A DNA stretch of 64,000 nucleotides from an uncultured Pontibacter sp. (GTDB lineage: Bacteria > Bacteroidota > Bacteroidia > Cytophagales > Hymenobacteraceae). A model generated the notes under the pieces. It was not told the DNA's origin and did no database searches. It saw only the letters and a list, made by a program, of their open reading frames with translations. This document shows positions 1-64,000 of this stretch, one piece after another. The position numbers were made by a program, and so were the translations under genes. Each line of letters starts with the position of its first letter. The first letter of the stretch is position 1. Where the stretch lies: positions 62,001 to 126,000 of the forward strand of contig NZ_CANLZM010000008.1 of NCBI RefSeq assembly GCF_947495565.1, written 5' to 3'.

Positions 1-1619
1 ACGGCATCGTTTACCGTAACACGCACAATATCAATTTCGTTAGCAACGGCCTCTTCACCTTTCTGGCTCACCAGTTTCTCCACACGCAGCAAAGTAGACT
101 CCGCCACATACGTTTTAATAGACATGTCAGCGATGTTCATCAGAATCTCCTGCTCTTTTGCCAGCGAGTTCATGTACTTCTGCACGGCTGTACCGGCTAC
201 CATCAAAATGGCTTTCTTCAGGTTTTTAATTGCCTTGTGCTCTGCCGAGAACAATGTTTCTTCCTCTGTATTAAAATCCGGAATGGCCATCAGTTCCTGC
301 TGCACCGCCTGGGCTGGGCCCATCAGATCCAACTCGCCTTTCAGCGCTTTTTTCAGGATCATGTCTACGGTAAGCATGCGGTTGATTTCGTTGGTACCCT
401 CAAAAATGCGGTTGATGCGTGAATCGCGGTACGCGCGGTCCATAGGGTAATCGGCTGAGAAGCCGTAGCCACCGTAGATCTGCACGCCTTCGTCCACCAC
501 GTAATCCAGCACCTCGGAGCCTTCTACTTTCAGCATGGCGCACTCTACGGCAAATTCGCGGGCAGCACCCAGCAGCGCTTCGTTCTCGTTCGCTCCGCCG
601 GCCATCAGCTCCTGCTCCTTGCGGTAAATATCCATTCCGCAGCGGTACAGCGCCGACTCCACCGCGTAAATGCGGATAGCCTGCTCAGCTAGTTTATAAC
701 GGATAGCACCGAATTTAGAGATTGGCAGTTTAAATTGGTGGCGCTCATTAGCATACTTAACTGATAGGTTAGCCACACTTTTGGCAGCACCTAAAGTAGC
801 AGCACCAAGTTTGATACGGCCAATGTTCAGGATGTTAAACGCGATAAGGTGCCCTTTGCCGATCTCGCCCAAAACGTTCTCTTTCGGAACTTCGCAGTCT
901 TCAAAGAAAACCTGGCGGGTAGATGATCCTTTGATACCCATCTTATGCTCTTCGTTGCCTAAGCTCAGGCCTTTAGAGTCTTTATCCACAATAAAGCCAG
1001 TAAACTTGTCGCCATCAACTTGTGCAAACACTACAAACACATCGGCAAAGCCAGCATTGGTAATCCACATTTTCTGGCCGTTCAGGATGTAATGCGTGCC
1101 TGCCTCGTTCAGCTCAGCTTTGGTTTTGGCTGCAAGCGCGTCAGAGCCAGAACCCGGCTCCGTTAAACAGTAAGCCGACATCCACTCGCCGCTCACCAGC
1201 TTCGGGATATACTTGTTCTTCTGCTCCTCGTTGCCGAAGTATAAAATCGGAAGTGTACCAATACCCGTGTGCGCCGCAAAGGCAACTGGAAACGAGTGGC
1301 CACCGCCTACTGACTCTGTTACCAGCAGCGAGGTGTTAAAATCCATGTCCAGGCCGCCGTACTGCTCCGGTACAGATACTGCAAATAGCCCTAGCTCGCC
1401 TGCTTTTTTCATCAGGTTCTCCATTAGGCCTTCTTCATGGTTATCGAGACGGTCTAATAGCGGGTATACTTCCTCACGCACAAAATCGCGGCATGTCTGA
1501 GCCATCATGCGCTGCTCCTCATTAAAGTCAGCAGGTATAAATACGTCTTGCGGGTTAGTCTCCTTTATCAGGAATTCACCACCTTGGATGGTGGCTTTTT
1601 TGTCTGTTATATTTTCCAT
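1..1619 (-). CDS. Acyl-CoA dehydrogenase, VLCAD-like (3' end beyond window)
   Basis: FAD-dependent oxidation of acyl-CoA to trans-2-enoyl-CoA, the first step of beta-oxidation. The gene starts at ATG 1619 and reads open for 539 codons to the window edge, so the C-terminus is missing. Seen in the translation: YCLTEPGSGSDA and the nearby MWITNAGFAD (substrate and FAD contacts of the family), and RIFEGTNEINR near residue 440, whose first Glu matches the catalytic base of medium- and very-long-chain enzymes. Sequence continues at least 95 residues past that motif, which fits the roughly 600-residue VLCAD/ACAD9 type with a C-terminal extension rather than the 380-residue short type. It is the last gene of the marR-fadN-thiolase run, separated from the thiolase by 200 bases that hold a repeat. 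Confidence 0.93.
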   Translation of the reverse strand, partial: MENITDKKATIQGGEFLIKETNPQDVFIPADFNEEQRMMAQTCRDFVREEVYPLLDRLDNHEEGLMENLMKKAGELGLFAVSVPEQYGGLDMDFNTSLLVTESVGGGHSFPVAFAAHTGIGTLPILYFGNEEQKNKYIPKLVSGEWMSAYCLTEPGSGSDALAAKTKAELNEAGTHYILNGQKMWITNAGFADVFVVFAQVDGDKFTGFIVDKDSKGLSLGNEEHKMGIKGSSTRQVFFEDCEVPKENVLGEIGKGHLIAFNILNIGRIKLGAATLGAAKSVANLSVKYANERHQFKLPISKFGAIRYKLAEQAIRIYAVESALYRCGMDIYRKEQELMAGGANENEALLGAAREFAVECAMLKVEGSEVLDYVVDEGVQIYGGYGFSADYPMDRAYRDSRINRIFEGTNEINRMLTVDMILKKALKGELDLMGPAQAVQQELMAIPDFNTEEETLFSAEHKAIKNLKKAILMVAGTAVQKYMNSLAKEQEILMNIADMSIKTYVAESTLLRVEKLVSQKGEEAVANEIDIVRVTVNDA

Positions 1620-1674
1620 GGCAGGTTATCTTTTTATATTCTGAATACAGTCTTAGTAATTTATTTAAAGGCAA

Positions 1675-1784
1675 TGCTGGCGCGAGCTTCCTCGCTCGTG
1701 ATGCACCATAATTTGGGCTTCTGCCCCAGTTGAGTTACAAACTCAACTTTATCGTAAGACACGAGTTGTAAACTCGCGCCAGCA
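1675..1784. repeat. Dispersed palindromic repeat, copy A
   Basis: Non-coding element between the acyl-CoA dehydrogenase and thiolase genes. Perfect 12-bp outer arms TGCTGGCGCGAG (1675-1686) and CTCGCGCCAGCA (1773-1784) enclose an inner hairpin GTTGAGTT-ACA-AACTCAAC (1729-1747). The half from 1712 to 1784 aligns with 20577-20654, so this is a dispersed family. Its arms suggest a REP- or MITE-like element. It may also act as a transcript end or processing site inside the operon (inference). Confidence 0.7.
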
Positions 1785-1819
1785 AAAGTTTTATGTCGTG
1801 TGGCGTGATACGTGATACC

Positions 1820-2998
1820 CTATTTCAGCAGTTCAAACACACCGGCCACACCTTGTCCGCCGCCAACGCAGGCAGTAACAAGGCCGTGCTTGCCGCCGGT
1901 TCTGCGCAGGTCGCTGAAAAGTTGCACCGACAGCTTGGCGCCAGAGCAGCCCAGCGGGTGACCAAGGGCAATGGCACCTCCGTTGATGTTCAGCTTATCC
2001 GGATCGAACTCCAGGTGGCGCATAACAGCGATAGATTGTGCCGCAAAGGCCTCGTTCATCTCGATCAGGTCGATATCGTTGAGTGTCATGCCGGCTTGCT
2101 TCAGCGCTTTAGGCACAGCCGCAATCGGCCCCATACCCATAATGCGCGGATCTACGCCGCCGGTTCCGTAACTAATTAACCGGGCAATCGGTTCGAGGTT
2201 CAATTCTTTCACCATACGCTCGCTCATCACGATTACGAAAGCAGCTCCGTCGGACGTTTGTGAGGAGTTACCGGCCGTTACCGTACCACCAGCCGCAAAT
2301 ACAGGCTTCAGGCGGGCAAGCGCTTCCATAGACGTATTGGCACGCGGGCCTTCGTCAGTATCTACCACATAAGTGCGCGTCTTCTTTTTGCCGTTCTCGT
2401 CCAGGTAAGTCTCCTCCACGGTTACCGGCACGATCTGATCTTTGAAGTAGCCGTTTTTGATGGCGTTTATTGCCTTTTGATGCGACTTAAATGCAAACTC
2501 ATCCTGGTCTTCACGTGAAACATTGTAGTCGTTAGCCACTGCCTCAGCCGTTAAGCCCATGCTCAGGTACCAGTCGGGGTTATTTTTGGCGATCTTATAG
2601 TTTGGAACGGTTTTCCAGCCGGCTGTTGGCACCATCGACATAGATTCCGTACCGCCTGCCACGATACAATCTGCCATACCTGCTGCGATGCGATTTGCGG
2701 CAATGGCAATTGTTTCCAGGCCTGAGCCGCAGTAGCGGTTCACCGTCATGCCACTCACGGACATTGGCAAGGCCAAAAGCGAGATCATACGGCCAATCTG
2801 AAGCCCCTGCTCTGCCTCCGGTACAGCGTTCCCCACAATCAGGTCGTCTACGCGCTCAGGATCGAGGGCTGGCACAGAGTCCATTACATGTTTGATGACG
2901 TCAGCGGCCAGGTCATCAGGTCTGGTGAACCGAAACCCGCCACGGCCCGCTTTACCCACGGCGCTACGAAATCCGGCTACGATATATGCATTGTTCAT
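1820..2998 (-). CDS. fadA: Acetyl-CoA C-acyltransferase (3-ketoacyl-CoA thiolase)
   Basis: Thiolytic cleavage of 3-ketoacyl-CoA to acetyl-CoA and a shortened acyl-CoA, the last step of the beta-oxidation cycle. The 392-residue length is typical of the family. All three catalytic elements are visible: nucleophile Cys90 in [10 protein letters not shown], His347 in GHPLGCSG and Cys377 in TACVGGGQG. It starts 33 bases after the FadN-type gene on the same strand, so the two are almost certainly co-transcribed and supply the HAD/ECH and thiolase activities of one cycle. A biosynthetic acetoacetyl-CoA thiolase is less likely given these neighbours. Confidence 0.95.
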
Positions 2999-3031
2999 TT
3001 TGATGCTCTTTTATAGTTTATACTATAGTTC

Positions 3032-5434
3032 TTAATTTCTCAGTGGCTTGCCTGTGGTCAGGATGCTCTGGATACGCTCCAGTGTTTTGCGCTCCCCTGT
3101 CAGCGACAGGAAGGCCTCACGCTCCAGATCCAGCAGGTACTGCTCGCTTACCTCGGTCGGGGCCGACAGATCGCCGCCGCACATCACATAAGCCAGTTTT
3201 TGCGAAATTTTCAGGTCGTGCTCCGACATATAACGGCCAGTATACATGGCGTTGGCACCTGTCAGGAACATACCTAAGGCTCCTTTGCCTTGTACCTTCA
3301 CGTTTGTGCGCTGTACCGGCTTGGTGTAACCAGCATCTGCCAGAAGTATAGCCTGCGCTTTGGCATCGGCTATCAGTCGGTTGCTGTTGATCGTGATGCC
3401 GTCGCTCTTGCGCATAAATCCTAAGTCAACGGCTTCTTTAGCCGAGGTAGAAACCTTCGCCATACCGATGTTCAGGAACACGTTTTTCAGGTCGTTGTAC
3501 TCGATGTCGCCGTCAGCATACATATCGGCAGCGCGAAGCGTCATCTCTTTTGTACCGCCACCGCCTGGTATCAGGCCAACACCAAACTCCACCAAGCCCA
3601 TATAAGTCTCAGCGGACGCTTGTATATGGTCGACGTGCAGGTTCAGCTCGCAGCCACCGCCCAGCGTTAGGCCATGCGGAGCACCTACCACAGGAATAGC
3701 CGAGTAGCGCATGCGCATCATGGTGTTCTGGAACTGGCGGATAATCATGTTCAGTTCATCGTAATCCTGGTCCAGCGCATACATATAGATAAGGCCCACG
3801 TTGGCACCGGCAGAGAAATTAGCTCCCTGGTTGCCCACTACCATACCACGGAAATCTTTCTCGGCAAGCTCTATCCCTTTGTTCAGAGCCTGAATCACAT
3901 CGCCGCCAATGGTGTTCATCTTCGTGTGGAACTCTACGTTCAGGATGCCATCTCCCAGGTCAAGTATGGTAGCGCCGCTGTTTTTCCAGATCACGTTGCT
4001 GCTGCGCAGGTTATCCAGGATAATGAAGTTCTCAGCGCCAGGTATGGCTTTATACTCGTTGCTGTTGATGTCGTAGTAGCGGCGGGTGCCGTTCTCTACA
4101 ATGTAGAAAGATTCTTTGCCGTGCTCCAGCATCTTCTCTACCCAAGGCGCAGGCTGATAGCCGTTCTCGATCATGCGCTGCACACCTTCGCGGGCGCCAA
4201 TGGCATCCCAGTACTCAAACGGACCAAGTTCCCAACCAAAGCCGGCACGCATGGCATCGTCTATTCTGTATAGTTCGTCGGAGATTTCTGGGATACGGTT
4301 GCTCACGTACTGGAACAGCCCGTAAAGCGACTCGTTGAAAAACTGTGCGGCTTTATCGTTTTGTTTGGAGAAGGTCTTGATGCGTTTCTTCAGGTCATCG
4401 ATCGGCTTGAGCACTTCCAGGCTCTGGAACTTAGGCCGCTGCTTTGGCCCGTACTCCAGTGTGTTCAGGTCCAGCGTCAGTATCTCAGTTTTGCCTTTGG
4501 CGTCTTTTGTCTTTTTGTAGAAGCCCTGACCGGTTTTATCGCCCAGCCATTTGTTCTCTACCATCTTCTGAAGGTAGTCAGGCAGCTTGAACAACTCTCT
4601 GGACTCGTCGTTCTCGCCTGTCTGATACAGGCCATTGGCCACATTTGCCAGGGTATCCAGGCCAACCACATCCAGTGTGCGGAACGTAGCCGACTTCGGA
4701 CGGCCAATGATCGGACCGGAAATCTTATCTACCTCATCCACGTTCAGGCCCAGTTTGCTCATTACTTGCAGGCCCTGCATAATGGCATAAATGCCTACAC
4801 GGTTCGCAATAAAGGCAGGCGTATCTTTGGCCAGAACGGTAGTTTTGCCTAAATATAAATCACCGTAGTGCATCAGAAAATCAACTACCTTTTCATCCGT
4901 TTCCGGAGTAGGAATGATTTCGAGCAGCTTGAGGTAGCGCGGCGGGTTAAAGAAGTGCGTGCCGCAGAAGTGTTTCTTAAAATCGTCGGAGCGGCCGTCC
5001 AGCATCATGTGGATCGGGATGCCCGAGGTGTTAGACGAGATAAGCGTACCCGGCTTACGGTGCTGCTCCACCTGGTCATACACAATCTTCTTTATTTTCA
5101 GGTTCTCCACTACCACCTCAATGGTCCAGTCGGCAGTGGCGATGTCCTTCATGTTATCTTCAAAGTTGCCTGTCTTGATCAGGCTGGCATCGGCCTTGCG
5201 GTACAGCGGCGATGGATTGGAGTTGATGGCCGCCTTCAGCGAACTATCCACGATGCGGTTGCGCACAGCTTTGCTTTCCAGCGTCTGCCCTTTTTTCTCT
5301 TCGTCCGGCGTGAGCTCTTTGGGTACGATGTCGAGCAGCAGCACCTGCACCCCGATATTGGCAAAGTGGCAGGCAATGCGAGAGCCCATCACTCCGGAGC
5401 CAAGCACGGCTACTTTCTTGATTATTCTTTTCAT
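3032..5434 (-). CDS. fadN: 3-hydroxyacyl-CoA dehydrogenase / enoyl-CoA hydratase, FadN type
   Basis: Bifunctional beta-oxidation enzyme: hydration of enoyl-CoA and NAD-dependent oxidation of the 3-hydroxyacyl-CoA. In 800 residues the dehydrogenase comes first (GSGVMG dinucleotide motif at 12-17, HFFNP with catalytic His160) and the crotonase-fold hydratase last (GGGCE with Glu596, then Glu616 before GLIPGGGGT). This order is the reverse of proteobacterial FadB, whose hydratase is N-terminal, and matches Bacillus FadN and archaeal proteins. Both catalytic Glu positions of the hydratase are kept, so both activities should be present. It lies 24 bases after the MarR gene and 33 before the thiolase, in one operon. 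Confidence 0.94.
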   Translation of the reverse strand: MKRIIKKVAVLGSGVMGSRIACHFANIGVQVLLLDIVPKELTPDEEKKGQTLESKAVRNRIVDSSLKAAINSNPSPLYRKADASLIKTGNFEDNMKDIATADWTIEVVVENLKIKKIVYDQVEQHRKPGTLISSNTSGIPIHMMLDGRSDDFKKHFCGTHFFNPPRYLKLLEIIPTPETDEKVVDFLMHYGDLYLGKTTVLAKDTPAFIANRVGIYAIMQGLQVMSKLGLNVDEVDKISGPIIGRPKSATFRTLDVVGLDTLANVANGLYQTGENDESRELFKLPDYLQKMVENKWLGDKTGQGFYKKTKDAKGKTEILTLDLNTLEYGPKQRPKFQSLEVLKPIDDLKKRIKTFSKQNDKAAQFFNESLYGLFQYVSNRIPEISDELYRIDDAMRAGFGWELGPFEYWDAIGAREGVQRMIENGYQPAPWVEKMLEHGKESFYIVENGTRRYYDINSNEYKAIPGAENFIILDNLRSSNVIWKNSGATILDLGDGILNVEFHTKMNTIGGDVIQALNKGIELAEKDFRGMVVGNQGANFSAGANVGLIYMYALDQDYDELNMIIRQFQNTMMRMRYSAIPVVGAPHGLTLGGGCELNLHVDHIQASAETYMGLVEFGVGLIPGGGGTKEMTLRAADMYADGDIEYNDLKNVFLNIGMAKVSTSAKEAVDLGFMRKSDGITINSNRLIADAKAQAILLADAGYTKPVQRTNVKVQGKGALGMFLTGANAMYTGRYMSEHDLKISQKLAYVMCGGDLSAPTEVSEQYLLDLEREAFLSLTGERKTLERIQSILTTGKPLRN

Positions 5435-5458
5435 AGAATAGCGATAGTTGTCTATGGG

Positions 5459-5893
5459 TTAAAAGATTTTTTTATTTTCGATCATGCCAAGTATATGGCC
5501 ACACACTTTAAAGAACACATCCAGCTCCTCCTGCGGTATCTCTTCGCGCACCTTGTTGTTGAACTGCTTCACCGTTAGCCGCGACACCTCCTTTTTCTCC
5601 AGCCCCTTCTCCGTTAGGAAAATACGCACCAGGCGCTTGTCGTTGGGATCTGATACTTTATAGATAAGGTTTTTCTCCTCCATGCTTTTGAGGATGCGGG
5701 TGAGGCTGCGGGCCTCCAGGCCAAGCAATGGAGCTATTTTAGTGGCGGGAGTGCCTTTGTCCTGGTCTATGTTGAGCAGCACAAAGCCAATGGATGTGGT
5801 AATATCGTTCTGCGCCGCCTCGGCATTATACATACGCGAGATGGCGTGCCAACATACTTTAAAGTTATAGTCTACTGTTTCTTCGGGCTTCAT
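5459..5893 (-). CDS. MarR-family regulator of the beta-oxidation operon
   Basis: Winged-helix DNA-binding protein, probably a repressor of the operon it heads. The start at 5893 (MKPEETVDYNFK, 144 residues) is preferred; one more Met lies directly upstream (5896), and an in-frame start at 5956 would put about 20 odd residues across the promoter region. The wHTH core reads TPATKIAPLLGLEARSLTRI, followed by a wing around DPNDKRLVRIFLTEKG, which is typical MarR sequence; long helices on either side would form the dimer. Being first in an operon of fadN, thiolase and acyl-CoA dehydrogenase suggests that the effector is a fatty acid or acyl-CoA (inference). Palindromes just upstream are candidate operators. 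Confidence 0.88.
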   Translation of the reverse strand: MKPEETVDYNFKVCWHAISRMYNAEAAQNDITTSIGFVLLNIDQDKGTPATKIAPLLGLEARSLTRILKSMEEKNLIYKVSDPNDKRLVRIFLTEKGLEKKEVSRLTVKQFNNKVREEIPQEELDVFFKVCGHILGMIENKKIF

Positions 5894-5902
5894 CATTCGT
5901 AA

Positions 5903-5920
5903 TGGTATATACCAAATATA
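5903..5920 (-). promoter_or_regulatory. Candidate promoter -7 box and operator of marR
   Basis: On the minus strand TATATTTG (5920-5913) matches the Bacteroidetes -7 consensus TAnnTTTG. It runs into a perfect 12-bp palindrome TGGTATATACCA (5903-5914), 7 to 10 bases upstream of the marR start. A second symmetric site TATGC-TT-GCATA lies at 5932-5943. A palindrome overlapping the -7 box is where an autorepressor would bind. I see no good -33 TTG at the usual spacing, so the promoter call is tentative. Confidence 0.45.
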
Positions 5921-6081
5921 GATAAAATTGTTATGCTTGCATACCTTTTTCAGCAAAAATTTTATCTGTACCCCTGGTGCAGCAGCTGGCAGTAATATTA
6001 TAGGAGTTACAGGTATAGTTATACTCCAAACTTGCAGATGGGATTTGCTAAACTGCGATTAAGTATGAATAGAGCTAAAAA

Positions 6082-6109
6082 AAGCCCTTTCCGGTGGGGG
6101 AAAGGGCTT
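6082..6109 (-). terminator. Intrinsic terminator after the 6127-6714 lipoprotein gene
   Basis: An 11-bp perfect stem (AAGCCCTTTCC at 6082-6092 with GGAAAGGGCTT at 6099-6109) and 6-base loop lie 18 bases past the stop codon of the minus-strand lipoprotein gene, followed on that strand by a run of seven T. Confidence 0.85.
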
Positions 6110-6126
6110 GGGGCAAGGATTTATAC

Positions 6127-6714
6127 TTATAAACTATCGAGCAATGCTTTATCATACTCATGTCCTGGAGGCGGAGGAAGTGTTACATCTTTAGCAGTAC
6201 TGAAATGTCGGTTCTTACTTGGCACAAACTTCTGGCTCTCAATAATATTTAACAACTCAGCAAGCTTAGGATACATCCCCTTAGGGGTACCAACCATATG
6301 TACTTCACCATTAGCCATATTAAAACGTGCAGATATGTAAGATTCATGCTCTGCAGTCAGCTCTTCTATTTTTAATCTATTAAAATCAATTGATGCTAGA
6401 ACAGAGCGCACCTGAAACATTAACACAGAGTCTAGCACACCAGTATAGTTTGCTTCTATTTGGCAGCAGTACCTTTCTCTTAAGCGGTAATAAAATGTGC
6501 CATCTTCTAAAATCTCGACATCCTTGCTATTAGGTACACTGCTGAAACCTGGAAAGATGGAAAAAGTAATTCTCTCAAATTGCGCCTGCTTCTTAGCAGC
6601 AGGTGCTTCCACAACAGCAATAGCAGTCTCCTTCTGCCCACCACAGGACACAAGCACAGCAAAAGCTGCGAGTAGTAAGGCTTTTATTATTATAGGTTCG
6701 GGAAAGGCAAGCAT
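6127..6714 (-). CDS. Lipoprotein, DUF6438-like
   Basis: A 195-residue protein with a hydrophobic N-terminus ending in the lipobox LVSC (Cys24), so an inner- or outer-membrane lipoprotein is expected. The mature part has a FERITFS...PNSKDVEILEDGTFYYRLRE segment and a later YISARF...VHMVGTP segment, reminiscent of the DUF6438 family (an uncharacterised Bacteroidota domain; recognised from memory, not searched). The C-terminus is Pro-rich (TLPPPPGHEYD). It is flanked by an intrinsic terminator downstream and a repeat upstream, so it is probably transcribed alone. No function can be given. Confidence 0.75.
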   Translation of the reverse strand: MLAFPEPIIIKALLLAAFAVLVSCGGQKETAIAVVEAPAAKKQAQFERITFSIFPGFSSVPNSKDVEILEDGTFYYRLRERYCCQIEANYTGVLDSVLMFQVRSVLASIDFNRLKIEELTAEHESYISARFNMANGEVHMVGTPKGMYPKLAELLNIIESQKFVPSKNRHFSTAKDVTLPPPPGHEYDKALLDSL

Positions 6715-6738
6715 GAAGTATAATAAGTCTAAACAAAA

Positions 6739-6796
6739 TCATCCTGAAAGAACCTTAGCAGAAGCGAAACCTCCGCCCAGGATCCTTTCAGGATGA
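6739..6796. repeat. REP-like inverted repeat (TCATCCTGAAAG arms)
   Basis: Perfect 12-bp arms TCATCCTGAAAG (6739-6750) and CTTTCAGGATGA (6785-6796) enclose 34 bases. It lies between the acyl-CoA ligase stop and the lipoprotein start, with no coding potential. From memory, elements of the form GTCATCCTGAAAG...CTTTCAGGATGAC are abundant in Hymenobacteraceae intergenic regions. It could also end the ligase transcript. Confidence 0.65.
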
Positions 6797-6857
6797 CAAA
6801 TTAGGTTATGGAAGTATGGCTGCAGTTAGTTTACCAGCATCAACCATACTTTATACT

Positions 6858-8615
6858 TTAGTACATGCCCTCAATCACATCGCGGTAGTTCTGCGTGATG
6901 ATCTTGCGCTTTACTTTCAGGGTTGGTGTCAGTTCTCCGGTTTCTACTGTCCACAGGTTCGGGATGAGCGCAAACTTCTTGATGGTTTCGTACTGCGCCA
7001 GGCCTTCGTTGGCTTTCTCAATCTCACGCTTAAATTTCTCGATCACCTCCGGGTGCTTGATCATCTCCTCATCCGAAGTATACTTTAAGCCTTTGTGGTT
7101 TGCCCAGTCCTGCAGCCCCAGGAATGCCGGCACAATTAGCGCTGCGGCATACTTGCGGCCGTCGCCTACAATCATCACCTGCTCTATCACCACCGACTCT
7201 TTCAGCTTATTTTCTATTGGCTGCGGCGCCACATACTTGCCACCAGAGGTTTTGAACATCTCTTTTTTACGGTCCGTGATCTTCAGGTATTTGTCCTGTA
7301 TCATCTCGCCGATATCACCGGTATGGAACCAGTTATCCTGGTCGATCACCTCGGCAGTCAGGTCCGGCTTTTTATAGTAGCCCTTCATCACGTGCGGTCC
7401 GCGGGTCAGTATCTCTCCGTCTTCTGCTATTTTAATCTCTACCTCGTCAATGGCCATACCTACGGTCCCGATCATGTTATTCTCCGGCTCGTAGCGGTTT
7501 ACGGCAATTACCGGCGATGTCTCTGTCAGGCCGTAGCCTTCCATGATGCGGATATTGGCCGACCAGAACACGCGCGCCAGACGCGGCTGCAGCGCTGCAC
7601 CACCCGAAACGATCACTTTTACATTGCCGCCCAGGGCTTCGCGCCATTTGCTGAAGATAATTTTGTTGGCCAAATCCAGCTGCTTGTTGTACCACCAGCC
7701 GTGGTCTACCTGCGGGTCATACTTCAGGCCCAGCTCCAGCGCCCAGAAAAACAGTTTGCGCTTTACGCCTGTCAGTTCCATGCCGGTAGCTACAATCTTA
7801 TCGTATACTTTCTCGAGCAGGCGCGGCACTGTGGTAAACAGGTGCGGCTTTACCTCCTTCAGGTTATCGGCTACTTTCTCTATGCTTTCGGCATAGTAAA
7901 TAGACACCCCAAAACGGAAGTACAGGTAAAGCAGCATACGCTCAAACACGTGGCAAAGCGGCAGGAAGCTCAGCGCGCGATGGGTATGGTTTACTGGCAC
8001 GTAAGGTCCTGCTCCGCGCACGTTGCTCATCAGGTTATTGTGCGTCAGCATAACGCCTTTGGGGTTACCCGTGGTGCCCGAAGTATAAATAATAGTCAGG
8101 GTATCATCCGGCTTCACGGCGGCTTTTAGCGGCTCCAGCTGCGCCACATCTCCAGACTCGCCCATCTTCAGCACTTCGCTCCAGTTTTTGGCGCCGTGTA
8201 TGTCATCAAAAGTATAAATCTCCTTGATGCCTTCCATACCCTCGGTGGCGGCCACTACTTTGTTGTAAAGAGAAGCATCCGCTACGAAAATAGCCTTTAC
8301 CTCGGCATCGTTAAAGATATAGCGGTAGTCCTCTTCTGTTATAGTCGGGTACATCGGAACGCTGATGGCTCCTATTTGCTGAATCCCGAAATCTACAAGC
8401 ACCCACTCCGGCCGGTTGAACGAAATGATCGCTACTTTGTCTTCTTTACCTATTCCAAGTTTCAGCAAGCCCAAGCTCACTTTGTTGGCATATTCCTGCA
8501 CATCACTGGTGGTATACTTTTGCCAGCTGCCGTTTACTTTAGCCGCCAAACAGTCGGGCTGCGGGTAGTTCTGCAACTGGTAAGGCAAAAGATCGAAGGT
8601 ACGGGTTACGTTCAT
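6858..8615 (-). CDS. fadD: Long-chain fatty acid-CoA ligase (AMP-forming)
   Basis: ATP-dependent activation of fatty acids to acyl-CoA, feeding the beta-oxidation operon at 1-6 kb. The 585 residues carry the adenylate-forming motifs in order: YTSGTTGNPKG (177-187, phosphate loop), EGYGLTETSPV (A5), WFHTGDIGE (A7) and ITDRKKEMFKTSGGKYVAP (A8 hinge and following strand, giving the Lys-rich loop seen in long-chain ligases). The length and the VAPQPIENKLK segment resemble bacterial FadD15-type and eukaryotic long-chain ligases. It is divergently arranged to the arginase-fold gene; the 246-base gap holds a GTATGGCCATAC palindrome that could be an operator. Confidence 0.93.
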   Translation of the reverse strand: MNVTRTFDLLPYQLQNYPQPDCLAAKVNGSWQKYTTSDVQEYANKVSLGLLKLGIGKEDKVAIISFNRPEWVLVDFGIQQIGAISVPMYPTITEEDYRYIFNDAEVKAIFVADASLYNKVVAATEGMEGIKEIYTFDDIHGAKNWSEVLKMGESGDVAQLEPLKAAVKPDDTLTIIYTSGTTGNPKGVMLTHNNLMSNVRGAGPYVPVNHTHRALSFLPLCHVFERMLLYLYFRFGVSIYYAESIEKVADNLKEVKPHLFTTVPRLLEKVYDKIVATGMELTGVKRKLFFWALELGLKYDPQVDHGWWYNKQLDLANKIIFSKWREALGGNVKVIVSGGAALQPRLARVFWSANIRIMEGYGLTETSPVIAVNRYEPENNMIGTVGMAIDEVEIKIAEDGEILTRGPHVMKGYYKKPDLTAEVIDQDNWFHTGDIGEMIQDKYLKITDRKKEMFKTSGGKYVAPQPIENKLKESVVIEQVMIVGDGRKYAAALIVPAFLGLQDWANHKGLKYTSDEEMIKHPEVIEKFKREIEKANEGLAQYETIKKFALIPNLWTVETGELTPTLKVKRKIITQNYRDVIEGMY

Positions 8616-8775
8616 AGTGTAGCGTTATACAACAGTATTTTGATTAAATAGCTTGCAAAACAGGTAAAGATCAGTGAAAAAGACCTGTTCTTGATGCATT
8701 TTAATTATTTTTTTCGAATTCTGCCACGGCAGACCATATAAATATTTCCCATGTGTTATATTTATACTTTTAGAA

Positions 8776-8787
8776 GTATGGCCATAC
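8776..8787. promoter_or_regulatory. Perfect palindrome GTATGGCCATAC in divergent intergenic region
   Basis: A 12-bp perfect palindrome lies between the divergent acyl-CoA ligase and arginase-fold genes, where a regulator could act on either. It shares the TATG/CATA flavour of the second palindrome upstream of marR (5932-5943). No protein can be assigned to it from sequence alone. Confidence 0.35.
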
Positions 8788-8861
8788 ATACGCATAAACC
8801 CATACTTGTTTCCTGTATGCTGAAAGTGATTTTTCGGAGATAAGCCAACAACGCCACACCT

Positions 8862-10034
8862 ATGAACCTGTCAATCTTTTTCGAGCCCCTGAGCGAGGAG
8901 GTTTTTTCCAACCTGAACAAGCCGCGCACGCTTGGCTCCTACGTCAGCCGTTTCGTGAGCAAGTTCCCTGATTGGCGCTCTGCCGACATTGCCATACTTG
9001 GCGTAAACGAAACACGCGGCCGCAGCAGCGAGCAGGAAGACCTGCCAGGCCTTGTTACCACCCAGGCTCCGGCCAGGTTGGTGCGCAAAAAGCTTCTGAG
9101 CATGACTAAAGGCAGTGGCCGCTGCCAGATTGTAGACTTGGGCAACTTGCGCCCCGGCATTACGCTGGAAGACACGCACCTGCGCCTGAAGGAGATCGTG
9201 GAAGTGCTTATCTCTCATAACACCATCCCGGTTATTATTGGCGGCTCTCATGACCTGGAGTATGGCCAGTACATGGGCTACGAGCACCTGGACCGCGTGG
9301 TGAACATGGTAACTGTAGACAGCAGCGTGGACATGACCGAAGACACAGACGCAGCGCCAAACAAAAAGCAGCTGCGCCAGATACTCATGCACGAGCCCAA
9401 CTACCTCTTCAGCCTGAGTCAAATTGGGTACCAGTCGTACCTGGTGGAGCCTGAGGTAATGGCTACTTTTGAGAAGATGCACTTTGAGGCTTACCGTGTA
9501 GGGGAGGTGCACCGTAGTGTGCAGGAGATGGAGCCGGTAGTACGTGTGGCGGATTTGCTGACTTTTGATATCGCAGGCATACGCCACCAGGACGCACCAG
9601 GCTATGTTCCCGCCAACCCGTTTGGGCTTACCGGAGAGGAGGCTTGCCAGCTATGCTGGTACGCCGGCCTGAACGACAACCTGACTTCATTGGGTATCTA
9701 TGAGTACAACCCCGACCTCGACGACCGTGAGCTAACCGCCATGACCATCGCCACCATGATCTGGTATTTTATAGAAGGCTTTTACCATCGCAAAAACGAG
9801 ACAAGCTTTAACAACCGGAACTTTACAAAGTATGCCGTAGCCTTTACCGAAGATAACCCCGACCGCATGATCTTCTTTAAAAGCCGCAGCAGCGAAAAGT
9901 GGTGGCTGGAAGTAGAACCCCTGAGTTCCGACAAAGGCAGCCGCATTGTGCCCTGCAGCTACGAAGATTACCTGCAAGCCACGAAAGGCGAGGTGCCCAA
10001 CCGCTGGATTCTAACACAGGCCCGCATCGGTTAA
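8862..10034 (+). CDS. Arginase-fold protein (formimidoylglutamase-like) with degenerate metal site
   Basis: A 390-residue member of the ureohydrolase superfamily, usually annotated as formimidoylglutamase or arginase family in Bacteroidota. The three ligand motifs can be placed: GGSHD (127-131, His130 kept), TVDSSVDM (Asp153 and Asp157 kept, but the usual His between them is Ser155) and TFDIAGIRHQDAPG (Asp236 kept, the partner Asp is Ala238). Two of six Mn ligands of arginase are therefore replaced, so normal binuclear Mn hydrolysis is doubtful. The FGLTGEEACQLCWYAG and LTSLGIYEYNPDLDD stretches show strong conservation of fold. It starts divergently from the acyl-CoA ligase; no histidine-degradation genes are nearby. 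Confidence 0.8.
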   Translation: MNLSIFFEPLSEEVFSNLNKPRTLGSYVSRFVSKFPDWRSADIAILGVNETRGRSSEQEDLPGLVTTQAPARLVRKKLLSMTKGSGRCQIVDLGNLRPGITLEDTHLRLKEIVEVLISHNTIPVIIGGSHDLEYGQYMGYEHLDRVVNMVTVDSSVDMTEDTDAAPNKKQLRQILMHEPNYLFSLSQIGYQSYLVEPEVMATFEKMHFEAYRVGEVHRSVQEMEPVVRVADLLTFDIAGIRHQDAPGYVPANPFGLTGEEACQLCWYAGLNDNLTSLGIYEYNPDLDDRELTAMTIATMIWYFIEGFYHRKNETSFNNRNFTKYAVAFTEDNPDRMIFFKSRSSEKWWLEVEPLSSDKGSRIVPCSYEDYLQATKGEVPNRWILTQARIG

Positions 10035-10169
10035 GCTCAGGTTTTGTAGTTTTGGGAACGAACTATATAGAAGCATGCGCTCTCTCCGGGTATACTTCTT
10101 TTTGGAAAGCACCAGGACGACCACCGGCAGTTACAGCCGTTTCTTAGCTTTTAAAACCTAAACCAGGCA

Positions 10170-10430
10170 ATGATTTTACCAGAATATACGCTACAGCAAC
10201 TGGCGCTACGAAACGGCCAAGACCGCGACGAAGTATGGGTAGCTTACCAAGGCGTGATCTATGACGTTAAAAAGTCCAGAATGTGGCGCAACGGCAAACA
10301 CTATGAGCACTGGGCCGGGCAGGATTTAACAGAAGAACTGGCTGATGCACCGCATAATGCCAATGTTTTTGATAAATTTGAGGCTGTGGGCCTTGTTAAG
10401 AATTCTGCCTACCGTCCGGCGCAGAATTAA
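10170..10430 (+). CDS. Cytochrome b5-like heme/steroid-binding domain protein
   Basis: An 86-residue single-domain cytosolic protein. The segment EVWVAYQGVIYDVKKSRMW followed by HYEHWAGQDLTEELADAPH matches the small prokaryotic cytochrome b5-like (membrane-associated progesterone receptor related) proteins that bind heme non-covalently. Length is typical of the stand-alone bacterial form. It has no signal peptide or membrane segment. A TAGTTTTG sequence (10047-10054) of the TAnnTTTG type lies about 115 bases upstream and may be its promoter. The electron partner is unknown. Confidence 0.82.
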   Translation: MILPEYTLQQLALRNGQDRDEVWVAYQGVIYDVKKSRMWRNGKHYEHWAGQDLTEELADAPHNANVFDKFEAVGLVKNSAYRPAQN

Positions 10431-10500
10431 CAGACCTCAAAATAAAACCGTATATTAGGGTTACCACTTGTATAAACACAAATAATTCAAATTTATACCA

Positions 10501-11373
10501 ATGATATTTATAGCTGATAGCGGCTCAACGAAAACAGACTGGCGCATCGTATCGAGCGACAACGAGCTGGGCCAGGCACAAACTGCCGGATTTAACCCGA
10601 TGTACCAGGAGGCTGACGAGATTTACCAGGAGATACACGATGTACTGCTGCCACAGCTAAACGACCAAAAACCTGAGGCTATCTACTACTACGGCGCAGG
10701 CTGCAGCTCCCCGGAGCGTAACAAACGTGTGGAAGAAGCGCTTCTTAGAGCTTTCCCGGATGCACTGATCCATGTCGACCATGACCTGCTGGCGGCGGCG
10801 CGCGCGCTGTGCGGCCGCAAGCCTGGCATAGCCTGTATTCTGGGCACCGGCTCTAACACCTGCCTTTACGACGGCACCAACATTACGGATAACGTACCAT
10901 CGCTGGGCTTCCTGCTAGGCGACGAGGGCAGCGGCGCTTATATGGGCAAGCTGCTGATAAAGGCATACCTGTACCGCGAATTGCCTGAGGATTTGGCTAC
11001 ATCACTGAAAAACACCTATGGCCTGACCAAAGACGGTATTCTGGACACGCTGTACGGCTCTGCCATTCCGAGCCGTTACATGGCTACGTTTGCCAAGTTC
11101 ATGTACGACAAGCAGAAGAACCCGATTATCCACAGCATGATCTATGAGAACTTCTCTGAGTTTTTTGAGCGCCATGTGGTAAAGTATGAAGGCTACCAAG
11201 TCCTACCGGTAAACTTTGTGGGTTCTATTGCCTACCACTTCAGCGATATACTAAAGCAGGTAGCGAAGAAGTATGGCCTGCACGTAGAAACTATTCTGCA
11301 GAGCCCAAGCGAAGGCCTGATCAAATATCACCAGGAGCTGCTGCAAACATTCGGCACTCCTAAAAAAGCGTAA
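10501..11373 (+). CDS. BadF/BadG-type sugar kinase (N-acetylglucosamine/N-acetylmuramic acid kinase-like)
   Basis: A 290-residue ASKHA-fold ATPase. The N-terminal DSGSTKTDWRI is the phosphate-1 loop and GTGSNTCLYDG the phosphate-2 loop; LLGDEGSGAYMGK is the helix capping the active site in the N-acetylglucosamine kinase subfamily. The following gene is murQ, so the kinase probably phosphorylates an amino sugar released from peptidoglycan: MurNAc to MurNAc-6-P, GlcNAc to GlcNAc-6-P, or both as MurK does (inference from neighbourhood and family). A hairpin between the two genes may tune murQ expression relative to this gene. Confidence 0.85.
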   Translation: MIFIADSGSTKTDWRIVSSDNELGQAQTAGFNPMYQEADEIYQEIHDVLLPQLNDQKPEAIYYYGAGCSSPERNKRVEEALLRAFPDALIHVDHDLLAAARALCGRKPGIACILGTGSNTCLYDGTNITDNVPSLGFLLGDEGSGAYMGKLLIKAYLYRELPEDLATSLKNTYGLTKDGILDTLYGSAIPSRYMATFAKFMYDKQKNPIIHSMIYENFSEFFERHVVKYEGYQVLPVNFVGSIAYHFSDILKQVAKKYGLHVETILQSPSEGLIKYHQELLQTFGTPKKA

Positions 11374-11384
11374 AGTATAATTAT

Positions 11385-11424
11385 AAAGGATAAAGAGATG
11401 GCTCCAACTGTCTCTTTATCCTTT
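11385..11424 (+). terminator. Hairpin between the sugar kinase gene and murQ
   Basis: A 14-bp perfect stem (AAAGGATAAAGAGA at 11385-11398 with TCTCTTTATCCTTT at 11411-11424) and 12-base loop lie just after the kinase stop and 32 bases before the murQ start. The T tract is only TTTT, so it may terminate weakly, stabilise the upstream mRNA, or attenuate murQ. Confidence 0.65.
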
Positions 11425-11456
11425 TACCTGTTCATCACCTTAAAACACCTTACACA

Positions 11457-12278
11457 GTGTCTACTACCGAATCAACGTCCAACTACGACGGATTAGAGCA
11501 AATGAGCGTGCATGAGCTGCTCGTAAACATAAACCGCGAAGATAAAACCGTACCCCTTGCCGTAGAAAAAGCTATTCCGCAGCTAGAGGCTTTGGTAAAC
11601 GCCACAGTGGAGCGCCTGAACCAGGGCGGCCGCTTGTTCTACATCGGTGCCGGCACCAGTGGCCGTTTGGGTGTTGTGGATGCTTCAGAATGCCCTCCTA
11701 CCTATGGCGTACCGCATGGCATGGTGGTAGGCATTATGGCTGGCGGCGATGCAGCTATCCGTAAAGCAGTAGAGTTTGCCGAAGACGATGAGCAGCAAGC
11801 CTGGAAAGACCTGCAGGAACATAATATTTCGGATAAGGATATTGTGGTAGGTATAGCCGCCTCTGGTCGCACACCCTACGTAATAGGTGGCCTGAACGCT
11901 TGCCGTGAGCGCGGTATCGCCACAGGTTGTGTTGTTTGTAATGCGGATAGTGCCGTAGCCGCCGCTGCTGAGTTTCCGGTAGAGGTTGTTACCGGACCCG
12001 AGTTTGTGACAGGAAGCACCCGCATGAAAGCAGGAACAGCTCAAAAACTCGCCCTCAACATGCTCACTACCTCCACCATGATTAAGCTTGGCCGCGTAAA
12101 AGGCAACAAAATGGTAGACATGCAGCTCTCTAACTTAAAGCTGGTAGACAGGGGCACCCGCATGGTGATGGAAGAGCTAAACATTGGCAGAGCGGAGGCA
12201 GGCGCCTTACTTAAAAAGTATGGCAGTGTACGCGCTGCCGTAGAAGCCTACCGCAACGGAAACGGGCATCAGGTTTGA
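11457..12278 (+). CDS. murQ: N-acetylmuramic acid 6-phosphate etherase MurQ
   Basis: Cleaves the lactyl ether of MurNAc-6-P to give GlcNAc-6-P and D-lactate during peptidoglycan recycling in the cytoplasm. A SIS-domain phosphosugar-binding fold is seen: IGAGTSGRLGVVDASECPPT (63-82) contains the catalytic Glu78, and later come GIAASGRTPYVIG and VTGSTRMKAGTAQK. The 273 residues are slightly shorter than the E. coli enzyme (about 298). Translation appears to begin with GTG at 11457; no in-frame ATG fits as well. The upstream sugar kinase would supply its substrate. Confidence 0.95.
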   Translation: MSTTESTSNYDGLEQMSVHELLVNINREDKTVPLAVEKAIPQLEALVNATVERLNQGGRLFYIGAGTSGRLGVVDASECPPTYGVPHGMVVGIMAGGDAAIRKAVEFAEDDEQQAWKDLQEHNISDKDIVVGIAASGRTPYVIGGLNACRERGIATGCVVCNADSAVAAAAEFPVEVVTGPEFVTGSTRMKAGTAQKLALNMLTTSTMIKLGRVKGNKMVDMQLSNLKLVDRGTRMVMEELNIGRAEAGALLKKYGSVRAAVEAYRNGNGHQV

Positions 12279-12294
12279 AAAACACAGAAACAGC

Positions 12295-12327
12295 AAGAGC
12301 CGGAGCAAAACTCCGGCTCTTTTTTTA
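12295..12327 (+). terminator. Intrinsic terminator after murQ
   Basis: Stem AAGAGCCGGAG (12295-12305) with CTCCGGCTCTT (12311-12321), 5-base loop CAAAA, followed by a run of T to 12327; it begins 16 bases after the murQ stop. A textbook rho-independent terminator. Confidence 0.9.
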
Positions 12328-12419
12328 TACTTGTAGGCGGCGCAAACTTCAACCATACTTATCTTAACACACCAATGCACCGTTAACTATACTATAGCAA
12401 CCCACAGAAGACGATCTGA

Positions 12420-12692
12420 ATGAAAACTGGCATAGCGTCTCTTCTAATTGGCATGATAGGCTTGGCAATAGTAACTTATTTTTACTACCAAACCGCGCAC
12501 TTTGGCCAGCTGCAGGATGTAGCCACCGCCCCTGCCCTGAATTATACAACCAGGCTCATACTGTTTATACTTGAAGCTGCGGGTGCAGTAGCAGGGTTTT
12601 TATCTTACAAAAAGTGGCGAACTAAAGTCGGGCTGTTGGGTATGGGCTTATGCACGCTTAGCCTTATTTTGCTTCTATACTACCCTTTCTAG
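12420..12692 (+). CDS. Small membrane protein, unknown function
   Basis: A 90-residue protein with three likely membrane helices (about residues 3-23, 43-64 and 71-88). The loop between the first two (FGQLQDVATAPALNYTTR) is polar, and KKWRTK separates helices two and three. I do not recognise a family. It stands alone between the murQ terminator and a minus-strand gene, with a start ATG at 12420 that directly follows a CTGA stretch. Membrane topology is the only statement that can be supported. Confidence 0.6.
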   Translation: MKTGIASLLIGMIGLAIVTYFYYQTAHFGQLQDVATAPALNYTTRLILFILEAAGAVAGFLSYKKWRTKVGLLGMGLCTLSLILLLYYPF

Positions 12693-12729
12693 GTTGATTG
12701 ATTCCAGCAAATCCTAAATCTACACTTTA

Positions 12730-13779
12730 CTACTTCATCGTCAGCTTCTCCAGCAGCACCCGGGCAGCCTCTTTGCTTGGCACTACATAATTTATCACCG
12801 ACCACGGATAAGTAAGTATAAACTGCTCTCGGTTCTTGTCGCCGATGTGCACTATTTTATACTTGTACAGCTCCAGCGGCTCAAGCCCAAGCTCTTTGCG
12901 GCGCTTATCAACCCTTTCTTCTTCTTTTCTGCTGATTTTTGTGGTCATGTAGTCATCCAACGAGCCGAGTTCCTCATCGCCGGTGCATTGGCCGCAGTTT
13001 ATCTTGGCGAAAACGCGGGAGCCATACTTGCTGGTACCCGCCTGCTGGTCTAAAAGGTAAGCAGCGGCTTGTGGGGCTATGCGGCCCTGCTGTACTGCTT
13101 TTGTGAGTACTTCTGTAAAGTCGTGGCCTTTGCGTGCTTTTGTCTGCCGCTCAATCACAACCGTGAAGCGGGGCAGCAACTCCAAGGTATCGGCTAAACC
13201 TATCTGGTCTTCGCCGGGATAGCCATACTCCTCCACCCAGCCGAGCAGCAGCTTTGTGTTAGCATCTTCAATTTCCCGTATGGTGTCGCCGTGCACGCGC
13301 CAGCCACCTTCGGCCTGCCGGAAGTACTGGTCTCGGGCATACAGTTCATCCAGGTCGGCACGCAGTTCTTTGTTCAGCTTCTGCTCATACTTTTCGCGGC
13401 GCTTCGGGTATTTTTTTGCAAATTTCTTCCAGTGCTTTGTGCTCCGCAGCGAGTCTAGCACCGGCTGTTGCTCCAGGTACTCCAAGCCCACGCCTTTCTG
13501 CACCAGCTCCTCCAGGTAATTAAAAGTCTGTTTGCGGTCCTGTAGCTCCAGCGCACAGATTGCCGCATTGTAATAATCGCGGGCGAAAGGAGAAGGCACA
13601 GCGGCAAAGGCTCTTTTGTAGGTACGCAGTGCCTGTTGATAGTTTCGATCTACTACCAGCAGTTCCGCCTCGTTTATGACCGGGTGGTATACCTGCGTGT
13701 AGTCAGGCGCCTCTTGGGCAAAAGTATACTGCTGCACCAGCAGCAGCACCACAAAGTATAAAAATAGTTTTCTGAACAT
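12730..13779 (-). CDS. Secreted/periplasmic protein with N-terminal TPR-like helices
   Basis: A 349-residue protein with a cleavable signal peptide (LFLYFVVLLLVQQYTFA then QEAPD). Residues 30-120 look like TPR helices (NEAELLVVDRNYQQALRTYK, DYYNAAICALELQDRKQTFN), followed by a very basic helix (KKFAKKYPKRREKYEQKL). The C-terminal half has a CGQC pair and the acidic DEELGSLDD segment and belongs to no family I recognise. It follows the SpoIIAA-like gene on the same strand after about 55 bases, so the two may be co-transcribed. Function unknown; export to the periplasm is the firm part. Confidence 0.65.
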   Translation of the reverse strand: MFRKLFLYFVVLLLVQQYTFAQEAPDYTQVYHPVINEAELLVVDRNYQQALRTYKRAFAAVPSPFARDYYNAAICALELQDRKQTFNYLEELVQKGVGLEYLEQQPVLDSLRSTKHWKKFAKKYPKRREKYEQKLNKELRADLDELYARDQYFRQAEGGWRVHGDTIREIEDANTKLLLGWVEEYGYPGEDQIGLADTLELLPRFTVVIERQTKARKGHDFTEVLTKAVQQGRIAPQAAAYLLDQQAGTSKYGSRVFAKINCGQCTGDEELGSLDDYMTTKISRKEEERVDKRRKELGLEPLELYKYKIVHIGDKNREQFILTYPWSVINYVVPSKEAARVLLEKLTMK

Positions 13780-13833
13780 TGTTGTAGAGCTGATGGCGCG
13801 GGAGGTACGGCGGCAGCCCTGTTTTAGCTGCTG

Positions 13834-14562
13834 CTACCGTAGCCAGTCTATGGCTGTATCGCGCTCATCTAATTTAAAGAATTTCACATTATCTCCGGGA
13901 GGCTGCACACCCGACCGCTGCAGCCACTCCTCATGTCCGGCTATAGCCACCTTACTTAAATCGCTGTAATACTGCACCCGGTGCTTCAGGTCTTCCCACA
14001 TGGCTTCCGGTGTGGCTCCGTTAGGCTGAAGCACCTCCAGATACAAACGCAGATTGGAGCTTTGAATTGCCTGCTTGTCCAGCAGCTGGTTTATAGTCTG
14101 GTAATCGCCTGCGGATAGCCCGCTGAGGGTAGCCAGCCCTACCACGTGCCTTGGCATCGCCTCCAGCACCGATACGCCCTCTTCGGCCTTTTCGGGTATA
14201 GGCAGCCGCAGCCAGTCTAGCGCCTTTTCTTTATCAGCCAGGCCAAAAGCCATCACTTCAAAATGTGGTGTCAGAAAATTAGCCAGCCTCGACTGTTTTT
14301 TAACCCAGTCTTTGTCTGTTACAATTACATAACGGGCTATTTTGTTCCAGCTATGGAACTTCATCTTCAGGGTATCGAAAAATGACTGCACACTATCCCA
14401 GTCGCCGAAGCTGATAAACTCAAAGTATAAGTATACCTTCTCATGAGCGCAGGCTTTCTTCTCCATCTCATGTACAATTGCTCTAAGGCCAGATTCGTCA
14501 ATATAGTGTTGCACGTGGAAACCCGCCAGGTTGCCTTCTTCAAACTGAATAATAGAAACCAT
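13834..14562 (-). CDS. Tandem SpoIIAA-like (STAS-fold) protein
   Basis: A 242-residue cytosolic protein made of two copies of a roughly 115-residue domain like the SpoIIAA-like family (PF11964/DUF3478). Copy 1 runs from VSIIQFEEGN to KALDWLRLP, copy 2 from VLEAMPRHVV to TAIDWLR at the C-terminus. Both contain a strand-rich VYLYFEF or LRLYLEV segment, a D..S or D.LKH helix, and end with A[LI]DWLR. Known single-domain relatives have been linked to membrane-facing or lipid-binding STAS-type roles. The duplication in one chain is unusual. The gene is preceded by a divergent promoter region and followed by a secreted protein. Confidence 0.65.
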   Translation of the reverse strand: MVSIIQFEEGNLAGFHVQHYIDESGLRAIVHEMEKKACAHEKVYLYFEFISFGDWDSVQSFFDTLKMKFHSWNKIARYVIVTDKDWVKKQSRLANFLTPHFEVMAFGLADKEKALDWLRLPIPEKAEEGVSVLEAMPRHVVGLATLSGLSAGDYQTINQLLDKQAIQSSNLRLYLEVLQPNGATPEAMWEDLKHRVQYYSDLSKVAIAGHEEWLQRSGVQPPGDNVKFFKLDERDTAIDWLR

Positions 14563-14582
14563 ATTTTGCCGAAAAGTTAAAG

Positions 14583-14611
14583 TTGAGCCGCGCTCTTTGT
14601 GGATATCTTTG
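14583..14611 (+). promoter_or_regulatory. Candidate Bacteroidetes promoter upstream of the 14822 gene
   Basis: TTG (14583-14585), an 18-base spacer, and TATCTTTG (14604-14611) fit the TTG-N17-23-TAnnTTTG consensus of Bacteroidota. It would leave a leader of about 200 bases before the hypothetical gene starting at 14822. Confidence 0.45.
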
Positions 14612-14821
14612 CTACTGTAAAGCAGCGCTATAATCTACATACAGCAGGAGCTTCTAAACTGTTTCCTTATCTTGCCTTTTACTTTGCTAACTTAGCGGCT
14701 TTTGCTTTATTTAACCTGCACCGGTGCCTAAACGCCGCAAAAAAGGATAGCGCTGCGGCTAACTTTGCGACAGCCATTGCAGTAAGTTATGCTACAGCTG
14801 CTAAACCTGTACTTATTGCTT

Positions 14822-15391
14822 ATGCACACAATAGAACCATACTACAACTGGATTGAGAAGTATTCTGCCTCCGAAGACCCGTGCTCGCCCCTTTACGGAG
14901 CCGAAAACAGCCTCTCGCAATACACCCATACCATTTACGGGTATTTTATACACCCGCAGTGGGACGACATGGACTCTGAAACGCTTTTCCTGAAGATCCT
15001 TTTTGTTGATTATGACCTGAGCTTTGCCGTGATTGAGCTGATAGGCGAGTGGAACGATGCCATAAACAACGATATTATGCAGCTGAAGCGTAACATCATC
15101 GACCCTATGATAGAAGAAGGCGTTAAAAACTATATTTTAATCGGGGAGAATGTATTTAACTTTCACGGCTCCGACGACTCCTACTACGAAGAATGGTTTG
15201 AGGACATAGAAGAAGGTTGGATAGCTGCACTAGGGTTTCAGGATTTTGTATTGAGTGAGATGAAGAACTATAACCTGGACTACTACATTAACTATGGCGG
15301 CAACCTGGACGATATTCATTGGCGTACCTTTACGCCTAAACGCTTGTTCGGGCTTGTAAACAGCCTGATTCAGAAGCGGCTGGGGCCATAG
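14822..15391 (+). CDS. Hypothetical cytosolic acidic protein
   Basis: A 189-residue protein from ATG 14822 (MHTIEPYYNWIEKY); an in-frame ATG 33 bases upstream would only add a Leu-rich tail and is less likely. It is rich in Asp, Glu, Tyr and Trp (for example DDSYYEEWFEDIEEGWIAAL) with no signal peptide or membrane segment. I recall similar proteins in Hymenobacteraceae but no named family. A 46-bp perfect palindrome overlaps its stop codon and ends transcription from both sides. Nothing in the context indicates its role. Confidence 0.65.
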   Translation: MHTIEPYYNWIEKYSASEDPCSPLYGAENSLSQYTHTIYGYFIHPQWDDMDSETLFLKILFVDYDLSFAVIELIGEWNDAINNDIMQLKRNIIDPMIEEGVKNYILIGENVFNFHGSDDSYYEEWFEDIEEGWIAALGFQDFVLSEMKNYNLDYYINYGGNLDDIHWRTFTPKRLFGLVNSLIQKRLGP

Positions 15392-15433
15392 CAAAAGAGC
15401 CTGCACAACGCGTTGTGCAGGCTCTTTTGCTAT
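15388..15433. terminator. 46-bp perfect palindrome, bidirectional terminator
   Basis: A perfect palindrome of 46 bp centred between 15410 and 15411 (half-site core AGAGCCTGCACAACG). The plus-strand gene's TAG stop (15389-15391) lies inside it and the minus-strand lipoprotein gene ends 15 bases beyond. The CTCTTTTGC tails give U-rich 3' ends in both directions, as expected between convergent genes. Confidence 0.75.
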
Positions 15434-15447
15434 TAAGGTTAACGGTA

Positions 15448-15624
15448 TTACTTCTTATCTATTTCGTCTTCTACTTCTTCAGCAGCTTCTTCCACTTCGT
15501 CGGCAGCCTCTTCTGCTGCGTTCTCTACTTCGTCAGCTCCCTCCTCTACTGTGTTTTCTGTAGAAGCGCAGGCACCCAGGGTAAATAACCCTGCAACTGC
15601 CATGGTATAAAAAATCTTTTTCAT
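15448..15624 (-). CDS. Tiny acidic lipoprotein (paralogue 1 of 3)
   Basis: A 58-residue open frame with start ATG at 15624. MKKIFYTMAVAGLFTLGAC is a lipoprotein signal ending in LGAC (Cys19). The mature part is almost pure Glu/Ala/Asp/Val with heptad-like spacing (ADEVEEAAEEVEDEIDKK), predicting a short, highly negative helix. Two similar genes follow upstream on the same strand (15716-15949 and 16237-16428). Likely an outer- or inner-membrane anchored peptide; function unknown. The convergent palindrome at 15388-15433 ends its transcript. Confidence 0.7.
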   Translation of the reverse strand: MKKIFYTMAVAGLFTLGACASTENTVEEGADEVENAAEEAADEVEEAAEEVEDEIDKK

Positions 15625-15715
15625 CGTTTGTAGTTTTAAGTGTGTAGTGGCAGCGTGGCATGCTTAACTTTCATTACCATGCCTATTGAGAATTCTTAGC
15701 AAACTAATGGCAAGA

Positions 15716-15949
15716 TTACTCAATTACAGTGTTAGTGTCTGCTTCTTGGATTTCTTCCTGATACTCACCTCTTTCCTCTTCCAGTTCACGTCTTTCCTCG
15801 GCTATGTCATCTACATCACCTTCAGCTCGCTCATCAGCCAAATCCTCTCTTTCCTCTATAACGTCCTCTCTCTCACTAGCGGGAGAGTCGCAGGAGGTGG
15901 CAAAAGTAAATGTGCCCATGGCAAATAACATAAAGATTAATTTCTTCAT
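15716..15949 (-). CDS. Tiny acidic lipoprotein (paralogue 2 of 3)
   Basis: A 77-residue protein with signal MKKLIFMLFAMGTFTFATSC (lipobox Cys20) followed by DSPASEREDVIEEREDLADE. It is dominated by Glu, Asp and Arg and predicts one long charged helix (coiled-coil-like). It shares CDSPA near the lipid anchor, ERAE in the middle and a VIE C-terminus with the gene at 16237-16428, so these two are clear paralogues; the gene at 15448-15624 is a more distant relative. Such short lipoproteins could space the envelope or respond to stress, but nothing in the sequence proves it. Confidence 0.7.
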   Translation of the reverse strand: MKKLIFMLFAMGTFTFATSCDSPASEREDVIEEREDLADERAEGDVDDIAEERRELEEERGEYQEEIQEADTNTVIE

Positions 15950-16161
15950 AACTTATTAGGTTTTGGTTTTACATTTTTGACTCCACCTTGCTTCAAGTAC
16001 ATACATGCACCCAAGCAAAGAGTTCTTTACTTCAACGTTACTAACCTATCCTAGGTTAATCATCAAAATGATAAGGAGAGATCACCAACCTGCTAATCGC
16101 AAAAATTTGTGGCATACTGTTCTCTACGACCAATATTCTTATTTATACTTTAAGGTACTGC

Positions 16162-16206
16162 ATATTCACTCAGTTAAAAGTGCAGCACTTTTAACTGAGT
16201 GAATAT
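16162..16206. terminator. 45-bp palindrome after the third small lipoprotein gene
   Basis: Two perfect 22-base arms (16162-16183 and 16185-16206; core CACTCAGTTAAAAGTGC) around one base. It begins 31 bases past the stop of the minus-strand gene at 16237-16428. No T tract follows on the minus strand, so it could be a non-canonical terminator, an mRNA-stabilising hairpin or a mobile palindrome. Confidence 0.55.
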
Positions 16207-16236
16207 ATGACAATGGTCAAACCCAGTATGGCTGCT

Positions 16237-16428
16237 CTACTCGATTACAGCTGTTGTGTCTTCCATTTCATCGGCCATATCGTCCATTTCTTCGGCTCTT
16301 TCCTCTGCGTTGTCTTCCATTTCCTCTACGGCTTCTTCTCTATCCTCAGCTCTTTCTTCAGCCGGAGAGTCGCAAGAAGCAAAGCCAAACAGGCCTGCAA
16401 GGGCAAATACATACAGTACTTTTTTCAT
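16237..16428 (-). CDS. Tiny acidic lipoprotein (paralogue 3 of 3)
   Basis: A 63-residue protein with signal MKKVLYVFALAGLFGFASC (Cys19) and a mature helix of Glu, Asp, Met and Ala repeats (EEMEDNAEERAEEMDDMADE). The CDSPAEERAED start and the VIE end match the neighbour at 15716-15949. The mature peptide carries a large net negative charge. Each of the three paralogues has its own intergenic spacer, and a palindrome separates this one from the second, so they appear to be separately transcribed duplicates rather than one operon. Confidence 0.7.
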   Translation of the reverse strand: MKKVLYVFALAGLFGFASCDSPAEERAEDREEAVEEMEDNAEERAEEMDDMADEMEDTTAVIE

Positions 16429-16554
16429 GGTTCTTATTGTTTAGTGGTGGGATATTCCCTTTTGAATAGCACAGCATACTACAGGCTGCGCCAAAACATG
16501 AGAACAATACGCGCTGCTTCCTATATAGTTTTTGCAAATATTGTAAAAACGCAA

Positions 16555-16578
16555 AGAGGCACCTTTTCAGGTGCCTCT
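16555..16578 (-). terminator. Hairpin after der
   Basis: Stem AGAGGCACCT (16555-16564) with AGGTGCCTCT (16569-16578), 4-base loop, 40 bases past the der stop on the minus strand; followed there by TTTGCGTTTTT. Confidence 0.7.
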
Positions 16579-16617
16579 CCGGAAGCTTGCTAGCAGCTAA
16601 TTATCTTTAAAAGACAG

Positions 16618-17931
16618 TTACTTTTTCTTAAATAGTATCCTGATCGGAACACCTTTGAAATCGAAGTGCTCGCGCATCCTGTTCTCCAGGTAGCGCATGT
16701 ATGGCTCCTTAATGTACTGGGGCAGGTTGCAGAAAAACGCAAACGTAGGGTTGTGTGTTGGCAACTGCGTGATATACTTAATCTTGATAAACTTGCCTTT
16801 GTTTGACGGCGGCGGGTAACGCTCGATATCGGGCAGCAGCAAGTCGTTCAGCTTAGAAGTTGGGATTTTACGCGTCTTGTTGTCGTATACCTCCATGGCC
16901 ACCTCAATGGCTTTGTGGATACGCTGCTTCGTTACCACCGATGTAAAGATGATCGGCACGTAAGATATTGGCGCAATACGGCTGTAGATTTCCTCTTCAA
17001 AATGCTTGGTAGTATGCGTATCTTTCTCCACCAGGTCCCACTTGTTCACCAGAACCACGATACCTTTGCGGTTCTTCTCAGCCAGGGCGATGATGTTTAC
17101 GTCCTGCGCCTCGATGCCGCGCGTGGCATCCAAAATTACGATACAGACATCAGAGTCTTCCAGGGCGCGCACCGAGCGCAGCACAGAATAAAACTCAATG
17201 TCTTCGCTTACCTTGCTTTTGCGGCGCAAACCGGCCGTATCTACAATGATAAACTCCTGGCCAAACGCGTTGTAGCGGGCATGGATGGCATCGCGGGTGG
17301 TACCGGCTCTATCGGTTACAATGTTGCGCTCATGGCCGAGCAGCAGGTTAACAAAGGATGACTTGCCTACGTTCGGGCGGCCAAACACACCAATCTTCGG
17401 AATGCCTGCGTCCGGGTCTTCTATGCCTTCGTCTTTAAAGTGCTTTACAACTTCGTCCAGCAGTTCGCCGGTTCCGGAGCCGCTCTGCGAGGAGATCGGG
17501 AAAATATCTATACCTACACCCAGAGAGTAAAACTCGCCCATTTGGTGCATGCGGGCATTTGTATCGGCTTTGTTAGCCACTACATACACCGGCTTATCAG
17601 TGCGGCGCAGCACGTTGGCAAACTCTTCGTCCAAACCTGTCAGGCCGGCATCCACGTCCACCATAAACAGGATCACGTCAGCCTCGTTCATGGCCAGCTC
17701 AACCTGGCGGTTAATCTCGGATTCAAAAATATCGTCGGAGCCGTGCACGTAGCCACCTGTGTCTATCACGGTGAAGTACTTGCCGGTCCAGTCGCCGTGG
17801 CCGTAGCTGCGGTCGCGAGTTACGCCGCTCACGTTGTCCATGATGGCTTTGCGCTGGCCTATCAAGCGGTTAAAAAGGGTAGACTTGCCTACGTTTGGGC
17901 GGCCTACAATGGCAATGATGTTGGTTGACAT
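16618..17931 (-). CDS. der: Ribosome-biogenesis GTPase Der (EngA)
   Basis: Essential GTPase acting in 50S subunit maturation. The 437-residue protein has two G domains in tandem, the hallmark of Der: GRPNVGKSTLFNRL near the N-terminus with VIDTGG, and GRPNVGKSSFVNLL near residue 183 with IVDTAGLR and NKWDLV; a C-terminal KH-like domain follows (PTHNPTFAFFCNLP and a final FDFKGVPIRILFKKK). It lies 62 bases downstream of era on the same strand, so the two ribosome-assembly GTPases are probably co-expressed. Confidence 0.97.
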   Translation of the reverse strand: MSTNIIAIVGRPNVGKSTLFNRLIGQRKAIMDNVSGVTRDRSYGHGDWTGKYFTVIDTGGYVHGSDDIFESEINRQVELAMNEADVILFMVDVDAGLTGLDEEFANVLRRTDKPVYVVANKADTNARMHQMGEFYSLGVGIDIFPISSQSGSGTGELLDEVVKHFKDEGIEDPDAGIPKIGVFGRPNVGKSSFVNLLLGHERNIVTDRAGTTRDAIHARYNAFGQEFIIVDTAGLRRKSKVSEDIEFYSVLRSVRALEDSDVCIVILDATRGIEAQDVNIIALAEKNRKGIVVLVNKWDLVEKDTHTTKHFEEEIYSRIAPISYVPIIFTSVVTKQRIHKAIEVAMEVYDNKTRKIPTSKLNDLLLPDIERYPPPSNKGKFIKIKYITQLPTHNPTFAFFCNLPQYIKEPYMRYLENRMREHFDFKGVPIRILFKKK

Positions 17932-17993
17932 CGAACTAAAATAAAAGTGTTAAAGTGCCCCCGGAGCACCGTGCCCCGAAGCTTTATGGTGCG

Positions 17994-18884
17994 CTACTCT
18001 TCGCGGTAGCCGAAGCGCCGAAGCAGCTTCTGGTCTGTCCGCCAGTTCTCGTTCACGCGCACGTATAAATCAAGAAATATCTTTTTCTGGAAGAAGTTCT
18101 CCATATCGAGGCGGGCCTGCGTGCCTACTTTTTTCAGCGCCTCGCCCTTGTTACCGATCACAATGCCCTTCTGGCTGCGTCGCTCCACACTGATCTCTGC
18201 ACGAATCCGTATGATGTCCTCCTCTTCCTTGAACTCCTCTACCACCACCTCGCAGCTGTAAGGGATCTCTTTCTTATAGTTGAGGAAGATCTTTTCCCGG
18301 ATCATCTCCGACACAAAGAAACGCTCTGGTTTGTCTGTCAGTTCATCTTTGGGATAAAAGGCCGGATGCTCTGGCAGGTAATGCAGTAAGCGCGCGAAAA
18401 GCTGGTCCAGCCCAAAATTGTGCAAAGCTGAAATGGGATGTATTTCCGTCGGGTTCATGTGCTCCTGCCAGTAGGCCACCTTCTCGTTAACCTCCTCTTC
18501 GGTGGCCTGGTCAATCTTGTTGATCAGTAGAAGTATGGGCACCTTAGCGTGCTGCAGGCGCTTGATCACGTCGTCCTCATCGTGCTTCTCATAAATGTCC
18601 GTCACAAACAGTATAACATCGGCGTCCTCCAGCGAGGTGCGCACAAAACCCATCATCGACTCGTGCAGGGCATACTGCGGTTTAATGATACCCGGGGTGT
18701 CAGAATACACGATCTGGAAATCATCGCTGTTCAGGATACCCATGATGCGGTGGCGCGTTGTCTGGGCTTTTGACGTGATGATAGAGAGCTTCTCTCCTAC
18801 CAGTGCGTTCATCAGCGTTGATTTACCCACATTTGGTTTCCCTACTATACTTACAAAACCTGCTTTGTGCGGTGTGTCAGCCAT
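17994..18884 (-). CDS. era: GTPase Era
   Basis: GTPase that binds the 3' end of 16S rRNA in 30S assembly. The 296 residues hold a G domain with GKPNVGKSTLMNAL (G1), YSDTPGI (G3) and LINKID (G4), then a KH RNA-binding domain around GIVIGNKGEALKKVG. The length is normal for Era. A TAATTTTGCA promoter-like box lies 20 bases upstream of the start codon on the minus strand. The next gene downstream is der. Confidence 0.97.
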   Translation of the reverse strand: MADTPHKAGFVSIVGKPNVGKSTLMNALVGEKLSIITSKAQTTRHRIMGILNSDDFQIVYSDTPGIIKPQYALHESMMGFVRTSLEDADVILFVTDIYEKHDEDDVIKRLQHAKVPILLLINKIDQATEEEVNEKVAYWQEHMNPTEIHPISALHNFGLDQLFARLLHYLPEHPAFYPKDELTDKPERFFVSEMIREKIFLNYKKEIPYSCEVVVEEFKEEEDIIRIRAEISVERRSQKGIVIGNKGEALKKVGTQARLDMENFFQKKIFLDLYVRVNENWRTDQKLLRRFGYREE

Positions 18885-18904
18885 ACTCTTAAAATTTGAG
18901 GGTG

Positions 18905-18912
18905 CAAAATTA
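18905..18912 (-). promoter_or_regulatory. Candidate -7 box of era
   Basis: Minus-strand TAATTTTG, followed by CA, matches TAnnTTTG and ends 20 bases before the era ATG. No clear -33 TTG is visible. It belongs to a set of five such boxes in this window (era, hemH, glmM, mazG, 51099 methyltransferase). Confidence 0.5.
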
Positions 18913-19283
18913 CTTCTTTTTTACGAGAGTCTGGCAGAATGTCTAAATTATTGTGAATGAGGATGTGAGCGCATGAGCACTTTGTTGCCCAGAATTGCTT
19001 TCTATACTTGCAGCAGAAAGCTGGTTAGCACCTTTTCTAATACATCCTGCCGTGAACTTTAAAGTCATATTTATTATGAGGCAAGTTTTTAGCTTGCGCA
19101 AGTATAAGTATAAATCACCCTCGCCGGTTAGAAGTTTGCCAGATGCAGCACCACAAGCCGTTTATGGCAGCATTGCCATTTCATAAACCAGCTTCTTAAA
19201 CCTTTTTTATACTTGTGGCTTTATGCTTTACCGCCTCTATAAGGCATAAAGAATTCTGATCGGCAAGAAAGAATTATACTTAG
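18913..19283. other. Intergenic region between era and hemH
   Basis: About 430 bases separate the divergent era and hemH genes (18885-19316). Apart from the promoter boxes at either end I see no gene, RNA or strong hairpin. The heptamer AAGTATA/TATACTT occurs at least six times in the whole gap, including a direct AAGTATAAGTATAAA run near 19099. Confidence 0.5.
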
Positions 19284-19291
19284 TATCTTTG
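19284..19291 (+). promoter_or_regulatory. Candidate -7 box of hemH
   Basis: TATCTTTG followed by CA, 25 bases upstream of the hemH ATG, matches the Bacteroidetes TAnnTTTG consensus. No good -33 element is visible. Confidence 0.5.
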
Positions 19292-19316
19292 CACCAGATA
19301 AGCACTTATACTTTAC

Positions 19317-20345
19317 ATGAGCAAGAAGAACACCGGTAAGATTGGTGTGCTGTTGGTAAACCTTGGCACCCCCGATACCCCCGAAACGCCTGATGTTAGA
19401 AAGTACCTGCGCGAGTTCCTGCTGGACAAGCGCGTGATTGATATAAACCCGGTTGGCCGCTTTTTCCTGATTAACGGGGTAATTGCGCCTTTCCGTGCGC
19501 CTAAGTCTGCGGTGGTGTACAAGCAGCTCTGGACTGAGCGCGGCTCCCCGTTGCTTTACCACGGCCTCGACCTGAAAGAGAAGCTGCAGGCCAGCCTCGG
19601 TAACGATTACTTCGTTTCCTTTGGCATGCGCTATCAGAAGCCAAGTTTAAAAAGCGCCCTGGAAGAGCTGCGTGAGCAAAGCGTGGACCGTATTATCGTA
19701 TTTCCGCTGTTTCCGCAGTATGCCTCGGCCAGCACCGGCTCCGCCCAGGATAAGATCATGGAGATTGTGAAAGACTGGTGGATCATTCCGAGCATCAACT
19801 TCATCTCTAACTTCTGCAACGACCCTGGCTTTATTGAATCGTTTGCGGAGCTTGGCAGCAAGTATATGCAGCAGGAAGAATACGACCACGTGATGTTCAG
19901 TTACCACGGCCTGCCGGAGCGCCACATCCTGAAGGGCAGCGACCACGGCTATTGCAAGCTTGGCTCCTGCTGCAACAGCTACAACAAGCGTAATCAGTAC
20001 TGCTACCGCGCATCCTGCTTCGAGACCTCACGCCAGTTGGCGGCGGCACTTGGCCTGCGCGAAGACCAGTATTCCGTTGCGTTCCAGTCGCGTTTGGGCA
20101 AAGACCCATGGCTGAAACCTTATACCGATGAGATGCTGAAAACCTTTCCGGAGAAAGGCATCAAGAAAGTGCTTGCCTTCAGCCCGGCCTTCGTGGCCGA
20201 CTGCCTGGAGACCACTATAGAAGTGGGCGAAGAGTTCAGAGAGATGTTTTTAGAAGCTGGCGGCGAGAAGTGGCAGCTGGTAGAAAGCCTGAACTCCAAC
20301 GACACCTGGGTGGAGGCCGTGAAGCAAATCATACTTGAGAACTAG
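19317..20345 (+). CDS. hemH: Ferrochelatase
   Basis: Inserts Fe(II) into protoporphyrin (or coproporphyrin) in the last part of heme synthesis. The 342 residues contain SYHGLPERH with metal-binding His197 and ADCLETTIE with the catalytic Glu298; the N-terminal GVLLVNLGTPDTPE is the family signature. A segment with five cysteines (Cys213, 218, 219, 229 and 234) lies shortly after the catalytic His and is unlike the C-terminal iron-sulfur cysteines known from some actinobacterial and animal enzymes. The gene has its own promoter box and terminator, so it is monocistronic. Confidence 0.95.
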   Translation: MSKKNTGKIGVLLVNLGTPDTPETPDVRKYLREFLLDKRVIDINPVGRFFLINGVIAPFRAPKSAVVYKQLWTERGSPLLYHGLDLKEKLQASLGNDYFVSFGMRYQKPSLKSALEELREQSVDRIIVFPLFPQYASASTGSAQDKIMEIVKDWWIIPSINFISNFCNDPGFIESFAELGSKYMQQEEYDHVMFSYHGLPERHILKGSDHGYCKLGSCCNSYNKRNQYCYRASCFETSRQLAAALGLREDQYSVAFQSRLGKDPWLKPYTDEMLKTFPEKGIKKVLAFSPAFVADCLETTIEVGEEFREMFLEAGGEKWQLVESLNSNDTWVEAVKQIILEN

Positions 20346-20385
20346 TTTGAGAAATTTAAAGACGCAGAGATCTCTGCAAAGTATG

Positions 20386-20421
20386 AAAGGCCGCTGCAAG
20401 TATAAATGCAGCGGCCTTTTT
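20386..20421 (+). terminator. Intrinsic terminator after hemH
   Basis: Stem AAAGGCCGCTGCA (20386-20398) with TGCAGCGGCCTTT (20407-20419), loop AGTATAAA, then TTTTT. It begins 40 bases after the hemH stop. Confidence 0.88.
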
Positions 20422-20576
20422 ATGTAACAGTAATCTGCCGCTATACTTTAAATTGCCGCAAGTTTAGCGCAGCGTACCTTGTGGTAAAAACGACTGAAAG
20501 CTTTCGACTTGCTTTCTGTGGAACAGAAAAGTATGTTTTTAAAAAACACTCCGCGAAATTTTGCTCGCCTATTCTA

Positions 20577-20654
20577 TTTGGTCCTCCGCCCTAGTTGAGT
20601 TAAAAACTCAACACCATACAAAGCCACGAGCTCGCTAGCCTAAACTCGCAGCAG
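20577..20654. repeat. Dispersed palindromic repeat, copy B
   Basis: Matches copy A at 1712-1784: both read TTTGG.C.TC.GCCC, then GTTGAGTT...AACTCAAC (here 20594-20612), then a stretch with CACGAG and TAAACTCGC. The rest of the hemH-LOG gap (20422-20576) holds no gene that I can support, though GCAAGTTTAG near 20457 may be the decayed outer arm. Confidence 0.6.
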
Positions 20655-20683
20655 GTATTTTGAGCAGCCTGTATAACCAGTAA

Positions 20684-21271
20684 TTAAATTCGCTCAGCGT
20701 CTACCCAGTCTTTGGCACAGGCAGCGGCATACTTGCCCAGCTTTTCGAGCAGTACACTTGCCTCAGCTTCTACAATCAGGCTCTTCTGATATGCAGGCTG
20801 GATGAATCCTTCTGCCACACCGAGCGCCACCTGCTGCATAAACGCATCAAAGTAACCTCCTACATTGTAAAACGCCACAGGCTTCCGGATGATACCCAGC
20901 TGGTTCCAGGTGATGATTTCGTTGATCTCGTCGAGCGTTCCAAAGCCGCCCGGCATCGCAATAAACGCATCCGACTGTGCCGCCATCAGCGCTTTACGCT
21001 CGTGCATAGTTTTTACCACGTGCAGCTCCGTTAGCCCGGTGTGCGCCACTTCGCGATCAACGAGGCTCTGCGGGATAACCCCAACGGCCTCGCCGCCGGC
21101 AGCAAGTATGGCATCGGCAATGGTGCCCATCAACCCTACTTTTCCGCCACCAAACACCAGCTTAATGCCTTGCTCGGCCATAAGCTGCCCCAGTGCTGTG
21201 GCCGCTTCTGCATACATACTTTTATGGCCGGCACTGGCTCCGCAGAACACAGCTATACTTTTTATACTCAT
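20684..21271 (-). CDS. LOG family protein (TIGR00730, Rossmann fold)
   Basis: A 195-residue protein of the lysine-decarboxylase-like/LOG family, which in characterised members hydrolyses nucleoside 5'-monophosphates of the cytokinin type to base and ribose phosphate. The signature PGGFGTLDE is at residues 107-115 and the nucleotide loop GGGKVGLMG at 41-49. Length and both motifs are standard. In bacteria without cytokinins the natural substrate is uncertain (AMP or a modified nucleotide). It is probably monocistronic; the cysteine desulfurase gene follows after about 95 bases and ends at its own hairpin side. Confidence 0.9.
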   Translation of the reverse strand: MSIKSIAVFCGASAGHKSMYAEAATALGQLMAEQGIKLVFGGGKVGLMGTIADAILAAGGEAVGVIPQSLVDREVAHTGLTELHVVKTMHERKALMAAQSDAFIAMPGGFGTLDEINEIITWNQLGIIRKPVAFYNVGGYFDAFMQQVALGVAEGFIQPAYQKSLIVEAEASVLLEKLGKYAAACAKDWVDAERI

Positions 21272-21304
21272 CTGTTAACTGATTAGAATGTGATGTAACT
21301 AAAG

Positions 21305-21332
21305 AAGGCTCCGGCAAAACTGCCAGAGCCTT
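21305..21332 (-). terminator. Hairpin after the cysteine desulfurase gene
   Basis: Stem AAGGCTCCGGCA (21305-21316) with TGCCAGAGCCTT (21321-21332), one mismatch, 4-base loop. It lies 32 bases beyond the stop of the minus-strand cysteine desulfurase gene; the T tract is short. Confidence 0.6.
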
Positions 21333-21364
21333 TGAATTTATACTTCAAGTAAACTATCCTTGGT

Positions 21365-22507
21365 TTAGGCCAGCTCCTTTTTATACATTTTAGCTAGTGT
21401 GGCAGCGGCATAATCTATCTCTTCGGGTGTGTTATACTTGCTGAAAGAGAAACGCACCGAGCCGCGAGTTGGGTCTACATTTAGCGCGCGCAACACATGC
21501 GAGCCGGTGTTGGCCCCGCTGCTGCAGGCACTGCCGCCGGATGCTGATATCTTATTGATATCCAAGCTAAACAGCAGCATTTCGTTAATGTGCGAAGCCG
21601 GCAGGTTCACGTTCAGCACCGTATATAGGCTTTTGTCACCAAACTCCGACATCCCGTTAAAGCTCACATCCTCCATCTGCTCGCGCAGTTTATAGATCAT
21701 GCGGTCTTTAAGCCCTTGGATATATGTGGTGTGCTCCTCCATATCGCGGTAGGCAATTTCCAACGCCTTGGCTAGGCCAATAATACCGTACACGTTCTCG
21801 GTGCCGCCGCGCATGTTACGCTCCTGCGCCCCGCCCTGGATCAGGGGCTGAATTTTAGTGCCGCCATCGCAATACAAGAACCCAACACCTTTTGGCCCAT
21901 GGAACTTATGCGCCGAGCCTACAATAAAGTTTGCGCCCAGCTGCTGCACGTCGTGCTTGTAGTGGCCCATCGTCTGCACGGTGTCCGAGTGGAACAGCGC
22001 ATTATACTTGCGGCAGATCTCCCCGATGGCTTCTATGTTGTTCAGGTTACCGATTTCGTTGTTGGCATGCATGACCGACACCAATGTTTGCGGTTGGTTT
22101 GCCAGCAGTTCCTCCAGGTGCTCCAGGTCCAGGTTGCCGCGCTCATCGTGGCGCAGGTAGCTCACCTGTACGCCTTCCTGTTTCTCGAGCAGCTCCATGG
22201 TGTGCAGCACCGCATGGTGCTCCAGCTTGGTAGAAATGGCGTGCTTAATGCCCAGCGAGCGGCACGTGCAGATTAGTGCAGCGTTGTCGGCCTCGGTGCC
22301 GCCGGAGGTAAAGAACACCTCGGCAGGAGATGTATTTATTAAGCCCGCCACCGTTTTGCGTGCTTTCTCGATGGCTGCCCTCACCTCGCGCCCATGCGAG
22401 TGGATGGAGGAAGGGTTACCGAAATGCTCCAGCATAAACGGAGCCATGGCATCAAAAACCTCTTTATCCAGAGGTGTGGTGGCAGCATTGTCTAAATAAA
22501 CACGCAT
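21365..22507 (-). CDS. Cysteine desulfurase (NifS/IscS class)
   Basis: PLP enzyme that removes sulfur from L-cysteine as an enzyme-bound persulfide for Fe-S clusters and tRNA thiolation. In 380 residues the PLP lysine is Lys201 in GSAHKFHGPKG and the persulfide cysteine is Cys328 in SGGSACSSGA, which sits in the extended loop typical of the IscS/NifS class I enzymes. LDNAATTP at the N-terminus is standard. No iscU or suf genes are adjacent. It could also supply selenium or sulfur to the SelU/SelD pathway at 47-49 kb, but this is a guess. Confidence 0.94.
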   Translation of the reverse strand: MRVYLDNAATTPLDKEVFDAMAPFMLEHFGNPSSIHSHGREVRAAIEKARKTVAGLINTSPAEVFFTSGGTEADNAALICTCRSLGIKHAISTKLEHHAVLHTMELLEKQEGVQVSYLRHDERGNLDLEHLEELLANQPQTLVSVMHANNEIGNLNNIEAIGEICRKYNALFHSDTVQTMGHYKHDVQQLGANFIVGSAHKFHGPKGVGFLYCDGGTKIQPLIQGGAQERNMRGGTENVYGIIGLAKALEIAYRDMEEHTTYIQGLKDRMIYKLREQMEDVSFNGMSEFGDKSLYTVLNVNLPASHINEMLLFSLDINKISASGGSACSSGANTGSHVLRALNVDPTRGSVRFSFSKYNTPEEIDYAAATLAKMYKKELA

Positions 22508-22556
22508 ATTCTTAAACTGATTTTTTATTCTATTCTTAAATCAACCACTAAAGTAT

Positions 22557-22606
22557 AAAAAAAAGTTGCGCCAGAGACAGGAACATTCTCCTACCAGTGG
22601 CGCAAC
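22557..22606 (-). terminator. Intrinsic terminator after glmM
   Basis: Stem GTTGCGCCA (22565-22573) with TGGCGCAAC (22598-22606), 24-base loop, 50 bases past the glmM stop; on the minus strand a run of eight T follows (22564-22557). Confidence 0.75.
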
Positions 22607-22655
22607 ACGGTGCGTTACTCATTGTTTTTATGACAGCAGCAACAACACATTATAC

Positions 22656-24047
22656 TTATGCTTTGGCAGAGATGATCTCTTTGATGTCCGCAATAATTTT
22701 ATTGGCCAGGTGCTCAGCGGTGGCATTGCTATCGCTCTCGGCGTAAATACGAATGATAGGCTCGGTGTTGGACTTGCGCAGGTGCACCCACTCCTTGTCA
22801 AACTCAATCTTAACGCCATCAATGGTATTGATCGGCTGCTTGGCGTAACGGTCCTCCATCTGGTGCAGCACTTCGTCCACGTTTACATCCGGAGTCAGCT
22901 CGATTTTATTTTTGGAGATGTAATAGTTAGGATAGCTGGCACGCAGGCGCGTCATGCTCATCCCTGATTTAGCCAGGTGCGTCAGGAAGAGGGCGATACC
23001 TACCAGCGCATCGCGGCCATAGTGCAGCTCCGGGTAAATAATACCGCCGTTGCCCTCGCCCCCGATGATGGCGTTTTGCTCCTTCATCATGTTTACCACG
23101 TTCACCTCGCCTACTGCGGCTGCATAATACTCGCCGCCGGCTTTCTCGGTAACGTCGCGCAGGGCGCGGGTAGAGGAAAGGTTAGATACGGTGTTGCCTA
23201 CTTTGTTCTTAAGTATATAATCCGCTACGGCTACCAAGGTATACTCTTCGCCGAACATGCTGCCGTCTTCGTTTACCAACGCCAAACGGTCTACATCCGG
23301 GTCTACCACAATACCCAAATCAAACTTGCCTTTCTCGATTACCTTCGATATTTCGCGCAGGTTTTCTGGGAGCGGCTCCGGGTTGTGGGCAAAGTTTCCG
23401 TCTGGCTCGCAGAACAGTTTTTCAATCTTATTCACACCAAGCGCTTCCAGCAGCATCGGCACGGCAAAACCACCGCTTGAGTTTACGGCATCTACCGCTA
23501 CGCTGAAGTTTTTGGCTTTGATGGCCTCCACGTCTACCAGCGGCAGGTCAAGTATGGTTTTGATGTGCTTCTCCAGCGCATCTTCGCTCTGCGTATACTT
23601 GCCAAGCTCTGTTACCTGCGCAAACTCGAAAGCTTCTTTCTCCGCGATCTCCAGCATAAGCTTACCTTCGGCATCAGAAATAAACTCTCCTTTATGATTG
23701 AGTAGTTTCAGCGCATTCCATTGTTTTGGGTTATGGCTTGCTGTAAGTATGATACCGCCTCCAGCCTCTAGCGCCGGCACCTCCATCTCCACGGTTGGCG
23801 TGGTAGATAGCCCTACATCCACCACATCTATCCCTAAGCCTTGCAGCGTAGCGCACACAAGCTTGTTCACCATGTCGCCGGAAAGGCGTGCATCACGGCC
23901 AACTATAATTGTTTTTTTGTCGGTGTTCTGAAGCACCCAGGTTCCGAAAGCAGCAGAAAACTTAACTACATCCACAGGGGTAAGTCCTTCACCAGCCTGT
24001 CCGCCTATCGTGCCACGTATTCCTGAAATCGATTTTATTAAAGCCAC
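22656..24047 (-). CDS. glmM: Phosphoglucosamine mutase
   Basis: Interconverts glucosamine-6-P and glucosamine-1-P for UDP-GlcNAc and thus peptidoglycan and LPS synthesis. Four-domain phosphohexomutase of 463 residues: phosphoserine loop TASHNPKQW with Ser104, metal loop DPDVDR (Asp249, 251 and 253) and sugar-binding GEGNGGIIYPELHYGRD. The final RKSNTEPIIRIYAES is the phosphate-binding loop. Some Bacteroidota homologues may act on other hexose phosphates, so GlmM is the most likely but not the only role. A TACTTTTG promoter box lies 23 bases upstream of the start. Confidence 0.92.
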   Translation of the reverse strand: MALIKSISGIRGTIGGQAGEGLTPVDVVKFSAAFGTWVLQNTDKKTIIVGRDARLSGDMVNKLVCATLQGLGIDVVDVGLSTTPTVEMEVPALEAGGGIILTASHNPKQWNALKLLNHKGEFISDAEGKLMLEIAEKEAFEFAQVTELGKYTQSEDALEKHIKTILDLPLVDVEAIKAKNFSVAVDAVNSSGGFAVPMLLEALGVNKIEKLFCEPDGNFAHNPEPLPENLREISKVIEKGKFDLGIVVDPDVDRLALVNEDGSMFGEEYTLVAVADYILKNKVGNTVSNLSSTRALRDVTEKAGGEYYAAAVGEVNVVNMMKEQNAIIGGEGNGGIIYPELHYGRDALVGIALFLTHLAKSGMSMTRLRASYPNYYISKNKIELTPDVNVDEVLHQMEDRYAKQPINTIDGVKIEFDKEWVHLRKSNTEPIIRIYAESDSNATAEHLANKIIADIKEIISAKA

Positions 24048-24070
24048 TGTTCGTATATTTATTACTCAGG

Positions 24071-24078
24071 CAAAAGTA
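24071..24078 (-). promoter_or_regulatory. Candidate -7 box of glmM
   Basis: Minus-strand TACTTTTG followed by CC, 23 bases before the glmM ATG; matches TAnnTTTG. No -33 TTG at normal spacing. Confidence 0.5.
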
Positions 24079-24478
24079 GTAATTTTACTTATACTTCCAG
24101 CGGGATAATTTGGTATTGTGGCAAGCCGAAAAATACGTAGCGGGAAGCACGCAGCGCAAAAACCTTGTATAGAACATTCAACAGCTAATCCGGAAAGGCG
24201 CTAAACTTTACTCTCCGTTCTCGGCCTCCAAACTATTGTCTATTTAAGATTGATACCATTGTTTACAGCGGAAGATTTTTAATGGCTGATTAACCAACCG
24301 CCAAGCCTGCTAATACCACAGCAACGGCAAACCTGTTTATACTTGCTTTCAGCATATCTATACTCAACACCACCGTTTTTTTTAAGGAAAGGCGCAGGCC
24401 GGTGACTTCAGAAATCACTTCAGGGTTAATAGAGGGTTAAGCCTTGCTTTGGCCGAACCACATACGTTAATTATTTAG
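24079..24478. other. Intergenic region between glmM and mazG
   Basis: About 440 bases separate the divergent genes (24048-24491). Only the two promoter boxes at its ends can be supported. I see no reading frame of note, no strong hairpin and no RNA motif; a T8 run at 24379-24386 and three heptamer-like words are the only features. Confidence 0.45.
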
Positions 24479-24486
24479 TATCTTTG
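24479..24486 (+). promoter_or_regulatory. Candidate -7 box of mazG, 5 bases before ATG
   Basis: TATCTTTG followed by CC. Transcription starting a few bases downstream of the box would begin at or next to the ATG at 24492, giving a leaderless or near-leaderless mRNA. Confidence 0.5.
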
Positions 24487-24491
24487 CCTTT

Positions 24492-25301
24492 ATGACTACT
24501 TTACAACCTGGTAATAACATGCGCCATCGCCAGCTCGAGGCCTTTAGCCGCCTGCTGGATGTGATGGACGACCTGCGCGAAAAATGCCCCTGGGATCAAA
24601 AGCAAACAATGGAAAGCCTGCGCCACCTGACCATTGAAGAAACCTACGAACTCTCTGACGCCATCCTGAAAGGAGAGCTGCAGGAGGTAAAGAAAGAGAT
24701 CGGCGACATAATGCTGCACCTGGTATTTTACGCCAAAATTGCCGCCGAGAAAGGCGCCTTTGACATAGCCGACGTACTAAATGCGCAGTGCGAGAAACTC
24801 ATCTTCCGCCACCCACACATTTACGGCGACACCAAAGCCGACAGTGAGGAGGAAGTAAAGCAGAACTGGGAGAAGCTAAAGCTAAAAGAAGGCAACAAAT
24901 CTGTGCTGGGAGGAGTACCTCAATCGCTGCCTGCATTGGTAAAAGCGATGCGCATACAGGAGAAAGCCCGCGGCGTTGGCTTTGACTGGGACGACAAATC
25001 GCAAGTATGGGCTAAGGTGGAGGAGGAACTAAACGAGTTCGCAAGTGAGTTTAACATAGAGGATCCTGCCGCCATAGACCAGCAAAAAGCCACGGCCGAG
25101 TTCGGCGATTTACTGTTTTCGCTCATTAATTTTGCCCGCTTTGCCGGCATAAACCCAGAAGAGGCGCTGGAACGCACAAACCTTAAGTTTATCTCCCGCT
25201 TCCAGTTTATTGAGACAGAAGCTGCCAAAGACGGAAAGCAACTACAGGACATGACCTTGCAGGAAATGGATTTTTATTGGAACCAGGCAAAAAAGCTGTA
25301 G
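24492..25301 (+). CDS. mazG: Nucleoside triphosphate pyrophosphohydrolase MazG
   Basis: Hydrolyses (d)NTPs to (d)NMPs and PPi, a house-cleaning activity also tied to ppGpp level control. The 269 residues contain two MazG domains: the first with CPWDQKQTMESLRHLTIEET and EEVKKEIGDIMLHLVF, the second with the matching EEELNEF and AEFGDLLFSLINFARF. Helical EExx(D/E) Mg-binding motifs occur in both. Start may be ATG 24492 or the Met ten codons later; the first fits the promoter box. Monocistronic by context. Confidence 0.95.
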   Translation: MTTLQPGNNMRHRQLEAFSRLLDVMDDLREKCPWDQKQTMESLRHLTIEETYELSDAILKGELQEVKKEIGDIMLHLVFYAKIAAEKGAFDIADVLNAQCEKLIFRHPHIYGDTKADSEEEVKQNWEKLKLKEGNKSVLGGVPQSLPALVKAMRIQEKARGVGFDWDDKSQVWAKVEEELNEFASEFNIEDPAAIDQQKATAEFGDLLFSLINFARFAGINPEEALERTNLKFISRFQFIETEAAKDGKQLQDMTLQEMDFYWNQAKKL

Positions 25302-25801
25302 GCACACGCACCGAATAAAGAATTATTGTTTATATTTAATGCGCTTTTCTTTACAGTAAAGAGAAAAAGCAGCTTAAAGAGCGTAAAGCAGTGTGTATTA
25401 GCAGGCGTGTTTATTTAATAAAAGTAAAGAGCAGGCCAACATGCCGCCCCACATTCCCCATTTCACCCCCTGGTGGAGTAAACTGATGCGAAACGGGAGA
25501 GCAAACTAAGTACCGTAAGCTTCGGTGTTTATACTTTGAAAGTAACTTGATAATTGATAATTTGCGATATTGCTGCAGCATGGATTTGGAATCCTGAAAG
25601 ATAAAAGCTTAAATTTAGGCAGCTAAAGCAGCAGATTTTGGCTTTTATCTAAATTTTCCGGCCTAATTTAATTTGGAAAAGTTTAGAAAAATCGGAAATT
25701 GCAATTTCAATAAAGAACTAAAAGCGAAACAATTACATTTTATACTTACACAACTTTTTTTTATTACAACACAAACAGCTAAACTTTAAATTTTAATCAA
25801 A
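25302..25801. other. 500-base region upstream of exbB, long leader
   Basis: No gene that I can support. It becomes AT-rich toward exbB, so it probably holds the promoter and a long 5' leader. A perfect 10-bp inverted repeat AGATAAAAGC (25599-25608) and GCTTTTATCT (25641-25650) could form a leader hairpin. A 22-codon open frame at 25441-25509 (MPPHIPHFTPWWSKLM...) is present but has no supporting evidence. No clean TAnnTTTG box was found. Confidence 0.4.
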
Positions 25802-26668
25802 ATGGAAAAAAAGACTGCAGTAGTGAGCAAGAATGCTAATGTAGAGAAGCAACCTAGCCCGGTAGGCTCTCTATTTGCAACCATCGTTATTCCGGTAGCC
25901 TTGATAGCATGTGTGCTTATCTATATGTTCGTTTTTGGCAACCCTGCCAACTTCGAAGGCAATGATCCAAACAATCACCCGCTTCCGGGCAACTATCTTG
26001 GCATCGTTTACAAAGGTGGATGGGTAGTACCAATCCTTCTTTCTCTTAACTTGATGGTATTCATCTTCGCTATCGAGCGTGCACTTACTATCGGTAAAGC
26101 AAAAGGTACTAAGAGTGTTGCTGAGTTCGTACGTAACATCTCTGCAAAACTGAACCAGCGTGACATCAACGGCGCTATCGCTGCCTGCGACTCTCAGAAA
26201 GGTTCTGTTGCAAACGTAGTAAAGGCTGGCCTGCTGAAGTACAAAGAAATGCAGAACGAGCCAGAGTTACTGAAAGCTGAGAAAGTAGCCGCTATCCAGA
26301 AGGAAATCGAAGAGTCTACTTCTCTTGAGCTGCCAATGCTGGAGAAAAACCTGGTAGTTATTTCAACTATCGCCTCTATCTCTACACTGGTTGGTCTGAT
26401 CGGTACAGTACTTGGTATGATTAAGGCCTTCTCGGCTCTTGCAACTTCAGGTGCTCCTGACTCAGTAGCTCTTGCAAACGGTATCTCTGAGGCCCTTATC
26501 AACACGGCCCTGGGTATTACAGGTTCTACTATCGCGATCATCGCTTACAACTACTTTACAAGCAAAATCGACGAGCTTACTTACAGCATCGATGAGGCTG
26601 GTTTCAGCATGGTGTCTACTTTCACGGCACAGCACGAAACTCCAACTACAAGACCTCAAACTGTTTAA
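25802..26668 (+). CDS. exbB: MotA/TolQ/ExbB proton channel protein
   Basis: Inner-membrane proton channel that energises TonB. The 288 residues have an extra N-terminal membrane helix (about 25-45), a second helix (SLNLMVFIFAIERALT), a cytoplasmic helical segment, and two C-terminal helices. The family pattern LEKNLVVISTIASISTLVGLIGTVLGMIKAF and the later SEALINTALGITGSTIAI are characteristic of ExbB/TolQ. It heads a run exbB-exbD-exbD-tonB with gaps of 24, 18 and 3 bases, so it forms one operon. Confidence 0.95.
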   Translation: MEKKTAVVSKNANVEKQPSPVGSLFATIVIPVALIACVLIYMFVFGNPANFEGNDPNNHPLPGNYLGIVYKGGWVVPILLSLNLMVFIFAIERALTIGKAKGTKSVAEFVRNISAKLNQRDINGAIAACDSQKGSVANVVKAGLLKYKEMQNEPELLKAEKVAAIQKEIEESTSLELPMLEKNLVVISTIASISTLVGLIGTVLGMIKAFSALATSGAPDSVALANGISEALINTALGITGSTIAIIAYNYFTSKIDELTYSIDEAGFSMVSTFTAQHETPTTRPQTV

Positions 26669-26692
26669 GTTAAACCGTTTTAATAAAATAAA

Positions 26693-27298
26693 ATGCCTAA
26701 AGTAAAAGTAAAAAGGAAAAACCCCTCATTGGACATGACGCCAATGGTGGACTTATTCTTCTTGCTGGTTACTTTCTTTATGCTGACTGCAACAGCCCGT
26801 CCTGACGAGGCTGTTATAGTAGACACGCCTTCATCGGCGTCAGAGATCAAAATCCCGGATACTAACGTAATTACTATTACAATAGATAAAGATAGCCGAG
26901 TGTTCTTTGGAGTTGATGGGCAGCAAACAAAGGAAGCGCTACTTGACAAAATGGCGGGCAAGTATGGCATAGGATTCACGGAGGAAGAAAGGAGAACGTT
27001 CTCTCTTCTTAGCAACTTCGGTGTTCCAATGAGCCAGCTTAAGTCTATCCTAGCCATGGAGTCATCTGCACGCAAGGAGGTAAACCAGCCAGGTATTCCA
27101 ATTGACTCAGTTCGTAACGAGCTTGGTGACTGGGTACTGCAGACACGCTTGACAAACCCAAAAGTAGTTATCGCTATCAAAGGTGACCAAGATGCAGATT
27201 ACCCAACAGTTCAGCGAGTAATCGATATCCTGCAGGAAAGAAAAGTAAACAGGTTTAACCTGATTACTGACATGGAAGCCAAGCCAACGAATTTATAA
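26693..27298 (+). CDS. exbD: ExbD/TolR biopolymer transporter (first copy)
   Basis: Partner of ExbB. An N-terminal basic stretch (MPKVKVKRKNPSLDM) precedes the family signature TPMVDLFFLLVTFFMLTATA, with the membrane Asp that carries protons. The periplasmic domain is larger than usual (201 residues in total) and the second exbD follows immediately. Two ExbD copies in tandem are normal for Bacteroidota, where they may form different or hetero-oligomeric complexes. Confidence 0.94.
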   Translation: MPKVKVKRKNPSLDMTPMVDLFFLLVTFFMLTATARPDEAVIVDTPSSASEIKIPDTNVITITIDKDSRVFFGVDGQQTKEALLDKMAGKYGIGFTEEERRTFSLLSNFGVPMSQLKSILAMESSARKEVNQPGIPIDSVRNELGDWVLQTRLTNPKVVIAIKGDQDADYPTVQRVIDILQERKVNRFNLITDMEAKPTNL

Positions 27299-27316
27299 TT
27301 AGAAAGGAGAAAGACT

Positions 27317-27841
27317 ATGGCAGAAATGCAAGAACAAGGCGGCGACTCCGGCAAAGGAGGTAAAAAACGCGCCAAACGTTCGTCGACTAAAATCGACATG
27401 ACTCCACTGGTAGACCTTGCTGCCCTTCTGATTACATTCTTCATGCTTACCACGACTTTCAACAAGCCACAGACCATGGAAATCAACATGCCTGTGAAGC
27501 CTGAGAACGAAGAAGAACAGATAGCTCTGAAAGCCAGTAACGCGATGACGATTATACTTGGCGATGACGATGAGATCTACTACTACTTCGGTCTTGCTGA
27601 AGATAATCCGGAGGTAATCGAGTCGAGCTACGCATCAGACGGTATTCGTAAAGTTCTGACTTCACCGCAAGTGAAATCTAACGACAAGATGACCGTAATG
27701 GTGAAGCCAATGGAAGGGTCCCGCTATAAGAACATGGTGGACATTCTGGATGAATTAAAAATAACTGATACCAAGAAGTTTGCAATGGTAGAAATTGCCG
27801 ATGATGACAAGCAACTGGTACAAGAACAAATTGGAAATTAA
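27317..27841 (+). CDS. exbD: ExbD/TolR biopolymer transporter (second copy)
   Basis: A 174-residue paralogue of the preceding gene. After a Gly/Lys-rich cytoplasmic tail comes STKIDMTPLVDLAALLITFF, again with the conserved membrane Asp, and a periplasmic domain containing AMTIILGDDDEIYYYFG. The start ATG at 27317 follows an AGGAGA stretch seven bases upstream, one of the few Shine-Dalgarno-like sites in the window. The tonB start follows its stop by three bases. Confidence 0.94.
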   Translation: MAEMQEQGGDSGKGGKKRAKRSSTKIDMTPLVDLAALLITFFMLTTTFNKPQTMEINMPVKPENEEEQIALKASNAMTIILGDDDEIYYYFGLAEDNPEVIESSYASDGIRKVLTSPQVKSNDKMTVMVKPMEGSRYKNMVDILDELKITDTKKFAMVEIADDDKQLVQEQIGN

Positions 27842-27844
27842 GAT

Positions 27845-28675
27845 ATGGACGCAAGTAAGTTAGCAAAAGCATCGCTTGATGATATCGTCTTTGAAGGACG
27901 AAACAGAGCGTACGGTGCCTACCTACTTCGCAGACTTTACAACAAGCATATCACAATTGCCGCTATTGTAGCGATTGTATTGTTCTTCCTTTTCATTAGT
28001 ATTCCTTTGATCACTAAACTGATTAAAGGCGACCAAAGTGAAGAACAAGTGGTAGAGCGAATTGTAACAGAAGTAGACTTGGCCCCACCACCACCATTAG
28101 ATGAGGCTACGCCGCCACCGCCGCCACCGCCGCCGCCAGATCTTCCGCCACCACCACCACCAGTGCGTGCTACTGTAAAGTATACGCCACCGGTAGTGAA
28201 GCGTGATAACGAAGTTGTGGAAGAGGAAGAGATTCCGGATGTGGACGTACTTGACGAGATTGATGCGGGTATAGAAACCGTAGAAGGTTCTAAAGACGCA
28301 CCTCTCGACTTAGGTGAGATCGACGGTACAAGCGATGTAGTAGCAGAAGTAGTAGAAGAAAAGCCTTATACTTACGTTGAACAGATGCCAACCTTCCCGG
28401 GTGGTGAGATGGAAATGATGAAGTATTTAGGTAAAAACATTCGCTACCCAGCAGCTGCACAGCGTGCCGGAGTTGAAGGCCTAGTAGTACTATCGTTTGT
28501 AGTAAGCAAATCAGGAGAGATCTCCGATATCCAGGTTGTTAAAAACCTTGGAGCAGGCACCGACGAAGAAGCTGTACGTGTTGTGAAAACGATGCCAAAG
28601 TGGACTCCGGGCAAGCAGAACGGTAGAGCTGTACCAGTGCGTTACACACTTCCAGTACGATTTACTATTAAGTAA
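27845..28675 (+). CDS. tonB: Energy transducer TonB (first copy)
   Basis: Couples ExbBD to outer-membrane SusC- and FecA-type receptors. The 276 residues have a cytoplasmic N-terminus with LDDIVFEGRNRAYGAYLLRR, a membrane helix (about 38-58), a Pro-rich periplasmic spacer of several P runs followed by acidic sequence, and a C-terminal TonB domain (YPAAAQRAGVEGLVVLSFVV to the end at RYTLPVRFTIK). The N-terminal motif also occurs in the second TonB at 28866. A strong terminator follows. Confidence 0.95.
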   Translation: MDASKLAKASLDDIVFEGRNRAYGAYLLRRLYNKHITIAAIVAIVLFFLFISIPLITKLIKGDQSEEQVVERIVTEVDLAPPPPLDEATPPPPPPPPPDLPPPPPPVRATVKYTPPVVKRDNEVVEEEEIPDVDVLDEIDAGIETVEGSKDAPLDLGEIDGTSDVVAEVVEEKPYTYVEQMPTFPGGEMEMMKYLGKNIRYPAAAQRAGVEGLVVLSFVVSKSGEISDIQVVKNLGAGTDEEAVRVVKTMPKWTPGKQNGRAVPVRYTLPVRFTIK

Positions 28676-28695
28676 GCAACAAAGCTTATTATATA

Positions 28696-28730
28696 AAAAG
28701 CCCCGCCAATCTAATTGGTGGGGCTTTTTT
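28696..28730 (+). terminator. Intrinsic terminator after the first tonB
   Basis: Stem AAAAGCCCCGCCAAT (28696-28710) with ATTGGTGGGGCTTTT (28714-28728), one G-U pair, 3-base loop, then T6. It closes the exbB-exbD-exbD-tonB operon 20 bases after the stop. Confidence 0.92.
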
Positions 28731-28865
28731 ATGCTCAAAAATAAAATACTCAGCATGCATACTGTTTATGCAAAAATCCGTATATTAAGAAAACAAAACA
28801 TAATCCCTTACACAAAATACCTACCAAAATGCCTTAACTATTTTTTCACATAAACCTTACAGCCC

Positions 28866-29705
28866 ATGGAAAAGAGCTATTTCTTAAACATGACCTTCAA
28901 CGACATTGTGTTCAGAGGGCGAAACAAAGCGTATGGAGCCTACTACCTGCGCAGGAAGTATAGTAAGCATATGTTATTGGCATCAACATTAGCCATAGCA
29001 ACCTTTTCCGGGGCACTAGTCGGCCCACTGGTGGAAACGCTGTTTTTCAGTGAGCCAGTAAAGTATGTGAAACCCATTTATACCGTAGTAGAGCCGGTAA
29101 CTATTATACTTCCTGAGCCACCAAAACCCAAGCCGGAACCGGCCGCTGCTGCAGTAGCACCGACACCTGCATCTGAGAAAAATGTGGCAACTGAAAAGTA
29201 TACCAGCATTAAGGTGGTGGACGATGCAACTCCGCTAACAGAGACAGTACCTAACCAGGAAGACTTAGCGAAGGCCAACATCGGGACAGAAAAGATAGAA
29301 GGCGCCGCTCCAGAAGTTCCATCGGTTACTTTATCTGATAGCCCGCCAACAGGCATAGAAGAAGGTACAGGAACAGAACCGGCAACATCAGAACCTTTTG
29401 TACATGTAGACCAAATGCCGCAATTTAAAGGAGGCACTGACGCACTGATGCAGTACCTTGGCCGAAAACTGCGCTACCCACACGAGGCACAGAGCAACGG
29501 CATAGAAGGCACTGTAGTAGTAACGTTTGTGGTGGCAGCCAATGGTAACATCTCGGATGTAGCCGTACTGAAAGGGCTTGGTTTTGGAACGGAGCAAGAG
29601 GCAAGCAGAGTAATAGAAAGTATGCCTAGGTGGGAACCTGGCAGGCAAAACGGACGGGCCGTACCTGTAAGATATACGCTCCCGATTAAGTTTAAAATTC
29701 AATAA
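28866..29705 (+). CDS. Energy transducer TonB (second copy)
   Basis: A 279-residue paralogue of the preceding TonB. It keeps the N-terminal MTFNDIVFRGRNKAYGAYYL motif, a membrane helix, a spacer rich in Pro, Ala, Glu and Thr (shorter Pro runs than in copy one) and the C-terminal domain YPHEAQSNGIEGTVVVTFVV ending RYTLPIKFKIQ. It lies after the terminator, so it has its own promoter or reads through. The two proteins may serve different receptor sets; it is followed by a membrane protein and a PstS-like gene. Confidence 0.93.
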   Translation: MEKSYFLNMTFNDIVFRGRNKAYGAYYLRRKYSKHMLLASTLAIATFSGALVGPLVETLFFSEPVKYVKPIYTVVEPVTIILPEPPKPKPEPAAAAVAPTPASEKNVATEKYTSIKVVDDATPLTETVPNQEDLAKANIGTEKIEGAAPEVPSVTLSDSPPTGIEEGTGTEPATSEPFVHVDQMPQFKGGTDALMQYLGRKLRYPHEAQSNGIEGTVVVTFVVAANGNISDVAVLKGLGFGTEQEASRVIESMPRWEPGRQNGRAVPVRYTLPIKFKIQ

Positions 29706-29816
29706 GACAGTAAATAAAATTTAGGAAAGCAGAGGCAGCAAGTTACTTTTGTATGCTTCTGCTTTCTTTTTATTAGCAATAGCCTTATTTTTAAGGGTTA
29801 AACAAACTGACAGCAC

Positions 29817-30074
29817 ATGCTAAGACCAAGGAGAGAAAATGAAAGGCAAACACAAAGTATGTTTGCAAAGTTTGCACGTATCTTCGGCATCTTCATGACT
29901 TTGCTGTACATCTGTATGGGTATCTTTATCATGTTTGCAGGAGATACCATGAATTTAGACATTCCTGACACCATGAAATATGCCTTGGGGGGAATTCTCA
30001 TATTATATGGAATTGTTAGATTTGTAAGAGTATACAATAGCACGAAATCTAACAGAAACAGATATGAAGATTAA
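29817..30074 (+). CDS. Small membrane protein overlapping the PstS-like gene
   Basis: An 85-residue protein with two membrane helices (about 20-43 and 53-70) and a positive C-terminal tail (YNSTKSNRNRYED). The stop lies at 30074, so the last 11 bases overlap the start of the following lipoprotein gene at 30064, which implies translational coupling. I recall small membrane proteins at this spot in other Bacteroidota TonB-PstS-TPR clusters, but no family name. Probably part of the same complex or regulatory circuit. Confidence 0.75.
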   Translation: MLRPRRENERQTQSMFAKFARIFGIFMTLLYICMGIFIMFAGDTMNLDIPDTMKYALGGILILYGIVRFVRVYNSTKSNRNRYED

Positions 30075-31008
30075 AACAATAAGCATAGCGGCCTTTGCAG
30101 GCATTGTGGCTCTCACTAGCTGTGGCAGCGACCCAACCACTCAGCTTGATACCCCCACAACCGGCACTATCAGCATAAGCGTTGATGAGTCCTTTCAGCC
30201 AATCATAGAATCAGAGGTTAACACGTTTGAAGGCATCTACAAGTATGCCAACATCAATGCAGCCTATAAGGCAGAAGGGCAGGTAATAAATGACCTGCTG
30301 AACGACAGCACCAAGATCGCCATACTTTCGCGAGAGCTTACTGCCGACGAAAAAGCAGTGTTTGAAAAACAAAACAGGGTGCCCCGCGTTACCAGAATCG
30401 CAATTGACGCTATAGCCATTATCACTAATAAGCAGAACCCAGACACGCTTCTAACTATGGACGAGCTGAAGCAGATCTTCAACGGGCAGGTTAAAAGCTG
30501 GCAAGAGCTGGACGAGGAATCTACTTTGGGTGATATCACAATTGTTTTTGACAACAACAACTCCAGCACAGCGCGTTACGTACGAGACTCTTTAATTACC
30601 GGCAATAATCTGCCAGCTAATACGTTTGCATCAAACTCGCATAAAGCTTTGATAGATTATGTAGAGGAAAACAAAAACGCCTTGGGTGTGATTGGTATAA
30701 ACTGGGTAAGCGACTTGGATGACTCAACAGCCGTAGGTTTTCTTAATAGAATCAAGGTGTTGGGTATAAGCAAAGAAGCGGCACCTGTAACCACAGAAAG
30801 TTATTACCAGCCTTACCAGGCATACATTGCTCAGGAGGCATATCCGCTTCGCCGTTTCCTCTATATCATTAGTACTGAGGGGCGTTCAGGACTTGGCACA
30901 GGTTTTGCATCTTATGTAGCCAGTGACAAAGGGCAACGCCTTATCCTGAAGTCGGGCCTTGTGCCGGCTACAATGCCAGTTCGGGTAGTTAGCCTGGGAG
31001 ACAATTAA
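30064..31008 (+). CDS. PstS-like substrate-binding lipoprotein
   Basis: A 314-residue lipoprotein (lipobox ALTSC, Cys20) with a periplasmic binding-protein type II fold like PstS. TISISVDESFQPIIESEVN is the first strand-helix, and the conserved STAR helix appears in NNSSTARYVRDSL. There are no pst permease or ATPase genes near. Sitting between TonB and a TPR protein, it is likely not a phosphate transporter subunit but an energy-locus accessory; such genes recur in Bacteroidota TonB loci. Ligand is unknown. Confidence 0.82.
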   Translation: MKIKTISIAAFAGIVALTSCGSDPTTQLDTPTTGTISISVDESFQPIIESEVNTFEGIYKYANINAAYKAEGQVINDLLNDSTKIAILSRELTADEKAVFEKQNRVPRVTRIAIDAIAIITNKQNPDTLLTMDELKQIFNGQVKSWQELDEESTLGDITIVFDNNNSSTARYVRDSLITGNNLPANTFASNSHKALIDYVEENKNALGVIGINWVSDLDDSTAVGFLNRIKVLGISKEAAPVTTESYYQPYQAYIAQEAYPLRRFLYIISTEGRSGLGTGFASYVASDKGQRLILKSGLVPATMPVRVVSLGDN

Positions 31009-31034
31009 AATCGCAACAACTAAACTATAATACA

Positions 31035-32678
31035 ATGACAAATAACTGGAAGTACATCGCTTTGATGGCGGCTGCTTTCCCTGCTACTGCAGCGTTTGCG
31101 CAAACAGGTGATGCAGGAAGAAACGCCGTTGACCTTGAGCGCTATGAAGAAGCTAAATCTATTTATAAGTCTCAGCTGAAAAGCAAAAACACAGCAGATA
31201 ATGCTTACTTCGCACTTGGCGATATTTATCTGCGCACTGATATGCCAGATTCTGCGGCATACTACTTTAATCAGGGTATTGCAGCAAATAAAAAGTCTTA
31301 CATCAACCACGTAGGTTTAGGTAAGATTGCACTGCAGCAGGGGAACCAGGCTAAAGCAGAGCAGCACTTTGATGATGCGCTTAGCGGCCGAGGCAAGAAA
31401 GATTCTTATGTACTTGCTATGGTTGGCGAGGCGTTTGTAAATGCACCTAACGCTACTGAAGAGCAAATCAACAAAGGCATTAGCTATTTAAAGCAGTCGC
31501 TTGAGCGTGACAATAAAAACGCTGTGGCGAACGTAATTATGGGTGATGCTTACCTTGCGCTTAAAAACGGGGGCCAGGCAATGTCTAGCTACGACAGAGC
31601 TATCCAGTTGGATGAGCAGTACGCAAACGCTTACCTGAAGCGTGGCCAGCTTTACACCAGCTCCCGTAACTATAACGAGGCTGAGCAGGCATTTCAGAAA
31701 GCAATTGAAATTGACCCTAACTTTGCCCCGGCATATCGTGACCTTGGCGAGCTTTATTACTTTGCAGGTCAGTATGACAAAGCTTTATCTACCTTCCAAA
31801 AGTATGTAGATATGGCAGAGGATACGCCAGATACAAAAGCGAAGTATGCGTCTTTCCTGTTCCTGACTAAGAACTATGATCAGGCACTGAAAACAGCAGA
31901 GGCCGTACTGCAGCAGCAGCCAGACAACATGGTAATGAATCGCTTGAGAGCTTATTCATACTTAGAGCTAGGCCAGCCGCAGCAAGCTTTGCAGGCTATG
32001 GAAACTCACATGCAAAAGGCTGACCAAAGCAAACTGATCGCTCAGGATTATGAGTATTTTGGCCGCATCTTAGCTAAGAACAATCAGCCTCAAAAGGCAA
32101 TTGAGAACCTGGAGAAGGCGCTGCAGATGAACAATGCTAACGTTGAGCTGTATGCTGAGCTTGCAAACGCTTACGCCCGTAATAACCAGTACGACAAAGC
32201 TATTGAGGTTTATGACCGTAAGCGTGAAAACGTAGAGCCAAGCAACTCTGATTATTACTACATGGGCAACATCTATATGATGGCCGGAGAGGAAAACGCT
32301 GCCAGCGGTAACGCTTCCAAAGCAAATGAATTTTTCTCTAAGGCAGACAGCACTTATGCCAAGGTAGTTGAAGCTAACGCTGATTACGCATATGGTTACC
32401 TTTGGAGAGCGCGTGCTAACGCCAGCCAGGACCCTGAGACTGACAAAGGATTAGCAAAGCCATACTACGAGGAGTTCATCAACAAAGCTGGTGGAGAGAA
32501 AGAGAAGTATAAGAGAGACCTTATCGAGGCTAACTCATACTTAGGCTACTACTACTACCTTAAAGGAGAGAGAGACAATGCCGTGAAGTACTGGACTGAG
32601 GTTAAAAGCCTTGACCCTAGCAACCCACAGGCAGAAGCCGCTCTTAGAGAAATCTCTAAAACACCACGTAAGAAGTAA
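31035..32678 (+). CDS. Periplasmic TPR-repeat protein
   Basis: A 547-residue exported protein: signal peptide WKYIALMAAAFPATAAFA then QTGDAGRNAVD. The rest consists of TPR units of 34 residues, for example NAYLKRGQLYTSSRNYNEAE, APAYRDLGELYYFAGQYDKA and ELYAELANAYARNNQYDKAI. It ends the run of TonB, small membrane protein and PstS-like protein (gap 26 bases). It probably scaffolds partners in the periplasm. A 26-bp perfect hairpin ends the transcript. Confidence 0.9.
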   Translation: MTNNWKYIALMAAAFPATAAFAQTGDAGRNAVDLERYEEAKSIYKSQLKSKNTADNAYFALGDIYLRTDMPDSAAYYFNQGIAANKKSYINHVGLGKIALQQGNQAKAEQHFDDALSGRGKKDSYVLAMVGEAFVNAPNATEEQINKGISYLKQSLERDNKNAVANVIMGDAYLALKNGGQAMSSYDRAIQLDEQYANAYLKRGQLYTSSRNYNEAEQAFQKAIEIDPNFAPAYRDLGELYYFAGQYDKALSTFQKYVDMAEDTPDTKAKYASFLFLTKNYDQALKTAEAVLQQQPDNMVMNRLRAYSYLELGQPQQALQAMETHMQKADQSKLIAQDYEYFGRILAKNNQPQKAIENLEKALQMNNANVELYAELANAYARNNQYDKAIEVYDRKRENVEPSNSDYYYMGNIYMMAGEENAASGNASKANEFFSKADSTYAKVVEANADYAYGYLWRARANASQDPETDKGLAKPYYEEFINKAGGEKEKYKRDLIEANSYLGYYYYLKGERDNAVKYWTEVKSLDPSNPQAEAALREISKTPRKK

Positions 32679-32692
32679 TCTCCTTCTTATAA

Positions 32693-32751
32693 GTATAAAA
32701 CAGAAAACCCGCTACAGTAACTGTAACTGTAGCGGGTTTTCTGTTTTATAC
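32693..32751. terminator. 26-bp perfect hairpin after the TPR gene
   Basis: Perfect 26-base arms (32693-32718 and 32726-32751; inner part AACCCGCTACAGT) and a 7-base loop. The TTTTCTGTTTTAT tail gives a U-rich 3' side. It lies 15 bases past the plus-strand TPR gene and may also serve minus-strand transcripts ending at rluD. Confidence 0.8.
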
Positions 32752-32856
32752 CCTATACCTAATGCAGCGGAAGGTAATCTTCACAGTCTGCATATGCATA
32801 AACAATTGCGACTAACTCTTCGCTTAATACTTGAAACGAAAGTATAGGTTCAGGTT

Positions 32857-33891
32857 TTAAAGCTGCTCTGCATATAGCTCCCACTTCTCTAGCACAGCGT
32901 TTAAATCTTCTGGCAAATCAGAGTTAAAATGTATAAATTCTTTTGTGGAAGGATGCAGAAACCCTAAAGACTTAGCATGTAACGCTTGCCGTGGTATAAG
33001 TTTAAAAGCATTTTCAACAAATGATTTGTAGCTTCCGTTTGGCGTTCCGTAAAGTATTTTATCACCGCCGTAGGTAGCATCAGAAAAGAGCGGGTGCCCG
33101 ATGTGCTTCATGTGCGCCCTTATCTGGTGGGTTCTGCCTGTCTCCAGGTTGCATTGCACCAACGAAACATACCGGAAGCTCCGCAGCACCTTATAATGCG
33201 TCACAGCATGCTTGCCATAATCTCCGGCAGGGTAAACAGCCATAAACTTACGGTCTTTCGCGCTTCGCCCAACATGGCCTGTAATGGTTCCCTCCTGCTC
33301 TTTAGGCACTCCCCACACCAAGGCGTAATAGGTACGCTCTATACTATGGTCGTAAAACTGCTTGGCCAGGTAAGCCATACTATAATCTGTCTTGGCAATA
33401 ACAAGCAAGCCGGAAGTATCTTTGTCGATACGATGCACCAGGCCCGGCCTTCCCTCTCCGTTGCGGTGAGTAGGCAGGTTTTGCAGGTGGTATGTCAGTG
33501 CGTTTACAAGCGTGCCGCTCCAGTTGTTGTAAGCAGGGTGCACAACCATGCCTGCGGGCTTATTTACCAGCAGCAGCTCCTCGTCTTCGTAAAGTATGTT
33601 AAGCGGAATATCCTCCGGTACGATGTCTGTATCGCGAGGAGGTTCTGCCAGGGTAATTGTAATTACGTCCAGCGGCTTTACTTTATAGCTTACCTTTACC
33701 GGCTTCTGGTTTACCTGCACCGCCTCTGAGCGTATAGCACCCTGCAACTTGTTACGGGTTACATTTGGCAAACGATCCATCAGGAATTTATCTACCCGAA
33801 GCTGCGCCTGCCCTTTATCCACCACTATGCGGTGGTGCTCATAGAGTTCGTCTGAGTCTTCTGTACTTTCTGTTTCTGTGTATTCTACCAC
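32857..33891 (-). CDS. rluD: 23S rRNA pseudouridine synthase RluD-like
   Basis: RluA-family enzyme; RluD modifies 23S rRNA helix 69. It has an N-terminal S4 RNA-binding domain (LRVDKFLMDRLPNVTRNKLQ), then the catalytic HRIDKDTSGLLVIAKT with Asp156 (numbering from GTG 33891), and RTHQIRAHMKHIGHPL. The start is uncertain: an upstream in-frame GTG at 33927 lies in the loop of a terminator hairpin and would encode a Phe-rich leader from the T tract, so the GTG at 33891 (MVEYTETEST) is preferred, giving 344 residues. It ends the envelope run but is probably separately transcribed. Confidence 0.88.
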   Translation of the reverse strand: MVEYTETESTEDSDELYEHHRIVVDKGQAQLRVDKFLMDRLPNVTRNKLQGAIRSEAVQVNQKPVKVSYKVKPLDVITITLAEPPRDTDIVPEDIPLNILYEDEELLLVNKPAGMVVHPAYNNWSGTLVNALTYHLQNLPTHRNGEGRPGLVHRIDKDTSGLLVIAKTDYSMAYLAKQFYDHSIERTYYALVWGVPKEQEGTITGHVGRSAKDRKFMAVYPAGDYGKHAVTHYKVLRSFRYVSLVQCNLETGRTHQIRAHMKHIGHPLFSDATYGGDKILYGTPNGSYKSFVENAFKLIPRQALHAKSLGFLHPSTKEFIHFNSDLPEDLNAVLEKWELYAEQL

Positions 33892-33902
33892 GGTATTACC
33901 AT

Positions 33903-33936
33903 AAAAAAAGAAAGCCGAAGTATACACAACGGCTTT
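33903..33936 (-). terminator. Intrinsic terminator after the second ompH, upstream of rluD
   Basis: Stem AAAGCCG (33911-33917) with CGGCTTT (33930-33936) and 12-base loop; on the minus strand a run of seven T follows (33909-33903). It lies 24 bases past the ompH stop and argues that the rluD start is downstream of it. Confidence 0.75.
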
Positions 33937-33959
33937 CCAAACAATAGAAAATATTTTGC

Positions 33960-34568
33960 TTAGTTCTTTTTCTTGTTGCCTTTAGCAGGTGTAGCCGCTG
34001 GCTTTGTTGCTGGCTTAGCAGCAGCCGGCTCCGGAGTCTGCTGTGCTTTAGCTGGGTCTACGCCAAGCTTCTTCAGTACAAGCGGAGAGATATCACCGTC
34101 CTCAGGGCCGGCAAGCAATGCCTGGTTGCTGATAACATAAGTATAGCCATTCTCTTTTGCTACATCTTTGATAGCTTTATCGATCTTCGTGATGATTGGA
34201 TCTACAAGAGATTTCTCCTTTTGCTGCAAAGACATCTGTGCGTTGCGCTGAAATTCCTGGATAGAGTTGTTCAAACCCATCAGTTCTTTCTCTTTATCTT
34301 CACGGATAGTGGCATCCATAGTGGCTGCACCTTTCTCGTATGCCTGCAGCTTTGTTTCATACTCAGAGTATTTTGTTTTCAGCTGGTTCTCTAACTGAGC
34401 GCTATGCGTTTTCAAATCAGACTCTATTTGCTTGCTCTCTGGCAACTGCAAAAGAATATACTCTACGTTTGTATAACCAATTTTAAGCGGCTGGTCGTTG
34501 CTTTGTGCGAAAGACGCAAAGCTGATCAGAAAGAACGCTGCTACTAATAATTTAATCTTGTTCATCAT
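33960..34568 (-). CDS. OmpH/Skp-family periplasmic chaperone (second copy)
   Basis: A 202-residue exported protein: signal peptide LLVAAFFLISFASFA then QSNDQ. It starts as Skp does (KIGYTNVEYILLQLPE), goes into a long coiled-coil (AQLENQLKTKYSEYETKLQAYEK) and returns in a strand-helix (IDKAIKDVAKENGYTYVISN). An Ala/Pro/Lys-rich tail ends it (TPEPAAAKPATKPAATPAKG). Skp trimers hold unfolded outer-membrane proteins in the periplasm for delivery to BamA, which is encoded two genes upstream. Tandem OmpH pairs after bamA are typical of Bacteroidota. Confidence 0.9.
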   Translation of the reverse strand: MMNKIKLLVAAFFLISFASFAQSNDQPLKIGYTNVEYILLQLPESKQIESDLKTHSAQLENQLKTKYSEYETKLQAYEKGAATMDATIREDKEKELMGLNNSIQEFQRNAQMSLQQKEKSLVDPIITKIDKAIKDVAKENGYTYVISNQALLAGPEDGDISPLVLKKLGVDPAKAQQTPEPAAAKPATKPAATPAKGNKKKN

Positions 34569-34599
34569 TGGTTGGGTTGGTTAATAAGTATTTAGATGT

Positions 34600-35256
34600 T
34601 TAGTTGTTAGACTTCTTTTTTGTTGATTTTCTGGCAGGTTGCTCTTGTTGCGGCTCCTGCTCTTCCGCTCCTACTTCAGGTAAGTCTTCCGGGGCATCCT
34701 GTATGGCATCGGCCGGCTGGGCACCTGGCGTATTCTTTCTATCTGAGGCTAGACCAAGCTCTTCCAGCACATACTCTGTATAATCATGCACCGGATTTGT
34801 GTAGATCATGACAAGATCGCCTGATTTGTCGAACATGATCTGAACACTTCGCGACTTGGCTACTTTCTCTACAGCAGTAAATACTTCATCCTGTATCGGG
34901 CGCATTAACTCTTGGCGGCGCTTAAACATCATACCTTCATAACCAAAAACTTTCCGCTGGTAATCGCGCAGTTCATTTTCCTTTTTAGCTATCTCGGCCT
35001 GTCGTTTCTGCTTCATCTTATCTGTCAGCAGCACCTCTTCCGCTTTGTAATCTTGCTTAAGCTGATCAGACTGCTGCTGCAACTGCTCTATTTCACGTTG
35101 CCACGCCCCAGCGTATTTGTCCATCTCCTGCTGCACTTTATTATAAGCCGGCATCTTACTCAGGATAAAGTCCGAGTCAATATAGCCAATCTTCTGCGCT
35201 TGCGAAACAGACGCCAGCAAAAAGCCTGCTAAAAAGATGAACAAAAACTTCTTCAT
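34600..35256 (-). CDS. OmpH/Skp-family periplasmic chaperone (first copy)
   Basis: A 218-residue exported protein with signal MKKFLFIFLAGFLLASVSQA and the Skp pattern: KIGYIDSDFILSKMPAYNKV, a coiled-coil (QLQQQSDQLKQDYKAEEVLL), then KSRSVQIMFDKSGDLVMIY. The tail is acidic and then Lys-rich (QPARKSTKKKSNN). It lies 18 bases after bamA and 31 before the second copy, hence one operon for outer-membrane assembly. The two paralogues differ mostly in coiled-coil length and tail. Confidence 0.9.
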   Translation of the reverse strand: MKKFLFIFLAGFLLASVSQAQKIGYIDSDFILSKMPAYNKVQQEMDKYAGAWQREIEQLQQQSDQLKQDYKAEEVLLTDKMKQKRQAEIAKKENELRDYQRKVFGYEGMMFKRRQELMRPIQDEVFTAVEKVAKSRSVQIMFDKSGDLVMIYTNPVHDYTEYVLEELGLASDRKNTPGAQPADAIQDAPEDLPEVGAEEQEPQQEQPARKSTKKKSNN

Positions 35257-35274
35257 ACTAATTCAATTCTGGGT

Positions 35275-37785
35275 TTAGCGTATCTGCTGGCCAATAATGA
35301 AGTGGAACATGCCACGCTTATCATTAGCTCCACCAGGTAGGTCGTCCATTCTCCAGGCATAGTCAAAACCGAGTAAGCCAAACGCCGCCATAAAGATTCT
35401 GGCACCTACACCCGCAGATCGATACAGCTTAAACGGATTGTAGTTTTTGTAACTGCCGAAGTTATTACCAGCCTCTACAAAAGCCAGGCCATAAATTGTA
35501 GCAGCCGGGTTAGGAGAGATTAATTGGCGTGCCTCAAACACAAATTTGTTGTAAGCAATACCTCCTGCTTGGCTCAATTCTATATCAGTGTTAGTGTTAA
35601 TCACTCTTTCGTCATCATATCCGCGAAGGCCGATATATTCTGTACCCACAAAGATGTTACCGCCACCAAGGCCGGCGCCACCAAGCTTAAAGCGCTCGAA
35701 AGGTCCAATATTAGCTTCTTTGCTGTAAGTGCCCAGGAAGCCAAAGTGCGCTCTTGTGTTGAACACTAAATTGCCCGTCACATTTATGAAGTATGAGGCA
35801 TCAAACATCCACTTATTAAATTCGATGTATTCAAACTCGTCTTTACGATCAGAGAACAGCGAGTATGGAGGTGTCAGGTTTACGCTCAGCGAGAAAGTTG
35901 AACCACGTCTCGGGAAGGTTGGGTTATCTATACTTGAGCGGCCTACTGTATTTACTATAGATATACTGTTTGAAATACCGTTATCAAACGAGCCAAATAA
36001 AGTATAATCTTTCAGCGTGTATCGGTTGTAAGACAACGAGTGATTCATGTAGAAGTAGTTATCCGGCCAGTTTAGTCGGCGGCCCAAGCTAACAGCAACA
36101 CCATCTACATTAAGGCGGCTTAGCTCATTCACATCCTCTACTTCGGCATATGGGTTATAAGCTCTAGGGTCTCTTCTGTAGATGGTTTTAAACAGGCTAA
36201 CTGAAAGCGAGTTTGGCTTACGGCCACCTAGCCAAGGCTCTGTGAACGAGAAGGAGTAAGACTGGTAAGCTTTACCGTTCGCCTGTACGTTCAGCGACAG
36301 GCGCTGCCCATCACCAGTAGGTATAGGTTTCCACTCTGACAGGTCCAGCATTTTGCGGGTAGAGAAGTTGTTTAGCGACAGGCCAACCGTACCTACGGCA
36401 CCAATCGGGCCACCCCAACCACCTGATAAACTGATCTGGTCATTTGGTCTCTCTGTTACGCTATAGGCAATATCAACTGTACCATCCGCCGGATTCGGGA
36501 TTGGGTTCAAGCCAATTGTTTCAGGGTCAAAATAGCCTAGACCAGCTAATTCGTTCCTAGTTCTGATCAAGTCATCACGGCTATACTTCTGCCCAGGCAA
36601 GGTACGGATCTCACGCAAAATCACGTGGTCACTGGTTTTATCGTTACCTGAGATAAGAATCTTGTTGATTGTTGCCTGCGGCCCTTCCTGCACGCGCATT
36701 TCCAGGTCAATAGAGTCGCCGTCTACACGCATCTCTACCGGAGTAATGCTCGAGAAAAGGTAACCGTCGTTCTGGTACAAGGCAGATACGTCTACACCTG
36801 CCGGGTTATAAGTCAGGCGCTTCTCCAACTCTATCTGATCGTATATATCTCCCTTGCTGATACCTAACACACGCGCCAAGTATTCATCGTTATACAGGTA
36901 GTTGCCCGACCAGATGATATTACGATAGAAGTACTGTTGTCCCTCATCTACTGTGATTTGTATACCTAAGCGGTCTTCGCTGATACGGTATACGGAGTCA
37001 GAAACGATAGTAGCATCGCGGTAACCCTGGCTGTTGTAGAATGTGATTAGCGCCTCTTTGTCTTCCTCAAATTTGGTGCGGTTAAACTTAGAGGAGGTAA
37101 ATATTTTATAGAAGCGTTTTTCTTTGGTGTTCTTGAGCTGGCGCTGGAGTTTTTTATCCGTAAACGCATCGTTGCCAACAATCTCGATATCGCCAACTTT
37201 TACTTTATCGCCTTTATCCACGTTTATGTTCAGCACCACGCTATTTGGCAGCACAGAGTCAGGGCGCTGGGTAATATTTACCTTTACGTTCAGGTAACTT
37301 TTATCAATGTAGTATTCCCGCACTACGTTGCGGGTGCTGTTCAGAACTGCGTCTGTCACAATTCGGCCCTTCTGCAGCGGCACTTTATCTCTCAGCGTTT
37401 CCCCCTGCGATTTATTGATGCCGGAGAAGCGGAAATTAGAAAGGCGCGGACGTTCTGTTAAGTTAAAGGTAAGATAGATAACATCACCTTCTGTACGGGC
37501 TGAGACATCAACATCACCTAGAATCCCTTGATCCCAAAGGTTCTGTATAGCACGGCTAATGTCCTCACCAGGCACTGTAATCATATCACCTTCTTTCAGG
37601 CCTGTCAGAGAGGTAAGTGCGATCGGGTCCAGGAATTTGTATCCGCTAACCGAGATTTCACCGATACGATACTGGCGGGGCTGCTGGTAATCTACCGGAG
37701 ACGACTGGGCAGGTCTGTTTAGTACTTGAGAAGAGGCCGTGCCTGCCATTAGCAGAAACACAAGCACCCAGATACATCTTGTCAT
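35275..37785 (-). CDS. bamA: Outer membrane assembly factor BamA
   Basis: Omp85 insertase that folds beta-barrels into the outer membrane. The preferred ATG at 37785 gives 836 residues; a GTG at 37800 overlaps the uppS stop and would add five residues. A signal peptide (CIWVLVFLLMAGTASS) is followed by about five POTRA domains (YRIGEISVSGYKFLDPIALT begins the first; INKILISGNDKTSDHVILRE lies in the last) and a 16-strand barrel. The barrel starts near SGGWGGPIGAVGTVG and ends in GMFHFIIGQQIR. Neighbours uppS and two OmpH chaperones fit a cell-envelope operon. Confidence 0.95.
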   Translation of the reverse strand: MTRCIWVLVFLLMAGTASSQVLNRPAQSSPVDYQQPRQYRIGEISVSGYKFLDPIALTSLTGLKEGDMITVPGEDISRAIQNLWDQGILGDVDVSARTEGDVIYLTFNLTERPRLSNFRFSGINKSQGETLRDKVPLQKGRIVTDAVLNSTRNVVREYYIDKSYLNVKVNITQRPDSVLPNSVVLNINVDKGDKVKVGDIEIVGNDAFTDKKLQRQLKNTKEKRFYKIFTSSKFNRTKFEEDKEALITFYNSQGYRDATIVSDSVYRISEDRLGIQITVDEGQQYFYRNIIWSGNYLYNDEYLARVLGISKGDIYDQIELEKRLTYNPAGVDVSALYQNDGYLFSSITPVEMRVDGDSIDLEMRVQEGPQATINKILISGNDKTSDHVILREIRTLPGQKYSRDDLIRTRNELAGLGYFDPETIGLNPIPNPADGTVDIAYSVTERPNDQISLSGGWGGPIGAVGTVGLSLNNFSTRKMLDLSEWKPIPTGDGQRLSLNVQANGKAYQSYSFSFTEPWLGGRKPNSLSVSLFKTIYRRDPRAYNPYAEVEDVNELSRLNVDGVAVSLGRRLNWPDNYFYMNHSLSYNRYTLKDYTLFGSFDNGISNSISIVNTVGRSSIDNPTFPRRGSTFSLSVNLTPPYSLFSDRKDEFEYIEFNKWMFDASYFINVTGNLVFNTRAHFGFLGTYSKEANIGPFERFKLGGAGLGGGNIFVGTEYIGLRGYDDERVINTNTDIELSQAGGIAYNKFVFEARQLISPNPAATIYGLAFVEAGNNFGSYKNYNPFKLYRSAGVGARIFMAAFGLLGFDYAWRMDDLPGGANDKRGMFHFIIGQQIR

Positions 37786-37796
37786 TCGAGTGTCTA

Positions 37797-38540
37797 TCAC
37801 TTTGTTATTTGTTCACTTGTCTTACCGAAACGGCGCTCACGGCTCTGGTAAGCTAATATTGCTTCATACAGGTGCTCTCTTCTGAAATCAGGCCAAAGCA
37901 ACTCTGTTATATATAATTCAGTATAAGCTAACTGCCACAGCAGGAAATTGCTGATGCGCTGCTCTCCGCTAGTCCTGATTAGCAGTTCAGGGTCAGGTAT
38001 GCCTGCTGTAGAGAGGTAGTTGGCAACAACTGCTTCGTTTATTTCGTCGGCTTTTATACTTCCATGACCCACTTCGCTGGCCAGGCGTTGCATAGCTTGC
38101 GTAATGTCCCAGCGGCCGCTATAGCTTAGCGCCAGCACCAAAGTCATGCGGCTGTTGTCTTTCGTAATCTCAATAGCCTCCATCAGCTCACGCTGGCAAG
38201 CCTTTGGCAGGCTGTCGGTGTTGCCAACTGTCTGCAGACGAATGTTATTTTTATTGAGGGTAGCGGTTTCCTTGCGGATGGTAGATACCAATAGCGTCAT
38301 CAGTGCCGATACTTCCTCTACCGGCCTCGACCAGTTTTCAGTAGAGAAAGCATAAAGCGTTAAGTACTCAACGCCAAGTTCAGCTGCAGCCTCCACTGTA
38401 TCGCGCACGGCCTTTACAGCGTTCTGATGCCCGAAGATGCGAAGTCCGCCTCTTCTTTTCGCCCAACGCCCGTTACCGTCCATAATAACGGCTATGTGCT
38501 TTGGTAAATTGCCTAAGTCTACTTTCTCCTTCAAATTCAT
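37797..38540 (-). CDS. uppS: Isoprenyl transferase (undecaprenyl diphosphate synthase)
   Basis: Makes undecaprenyl diphosphate, the lipid carrier for peptidoglycan and surface polymers. From ATG 38540 the protein has 247 residues (MNLKEKVDLG); an upstream in-frame Met at 38561 is less likely. The catalytic Asp21 lies in HIAVIMDGNGRWAKRRG, and RTSGEQRISNFLLWQLAYTE is the standard C-terminal motif. Its TGA stop overlaps the GTG upstream of bamA, indicating tight coupling. Confidence 0.95.
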   Translation of the reverse strand: MNLKEKVDLGNLPKHIAVIMDGNGRWAKRRGGLRIFGHQNAVKAVRDTVEAAAELGVEYLTLYAFSTENWSRPVEEVSALMTLLVSTIRKETATLNKNNIRLQTVGNTDSLPKACQRELMEAIEITKDNSRMTLVLALSYSGRWDITQAMQRLASEVGHGSIKADEINEAVVANYLSTAGIPDPELLIRTSGEQRISNFLLWQLAYTELYITELLWPDFRREHLYEAILAYQSRERRFGKTSEQITK

Positions 38541-38599
38541 TAAAACACAATTTCCTTGCAAGTTACAAAAAGCAAGACAAATTTGTGAAAGATTGCGAC

Positions 38600-39367
38600 T
38601 TAATCTAAAAGGCCAGGCCTGTTCTTGTAGATAGGAGGGCAGTTATAGCGGTAAAAAGTATAGGAAATGCTGATGCCGTTGTAGAAGTACCAGTCGTTAT
38701 CGTGTGGGTTTGCAATATTCTCCGGGTATTCTTCAGTGGTTAGATGATCTAACTTATCTGTAAAAGTTTTTCGGGCTCCAAATTCCAGCCCCAGGTTCCA
38801 GTGGGTACTTAGGGCATATTTTAACCCTACCCCAAACGGAATGGCCACTGTCATATCTGTGTCAAACTCTTTGCTCTCATTGCCGGCAAAGTTTAGTTTT
38901 TTATTGTAGAGCAAGCCTGCCACACCTACAAATACGTATGGCGATAGGCGCGGACTTTGGGTACGGTCGTAGTAATCGAGGAAGTTATACTCGACCACGC
39001 CGGAAAGCTCCAGCAGGCTTAAGCGCAGCTCAGCTTGGCGGTAGGCGTGAAAAGGACGGTCATCAAAGGCCTCGTCGCTGAAAGTGTTGTCATTCACAAT
39101 ACGGTGGCTGCCCATCAGGCCTCCCCGTAAGGTAAGCGCATTAGACATGTCGCGACGGTAGAACACCGTTACAGCGGGTTGGTTATTCAGGAAACGGTAA
39201 TTCGGCGCTATTTCTCCCTTATAGTTGGCTCCGCCTATACCTATACCTATTTCTGAAGTGGTAACAGGCTGAGATGTTTGGGCGTTTACATCGGAGCCAA
39301 AAAAAACACTCCCTATCTGCAGAAATAGACAAATAAGGAGTGTTTGCTGTAAAGTACGTAATGTCAT
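38600..39367 (-). CDS. Outer-membrane beta-barrel protein, DUF6089-like (second copy)
   Basis: A 255-residue exported protein: signal LLICLFLQIGSVFFGSDVNA then QTSQPV. Features: EIGIGIGGANYKGEIAPNYR near the start and alternating aromatic strands such as LSLLELSGVVEYNFLDYYD and LSPYVFVGVAGLLYNKKLNF, typical of an 8-stranded porin-like barrel. LGLEFGARKTFTDKLDHLTT and DWYFYNGISISYTFYR near the end match the paralogue at 39416. It belongs to the family found beside uppS/bamA in Bacteroidota. Role unknown, likely structural. Confidence 0.82.
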   Translation of the reverse strand: MTLRTLQQTLLICLFLQIGSVFFGSDVNAQTSQPVTTSEIGIGIGGANYKGEIAPNYRFLNNQPAVTVFYRRDMSNALTLRGGLMGSHRIVNDNTFSDEAFDDRPFHAYRQAELRLSLLELSGVVEYNFLDYYDRTQSPRLSPYVFVGVAGLLYNKKLNFAGNESKEFDTDMTVAIPFGVGLKYALSTHWNLGLEFGARKTFTDKLDHLTTEEYPENIANPHDNDWYFYNGISISYTFYRYNCPPIYKNRPGLLD

Positions 39368-39415
39368 GTATTCTGAACAAAGTTTAGTTGAACAACGCTT
39401 GCGCTGTCCGTTCTA

Positions 39416-40402
39416 TTATCTAAACTTCGGACTTCTAACGCGCGGTGATAAAATATAATTTAATGTAAGGCCTGTGGTGATGTACCAGTCATCATCTGAC
39501 GACTCGCCTCTTTGTCTGCCTGGATCACCATAGCCTTTTACAACAGCATAAGGCGTACCGCTTTGATCAGGCTGTGTGGTAAATCCTGAACCTGCGCTTC
39601 TGTCTGCTAATATAGCTGCTGCGGTAGGGTTTTCGCCTCCCCCTGCAAGTATATCAGCTTTTGATGCATAGCTAGTACTAACATCATCCAAGTAATCTGT
39701 AAAGGTTTTTCTCCAGCCAATTTCCAGGCTCAGGTCCCAGTATCTGTCGATCTTATAACGAACACCTAAACCAAACGGAATGGCAAATTGCACTCTTTTG
39801 TAAGGCTCTGGATAATCTCCACCATCAGCATACTGTCCTTCGGTACCTAAAGGTTGCAATTCATACCAACCTGTTGAGATATCAGCATTACCAAAGTTGC
39901 CCTGCGACCCACTTTCGTAATAGGCTTTTGGGTTATGGTGCATTACAGCCACACCTGCAAAAGCGTAAGGCACAAAATCAGGACGGCGCTGAAAAGTGCT
40001 GCGGTTCTCAAACAGATCCACAATGGCAACTGCGCTAACTTCCTTGATATCATTTCGGAAGGAAAGATTTCTGCCGAAGCGGCCTCTGTTTTCTCCTTCA
40101 TTTTGAGAAGCACTCAGGGCATCATCGCCTGTAATGCGTCCCCATGTAAAACCCGCACGGTACGAGAAGCGCGGTGAAAAGCGGTAAGTATAGCTAATGC
40201 CTGCACTTGGCCTGGTAGACTTAAAGCGGAAGCTCGTAAAGTCTGGCTGAGGCACGATATCCCCGAAGTAGTTCATAGCACCGAAGGTCACGCCTACGCT
40301 ACCATACTGCTTACGCTTTGTCCAGCGCTGCGCCACAGCGTCAGTCGCAACAAGTGTAAGCATAAAACCAAGTGTTAAAACAAGAGTACAAAGTTTCTTC
40401 AT
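39416..40402 (-). CDS. Outer-membrane beta-barrel protein, DUF6089-like (first copy)
   Basis: A 328-residue paralogue of the next gene. Signal peptide LVLTLGFMLTLVATDAVA then QRWTKRK; YGSVGVTFGAMNYFGDIVPQ corresponds to the N-terminal strand of the other copy, and LSLEIGWRKTFTDYLDDVST and DWYITTGLTLNYILSPRV match its end. It carries longer loops (for example GQRGE-like polar insertions near PGRQRGESSDD). It lies about 120 bases after nadK with an AT-rich hairpin between, so transcription may restart here. Confidence 0.82.
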   Translation of the reverse strand: MKKLCTLVLTLGFMLTLVATDAVAQRWTKRKQYGSVGVTFGAMNYFGDIVPQPDFTSFRFKSTRPSAGISYTYRFSPRFSYRAGFTWGRITGDDALSASQNEGENRGRFGRNLSFRNDIKEVSAVAIVDLFENRSTFQRRPDFVPYAFAGVAVMHHNPKAYYESGSQGNFGNADISTGWYELQPLGTEGQYADGGDYPEPYKRVQFAIPFGLGVRYKIDRYWDLSLEIGWRKTFTDYLDDVSTSYASKADILAGGGENPTAAAILADRSAGSGFTTQPDQSGTPYAVVKGYGDPGRQRGESSDDDWYITTGLTLNYILSPRVRSPKFR

Positions 40403-40491
40403 AACAGAGAAATATCTAAAAAGTAGCGTTTCAGCAAGCTTATATTCGCCCTAAATTAATAGAAGCCAAAAATAATTGAAATAGCTGATTA

Positions 40492-40529
40492 ATAAAATAA
40501 TATAACGGATATATTTAATATTATTTTAT
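40492..40529. other. AT-only hairpin at the end of nadK
   Basis: Perfect 12-bp arms ATAAAATAATAT (40492-40503) and ATATTATTTTAT (40518-40529), overlapping the nadK stop. Its low stability makes a terminator role doubtful; the 40403-40491 stretch upstream of the barrel gene is AT-rich and likely holds that gene's promoter. Confidence 0.35.
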
Positions 40530-41408
40530 CTGTGTGTTCCGTTTGTCAAGCCCCCAATTTAGCTTGCTCCGAAGCGTCGACAAAAAATTAACATGATGTA
40601 GCTTTACTAACCTGGCTACAAAAGCCTCCCTCCGAACAGCCAACTGCACATTCATATCCACTGGTGTAGACCTGGAGTCCAGCGCAGCCAAATAGCTGCT
40701 GCTGCGGCCCTCCACTTCAAACGAAATAACGCTGCGGTCTGACACAATCATTGGCCGCACGTTAAGGTTATGCGGACATACGGGCGAAATGACAAAATTG
40801 TTGGTCTGTGGCAGCACCAATGGCCCCCCGCAGCTAAGCGAGTACCCCGTTGATCCTGTAGGCGTGGCCACTACCAAGCCATCGCCCCAATAAGAATTTA
40901 AATATTCACCATCTATATACGTATGCGCCACAATCATAGACGATGTATCACGCTTTAGTACGCTAAACTCATTTAACCCAAAGTTAATGCCGTTAAATAC
41001 TTCCTGATCTGAGTCTACCCGAATCAGGGCACGGTCGTCTAACGTGTAGTGGCCTTTGTAAAGCGCATCTAAAGCAATGTTTATACTATCGTAAGGGATG
41101 GTGGCCAGAAAGCCGAGGCGGCCGGTATTGATACCAAGTATAGGTATCTGCCTGGCACCTACGTAAGTAACCGTATCCAGCAGGGTTCCGTCTCCGCCTA
41201 CACTCAGCACCACGTCCACACCCTCCAGCCTATCTCCGCGCCTGAAAGTCTCGATACCTGTAGGTAGATTGATGGTGTTTTTGAGGTACAGCTCAAAATG
41301 CTCCACTAAGTATAAATTGGCCTTACGGCGCTGCAGCTCATCGAAAAGCGCCTGAATGTATGGCGCAATGTCATCCGTGAAAGGCTTCCCAAGTATGGCT
41401 ATATTCAT
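40521..41408 (-). CDS. nadK: NAD kinase
   Basis: Phosphorylates NAD to NADP. From ATG 41408 (MNIAILGKPF) the protein has 295 residues; an upstream in-frame Met at 41438 would overlap the preceding gene. The GGDGT motif is at 71-75 (VVLSVGGDGTLLDTV), followed by GINTGRLGFLA and TPTGSTGYSLSCGGP, all standard. It sits between an Omp85-like barrel and DUF6089-like barrels, a neighbourhood common in Bacteroidota; the link is positional and not metabolic as far as I can see. Confidence 0.96.
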   Translation of the reverse strand: MNIAILGKPFTDDIAPYIQALFDELQRRKANLYLVEHFELYLKNTINLPTGIETFRRGDRLEGVDVVLSVGGDGTLLDTVTYVGARQIPILGINTGRLGFLATIPYDSINIALDALYKGHYTLDDRALIRVDSDQEVFNGINFGLNEFSVLKRDTSSMIVAHTYIDGEYLNSYWGDGLVVATPTGSTGYSLSCGGPLVLPQTNNFVISPVCPHNLNVRPMIVSDRSVISFEVEGRSSSYLAALDSRSTPVDMNVQLAVRREAFVARLVKLHHVNFLSTLRSKLNWGLDKRNTQIK

Positions 41409-41418
41409 TCTGTTGTTC

Positions 41419-42807
41419 TTAAAAAGGAAATCTTGCACTAAAATACAATCCCTTGTCCCCCTCTCGGTTTAAAGTGTACTCCAGGCGCAGCACAATATCA
41501 TAGAAGGTGACGGCATGCAGCCCCAGCCCGCTGCCAAGCAGCAGGCGGTTTGTAAGCGGGTTCTGCTGTTCAAACACCTCGTCTACCACATAACCGGCAT
41601 CTGTAAAAGCATTCAGGTACAACGCCAGAGGCACACTATTGAACTTCGGATTATCTATAAATGTAAGCTTTATACTTTTAATATCCAGCAGCTGCCGCGT
41701 AAGGCCCTGCTTAAAAAGGCCGTAATGCTGCCCGCCTACCACGTATAGCTCGTAACCCCGCACGTAAGACCTGTAGCCCAGCGCAATATTATCAGCGAAG
41801 GCGTGCTTGCCGGCCAACCGCAGCTGCCCCTCTGCCCCAGCCATGTACGTATACTTATCCGAAAGAGGCATGTACTGCACATACTTAGCGCGGGCCGTAG
41901 TATATGGGCTGCCTGAGCTAGCCATGAAAAGCGTTTGCGCAAGACCCGCCTCAAAATAGCTACCTGCCGTTGGGTAAGAGAAATTATTCCGCAAATTGAT
42001 CACCTTGTATAACTCCACCCGCAGGTACTGCCGCTCCTGCTGTTCATTTCGGTAGTATTCCGGGTTCAGAAAAGTTACAGAGTCGGAAATTTGCTCGTTG
42101 TAGTACGATAGCCTCAGGCCCGCCTGTCGCTGCACGTCCTGCCTATGCACCAATGCCGCTGATACGGCAGCACGCTTGATAGGCATTCCGTTCTGTTGCT
42201 CAAAAAAACGTTGCTTGTTGTTCAGGTTGGTGTAGCTGATGGTGCGGCTACGGTAGTCGGATACAGAAAAATCGGCTCCTAAATTATACTTGCGCCATAC
42301 ATACGGGATGCGGTAAGCCAGCTCCAGCCGCTTGTTAAAACCCCGCTGCACCCGCACACGCACCTCCTCGTTTCGCCCCCTAAAGTTTCTGCGGGTCAGG
42401 TTAATGCCGTAATCTATCCGGCTCCAGTCTTTCTTCTCGAGCCAGGCGTTAAAGTTGCGATCTGCAAAATCAAAAATCGGGATGGGGTAAAGGTAAAACC
42501 GCTCCTGCACCTCATACGTCACCTGCACTTGCCCATCTGCGCAAGTATAAGTATAGTTTACATGATGAAACAGGCGGAGGTTGAACAGGCGCTTCTGGTT
42601 CTCCTGCAGCAGTAGCTCCAGTTCCTCTGTGCGTATGGTATCGCCGGGCGAGAAAGTGAGCTCGCGCAGCATTACCTGGCTTTTGGTGATTTCGTTACCG
42701 GTTAAGCTGATATCCGCTATCACCACTTTGGGTACAGCACAAGGCGCAGCTAGCCCAGCAGCTCCGGTTAAAAGTATAAAAACAAGTAGGTAAACCCGCA
42801 CCAGCAT
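41419..42807 (-). CDS. Omp85-family outer-membrane protein with one POTRA domain
   Basis: A 462-residue exported protein: signal peptide LVFILLTGAAGLAAP then CAVPKVVIADISL. Residues 25-105 form one POTRA-like domain (DISLTGNEITKSQVMLRELT, QENQKRLFNLRLFHHVNYTY), followed by a beta-barrel with the YFSARFPF C-terminus expected for BamA recognition. The FFE-rich loops are typical of Bacteroidota surface antigen (D15-like) proteins. Much shorter than BamA (841), it may insert or secrete a specific partner. It lies 11 bases from nadK and 11 from the CBS gene. Confidence 0.85.
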   Translation of the reverse strand: MLVRVYLLVFILLTGAAGLAAPCAVPKVVIADISLTGNEITKSQVMLRELTFSPGDTIRTEELELLLQENQKRLFNLRLFHHVNYTYTCADGQVQVTYEVQERFYLYPIPIFDFADRNFNAWLEKKDWSRIDYGINLTRRNFRGRNEEVRVRVQRGFNKRLELAYRIPYVWRKYNLGADFSVSDYRSRTISYTNLNNKQRFFEQQNGMPIKRAAVSAALVHRQDVQRQAGLRLSYYNEQISDSVTFLNPEYYRNEQQERQYLRVELYKVINLRNNFSYPTAGSYFEAGLAQTLFMASSGSPYTTARAKYVQYMPLSDKYTYMAGAEGQLRLAGKHAFADNIALGYRSYVRGYELYVVGGQHYGLFKQGLTRQLLDIKSIKLTFIDNPKFNSVPLALYLNAFTDAGYVVDEVFEQQNPLTNRLLLGSGLGLHAVTFYDIVLRLEYTLNREGDKGLYFSARFPF

Positions 42808-42818
42808 TTCTGCGAGCG

Positions 42819-43484
42819 TTAAATATCAAGGTATTTGAAGAGCATATCAAGTCGGTCGCGGCCCACATCGTACTCAGTGTTGTCATTAAACTGGGCGGTG
42901 ATGCGGTATTCGAAGCGCTCTAAGGTAGCAATGATGCGGCTAAGGTCGGTGGTGTTCAGCTTCAGTGTCAGCTTGATTTTGTAAGGGTCCAGCTCGTCTG
43001 GCGACACGTAGGCGCTCAGGATCTTGCTGTTTTCCTCCTCTATCAGGCGGCTGATCTGGGCCAGCGAGTAGTCTCGCTCCGGCATGGAGAGCACGAGTAT
43101 ACTTCCCTGCCCCTGCAGCGCCGACATCTGCCCAAAAGCTGCCAAAGTATCGTTGATGGTGATCACGCCCATGTAGTCCAGCTCCTCATCAAGCACGGCC
43201 ACTACCTGTATTTTGTTTTTGATGGCAGCCTCCATCACATCGTAAAAGTGCTGCTGCCCCTGCACGTGCACCTCCTGAAACTCCAGTTCAAGGTCTTTTA
43301 ACTGGCGAGTGCGGTCAGGCATTTCAATTAGACTTAGCTCCGTTGCCAGGCCCATGTACTTGCGGTTGCTTACTACCGGCAACTCGTTTACGCGGAACTC
43401 ATCCATCCAACGCAAAGCCTTATCTACGGTGTCGTAGAGCTTCAGCGGCGGAATCATTTGGTTGATGAGTTCTTCTGCGATCAT
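42819..43484 (-). CDS. Two-CBS-domain protein
   Basis: A 221-residue cytosolic protein with two CBS domains near the N-terminus (ELINQMIPPLKLYDTVDKAL begins the first; KIQVVAVLDEELDYMGVITI ends the second), which usually bind AMP, ATP or SAM. The last 85 residues (LVLSMPERDYSLAQISRLIE onward) form an ACT-like alpha/beta fold. Its start overlaps the stop of the upstream hydrolase by four bases (ATGA), so the two are translationally coupled. A sensor role for adenylate nucleotides is a family-based guess. Confidence 0.85.
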   Translation of the reverse strand: MIAEELINQMIPPLKLYDTVDKALRWMDEFRVNELPVVSNRKYMGLATELSLIEMPDRTRQLKDLELEFQEVHVQGQQHFYDVMEAAIKNKIQVVAVLDEELDYMGVITINDTLAAFGQMSALQGQGSILVLSMPERDYSLAQISRLIEEENSKILSAYVSPDELDPYKIKLTLKLNTTDLSRIIATLERFEYRITAQFNDNTEYDVGRDRLDMLFKYLDI

Positions 43485-44257
43485 ACGGATGAGACGGTTA
43501 TGGGTGTTCTTTCTAAATATTTCTCTAAGATACTGTTAAACTTCTCCGGATGTTCCATCATGGGGGCGTGCCCGCACTTATCAATAAAGTATAAATCGGA
43601 GGATTCTATGAGCCTGTTAAACTCATAAGCCACCAGCGGAGGCGTGATGGTATCGTTCAGTCCCCAGATTAACAACGTGGGCACCTTAATGTTTGTGATA
43701 TCTTTGGCCATATTGTGGCGCTGCGCCGATTTGGCGATGGCGATGATGCGCAAGCACTTGGCGTTGCTGTTGGTGATGGCGAACACCTCATCCACCAGCT
43801 CCTTAGTGGCCGTTTTAGGATCGTAGAAAGTATAGCCTACGCGCTCCTCCACGTACTCATAGTTGCCGCGCTTCGGAAACGAACCGCCCATGGAGTCCTC
43901 AAAAAGGCCGGAGCTGCCCGTAAGTACCAGGCGCTTTACCGCAGTAGGGTTATTTAAAGTATAAACCAGCCCCACATGGCCGCCCAGCGAGTTGCCCAGC
44001 AGCGTCAGGTTATTCAGCTTTTTAAACTTAACGAAGCCTTCCACAAAATTCACCAGCCCCGGCACGCCGGCCTTGTGCAGCGCCATTTCATAGATCGGCA
44101 TCAGCGGAATAACCACGCGGTAATTTTTCGAGAAATGGTCTACAACGCCGTTCCAGTTGCTGAGTGCCCCGAAAAGACCGTGCAGCAGCAGCAGTACTTC
44201 TCCTTCTCCCTCATCAATATACTGATATTCTCCTTCTTGTCTGACTTGTAAATCCAT
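43481..44257 (-). CDS. Alpha/beta-fold hydrolase heading the envelope operon
   Basis: A 258-residue cytosolic hydrolase: LLLLHGLFGALSNW (oxyanion loop), nucleophile Ser in LLGNSLGGHVGLVY, acid near LLIWGLNDTITPP, and catalytic His in DKCGHAPMMEHPE. Substrate unknown. It overlaps the CBS gene by four bases and starts the minus-strand run leading to bamA. A second hydrolase of the same fold lies at 50082. The upstream 170 bases (44258-44428) contain only the heptamer motif and no clear promoter. Confidence 0.88.
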   Translation of the reverse strand: MDLQVRQEGEYQYIDEGEGEVLLLLHGLFGALSNWNGVVDHFSKNYRVVIPLMPIYEMALHKAGVPGLVNFVEGFVKFKKLNNLTLLGNSLGGHVGLVYTLNNPTAVKRLVLTGSSGLFEDSMGGSFPKRGNYEYVEERVGYTFYDPKTATKELVDEVFAITNSNAKCLRIIAIAKSAQRHNMAKDITNIKVPTLLIWGLNDTITPPLVAYEFNRLIESSDLYFIDKCGHAPMMEHPEKFNSILEKYLERTPITVSSV

Positions 44258-44428
44258 GAATCGAAAAAATCTTTAAAATAAACGTGAACTCAGCGCATGT
44301 TACACTTTATACTTTGTGCGGCAAAACCGGGTTCAAAAACTTGCTGCTTCTGCGGGCAAAGAGCCTGCTAAAGTATAAATCTGCCTGTTTGTTGCTTAAA
44401 ATTAAAAACTAAAATGAAACTTTAAGCT

Positions 44429-45001
44429 TTATTGGCCCGATGCATGCGCAATACTAGCCCAATTTTGAAGCATCTGCAAACCATAAGTAGTAAGCGCCGC
44501 TTCCGGGTGAAACTGCAACGCATATAACGGCAGCTCTTTGTGCCGAAACGCCATTAGCTCGCCCTCGGCGGTGTACGCGAGCGGCAGTATACTTTCGGGT
44601 ATGTGCCGCAGCACCAGCGAGTGATAACGCACCACCGGCATGGTGGCAGGCAAACCTTTGAATATCGGATCAGGCTCGCAGCTGATTTCTGACAGCTTAC
44701 CGTGCATTGGCCGCAGCCCTTTCTCCAGCTTTGCACCAAAAAACTCACCCAGCGCCTGGTGCCCCAGGCAAATTCCAAGCATCGGCACGCGGTTGTGGTA
44801 ATATTGGATCACTTCCATCATACTTCCCGCACCCGCCGGAGCACCCGGCCCCGGAGAAAGCACAATCGCCTCTATTGGCAGCTTCTGCAGCTCCTGCAGC
44901 GGCACATCGTTCCGGATTACCTGCACCTCTACCCCTAACCGGCCAAAATAATCCACCAGGTTATAAGTAAAAGAGTCGAAGTTATCGAGCAGCAAAAGCA
45001 T
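44429..45001 (-). CDS. Glutamine amidotransferase, TrpG/PabA type
   Basis: Supplies ammonia from glutamine to a chorismate-using partner, either anthranilate synthase or aminodeoxychorismate synthase. Class I triad: Cys78 in MLGICLGHQALGE, His165 and Glu167 in LQFHPEAALT. The HPEA ending replaces the more common HPES. No trpE or pabB is near, so its partner is elsewhere and a shared PabA/TrpG role is plausible. Standard length of 190 residues. Confidence 0.92.
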   Translation of the reverse strand: MLLLLDNFDSFTYNLVDYFGRLGVEVQVIRNDVPLQELQKLPIEAIVLSPGPGAPAGAGSMMEVIQYYHNRVPMLGICLGHQALGEFFGAKLEKGLRPMHGKLSEISCEPDPIFKGLPATMPVVRYHSLVLRHIPESILPLAYTAEGELMAFRHKELPLYALQFHPEAALTTYGLQMLQNWASIAHASGQ

Positions 45002-45319
45002 GGGAAAGCTGGAAAGTTAGAAGGTTAAAAAGTTAGCGCGTTAGAAAGTTACATATACTTGAGCGGCTGTTCTAAAGTGCTATGATGTATACAAGAGCCT
45101 GTTTAGAGTTTATTCATACTACACTGCCTGCCCTTGCTGCGTGTTTTCACCAGCAAGATTTACAGCATCCGCATTTTGATTGTTGGTGAAAAACACTAAT
45201 AATGGCGGGTGTAGGCCCTATAACCAATATTCTAAACAGCTTCCAAGTATAAATCAGCTTGATCAATAAATTCTACTCCCGAAAATTATTCACTTTTTAA
45301 CTTTCTAACTTTCTAACTC
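45002..45319. repeat. Intergenic block with GTTAGAAA-type arms around a MITE-like element
   Basis: Between the amidotransferase start and cvpA. The arms are AAAGTTAGAAGGTTAAAAAG (about 45012-45031), plus a further GTTAGAAAGTTA at 45040-45051, and on the opposite side CTTTTTAACTTTCTAACTTT (about 45293-45312), which are inverted copies of one another. They enclose about 240 bases including the element at 45095-45243. No gene is present. Confidence 0.55.
45095..45243. mobile_element. MITE-like element, 149 bp
   Basis: Terminal inverted repeats GAGCCTGTTTAGAG (45095-45108) and TATTCTAAACAGCTTC (45228-45243) match at about 12 of 14 positions after reverse complementing. Inside, GTGTTTTCACCAGCAA (45141-45156) and TTGTTGGTGAAAAACAC (45180-45196) form an imperfect inner stem. 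It has no coding capacity. I recall similar GAGCCTGTTTAGA-ended sequences in Cytophagales genomes, presumably moved by a transposase not in this window. Confidence 0.6.
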
Positions 45320-45838
45320 CTAAAAGTGTTGGCGCAGCGATGTTATCAGAGCTTTGATGAACGGGAGCACGTAGCTCAGGATGTCGAGGGCGTAGGGTGT
45401 GGTTTTGAGCACCACCGGGTATACCATAGAGGCATCAGCCGTATCCTTCGCAATACTGATTCCGGCCATATCCGAAATATAGAGCAGCAGGCTTAGGGCC
45501 AGGCACCATTTCAGGGCACCCAAGATACTCCCAAGCATATTATCGAAAAGACCGAAGGGCGTAAAGTCAATTACTTTTTTGAGCAGCAGGCCACCCAGAT
45601 GTATAATCAGAATGATACCCACAAACACTACCAAAAAGGTAACGTAAGGCAGCAGCCCGTGCGCATCGCCGAGAAAACCGGCCATTAGAGGCAGGGCCGT
45701 ATCCAGCAGTTTAAGGCCGCCAAGTATGGCCAGCACCAACGCCACCAACGACACCAGCTCCAGCAGCAGCCCCTTCCGGAAGCCCATAAATGCGCCGTAA
45801 GCAATCGGAATAGCCAGGAAAAAATCTAACGTACTCAT
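45320..45838 (-). CDS. cvpA: CvpA family inner-membrane protein
   Basis: A 172-residue membrane protein with about four helices; LDFFLAIPIAYGAFMGFRKG and LLELVSLVALVLAILGGLKL match the CvpA start. E. coli CvpA is needed for colicin V production and envelope stress tolerance; the Bacteroidota form is of unknown role. It is separated from the upstream yqeY-like gene by a 54-bp perfect palindrome and followed by the repeat block. Confidence 0.85.
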   Translation of the reverse strand: MSTLDFFLAIPIAYGAFMGFRKGLLLELVSLVALVLAILGGLKLLDTALPLMAGFLGDAHGLLPYVTFLVVFVGIILIIHLGGLLLKKVIDFTPFGLFDNMLGSILGALKWCLALSLLLYISDMAGISIAKDTADASMVYPVVLKTTPYALDILSYVLPFIKALITSLRQHF

Positions 45839-45904
45839 AATATCATAAAAAGTAGAAGCAGCAGGAAATCATACTTCTAAAGTATAGCCAGGCCATACTT
45901 ATTT

Positions 45905-45958
45905 TATAAATTTGCAGCTGCCGCCGCCTTGCAAGGCGGCGGCAGCTGCAAATTTATA
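45905..45958. terminator. 54-bp perfect palindrome between the YqeY-like gene and cvpA
   Basis: Every position from 45905 to 45958 mirrors its partner about the point between 45931 and 45932 (half-site part TTTGCAGCTGCCGCCGCC). It starts 3 bases past the stop of the minus-strand YqeY-like gene. No T tract follows on the minus strand other than TTTATA inside the arm itself. It should fold to an extremely stable hairpin and may terminate transcription or be a mobile palindrome. Confidence 0.6.
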
Positions 45959-45960
45959 CT

Positions 45961-46422
45961 TTAAAAGTCAGTATTGCTCAGCAGGTCGCCCACCGTCTGC
46001 GAAATAGCGCGGCCGTCGGCCTGCCCTGCCAGCTCTTTGGTGGCTATGCCCATTACCTTGCCCATGTCTGAAGGCCCAGTGGCACCCACACGCTGGATAA
46101 TCTCAACCAGGCGCGTGCGCAAATCGCCTTCATCGAGCTGCTTTGGCAGGTAATCCTCAATCACGGCCAGCTCGGCCAGCTCAATCTGCTCCAGGTCTGC
46201 GCGGCCCTGCTGGGCATACAGTTCTGCCGATTCGCGGCGCTGCTTGGCGGCCTTGGTCAGCAGCTTCATTTCTGTATCCTGAGAGATGCCCTCTGTGCCG
46301 CCTTTCTCTGTTTCGGCTAGCAGAATTTGGGATTTTATACTTCTAAGCGCCTGCAAACGGGCTTTATCTTTGGCCAACATAGCTTGTTTAATGTCGGCAT
46401 CAATGCGTTGCTTTAGTGTCAT
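45961..46422 (-). CDS. GatB/YqeY domain protein
   Basis: A 153-residue helical protein of the YqeY family, related to the tail of GatB amidotransferase. LKQRIDADIKQAMLAKDKAR is the N-terminal helix and AVIEDYLPKQLDEGDLR leads to the C-terminal domain with DMGKVMGIATKELAGQADGR, both standard. The family is thought to act in tRNA-related metabolism, but a reaction is not established. Divergent from pdxJ with a 175-base gap. Confidence 0.92.
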   Translation of the reverse strand: MTLKQRIDADIKQAMLAKDKARLQALRSIKSQILLAETEKGGTEGISQDTEMKLLTKAAKQRRESAELYAQQGRADLEQIELAELAVIEDYLPKQLDEGDLRTRLVEIIQRVGATGPSDMGKVMGIATKELAGQADGRAISQTVGDLLSNTDF

Positions 46423-46596
46423 AGTTTCTGGTTTATATACTTTTATCAGGTTGAGGTGCTACTGCTTACGCGGCAGACGCTTTTTTATACGCGGCCATGG
46501 CTATGGCAAGAGGCTGTCATCTTAAACAAAATTCCATTAATTTAGTCATTCTATTACGTTAGACGATGACAGGGCAGCGGCCCGTAAAACAAAGCC

Positions 46597-47310
46597 ATGA
46601 CAAAACTGAGTGTAAATATAAACAAAATAGCTACGCTGCGGAACGCCCGCGGCGGCGACAGGCCAAATGTTGTGCAGACGGCAAAGGATTGTGAGCGTTT
46701 CGGTGCGGAAGGCATTACGGTGCACCCGCGCCCCGACGAGCGCCACATCCGCTACCGCGATGTATATGATTTACAGGAAATCGTAACAACCGAATTCAAC
46801 ATAGAAGGCAACCCAACGCCGGACTTTCTGAAACTGGTAAAAGAAGTACGCCCGGAGCAGGCTACGCTGGTACCAGACGCACCCGACGCCATCACCTCCA
46901 ACGCCGGCTGGGACACTATAAAGCATAAGGATTTTCTGACAGATGTGATCGGGGAGCTGAAGGAGCTCGGCATCCGCACATCTATTTTCGTGGACCCAAT
47001 AGAACAGATGGTGGAAGGTGCCGCCGCTGTTAACACTGATCGCATTGAGCTATACACGGAAGCCTACGCCAGCGGTTACCATCAAAACCGCGAGGAAGCC
47101 ATTGCCCCATACTTGCAAGCTGCCCTAAAAGCACAGGAATACAACCTGGGCCTGAACGCCGGCCACGACTTGGACCTGGATAACCTGAAATACCTGCACG
47201 GCACGCTGCCGAACCTGATGGAAGTTAGCATCGGCCACGCCCTGATCTGTGATGCTTTATACTTTGGTTTGGAGAATACCATACAGCTGTACCTGCGCCA
47301 GCTCAAGTAG
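46597..47310 (+). CDS. pdxJ: Pyridoxine 5'-phosphate synthase
   Basis: Condenses 3-amino-2-oxopropyl phosphate with deoxyxylulose 5-phosphate to pyridoxine 5'-phosphate in DXP-dependent B6 synthesis. TIM-barrel of 237 residues; [17 protein letters not shown] begins the protein, [18 protein letters not shown] contains the catalytic His and Arg set, and [12 protein letters not shown] is the phosphate loop. PLP is needed by the cysteine desulfurase and alanine racemase encoded in this window. The TAG stop abuts the ATG of selU directly, so coupling is very tight. Confidence 0.95.
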
Positions 47311-48339
47311 ATGGTAAATAGCATTAGCATACAGGAGTTTTTGCAGAAGGCCGAACAGCTGCCCGTGCTGGATGTGCGCGCGCCGAAAGAGTACGCGGCT
47401 GGGCATATACCGGCAGCGTACTCTTTCCCTATTTTTGATGATGAGCAACGCGCCAGAGTAGGCACCGCCTATAAGCAGCAGGGCCATGATCCGGCAGTAC
47501 TGATCGGTCTGGATTTATTCGGGCCAAGGATGTCGGAGTTTGTGAAGCAGGCCAATAAACTGGCTACAGGCAAGGAGGTGTTGGTGCATTGCTGGCGCGG
47601 CGGCATGCGCAGCGGTGCTATGGCGTGGCTACTTGGTTTCTCTGGTTTGAAAGTGCACCTGCTACAGGGCGGTTACAAAGCTTACCGCCGCCTGGTGCAT
47701 GCCGAATTTGAGCAGTCCCGTAAGCTACTTATACTTAGCGGACTTACGGGCAGCGGCAAAACCGACATTCTGCCGTACCTGCAAAAGCACGGCCAGCAAA
47801 GTATAGACCTGGAGGGTTTGGCCAGCCACAAAGGTTCTGCCTTCGGAAGTATAGGCATGGCCTCGCAGCCCAGCACCGAGCATTTTGAAAACCTGCTGGG
47901 CACAGAACTGCTGAAACTGAATGAGGAGCAGCCGCTGTGGCTGGAAGATGAAAGTATAACCATCGGCAAAGTACAGATGCCTAAACCGCTCTTTGACCAG
48001 ATGCAAGCTGCGCCTACCCTTGTGCTGCAGGTGCCGCATAAGCTGCGCGTACAAAAGCTAGCACAGGAATACTGCCGCACCAACGAAGCCATACTTGCCA
48101 CAGCCATCCTAAAGATAAAAAAACGCCTGGGCGGACTGGCTACTAAAGAAGCACTTTCCGCCATATCAGACGGCGACATGGAGAAGATGGTGGAGATCGC
48201 GCTTACGTATTACGATAAAGCCTATACTTTTGAGCTGGCTAAAAAGCAGCAGGTGCTGCCGCTGGAGCTGCCAGGTATAGACCCCGAAGAGAACGCTGCC
48301 CTTGTGGTAGCCTTTGCCAAACAACATAACTTGCTTTAA
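47311..48339 (+). CDS. selU: tRNA 2-selenouridine synthase SelU (MnmH)
   Basis: Replaces sulfur in 2-thiouridine of tRNA wobble positions with selenium using selenophosphate, via a geranylated intermediate. The 342 residues have an N-terminal rhodanese domain with catalytic Cys94 in [11 protein letters not shown] and a C-terminal P-loop domain (GLTGSGKT at 144-151). Both are complete. The next gene, selD, makes its substrate, and their stop and start are two bases apart. There is no selA or selB in this window. Confidence 0.94.
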
Positions 48340-48341
48340 AA

Positions 48342-49394
48342 ATGGAATCCACATCCACCGAAAACATAAAACTAACCCAATACAGCCATGGCGCCGGTTG
48401 CGGCTGCAAAATATCCCCGAAGGTGCTCGATGCCATACTTCACTCTGATGTGCATTACCCGGAGGAGAAAAACCTGCTGGTGGGCAACAGCTCCCGCGAC
48501 GATGCCGCTGTGTACGATATCGGTCAGGGCCGCGCTGTTATTAGCACCACCGACTTCTTTATGCCGATTGTGGATGATGCCTACGACTTTGGACGCATTG
48601 CTTCAGCCAATGCCATTTCGGATGTGTATGCCATGGGCGGAACCCCTATGATGGCGATTGCCGTACTGGGCTGGCCTATCGACAAACTGGCCCCCGAAGT
48701 AGCCAAACGCGTGATAGAAGGCAGCCGCAGCATTTGCCATGAAGCCGGTATTCCATTGGCCGGCGGACATAGTATTGATAGCCCTGAGCCGATCTTTGGA
48801 TTGGCCGTAACCGGTATGGTAGATATCAAAAACCTCAAGCAAAACGACACCGCCACCGCCGGTTGCGAGTTATACTTAACCAAACCATTGGGCGTAGGTA
48901 TACTTTCCACATCTCAGAAAAAAGCTATACTTAAACCCGAGCACACGCAGCTGGCACCGCAGCAAATGATGCAGCTAAACAAAATAGGCGCGGAACTGGG
49001 CCAACTGCCACAGGTAAAAGCTATGACCGACGTAACTGGTTTCGGGTTGATGGGCCACCTCTCGGAGATGTGCGAAGGCAGCAACCTGGCAGCAGAAGTA
49101 TACTTTAACAAAGTGCCTGTAATACCAGAGGCGCTGGAGTACCTGGCGCAGAAAGCCATTCCGGGCGGCACGCACCGCAACTTCGACAGCTACGGCCACA
49201 AACTTGGCGAGCTAACCCCAGATCAGAAGCACCTGCTCTGCGACCCGCAAACCAGCGGCGGCCTGCTTGTTGCCGTAGACCCGGCTGGCCGCCAGGAAGT
49301 ACTGGCGATTTTTGAGAAGCACGGTTTGCAGCTGGAGCCGTTGGGCGTGCTGAAGGAACGGGAGAATAGCGATAAGCTGATAAGAGTGATATAA
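48342..49394 (+). CDS. selD: Selenide, water dikinase
   Basis: Makes selenophosphate from selenide and ATP for SelU. The N-terminal motif is SHGAGCGCK with Cys20 (not selenocysteine) and Lys23 in the positions of E. coli Cys17 and Lys20. AIR-synthase-like domains follow: [22 protein letters not shown] and [12 protein letters not shown] carry the ATP and metal-binding acidic residues. The 350-residue length is normal. The selU-selD pair without selA/selB suggests selenium use for tRNA modification. Confidence 0.96.
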
Positions 49395-49404
49395 GCTGCA
49401 GCAG

Positions 49405-50031
49405 ATGAACAGAGGCAAGCATAAGAAGCTATACTATGTTCCGGGGCTAATTAGCTTGGCCCTGTTGCCTCTTATTTTATCTTTTATTGGTGCTGATATA
49501 GTCAAAAGGATAGATAAAAGGGTTATCGAGATAAACGTATACCATCCAAGGAATGAAGCATACTATCCCTTGCTAAAGAGAAATTACAAGGACTTTATAC
49601 TTTCAGGTAATTCAGCGAATGACAATAAATCTATTGAATCAGCAAAGCTTCTTATAAAAGATTTATATGCCGCAGAAGACACTCTAAATGGCGTACACTT
49701 TATCTTACAGGACTCTGTTTCTTATGGCACTTTTGTAGAGTTAATTAACTCTTTTAAAGCCGACAGCTTAAGGTACTTTGCTATTTATGGAGAGAGTATT
49801 TGGGTTGCGTACCCTTTGCCAGTTAAACAAATTGAAAGTAATTACCTCTTTGTGTGTGGCACAGTAGGCATGTTCCCTGTTCCTGATGAGCCAAGCTTTC
49901 TTGATCGTATATCATATTACTTGCCAACAGCATCTAAGTTATGGCCTGTACTCGCTTCTCTTTTATTTCTTATACTGGTAAGTATAAAACATCTTACGTC
50001 TCGAAATTTTGAACAACCTCTATCAACATAG
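49405..50031 (+). CDS. Hypothetical membrane protein, ExbD-like periplasmic domain possible
   Basis: A 208-residue protein with membrane helices near each end (VPGLISLALLPLILSFIGAD at 12-31, and LWPVLASLLFLILVSIKHL at about 177-195), so a periplasmic loop of 140 residues is likely. The loop includes FILQDSVSYGTFVELINSFK, faintly like the periplasmic domain of ExbD/TolR, but this is not proven. It starts 10 bases after selD, within the operon, yet it is clearly more AT-rich than its neighbours and lacks their codon style, which suggests later insertion. Confidence 0.55.
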   Translation: MNRGKHKKLYYVPGLISLALLPLILSFIGADIVKRIDKRVIEINVYHPRNEAYYPLLKRNYKDFILSGNSANDNKSIESAKLLIKDLYAAEDTLNGVHFILQDSVSYGTFVELINSFKADSLRYFAIYGESIWVAYPLPVKQIESNYLFVCGTVGMFPVPDEPSFLDRISYYLPTASKLWPVLASLLFLILVSIKHLTSRNFEQPLST

Positions 50032-50081
50032 ACTATAATCCCGTAGAAAACGAGAATATTGACAATTGACCTCTTATAAAC

Positions 50082-50852
50082 ATGAAACTACACTATAAGG
50101 AAATGGGCCATGGCCAGCCGCTGCTGATTCTGCACGGTTTGTTTGGCACATTAGATAACTGGGCCACTCTGGCTAAGCGATTGGCAGAGCATTACAATGT
50201 GTTTCTGGTAGACTTGCGCAACCACGGCCGCTCCCCGCATAGCGATGAGCACGATTACGATGCTATGGCTGACGACGTACTGCGCCTGGTGGATGAACTC
50301 AACATACCGACACCCGCTATTATGGGGCACTCGATGGGCGGCAAGGTAGCCATGAAATATGCGCTGAAGTACCCCACCAGACTTACACGTTTAATTGTGG
50401 TGGACATCGCTCCAAAAGCTTACCCGCCGCACCACGATGAAATTATAGAAGCACTACAGTCAGTGGATCTGAGTACAGCCACCAGCCGTGGTGAGATAGA
50501 CGCGCAGCTGGCCAAAAGTATAAGCGAAGAAGATGTGCGCCTCTTCCTGATGAAAAACCTCTACCGCAAAGAGGATAGTACCTTCGGCTGGCGCATGAAC
50601 CTGGATGCTTTAGAAAAAAACTACGAGAAGATAGCCGCTGCCATTACCGCAGATGTTCCATTTAAAAAGCATGCGCTGTTCATTAAGGGTGGCCGGTCTG
50701 GCTACATCAAACAAGAGGATATTTACAGCAGCATTGAGCACCTTTTCACGTTGGTAGAGGTAGAAACCATACCTGAGGCCGGCCACTGGGTACACGCCCA
50801 AGCTCCGGACAAAGTATATGATTTGGTCACAGCTTTCCTGAGCGCCGACTAG
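50082..50852 (+). CDS. Alpha/beta-fold hydrolase (YbfF-like esterase)
   Basis: A 256-residue hydrolase: LLILHGLFGTLDNW (oxyanion hole), nucleophile Ser in IMGHSMGGKVAMKYAL, then VVDIAPKAYPPHHDEIIEAL, which is characteristic of the YbfF and abhydrolase-11 esterases, and catalytic His in IPEAGHWVHAQAP. Acyl-CoA or short ester hydrolysis has been reported for YbfF. It follows the hypothetical gene by 50 bases, so the same transcript may include it. Confidence 0.88.
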   Translation: MKLHYKEMGHGQPLLILHGLFGTLDNWATLAKRLAEHYNVFLVDLRNHGRSPHSDEHDYDAMADDVLRLVDELNIPTPAIMGHSMGGKVAMKYALKYPTRLTRLIVVDIAPKAYPPHHDEIIEALQSVDLSTATSRGEIDAQLAKSISEEDVRLFLMKNLYRKEDSTFGWRMNLDALEKNYEKIAAAITADVPFKKHALFIKGGRSGYIKQEDIYSSIEHLFTLVEVETIPEAGHWVHAQAPDKVYDLVTAFLSAD

Positions 50853-50854
50853 CT

Positions 50855-50992
50855 TCAGGATTTACTGGATTACATGTTGAGCAGGATTTTAGCACAAAGT
50901 ATAAAATCTATATAATCCATCTCAGGATATTAGCTCTGATTTATACTTTAGAAGGTCATCCTGTCCATCCTTACATCCTGCAAATCCTGATC
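50855..50992. repeat. Imperfect inverted repeat of CAGGAT type
   Basis: Left arm TCAGGATTTACTGGATTACA (from 50855) and right arm CATCCTGCAAATCCTGA (to about 50990) are imperfect inverted copies of about 36 bases with CAGGATTT and GGAT cores. They enclose about 65 bases with two heptamer words. CAGGATTT/AAATCCTG repeats are, from memory, abundant in Bacteroidota. A weak CTGCCAC/GTGGCAG hairpin follows at 51001-51025. Confidence 0.5.
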
Positions 50993-51086
50993 CCGACAAG
51001 CTGCCACTGCTAAAAGCTGTGGCAGTTTCGTTTATACTTTTACAGGCCTCAACAGTTTATTGATAAAGCATTCCAGCAATTACTTT

Positions 51087-51094
51087 TACCTTTG
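51087..51094 (+). promoter_or_regulatory. Candidate -7 box, 4 bases before the ATG at 51099
   Basis: TACCTTTG followed by CA. With the start site a few bases downstream, the mRNA would begin at the ATG. TTG at 51060-51062 is 24 bases upstream, slightly farther than usual. Confidence 0.5.
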
Positions 51095-51098
51095 CACC

Positions 51099-51815
51099 AT
51101 GAAGAAAACCGGCACTTTATACTTGATACCTACCATACTTGCAGAAAACACCCAAGACCAGGTTATTTCGCCGCAAGTAAAAGAGACGGTGCAGCACCTT
51201 ACTTATTTTATAGTAGAAAATCTGCGCACAGCCCGCCGCTACGTAAAAAGCATTTGCCCGGAGCTGGTGATAGAGCAGCTAAAGTTCGTGCAGGTAGACA
51301 AGGATGCTTCTCCGGCACAGGTGCAGGCCTCGCTGAAACCGCTGCTGGAGCAAGGCATAGATGCCGGTATCATCTCGGAGGCCGGCTGTCCCGGCGTGGC
51401 AGACCCCGGCGCTGAGGTAGTAAAGTATGCCCACCAGAAAAGTATAAAGGTAGTGCCCTTTGCAGGTCCGTCGGCTATACTTCTGAGTTTAATGGCCAGC
51501 GGCTTCAGCGGGCAGCAGTTCTGCTTCCACGGCTACCTGCCCATCGAGAAAGGCCCACGGCTGCAGGCGCTGCGCCAACTCGAGAAGGAGATGCAGCAGC
51601 GCAACCAGACGCAGATCTTTATGGAAACGCCCTACCGCAACAACAAGCTGCTCGAAGACCTGCTCGCCACCCTGCACCCCGACACAAAACTCTGCATCGC
51701 CGCCAACATCACCTCCCCGGAGCACGAGTTCATCCAGACCAGAAGTATAAGCCAGTGGCGCGGCAAGCTGCCGGACATACACAAGCAGCCGGCGGTGTTT
51801 CTAATTTATAGGTAA
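51099..51815 (+). CDS. SAM-dependent methyltransferase, RsmI/tetrapyrrole-methylase fold
   Basis: A 238-residue member of the tetrapyrrole methylase superfamily, which includes the 16S rRNA 2'-O-methyltransferase RsmI. Start ATG 51099 (MKKTGTLYLIPTIL); an in-frame upstream Met at 51060 is placed before the promoter box and is rejected. Motifs: GIISEAGCPGVADPGAEVV near residue 100 (SAM-site loop), then PFAGPSAILLSLMASGFSG. The family in Bacteroidota is shorter than RsmI and lacks its C-terminal domain, so the rRNA target is uncertain. Confidence 0.88.
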   Translation: MKKTGTLYLIPTILAENTQDQVISPQVKETVQHLTYFIVENLRTARRYVKSICPELVIEQLKFVQVDKDASPAQVQASLKPLLEQGIDAGIISEAGCPGVADPGAEVVKYAHQKSIKVVPFAGPSAILLSLMASGFSGQQFCFHGYLPIEKGPRLQALRQLEKEMQQRNQTQIFMETPYRNNKLLEDLLATLHPDTKLCIAANITSPEHEFIQTRSISQWRGKLPDIHKQPAVFLIYR

Positions 51816-51840
51816 AAGAAAACCGCTTCCATAAAAGCAG

Positions 51841-51871
51841 AAGCCTCAGCAAACAACACTGAGGCTTTTTT
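51841..51871 (+). terminator. Intrinsic terminator after the methyltransferase gene
   Basis: Stem AAGCCTCAG (51841-51849) with CTGAGGCTT (51859-51867), 9-base loop, then T6 to 51871. Confidence 0.85.
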
Positions 51872-51881
51872 ATGCAAAAGA

Positions 51882-51908
51882 AAAGGCCCTCGGAAACCGA
51901 GGGCCTTT
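51882..51908 (-). terminator. Intrinsic terminator after the SusD gene
   Basis: Stem AAAGGCCCTCGG (51882-51893) with CCGAGGGCCTTT (51897-51908), 3-base loop; on the minus strand the tail is TCTTTTGC. It lies about 64 bases after the SusD stop and back to back with the preceding terminator. Confidence 0.82.
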
Positions 51909-51971
51909 GTCCAATGAAGAAGACTACTACCTAGTATTCTAATCTATCTACTTTATTAATCATTCTCTTGC

Positions 51972-53528
51972 TTAGTTAACATCCCACCAAGGCCTCACAC
52001 CTAGGCTGTTCTTGCCACCAATTCTCTGTACAGCATCAGCATAGTTAGTGCCGTTCAGAGAAGCTTCTGTTACAGGGTAGCTCATACGGAATGGCACCAA
52101 GGTTACATCCGGATCAACTGATCCATCGGCTGGCTCTACAAAGATTTCCTCACCTGTGTAAGGGTCTTCAAACTCTAAACGAAGGCGCTCGAACCAAGAC
52201 TGGATACCCTGGCCATACATCGCTATCCATTTCTGAGAGCCGATCAGGTCAAGAGCTGTCTCCAAATCAGGAGCTACCATAGCGGTACGAGACTCACTGT
52301 AAGGCACCTCTGCCAGGTAGGCCTCATATTGTTCCTGAGTTAAACCTGCATCATCGAAAGACGCTTTGATACCAGCCTCATAATGCTCTTTAGCAGTCAT
52401 AGGAGTGCCAGCTATACCACGTGCAGCAATTTCTGCCAGCATGAACTGAACCTCAGCGTAGCTTAGGATATAAGTCGGAGCAGTTTCACCGATAACATAA
52501 TCGCCTGGTAAGCTTACAAGTTTAGCATCTCCGTTTGAGTTACCATTACCTGCATCTAGACCATAAACCTCACCTACATACTGCTGATTACCGTTAGCAT
52601 CTAAGATTGGCGTGAAGCTTGAGCCCAGCGGGTTGCCTGTTCCAAGAGGTCGGGCAAACACAGTTACACGTGGGTCATCATACCTCTGCAGGTAATCAAT
52701 AAACGGCTCAGAAACAGAGAAGTCGATTCTAGTCTTATAAGCCTGTGCAAGCGGGTTGTTGTTAGGCGCACCAGCTACCCATGCAAACTTAGCGCTCTCG
52801 TCGTTAGATGAGATAAAGCCCGCATCGCTGTTCAGAGCTTTTGTGATAGCCTCAGTAGCTGCACTTTGGTTAGCGTCATACATACGAAGTGCGATACGCA
52901 GGCGAAGAGAGTTTGCAAACTTCTTCCACATCATCACGTCTCCGCCGTAAATCACATCACCAGCCTGGAAGCTTGGCTTCGACTCATCCAGAATAGCGAT
53001 TTGCTCATCCAGCGTGTTTAAAACACCCATATAGATTTCTTCGCCTGAATCATACTTTGGTGTTACATTTTCTGTGCTCAATGCCTCAGAATATGGAACC
53101 GGCCCACCGTAGATATCAGAAAGAGTCTGGAATGTCATCGCCTTCATAATTTCTGCGATGGCGATACGGTTTTCATAACCGTTTAACTGATTCTCTGCTT
53201 CTATTTCCTGAGCAGTGGTTAACTCTCTTAATACATCAGCATAGAAAGTGTTCCACATCGTTTGGTTTACACCCTCACGAATCTGGTAGCGGCTTTCGTC
53301 TGTGTACTGCGTAGAAGACCAATACTGCGCATAGTACATACCCATACGGGCGTTGTTCCATGCATCTCCTATGTTTGTGGCAAAGTTGTACTGTGCAGTA
53401 GCCATTAACTGCGCAGACGTAGCATTTGCCGGTTGGTTAGGGCTAATGTTCATCTCCTCGAAGTCTTCTGTACAAGACGCCATAGAGAACAATGCTGCCC
53501 CGAGCAATAGCTTATTATATAACTTCAT
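51972..53528 (-). CDS. SusD/RagB-like outer-membrane lipoprotein
   Basis: Nutrient-binding lid of a SusCD import pair. A 518-residue lipoprotein with signal LLLGAALFSMASC (Cys19) and the SusD start TEDFEEMNISPNQPANATSA, characteristic of the SusD-like 2 subgroup. ETAPTYILSYAEVQFMLAEI and IGSQKWIAMYGQGIQSWFE are the C-terminal family motifs, and it ends in VRPWWDVN. It follows SusC by about 32 bases. No glycoside hydrolase, peptidase or regulator lies in the immediate neighbourhood, so the substrate cannot be inferred. Confidence 0.93.
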   Translation of the reverse strand: MKLYNKLLLGAALFSMASCTEDFEEMNISPNQPANATSAQLMATAQYNFATNIGDAWNNARMGMYYAQYWSSTQYTDESRYQIREGVNQTMWNTFYADVLRELTTAQEIEAENQLNGYENRIAIAEIMKAMTFQTLSDIYGGPVPYSEALSTENVTPKYDSGEEIYMGVLNTLDEQIAILDESKPSFQAGDVIYGGDVMMWKKFANSLRLRIALRMYDANQSAATEAITKALNSDAGFISSNDESAKFAWVAGAPNNNPLAQAYKTRIDFSVSEPFIDYLQRYDDPRVTVFARPLGTGNPLGSSFTPILDANGNQQYVGEVYGLDAGNGNSNGDAKLVSLPGDYVIGETAPTYILSYAEVQFMLAEIAARGIAGTPMTAKEHYEAGIKASFDDAGLTQEQYEAYLAEVPYSESRTAMVAPDLETALDLIGSQKWIAMYGQGIQSWFERLRLEFEDPYTGEEIFVEPADGSVDPDVTLVPFRMSYPVTEASLNGTNYADAVQRIGGKNSLGVRPWWDVN

Positions 53529-53560
53529 ATTTATTCTATTTGAAATCGTTTATCTAAATA

Positions 53561-56500
53561 TTACAGTCCCAGCGTTAATGTGAATCCATAAGAACGAACG
53601 GACGGTAACGCACCACCTTCAATACCCTGCACGTTTGTGATAGAGTTTGTGATGTTTGATGGATCAACGTGATCAGAGTTTGACTGGATCAGCCATAGGT
53701 TTCTGCCTACAAATGCAAGTCTCACATTGTTGAAAGGAGTCTTCTCCACTAAGCTAGTTGGCAGGCTGTAGCCTAAGCTAGCCTCACGCAGGTAGATGTA
53801 GCTTGCATCAACAATATCAGCCGCATGCACTCTGTAGCCACCGTTAGCATAGAAGTAAGTTTCTGCACCAATAACTGTAGTATTTTCAGTTCCGTCAGCA
53901 AGTACACCTGGAGTTACCATTCCTTCTTCACGGATGTCACCTTCAGCTGTTCCTTTTAGCATACCTGAGTAGTTACCCCACATTTGCGTAGTAGAGAAGA
54001 AGTCACCGCCTTTCTGGAAGTCAACCAGTGCTGAAAGGCTCACGCCTTTGTAACGGAATGTGTTTGTTACACCACCTGTAAAGTCAGGCAGTACAGATCC
54101 GATCACTTTTTGCTCATCAGAACGTGCATACACACCGCTTGCTAGTACAATTTTTCTACCCTGATCGTCATACTTGTAGTCATAACCTACGATAGATCCA
54201 AATGACTCACCTTCACGAGCCTGCAGCTGAACTGCAAACGGAGCGTTTGTGATAACCATTGTTTTCTGGTCGTCTGTCAGCTTAACGATTTGGTTTTCGT
54301 TCTTAGCCCAGCTAACATTAACATCCCAGCTGAAATCGTTTGTTCTTACCGGAGTACCGTACAGGTTAACTTCAACACCTTTGTTTTCTACTTCACCAGC
54401 GTTGATGTATCTGTAAGTGAAGCCTGTAGCGGCTGAAAGGCTAAGTGGAATAATCTGGTTCTCAGTCTTTCTGTTGTAGTAAGTAGCATTCAAACCTAAT
54501 CTGTCGTCGAATACACGCCACTCAGTACCAAATTCATATTCAGTTGAGATCTCTGGCTTCAGCACTGAGTTAGGCAGTGTGTTTGGCACAGAAACTCTTG
54601 ACTCTGAACCAAAAGGCATGTTCAACTGGTAAGTCAGGATAGTGTTGTACGGGTCAGTATCGTTACCAACCTGTGCTACGGCAGCACGAACTTTAGCCAT
54701 GTTCAACCAAGAAGCATCAATCAGATCTGAGAATACATAAGAAAGAGATGCAGCTGGGTAGAAGTATGAGTTCTCATCAGCAGGAAGTGTTGATGACCAG
54801 TCGTTACGCGCGCTCAGGTCTAAGAATAGCTGATCCTGGAAACCTAAGGAAGCACTAGCGAACACAGAGTTGATTTGCTTCTCTGTCTTGCTGTCAACGA
54901 TAGAAGGACGGCCAACTGATGCACCCAGGTTGTATACTTCTGAGCTCAATCCATCCACAGTAGAACCTGCAAATACGTTACGAGTACGCGTCATTCTGTT
55001 CACACCTGCAAAAGCGTTCAATGAGAATACATCAGAAAGGTCTTTGTTGAAGTTCAATAAACCTTGGATGTTGTTCTCCATAAAGTCGATCTTGTACAGA
55101 GTGTAATCAGAAATACCTTGAGAACCTGGAGCGATACGCTCTTCCTGCGTTTCAGAATATGTATCCGTAGACACTCTTACATCAGCGCTTAGGTAATCAG
55201 TAAGCTTATAGTTAGCGTTTACGTTACCGAAGATACGATCTCTACCGTCGTTCTGGTAGTTCTTGTAACGAACCCAGTAAGGGTTGTCAGAGTATTTAGG
55301 AGTTGGGTTGTCCCAAGAAGTACGGTTCCAAGTCAGCTGTGTGCCGTCTGGCAACATGTAAGTTTCTTGTCTCTCGATGTCTAGTTGGCGCTGTCCCCAC
55401 TGCGTAAACTGCTGCAGTACGTTGTTTCCGTCGTAACCAGTACCTGGGCGGCCTTTCGCCTCGTGCGTTACATAGTTCGCGCTGGCAGATACGCTAAGCT
55501 TCTCTGTTACATTGTAACCACCGTTAAAGCTTAGGTTATGGCGTACAAGCTCAGAGTTTGGAAGTATAAAGTTCTGATCCAGATTTGAGTAAGACAAACG
55601 GAAAGAACCTTTGTCATTAGAGCCGTCTACAGAGACAGAGTTTGTTAGAGTAGTACCAGTCTCGAAGAAGTCACGGATGTTGTCTGGCTGAGCTTCCCAT
55701 CTAGCTAACTCACCGAAGTTAGGGTTGCCAAGCTCTTTGTCCCAGCTCCAGTAAGGACGGTACAGTTGTCCTTCAAATGCAGGACCCCAAGATTCATCCA
55801 CATCGTAATCAGGAAGCAGGTCATAGCTGCCTTTTCCGTCACCGTCGTCATATGCACCTTGTCTTCCTTCTGGAAATGCTTCTGGGTTTTCATCAAAGTA
55901 TAGTTTAGTAAAGCCGAAGCCGCCACCATACTTATTCTGGTATTCAGGCAGTTTATACACACGGTCTAAAGTTAGACCAAGTGAGTAAGTAACGCCAATG
56001 CCACCACCTTCTCTGTTGCCTTTTTTAGTAGTGATAACGATTACACCGTTAGCACCACGGCTACCGTAAAGCGATGTAGCAGCAGCACCTTTCAGTACAG
56101 TTACTTCAGCAATGTCATTAGGGTTAATATCCTGGATGGCACTACCGTAGTCATAACCGCCGCCACCGCGTTGCTGATCAGAGCTGTTAGAGTTTGAGTT
56201 TTCGATTGGAACACCATCTACCACAAAAAGGGCGTTGTTGTTACCACTGATGGAGCTAACACCACGCATAGTAACTCTTGCAGAGCCACCCATGGCGCCT
56301 GAGTTTGTACCTACCTGAACACCAGCAATTCTACCTGAAAGGGAGTTTACTACGTTCGTCTCGCGTACTTGGCTCAGTTCATCACCACTCACCGTCTGAG
56401 ATGAGTAACCGATAGACTTTTCTTCTCTTGCAATACCAAGGGCTGTTACTACAACCTCGCTAAGCTGCTGCGTATTAACAGGCAACCCAACATTAACAGT

Positions 56501-56770
56501 ATTGTTAGAGCCAATATTGCGCTCTACTGATTGGTAACCAATAAAACTGAAAACCAGTGTATTGTTACCTTCAGGAACATTAATTGAATAACTACCGTCT
56601 GCTGAAGTAGCAGTACCAACGGTTGTACCTTTTACCAGAACGGTAACGCCCGGTAACGGCTGGCTGGTAGCAGCATCCGTCACTTTACCAGTGATAGCCC
56701 TTACCTGTGCCATGGCCTGATGCAACAGGGCCGTCACAAGCAAGAAGCTCAGGAATAGAATTTTCTTCAT
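53561..56770 (-). CDS. SusC/RagA-family TonB-linked outer-membrane transporter
   Basis: A 1069-residue TonB-dependent transporter forming the barrel of the SusCD pair. Signal MKKILFLSFLLVTALLHQAM ends at AMAQ; residues 24-100 are a carboxypeptidase D-regulatory-like domain (KGTTVGTATSADGSYSINVP); a TonB box lies before the plug (EVVVTALGI near 109); the plug has VPIENSNSNS and KGAAATSLYGSRGANGVIVI; the remainder is a 22-strand barrel ending SYGFTLTLGL. It needs the TonB-ExbBD system, for which genes occur at 25-29 kb. Confidence 0.95.
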   Translation of the reverse strand: MKKILFLSFLLVTALLHQAMAQVRAITGKVTDAATSQPLPGVTVLVKGTTVGTATSADGSYSINVPEGNNTLVFSFIGYQSVERNIGSNNTVNVGLPVNTQQLSEVVVTALGIAREEKSIGYSSQTVSGDELSQVRETNVVNSLSGRIAGVQVGTNSGAMGGSARVTMRGVSSISGNNNALFVVDGVPIENSNSNSSDQQRGGGGYDYGSAIQDINPNDIAEVTVLKGAAATSLYGSRGANGVIVITTKKGNREGGGIGVTYSLGLTLDRVYKLPEYQNKYGGGFGFTKLYFDENPEAFPEGRQGAYDDGDGKGSYDLLPDYDVDESWGPAFEGQLYRPYWSWDKELGNPNFGELARWEAQPDNIRDFFETGTTLTNSVSVDGSNDKGSFRLSYSNLDQNFILPNSELVRHNLSFNGGYNVTEKLSVSASANYVTHEAKGRPGTGYDGNNVLQQFTQWGQRQLDIERQETYMLPDGTQLTWNRTSWDNPTPKYSDNPYWVRYKNYQNDGRDRIFGNVNANYKLTDYLSADVRVSTDTYSETQEERIAPGSQGISDYTLYKIDFMENNIQGLLNFNKDLSDVFSLNAFAGVNRMTRTRNVFAGSTVDGLSSEVYNLGASVGRPSIVDSKTEKQINSVFASASLGFQDQLFLDLSARNDWSSTLPADENSYFYPAASLSYVFSDLIDASWLNMAKVRAAVAQVGNDTDPYNTILTYQLNMPFGSESRVSVPNTLPNSVLKPEISTEYEFGTEWRVFDDRLGLNATYYNRKTENQIIPLSLSAATGFTYRYINAGEVENKGVEVNLYGTPVRTNDFSWDVNVSWAKNENQIVKLTDDQKTMVITNAPFAVQLQAREGESFGSIVGYDYKYDDQGRKIVLASGVYARSDEQKVIGSVLPDFTGGVTNTFRYKGVSLSALVDFQKGGDFFSTTQMWGNYSGMLKGTAEGDIREEGMVTPGVLADGTENTTVIGAETYFYANGGYRVHAADIVDASYIYLREASLGYSLPTSLVEKTPFNNVRLAFVGRNLWLIQSNSDHVDPSNITNSITNVQGIEGGALPSVRSYGFTLTLGL

Positions 56771-57512
56771 TGTGTGTTAGTTTAAAGTGAGAGTTTAGGT
56801 TAAAAATTATCAAAAACGAAGGTTTAAAAACCTTAGTGGGAAATAATCTGAGAGAAAAAAGCTATACGCCGTTATTCTGCTTCTGCAGCAGTTGCACATT
56901 AAGCTTTTGAGAATACACAAAGCACCTCCACCCTGCATAACAATATGCAGGAAAACAGCCACACCTTAGCAGCGTGATGAATTTATGAGACTTTTATTTT
57001 TGAAGGAGGAGAAGGTGCAAAACACCGTGATGGCACTAAAGTAAAGAGTAAAGAAGTAATCATAAATTGTTTGTTTAAGGTGAGATACAGTTCAACAAGT
57101 TTAACAAAAACCTGCCGTATTAACAAATAATTAGTTTAACTTTTAAAGTATAAAGAGAGCTTTCAAAATTATATATGATATCTCAACAAAACTTAACCAA
57201 CTGATTATCAGAATAATTTAACCTAACCCACAACATCCGTGAAAATCTTCTTCAAAAAAGCATTTTTAATTAAGTTATGCCACTGAAAATGCGCCACAAT
57301 GCGTATTATACGTGCTGCATAATTTTAGTTGTTGCATTTTACAAGGGTTAATCTACAAATAAAATATCAATAAAACCAAATTATAAATTAAATAATCAAC
57401 ATATACAACATGATTACAAAAGGATCTTATAAACCAAGAGCCTTTTGTAATATTAAAACAATTAATAGTTAATTGAAATCTAGTTTCATAGGTGACTGGA
57501 TCTCACAAGCAG
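56771..57512. other. 742-base leader/spacer upstream of SusC
   Basis: AT-rich region with no gene. It holds an inverted repeat AAGGTTT-TT-AAACCTT (56819-56834) about 50 bases before the SusC start, and the perfect 10-bp pair TTACAAAAGG (57414-57423) and CCTTTTGTAA (57441-57450), possibly the old terminator of the SusD remnant. The bases just upstream of both SusC starts share AGTGTGTTAG-like sequence (minus strand CTCACTTTAAACTAACACA). Confidence 0.45.
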
Positions 57513-58080
57513 CTACATCACATCCCAGAAAAGGCGTGTTGAGCTTTCATCTCCTCCAATGGCTGCCGCCGCTGCTGCACGGTTAGCAGGGTTAAGTGTT
57601 TGCTCGTTAATAGGATAAATCATCCTGGTAGGTATGGTTAACTCACCTGCTCCTTCTACAGCCGGGGGTTGTAAGTCTGGGGCATCTGTCTTCTCCACTC
57701 CAGCCATGCTTCGTTGCCACGGTTGTAAAGAGCTATCCATTTCTGGGTCCCGATTTTTTCTCGCCAATCACCAGAAGCTATATTGCAGTAAACTTCAGGC
57801 TGAGCCAGGTAATTCTGAGCTTCTGCTTCTGTACCTCCTCAATAAGTGATAGAAGCAGTAATGGCAGCATTATAATGCTCTTCTGCAGTCCCCTCTACAC
57901 CAAAGCCCCGCTCCACAGCCTCTGCCAGCAAAAACTCAACCTCTGAGTAATCCAGCAATATTGCCTCAAAGTTAGGGTCTGCTATTAGTGGGCTCACAGT
58001 AGAGAATGCAGCGAAGTTATTCGGGAAGCCATACTCTCCCCCAATAAACTCACCGTCAACATCGCTGAAATAATACTGCC
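57513..58080 (-). pseudogene. SusD-like pseudogene, C-terminal remnant
   Basis: Only the C-terminal part of a SusD protein remains. Read from 58080, it gives QYYFSDVDGEFIGGEYG, NFAAFSTVSP, LLDYSEVEFLLAEAVERG and HYNAAITASITY, then an in-frame TGA (57841-57839) where Trp (TGG) is expected, then GGTEAEAQNYLAQPEVYCN and IGTQKWIALYNRGNEAWLEW. A frameshift near 57660 moves the last part (GELTIPTRMIYPINEQTLNP to RLFWDVM) to another frame. The first half is absent, and the fragment is joined directly to the SusC remnant. Confidence 0.85.
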
Positions 58081-59376
58081 TACAAACGCAGACACCTCAA
58101 AACCTTTGTTCTCTACCTCACCGGCATTCACAAACCTGCTGGAGTAACCGCTTGCCGACGATATGGTAACGGGAATGATCTGATCTTCTGTGTTTGATTT
58201 ATACCAGGTAAAATCGAACCCGAAGAGACTGTTAAAGAATTCGGCTTCAAAGCTTTTTTGCCGCTCAGGCTGCAGAGCTTGGTTGTTTTTAGTGTTAGGG
58301 ATAGAGAAGAGAGCAATAGACCCAAAGCCTGTTGGCTTGTCATACACATCATATATACTTAACGGTGGCGCATCATTGCCTACTTCTGCATAATTTACGC
58401 TAACCTTCCCTAGCGAGAGCCACTCCATATCAATTACATTAGAAAAGAGGAAATTGGCTGCGGCAGCAGGATAGAAGTATGTATTATCGCTTTCGGACAA
58501 GGTGGTAGACTTGTCCGAAAGCGCTGACAGCTCCAGAAACAGCACTTCCTTATAGCCAAAATTGGCATTCGCGAAGACACCGTCCACCCCTCTTCTCCAC
58601 TCATCTTCCACGGGAGGCTTTACAGGGCTGACCGAGTTAGAAAGCGAGTACAGCCCCGGCACAACCAAACCTACGTTAGTGGATGCCCTAACTGATCTGG
58701 AACGCTCTCGGCGGAGGTTGGAACCAAGCAGACCAGAGAAGCTAATATCCTCCGTGATAACTTTATTGAAAGTTTGCTGAGCCGTTGTGTTGTTATTGGC
58801 ATTGCTCGCCGGTACGCCGTCTATCACGAAAAGCGCCTGGTTATTTCCGGTAATAGAGGAGTAACCACGGATAACCACGTTGGTAGAGCCACCCATGGTG
58901 TTGTTGGTTCTAACGTCGAGGCCGGCTACTTTACCGGATAGCGTATTCACAAAATCGCTGCTTCTTGTGCGGGTAATCTGATCGCCGCTTACTTCCTATG
59001 CAGAGTAAGCAAGCTCGTTGCGGCTGCGCTCTATGCCCAACGCAGTTACCACTACTTCCTGCAGCTGCTCTGCATCTGTAGCCAGTGCTACATCAATTGT
59101 ATTGGCATTTCCGATATTTCGCTCTACGATTGATTGGTAGCTGATAAAGCTAAAGGCCAGCGTATTGCTACCTTCAGGAAATTGTATGTCATAGCTACCG
59201 TCTGCTGATGTAGCAGTACCAACGGTAGTGCCTTTTACCAGGACAGTAACGCCCGGTGGCGGTTGGTTGGTAGCAACATCTGTTTCTCTACCAGTTATTG
59301 GCCTTACCTGCGCCATACTCTGATGCAATTGCAGTATGGCCACAAGCAAAAAGCTTGTAAATAGAACCCTCTTCAT
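58081..59376 (-). pseudogene. SusC-like pseudogene, internally deleted and fused to SusD remnant
   Basis: The start is intact: MKRVLFTSFLLVAILQLHQS, regulatory-like domain KGTTVGTATSADGSYDIQF and EVVVTALGIERSRN. A TAG at 58998-58996 interrupts the frame after NELAYSA; the reading frame continues with EVSGDQITRTR, so it is a nonsense change (Gln codon likely). After the plug motif VPASNANNNTTAQQ the sequence jumps to a barrel segment NKVITEDISFSGLLG, an in-frame deletion of several hundred residues relative to the intact SusC at 53561. It ends near 58081 at VENKGFEVSAF and runs into SusD. Parallel order to the intact pair shows an old tandem duplication. Confidence 0.88.
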
Positions 59377-59494
59377 TATGTGTTAGTTTAAAGTGAGACT
59401 CTAATATTAGCTATATACAAGTTTAAAGTTTGTTAAGCCTATACTTACAATAAAGCTGTACTCGCCTGCCTTAACACACGTGAAGAATAACTCC

Positions 59495-59543
59495 ATAAAC
59501 AGCCAAAGGCCGGGATCTAAAATTCCGGCCTTTGGCTGTTTAT
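59495..59543. terminator. 19-bp perfect hairpin after feoB
   Basis: Arms ATAAACAGCCAAAGGCCGG (59495-59513) and its reverse complement (59525-59543), 11-base loop. It lies 19 bases past the feoB stop on the minus strand and separates it from the SusC pseudogene. Confidence 0.75.
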
Positions 59544-59561
59544 ACTTTGTAAATTAATGCT

Positions 59562-61715
59562 CTAGCTGAATAATTGGTAGGTGATAAAAGCCATGACGTA
59601 AGCCAAGCCGCTCATGTAAATCAATTGCGCTGCAGGCCAGGTCCAGCTTTTTGTTTCGCGGCGGACAATGGCCAGGGTGCTCACGCATTGCATGGCAAAA
59701 AGGTAGAAGATCATGAGCGAGAAGCTGCGGGCAGGCGTAAAGAATGGGTCGCCGTTGGCGTCTTTCTCCGACATCAGCTTTTCCTTTATGGTGGTCACGT
59801 TTTCCTCCTCCCCTATACTATAGATAGTAGACATGGTGCCTACAAATACCTCGCGGGCAGCAAAAGAGGTAAGCAAAGCAATGCCAATCTTCCAATCGTA
59901 ACCAAGCGGCCTGATAACAGGCTCTATAGTGCGGCCAACCATTCCGGCGTAAGAAGACTCCAACTGGTGGGAGGCAATCCTGTTCTCTGTCTGCACCTCT
60001 GTTAGACCTTCTGCGCGTGCCTCTGCAAGCGCCTGCTGTTCTGCCTGCTCAAAACTGTTGCCGGGGCCATAAGATGCCAGCACCCAAAGTATAATCGAGA
60101 TCGCTACAATCACTTTACCGGCTTCAAACACAAATGCTTTTACCTTCTCGATGATTGTAAGGCCCACATTTTTCCAGCGCGGCATTTTATAGGTCGGGAA
60201 CTCCATGATAAAGTAGCTGCGCTCCCGGGCCTTCAGTATAATTTTCAGCAGCAAAGCTGATAGTATGGCAGCCAGAAACCCGATCAGGTAAAGCGCCATT
60301 AGCACAATGCCTTGCAGGTTCAGGAAACCAAAGTAGTACTTCTCCGGCACCACCAGCGCAATCAGTACAGTGTATACCGGAATGCGGGCTGAGCAGCTCA
60401 TCAGCGGCGTCACAAAGATGGTGATCATCCGGTCCTTCCAGTTCTCGATGGTTCTTGCCGACATCACGGCTGGCACGGCACAGGCCACGCCCGAGATAAG
60501 CGGCACCACGCTTTTACCGTTCAGCCCGAACTTGCGCATGATCTTGTCCATCATGAAGGTAACTCGCGCCATATAGCCTGTCTCCTCCAGCACCGCAATA
60601 AAAGCGAAGAGTATGGCGATCTGCGGCACAAAAACTAGGATACCTCCCAAACCGGCAATCACACCTTCGGTAAGCAGGTTAACCAGCGGCCCGCTAAAAT
60701 TTTCCTGGATCAGCGTATTCAGGCCGGCGATACCGCCATCAATTAGATCCATCGGGTAACTGGCCCAGGCAAAGATGGCCTGGAAGATCATGAAAAGTAT
60801 ACCGAAAAAGATAAGGTAGCCAAACACCTTGTGCGTCAGTATCTGATCGAGGCGGTTGCTGAACTTCTCATCTCTCTCCGCCTTCTCCACGCGCACGGCA
60901 TCGAGTAGCAGCTCGTTAATGCGGGTATAGCGCCCAATAGTTTCGTCGGCCTGCTGTGCATTGGATTTGAAACCGGCACTCTCCAGCTGCTCTCCCAACC
61001 AAGCCATGTCCTCCTCATTCAGGAATTTCAGGCTTTTATACTGGTGCGCAAACTGCAGCGCCAGATAATCGGTGCTGAGGCCAAATCGGGTTTTTATACT
61101 TTGGAGCAGCGGCTGTAACTGCGTTGGGATATCATAAAATGGCTTCTCCGGTGCGCTCAGGTGCTGCGTCATCACAATTTTGAGGGCAGCAACGCCTATG
61201 CCTTTCCGGGCATTCATTGGTATAACCGGCACGCCCAGCTCACGCTGCAGTGCTGCCACATCAATCTTCACGCCCTCCTGCTCGGCCACATCCACCATGT
61301 TCAGGGCCAGCACCGCCGGCAGTTGCAGGTCGGCCAGCTGGGTAAACAACAGCAGGTTGCGCTTCAGGTTTGAGGCGTCGGCGGTAACAATTACCAGATC
61401 CGGGAAGTGCTTGGAAGTCGGGTCGTAGAGCAAGTCGGTTATCACCCGCTCGTCAAGGGATTTAGGATACAGGCTATAAGTACCCGGCAGATCGATGATC
61501 TCAGCCCGGATAGCTGGGGTAAGCTGGCTATAGCCGGTTTTCTTATCAACTGTAACCCCCGGAAAATTACCTACCTTTTGGTTTAGGCCGGTAAGCTGGT
61601 TAAAAAGCGATGTTTTGCCAGAGTTCGGATTGCCGATAAGGGCGATCTTTACCTCCTCCGGCTTGGCAGATACACGCTCTGCCGGTTTTATTTCTGGTTG
61701 GGTAGCTACAGGCAT
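59562..61715 (-). CDS. feoB: Ferrous iron transporter FeoB
   Basis: Inner-membrane Fe(II) uptake. The 717 residues contain an N-terminal G domain (GNPNSGKT at 28-35, DLPGTYSLYP, NMVDVAEQEG) and a helical membrane part with the gate-type motifs CAVPAVMSARTIENWKDRM and CSARIPVYTVLIALVVP plus SFAAREVFVGTMSTIY. It follows feoA by 9 bases, a normal FeoAB pair; there is no feoC. Iron supply fits the ferrochelatase in the same window, though no Fur box was seen. Confidence 0.96.
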   Translation of the reverse strand: MPVATQPEIKPAERVSAKPEEVKIALIGNPNSGKTSLFNQLTGLNQKVGNFPGVTVDKKTGYSQLTPAIRAEIIDLPGTYSLYPKSLDERVITDLLYDPTSKHFPDLVIVTADASNLKRNLLLFTQLADLQLPAVLALNMVDVAEQEGVKIDVAALQRELGVPVIPMNARKGIGVAALKIVMTQHLSAPEKPFYDIPTQLQPLLQSIKTRFGLSTDYLALQFAHQYKSLKFLNEEDMAWLGEQLESAGFKSNAQQADETIGRYTRINELLLDAVRVEKAERDEKFSNRLDQILTHKVFGYLIFFGILFMIFQAIFAWASYPMDLIDGGIAGLNTLIQENFSGPLVNLLTEGVIAGLGGILVFVPQIAILFAFIAVLEETGYMARVTFMMDKIMRKFGLNGKSVVPLISGVACAVPAVMSARTIENWKDRMITIFVTPLMSCSARIPVYTVLIALVVPEKYYFGFLNLQGIVLMALYLIGFLAAILSALLLKIILKARERSYFIMEFPTYKMPRWKNVGLTIIEKVKAFVFEAGKVIVAISIILWVLASYGPGNSFEQAEQQALAEARAEGLTEVQTENRIASHQLESSYAGMVGRTIEPVIRPLGYDWKIGIALLTSFAAREVFVGTMSTIYSIGEEENVTTIKEKLMSEKDANGDPFFTPARSFSLMIFYLFAMQCVSTLAIVRRETKSWTWPAAQLIYMSGLAYVMAFITYQLFS

Positions 61716-61724
61716 GAATAAAAA

Positions 61725-61967
61725 CTACTGCTTGAGTAAAATGGTCTCGGCTTCGTCTAAGCGCAGGGAGAGGGTATAGTTGTTCACAATGATAGTGATA
61801 GGGTCACCGAGCGGAGCACGGCTGTTCATTTTCACCTCAGTGCCAGGTATACAACCCATTTCGAGTAGCTTCAGGCCCATTTCCGGGTCTTGCAGGCAGC
61901 AGATCACACCACGCTCACCTATCTTCATTTCGCGCACCGATTTGCGCCCTTTATGATCTTCTGCCAT
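61725..61967 (-). CDS. feoA: FeoA, SH3-fold iron transport protein
   Basis: A small SH3-like cytosolic protein that stimulates FeoB. From ATG 61967 (MAEDHKGRKS) it has 80 residues; an upstream GTG would add only three. LLEMGCIPGTEVKMNSRAPL and GDPITIIVNNYTLSLRLDEA match the family. It precedes feoB by 9 bases. The 262-base region upstream (61968-62229) is AT-rich and holds no clear Fur site or TAnnTTTG box. Confidence 0.93.
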   Translation of the reverse strand: MAEDHKGRKSVREMKIGERGVICCLQDPEMGLKLLEMGCIPGTEVKMNSRAPLGDPITIIVNNYTLSLRLDEAETILLKQ

Positions 61968-62229
61968 GTGCTGCACCTGTTACCTCTCTTTATTATTTAG
62001 ACTGTTTATAAACAACTGCAAGTTACAAGGTGTTCAACTTTAAAGCAAAAGATTTGGCTTGATGGCAGGTTTAATCTCTAAAATGTTGAATTGTTGATTG
62101 TTCAATATAGGATAATTAAGGACATCCAAGCTAGCCAAAAAGTGGATTTAAAATTTACGTTTCCAGTTGCTACTGTCCTTCCTATTGCGGTTTAAAGTAA
62201 TATTTGAAGCAGCAATTCAGCTATCATGC

Positions 62230-64000
62230 CTACTCCGAATAAAAAATCCGTTTTACCCGGGTACTTACGTTGGTGAGCAACTCGTAAGGTATTGTACCGA
62301 TTTGCTGCGCCAGCTCCACCAGCGTAAGCTCTGGCCCAAACATAATGGCGGCATCTCCTGCTTTCACCTCTACGCCTGTCACATCCACCATAGTCATGTC
62401 CATGCACACGTTGCCGATGATGGGGCAGCGATGGCCGTTGATGAGCACCTGCCCTACCCCATTGCTGAAGCGGCGGTCGTAGCCGTCGGCGTAACCGATG
62501 GCGATGGTAGCGGTGGTTTTATTTACATCGGCGATGCCTTTACGGCTATAGCCTACGGTGTCGCCCTGCTTTATACTTTTAACCTGCGACAAAGTGGTTT
62601 TAAGAATGCTAACAGGCCGTAATGCTTCCTGCTCTGCGCCTGTGGCCTCTACACCATAAATTCCGATGCCTAAACGCACCATATCCAGCTGGTGCTCCGG
62701 AAAACGAACAATACCTGCCGAGTTCAGGATGTGCTTGATGACTTTATACTTCAGGCGCTCCTCCAGCGTGGCAGCCGCACTCCTGAACCTTTCGACCTGA
62801 AGCTGCGAGAAATCGTTGTGCAGCGCCTCGTCTGCACCAGCCAGGTGGCTAAAGGCACTGGCTACCTGCACCTGCGGGTGCTGCTCCAGCAACGCGAACA
62901 AAGCCTCAAAATCTTCCGGCACAAAACCGAGACGGTGCATGCCGGTATCTAGTTTCAGGTGAATTTTATACTTTAAGCCGGGCTCCAGCAGCGTTACAAA
63001 AGCCTGCAGCTGCTCCAGTGAGTAAATTTCGGGCTCCAGGTTATACTGCCGCAGCTTTAAAAAACTATCCGGCGACGGGTTCATGACCATAATGGGTAGG
63101 GTGATGCCGTTATCGCGCAAAGCTACGCCCTCGTCGGCATAAGCCACCGCCAGGTAATCCGCACGGTGGAACTGCAGCAAATTAGCCACCTCAAAGCTGC
63201 CGCTACCGTAGGCAAAGGCTTTTACCATCACCATCAGTTTGGTATCCGGGGCCAGTTTGGAGCGGTAATAGTTGAGGTTGTGCACCAGCGCATCCAGGTT
63301 AACTTCCAGCACCGTGCCATGCACCTTCTGCTGAAAGGCCTGCACAATCTTCTCGAACCCGAACACGCGCGCGCCTTTTACCAGAATCAGCTCGTTTCGG
63401 AATGAATCAGGGTTAAATGCTTTCAGAAAATCAGCGGTGGAAGTATAAAAATCAGACTTTGGGAAGAAGCGGCTATACTTGCGGATGGTAGGCCCGATAC
63501 CGATCAGGCGCTGTACCTTGTGCGCCTGCACCAGTTCGGCTACTTTGGCATAAAGCCTCTCTTCTGGCAAGCCCGACTCCAGCACATCCGAAAGTATGAG
63601 CGTGCGCTGCCCGCGCTGCGGCTGGCTGGCCTGCAGGTCCAGGGCAATGGCAAGGCCGGCAAGGTCGTTGTTATAGGTGTCGTCTATCAGGTAGCAGCCG
63701 TTGATGGCCTCTTTCATTTCAAGGCGCATAGCTACGGGGTGCAGCCGGTCCAGCCGGTCCTGGATTTCGGAGAGCGGCAGACGGCGGTGCAAAAGTATGG
63801 CCAGGCAGTGCAGGGCATTTTCTATCGAAGCCTCGTCAGTGAACGGAATAGCCAAGCGCTGCTTCTCCCCCTCAAAGGTATAAACCACGATGGTTTTATG
63901 GCCGGCAGTGGTGCTGCCGTTGATATATAAATCTGTCTCCTTATTTTTTCGGCTCCAGGTAAAACAAGGTATACTTTGCGCCTGCACAGCCTGATGCAGC
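62230..64000 (-). CDS. Bifunctional MurF / alanine racemase fusion (5' end beyond window)
   Basis: Two cell-wall activities in one chain: UDP-MurNAc-tripeptide-D-Ala-D-Ala ligase (MurF) and alanine racemase. No in-frame stop occurs up to the window edge, so the N-terminal part of MurF is missing. The visible MurF end contains HPVAMRLEMKEAINGCYLID, DTYNNDLAGLAIAL and VKGARVFGFEKI. The racemase begins near TVLEVNLDALVHNLNYYRSK with PLP lysine in VMVKAFAYGSG, and the catalytic-site sequences GMHRLGFVP, YGVEATG and NVCMDMTMVDV are present. The protein ends LTNVSTRVKRIFYSE. The fusion is a known Bacteroidota arrangement. Confidence 0.95.
   Translation of the reverse strand, partial: LHQAVQAQSIPCFTWSRKNKETDLYINGSTTAGHKTIVVYTFEGEKQRLAIPFTDEASIENALHCLAILLHRRLPLSEIQDRLDRLHPVAMRLEMKEAINGCYLIDDTYNNDLAGLAIALDLQASQPQRGQRTLILSDVLESGLPEERLYAKVAELVQAHKVQRLIGIGPTIRKYSRFFPKSDFYTSTADFLKAFNPDSFRNELILVKGARVFGFEKIVQAFQQKVHGTVLEVNLDALVHNLNYYRSKLAPDTKLMVMVKAFAYGSGSFEVANLLQFHRADYLAVAYADEGVALRDNGITLPIMVMNPSPDSFLKLRQYNLEPEIYSLEQLQAFVTLLEPGLKYKIHLKLDTGMHRLGFVPEDFEALFALLEQHPQVQVASAFSHLAGADEALHNDFSQLQVERFRSAAATLEERLKYKVIKHILNSAGIVRFPEHQLDMVRLGIGIYGVEATGAEQEALRPVSILKTTLSQVKSIKQGDTVGYSRKGIADVNKTTATIAIGYADGYDRRFSNGVGQVLINGHRCPIIGNVCMDMTMVDVTGVEVKAGDAAIMFGPELTLVELAQQIGTIPYELLTNVSTRVKRIFYSE

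Follow-up and report, generated by a model that had tools for sequence, protein, structure and literature searches.

Where a broken SusC/SusD gene pair lies directly beside an intact one, is it a failed copy of its neighbor or what is left of a different transporter? The question is raised by a locus of an uncultured Pontibacter genome (4.52 Mb, 44 contigs), of which we analyzed a stretch of 64,000 nucleotides (here, the window; G000:C8:62001-126000). On the minus strand of the window, a feoB-like gene is followed by a SusC/SusD remnant, an intact SusC gene, and an intact SusD gene, after which an RsmI-like gene lies on the plus strand (Table 1). From their sequences, we take the two flanking genes to be feoB and rsmI. 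With the intact SusC as query, nine of the 14 named loci were those of Pontibacter, the best being P. chinhatensis LP51 (90%). In a comparison with plasmids, the matches (seven records, 60 to 80% identity) covered at most 7% of the query. Judging from sequence comparison, the remnant is very probably the degraded leftover of an independent SusC/SusD pair of long standing, decayed in place.

Table 1. Features of the SusC/SusD site and its borders (positions are those of the window)
Feature	Position	Strand	Basis or remark
feoB-like gene at the upstream border of the variable SusC/SusD site	59562..61715	-	name tentative, from sequence
Remnant leader, 185 bp	59377..59561	-	between feoB and the remnant
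Remnant SusC, 5' part with CarbopepD_reg_2	58996..59376	-	PF13715 (E 2.8e-18); ends at TAG 58998-58996
Remnant SusC, plug portion ending at deletion joint 1	58771..58995	-	alignment with open relatives
Remnant SusC, barrel piece (~residues 554-787 of G023_C1)	58082..58770	-	ends at joint 2 (58082/58081)
Remnant SusD, C-terminal piece (~190 residues)	57513..58081	-	PF12771 (E 1.5e-44)
Possible short ORF (26 codons) in the leader of the intact SusC	56983..57063	-	inside the conserved block; putative coding
Intact neighboring SusC (1069 aa), other barrel class	53561..56770	-	domain matches, barrel tree
Intact neighboring SusD (518 aa)	51972..53528	-	PF12771
RsmI-like gene, other edge of the SusC/SusD site	51096..51815	+	name tentative, from sequence

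Remnant and neighbor alike resemble the SusC/SusD (RagA/RagB) importers, which take up nutrients through the outer membrane of Bacteroidota, in the succession of a CarbopepD_reg_2 domain, a plug, and a TonB barrel, followed by a SusD-like_2 gene. The pieces of the remnant still have the makeup of a TonB-dependent receptor in which CarbopepD_reg and plug domains make up the N-terminal part (in addition to PF13715, PF07715 with an E value of 2.7e-6 and PF00593 with 2.9e-12), a signal peptide can be recognized by eye in the 5' part of its SusC, and SusD stands directly downstream of SusC, the PF12771 match having been obtained on a read-through of two frames. The remnant differs from these importers in that most of the barrel is gone and the N-terminal part of SusD (the first ~290 residues) has been deleted.

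The lesions were identified by reading the frames directly and then aligning them with relatives that have open frames. A preliminary description of this DNA had recognized a SusC/SusD pseudogene that lies beside an intact pair and decayed through several separate lesions, and this holds up against the open relatives. The in-frame deletion that it had noticed inside SusC measures 1059 bp (353 codons) relative to two congeners, G023 and G016; relative to a third, G021, it is split into two gaps, likewise in frame, that add up to 1092 bp. The joint lies at 58770-58775, its position varying with the reference. Both nonsense codons that it had named are borne out: the TAG in SusC stands in a column that is Gln in 36 of 41 SusC sequences, and the TGA in SusD (57841-57839) in one that is Trp in 28 of 40 SusD sequences (one has a gap). 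As had been described, a second deletion (~1.73 kb; 1732, 1772, and 1730 bp relative to G023, G016, and G021, respectively) joins the SusC barrel to a C-terminal SusD piece; it begins at about residue 787 of SusC and ends at about residue 290 of SusD. The two pieces are in different frames, so that the DNA is fused, the reading frame is not, and there is no readable fusion protein. The frameshift in the SusD piece is also present, as a 1-bp deletion at 57687-57690, although the position first given for it (57660) is off by about 30 bp. A 12-bp in-frame gap in the barrel piece at about 58248 (58245-58253) may be natural length variation. No microhomology could be established at the deletion joints, and among the matches listed (from this genome and 49 other genomes of the genus), none outside the genome itself crosses either joint by more than a few bases.

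With two stops, a frameshift, and two kilobase deletions, the remnant has no complete open frames for a transporter. The draft state of the assembly, with its 44 contigs, speaks for an artefact of assembly or sequencing, but such an origin is extremely unlikely: the two stops, the 1-bp deletion, and both kilobase deletions fall within one stretch, and the window runs unbroken for 4.6 kb on one side and for more than 57 kb on the other. Sequencing error in particular is improbable because kilobase deletions occur here together with two stops and a frameshift.

The stretch after feoB was read in 24 congeners (G001 to G024), and rsmI was reached in 16 of them. Each has one or more SusC/SusD pairs after feoB, up to three. 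The comparison set comprised 41 SusC sequences of more than 900 aa and 40 SusD sequences of more than 350 aa, including the intact pair of the genome studied here; shorter pieces at the ends of the fetched stretches were left out. In a tblastn search with this set against the remnant, the first pair of G023 came out on top. The barrel piece is 87% identical (200/229) to the SusC of that pair (G023_C1) and 39% identical (89/227) to the neighboring SusC, and the SusD piece is 82% identical (154/188) to its SusD (G023_D1) and 32% identical (60/187) to the neighboring SusD. Likewise, the plug of the remnant (residues 113 to 200) shares 91 to 93% with six members of its class and 52% with the neighboring SusC. 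In the barrel tree, the remnant groups with G023_C1 and G016_C1 (support 95/95) as part of a 20-row class (100/98), whereas the neighboring SusC belongs to a separate class of 6 rows (100/100). Forcing the two together on the barrel costs 301 log units (p-AU 3.4e-6). The SusD tree, made by a quick method, shows the same two classes.

These results bear on the origin proposed in the preliminary description, which had read the locus as the record of a tandem duplication of the intact pair followed by stepwise loss. At its 5' end, the remnant does look like such a copy. It has the same order as the neighbor, as had been stated, and also the same orientation; its start-site motif and first ~300 bp are 77 to 78% identical to those of the neighboring SusC; and the identity amounts to 80% over residues 1 to 60 and to 74% (83/112) over residues 1 to 112, which on its own would fit a copy of the neighbor. 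However, the AU test and the identities of the barrel and SusD pieces show that the neighbor is not the closest relative along the whole length; duplication of the neighbor is rejected for the barrel by the AU test against a common clade and for SusD by identity and tree, and congeners have open frames of both classes. It is thus very unlikely that the remnant is a lineage-specific tandem duplicate of the neighboring pair that subsequently decayed, and duplication of the intact neighbor is not supported as its origin; it could survive for the N-terminal ~112 residues only. The earlier reading was misled because the N-terminal domain (residues 1 to 112) resembles the neighbor and does not follow the barrel class. 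A far older duplication of SusC/SusD genes in general may have occurred. For similar loci, the lesson is that a strong 5' match of adjoining SusC genes can mimic a recent duplication even though the barrels are old and distinct.

The two different barrel and SusD classes, together with open members of the remnant's class in congeners, thus argue for an old, distinct pair that probably decayed in place. Open copies of this class number 19 and are found in 16 of the 24 congeners, in 15 of which one is first after feoB. Two of the congeners, G022 and G023, carry the two classes one after the other as in the window. Both pairs are also present, again in this order, in P. chinhatensis LP51 (outside the 24 congeners), where the matched stretches have no internal stops, the leader is 731 bp long, and ~3.6 kb of unread sequence lies between the second pair and rsmI; P. 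oryzae has the second class only, between feoB and rsmI. Open orthologues of the remnant therefore exist at the same place in relatives. The preliminary description had named an intact version that is not orthologous as evidence against its account; the open versions that we found are orthologous to the remnant, not to the neighbor. Besides itself, the remnant matches in the DNA of its own genome only the 5' end of the neighboring SusC, which is not surpassed by any other match there, and two short stretches.

In three congeners (G009, G010, and G017; loci L036, L033, and L034), a pair adjoins another one of its own barrel class, with 65 to 85% identity in plug and barrel. This arrangement is closer to the tandem one that the preliminary description had in mind.

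In this lineage, the first pair has lost most of its leader, 353 codons of SusC, and 1.7 kb between the SusC barrel and the interior of SusD, besides gaining the two stops and the frameshift. The remnant is predicted to be unable to make a transporter, and uptake at the feoB-rsmI site would now rest on the intact second pair, which is of another SusC/SusD class. Presumably, the first pair had lost its usefulness, the loss was recent, and nothing is made from the remnant. Of 52 remnant-specific changes (15, 9, and 28 by codon position), 24 are non-synonymous, compared with 57 of 165 pooled in six relatives (Fisher p = 0.14), which range from 2/18 to 22/44 (G016); strong relaxation of constraint in the remnant was not detected by this comparison. 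That more than half of the changes are synonymous is in keeping with a recent loss, after the gene had been functional during most of the time since it became separate, although the test is a weak one. As such, the remnant is an ordinary kind of gene loss. It shares the stops, the frameshift, the deletions, and the open orthologues at the same place with ordinary pseudogenes that decayed in place, and the sole difference is that two genes are joined by one deletion.

The N-terminal domain remains to be accounted for. Residues 1 to 112 of the remnant, which resemble the neighboring SusC to the extent given above, are about equally close to the best members of the remnant's own class (73 to 79%); the ten best for this segment do not include G023_C1, which is the closest relative as far as the barrel is concerned. 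The neighboring SusC is 85 to 92% identical in residues 1 to 60, but only 30 to 41% in the barrel piece, to eight chosen SusC sequences of other classes, and G023_C1 is 62 to 75% identical in residues 1 to 60, versus 72 to 90% in barrel segments, to six members of its own class. There is also counterevidence: identity in residues 1 to 60 is 97 to 98% between the neighboring SusC and the two members of its class that are nearest to it, as class would predict, and pairs of different classes within one genome vary widely in this segment (55 to 85%).

The N-terminal domain data reject a single clade for the 20-row class (p-AU 0.004) and likewise for the 6-row class (p-AU 0.013), both classes having been taken from the barrel tree. 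Among 36 labeled rows of 42 (six were left out), the barrel class changes nine times on the N-terminal domain tree; the barrel tree needs four changes, a number that follows from the way in which the classes were drawn. The domain is short, and 8 of the 39 inner branches of its tree are strongly supported. The simplest reading of these conflicting histories suggests recombination between the N-terminal domain and the plug; given the short domain and the few supported branches, unequal rates or constraint are a possible cause as well. If the mismatch between N-terminal domain and barrel holds, SusC genes would swap their 5' ends independently of substrate specificity. A recent gene conversion of the 5' end within the genome was considered and found unsupported, the neighboring SusC being nearer in residues 1 to 60 to other congeners (87 to 88% to the first-pair SusC of G012, G014, and G021) than to the remnant (80%).

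SusC/SusD shufflons occur in Bacteroides, and recombination at the 5' ends of SusC genes, which is one reading here too, would be a point of likeness; the difference is that the mixing here is seen between species and not as a switch. By analogy, the remnant might be a silent cassette that serves the intact pair as a donor in recombination or phase variation, and an N-terminal domain that does not follow the barrel class would agree with some exchange at the site. Such a role is nevertheless very improbable: the stops and the frameshift sit in the very parts that a donor would supply, the pieces beyond the N-terminal domain are 39 to 52% identical to the neighboring protein, and between feoB and rsmI the window has no ORF of at least 60 aa free of overlap with the two pairs. 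Keeping to decay in place as the origin of the remnant, we tentatively suggest, as a possibility somewhat short of even, that the feoB-rsmI site is an exchange site at which a 5' module with the mRNA leader, the signal peptide, and the N-terminal domain recombines separately from a specificity module that consists of the barrel and SusD; the remnant would then be a discarded specificity module that still has the shared 5' module. If so, new transporter classes would come under the resident control leader. Among the titles listed in literature searches, none was on this locus.

The leaders differ in length and content. In 23 congeners, the first SusC is preceded by a leader of 493 to 1178 bp, compared with 185 bp for the remnant; in one congener, the distance is 2656 bp, with another ORF intervening. 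The leader of the remnant keeps the start-site motif and a terminator-like hairpin (by eye) and has no counterpart of a block conserved upstream of the intact SusC. The preliminary description had matched the 5' leaders of the two pairs, which is correct only for the ~20 bp immediately ahead of the start codon and the ~300 bp with which the coding sequence begins, whereas the upstream block, common to the intact SusC and its G023 counterpart, is absent from the remnant. Rfam gave no match in the window at gathering scores; two microRNA families that appeared in the leader by E value (0.011 and 0.036) are far below these scores and were taken as chance.

A conserved string, TCTCACCTTAAA, occurs in 18 of 41 SusC leaders at the feoB-rsmI site. 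In 25 leaders chosen by eye, SusC is preceded, at a distance of 293 to 522 nt, by a short ORF of 15 to 30 codons. Its pN/pS is 0.54 in frame versus 0.74 and 1.15 in the other frames among seven chosen rows, and 0.85 versus 0.75 and 0.92 among four other chosen rows; these values hint weakly at purifying selection on the short ORF, and for the first group alone. The conserved string also occurs in a longer form, TCTCACCTTAAACAAA, of which 15 of the 29 genomes compared (this genome and congeners; loci L080 to L106) contain 27 exact copies, with none for the reversed control. Eleven of the 27 copies precede a short ORF, as in the window, and 16 lie elsewhere, so the string is not confined to SusC leaders. 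Several of these 16 copies lie just after terminator-like hairpins (by eye). GAAGGAGGTGAT shows no strong enrichment genome-wide (50 places versus 32 for the reversed control in the 29 genomes).

Another box, AAGGAGGTGA, stands 135 to 152 nt upstream of the start of SusC in 10 of the 41 leaders (those of G003, G005, G006, G008, G009, G010, G011, G015, G016, and G017), compared with an average of 0.005 leaders in 200 single-base shuffles; it is absent from the leader of the intact SusC in the window. The ten leaders belong to four barrel classes, and on the trees they require two changes for the N-terminal domain and four for the barrel. As a spaced pattern, the box has 22 matches in 50 genomes of the genus, 15 of which were judged by eye to be this leader, versus nine for the reversed control. 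In 15 aligned leaders of this kind, RNAalifold gave a consensus fold of six pairs, none with covariation. The box presumably matches the complement of the 16S rRNA 3' end, and no close start codon follows it in the leaders read. Bacteroidia ribosomes in general are reported to fail to recognize such sequences, the notable exception being rpsU and, in some orders, also rpsR (PMC9976891). Because these ribosomes largely ignore Shine-Dalgarno sequences, a conserved box of this kind far from any start codon is odd.
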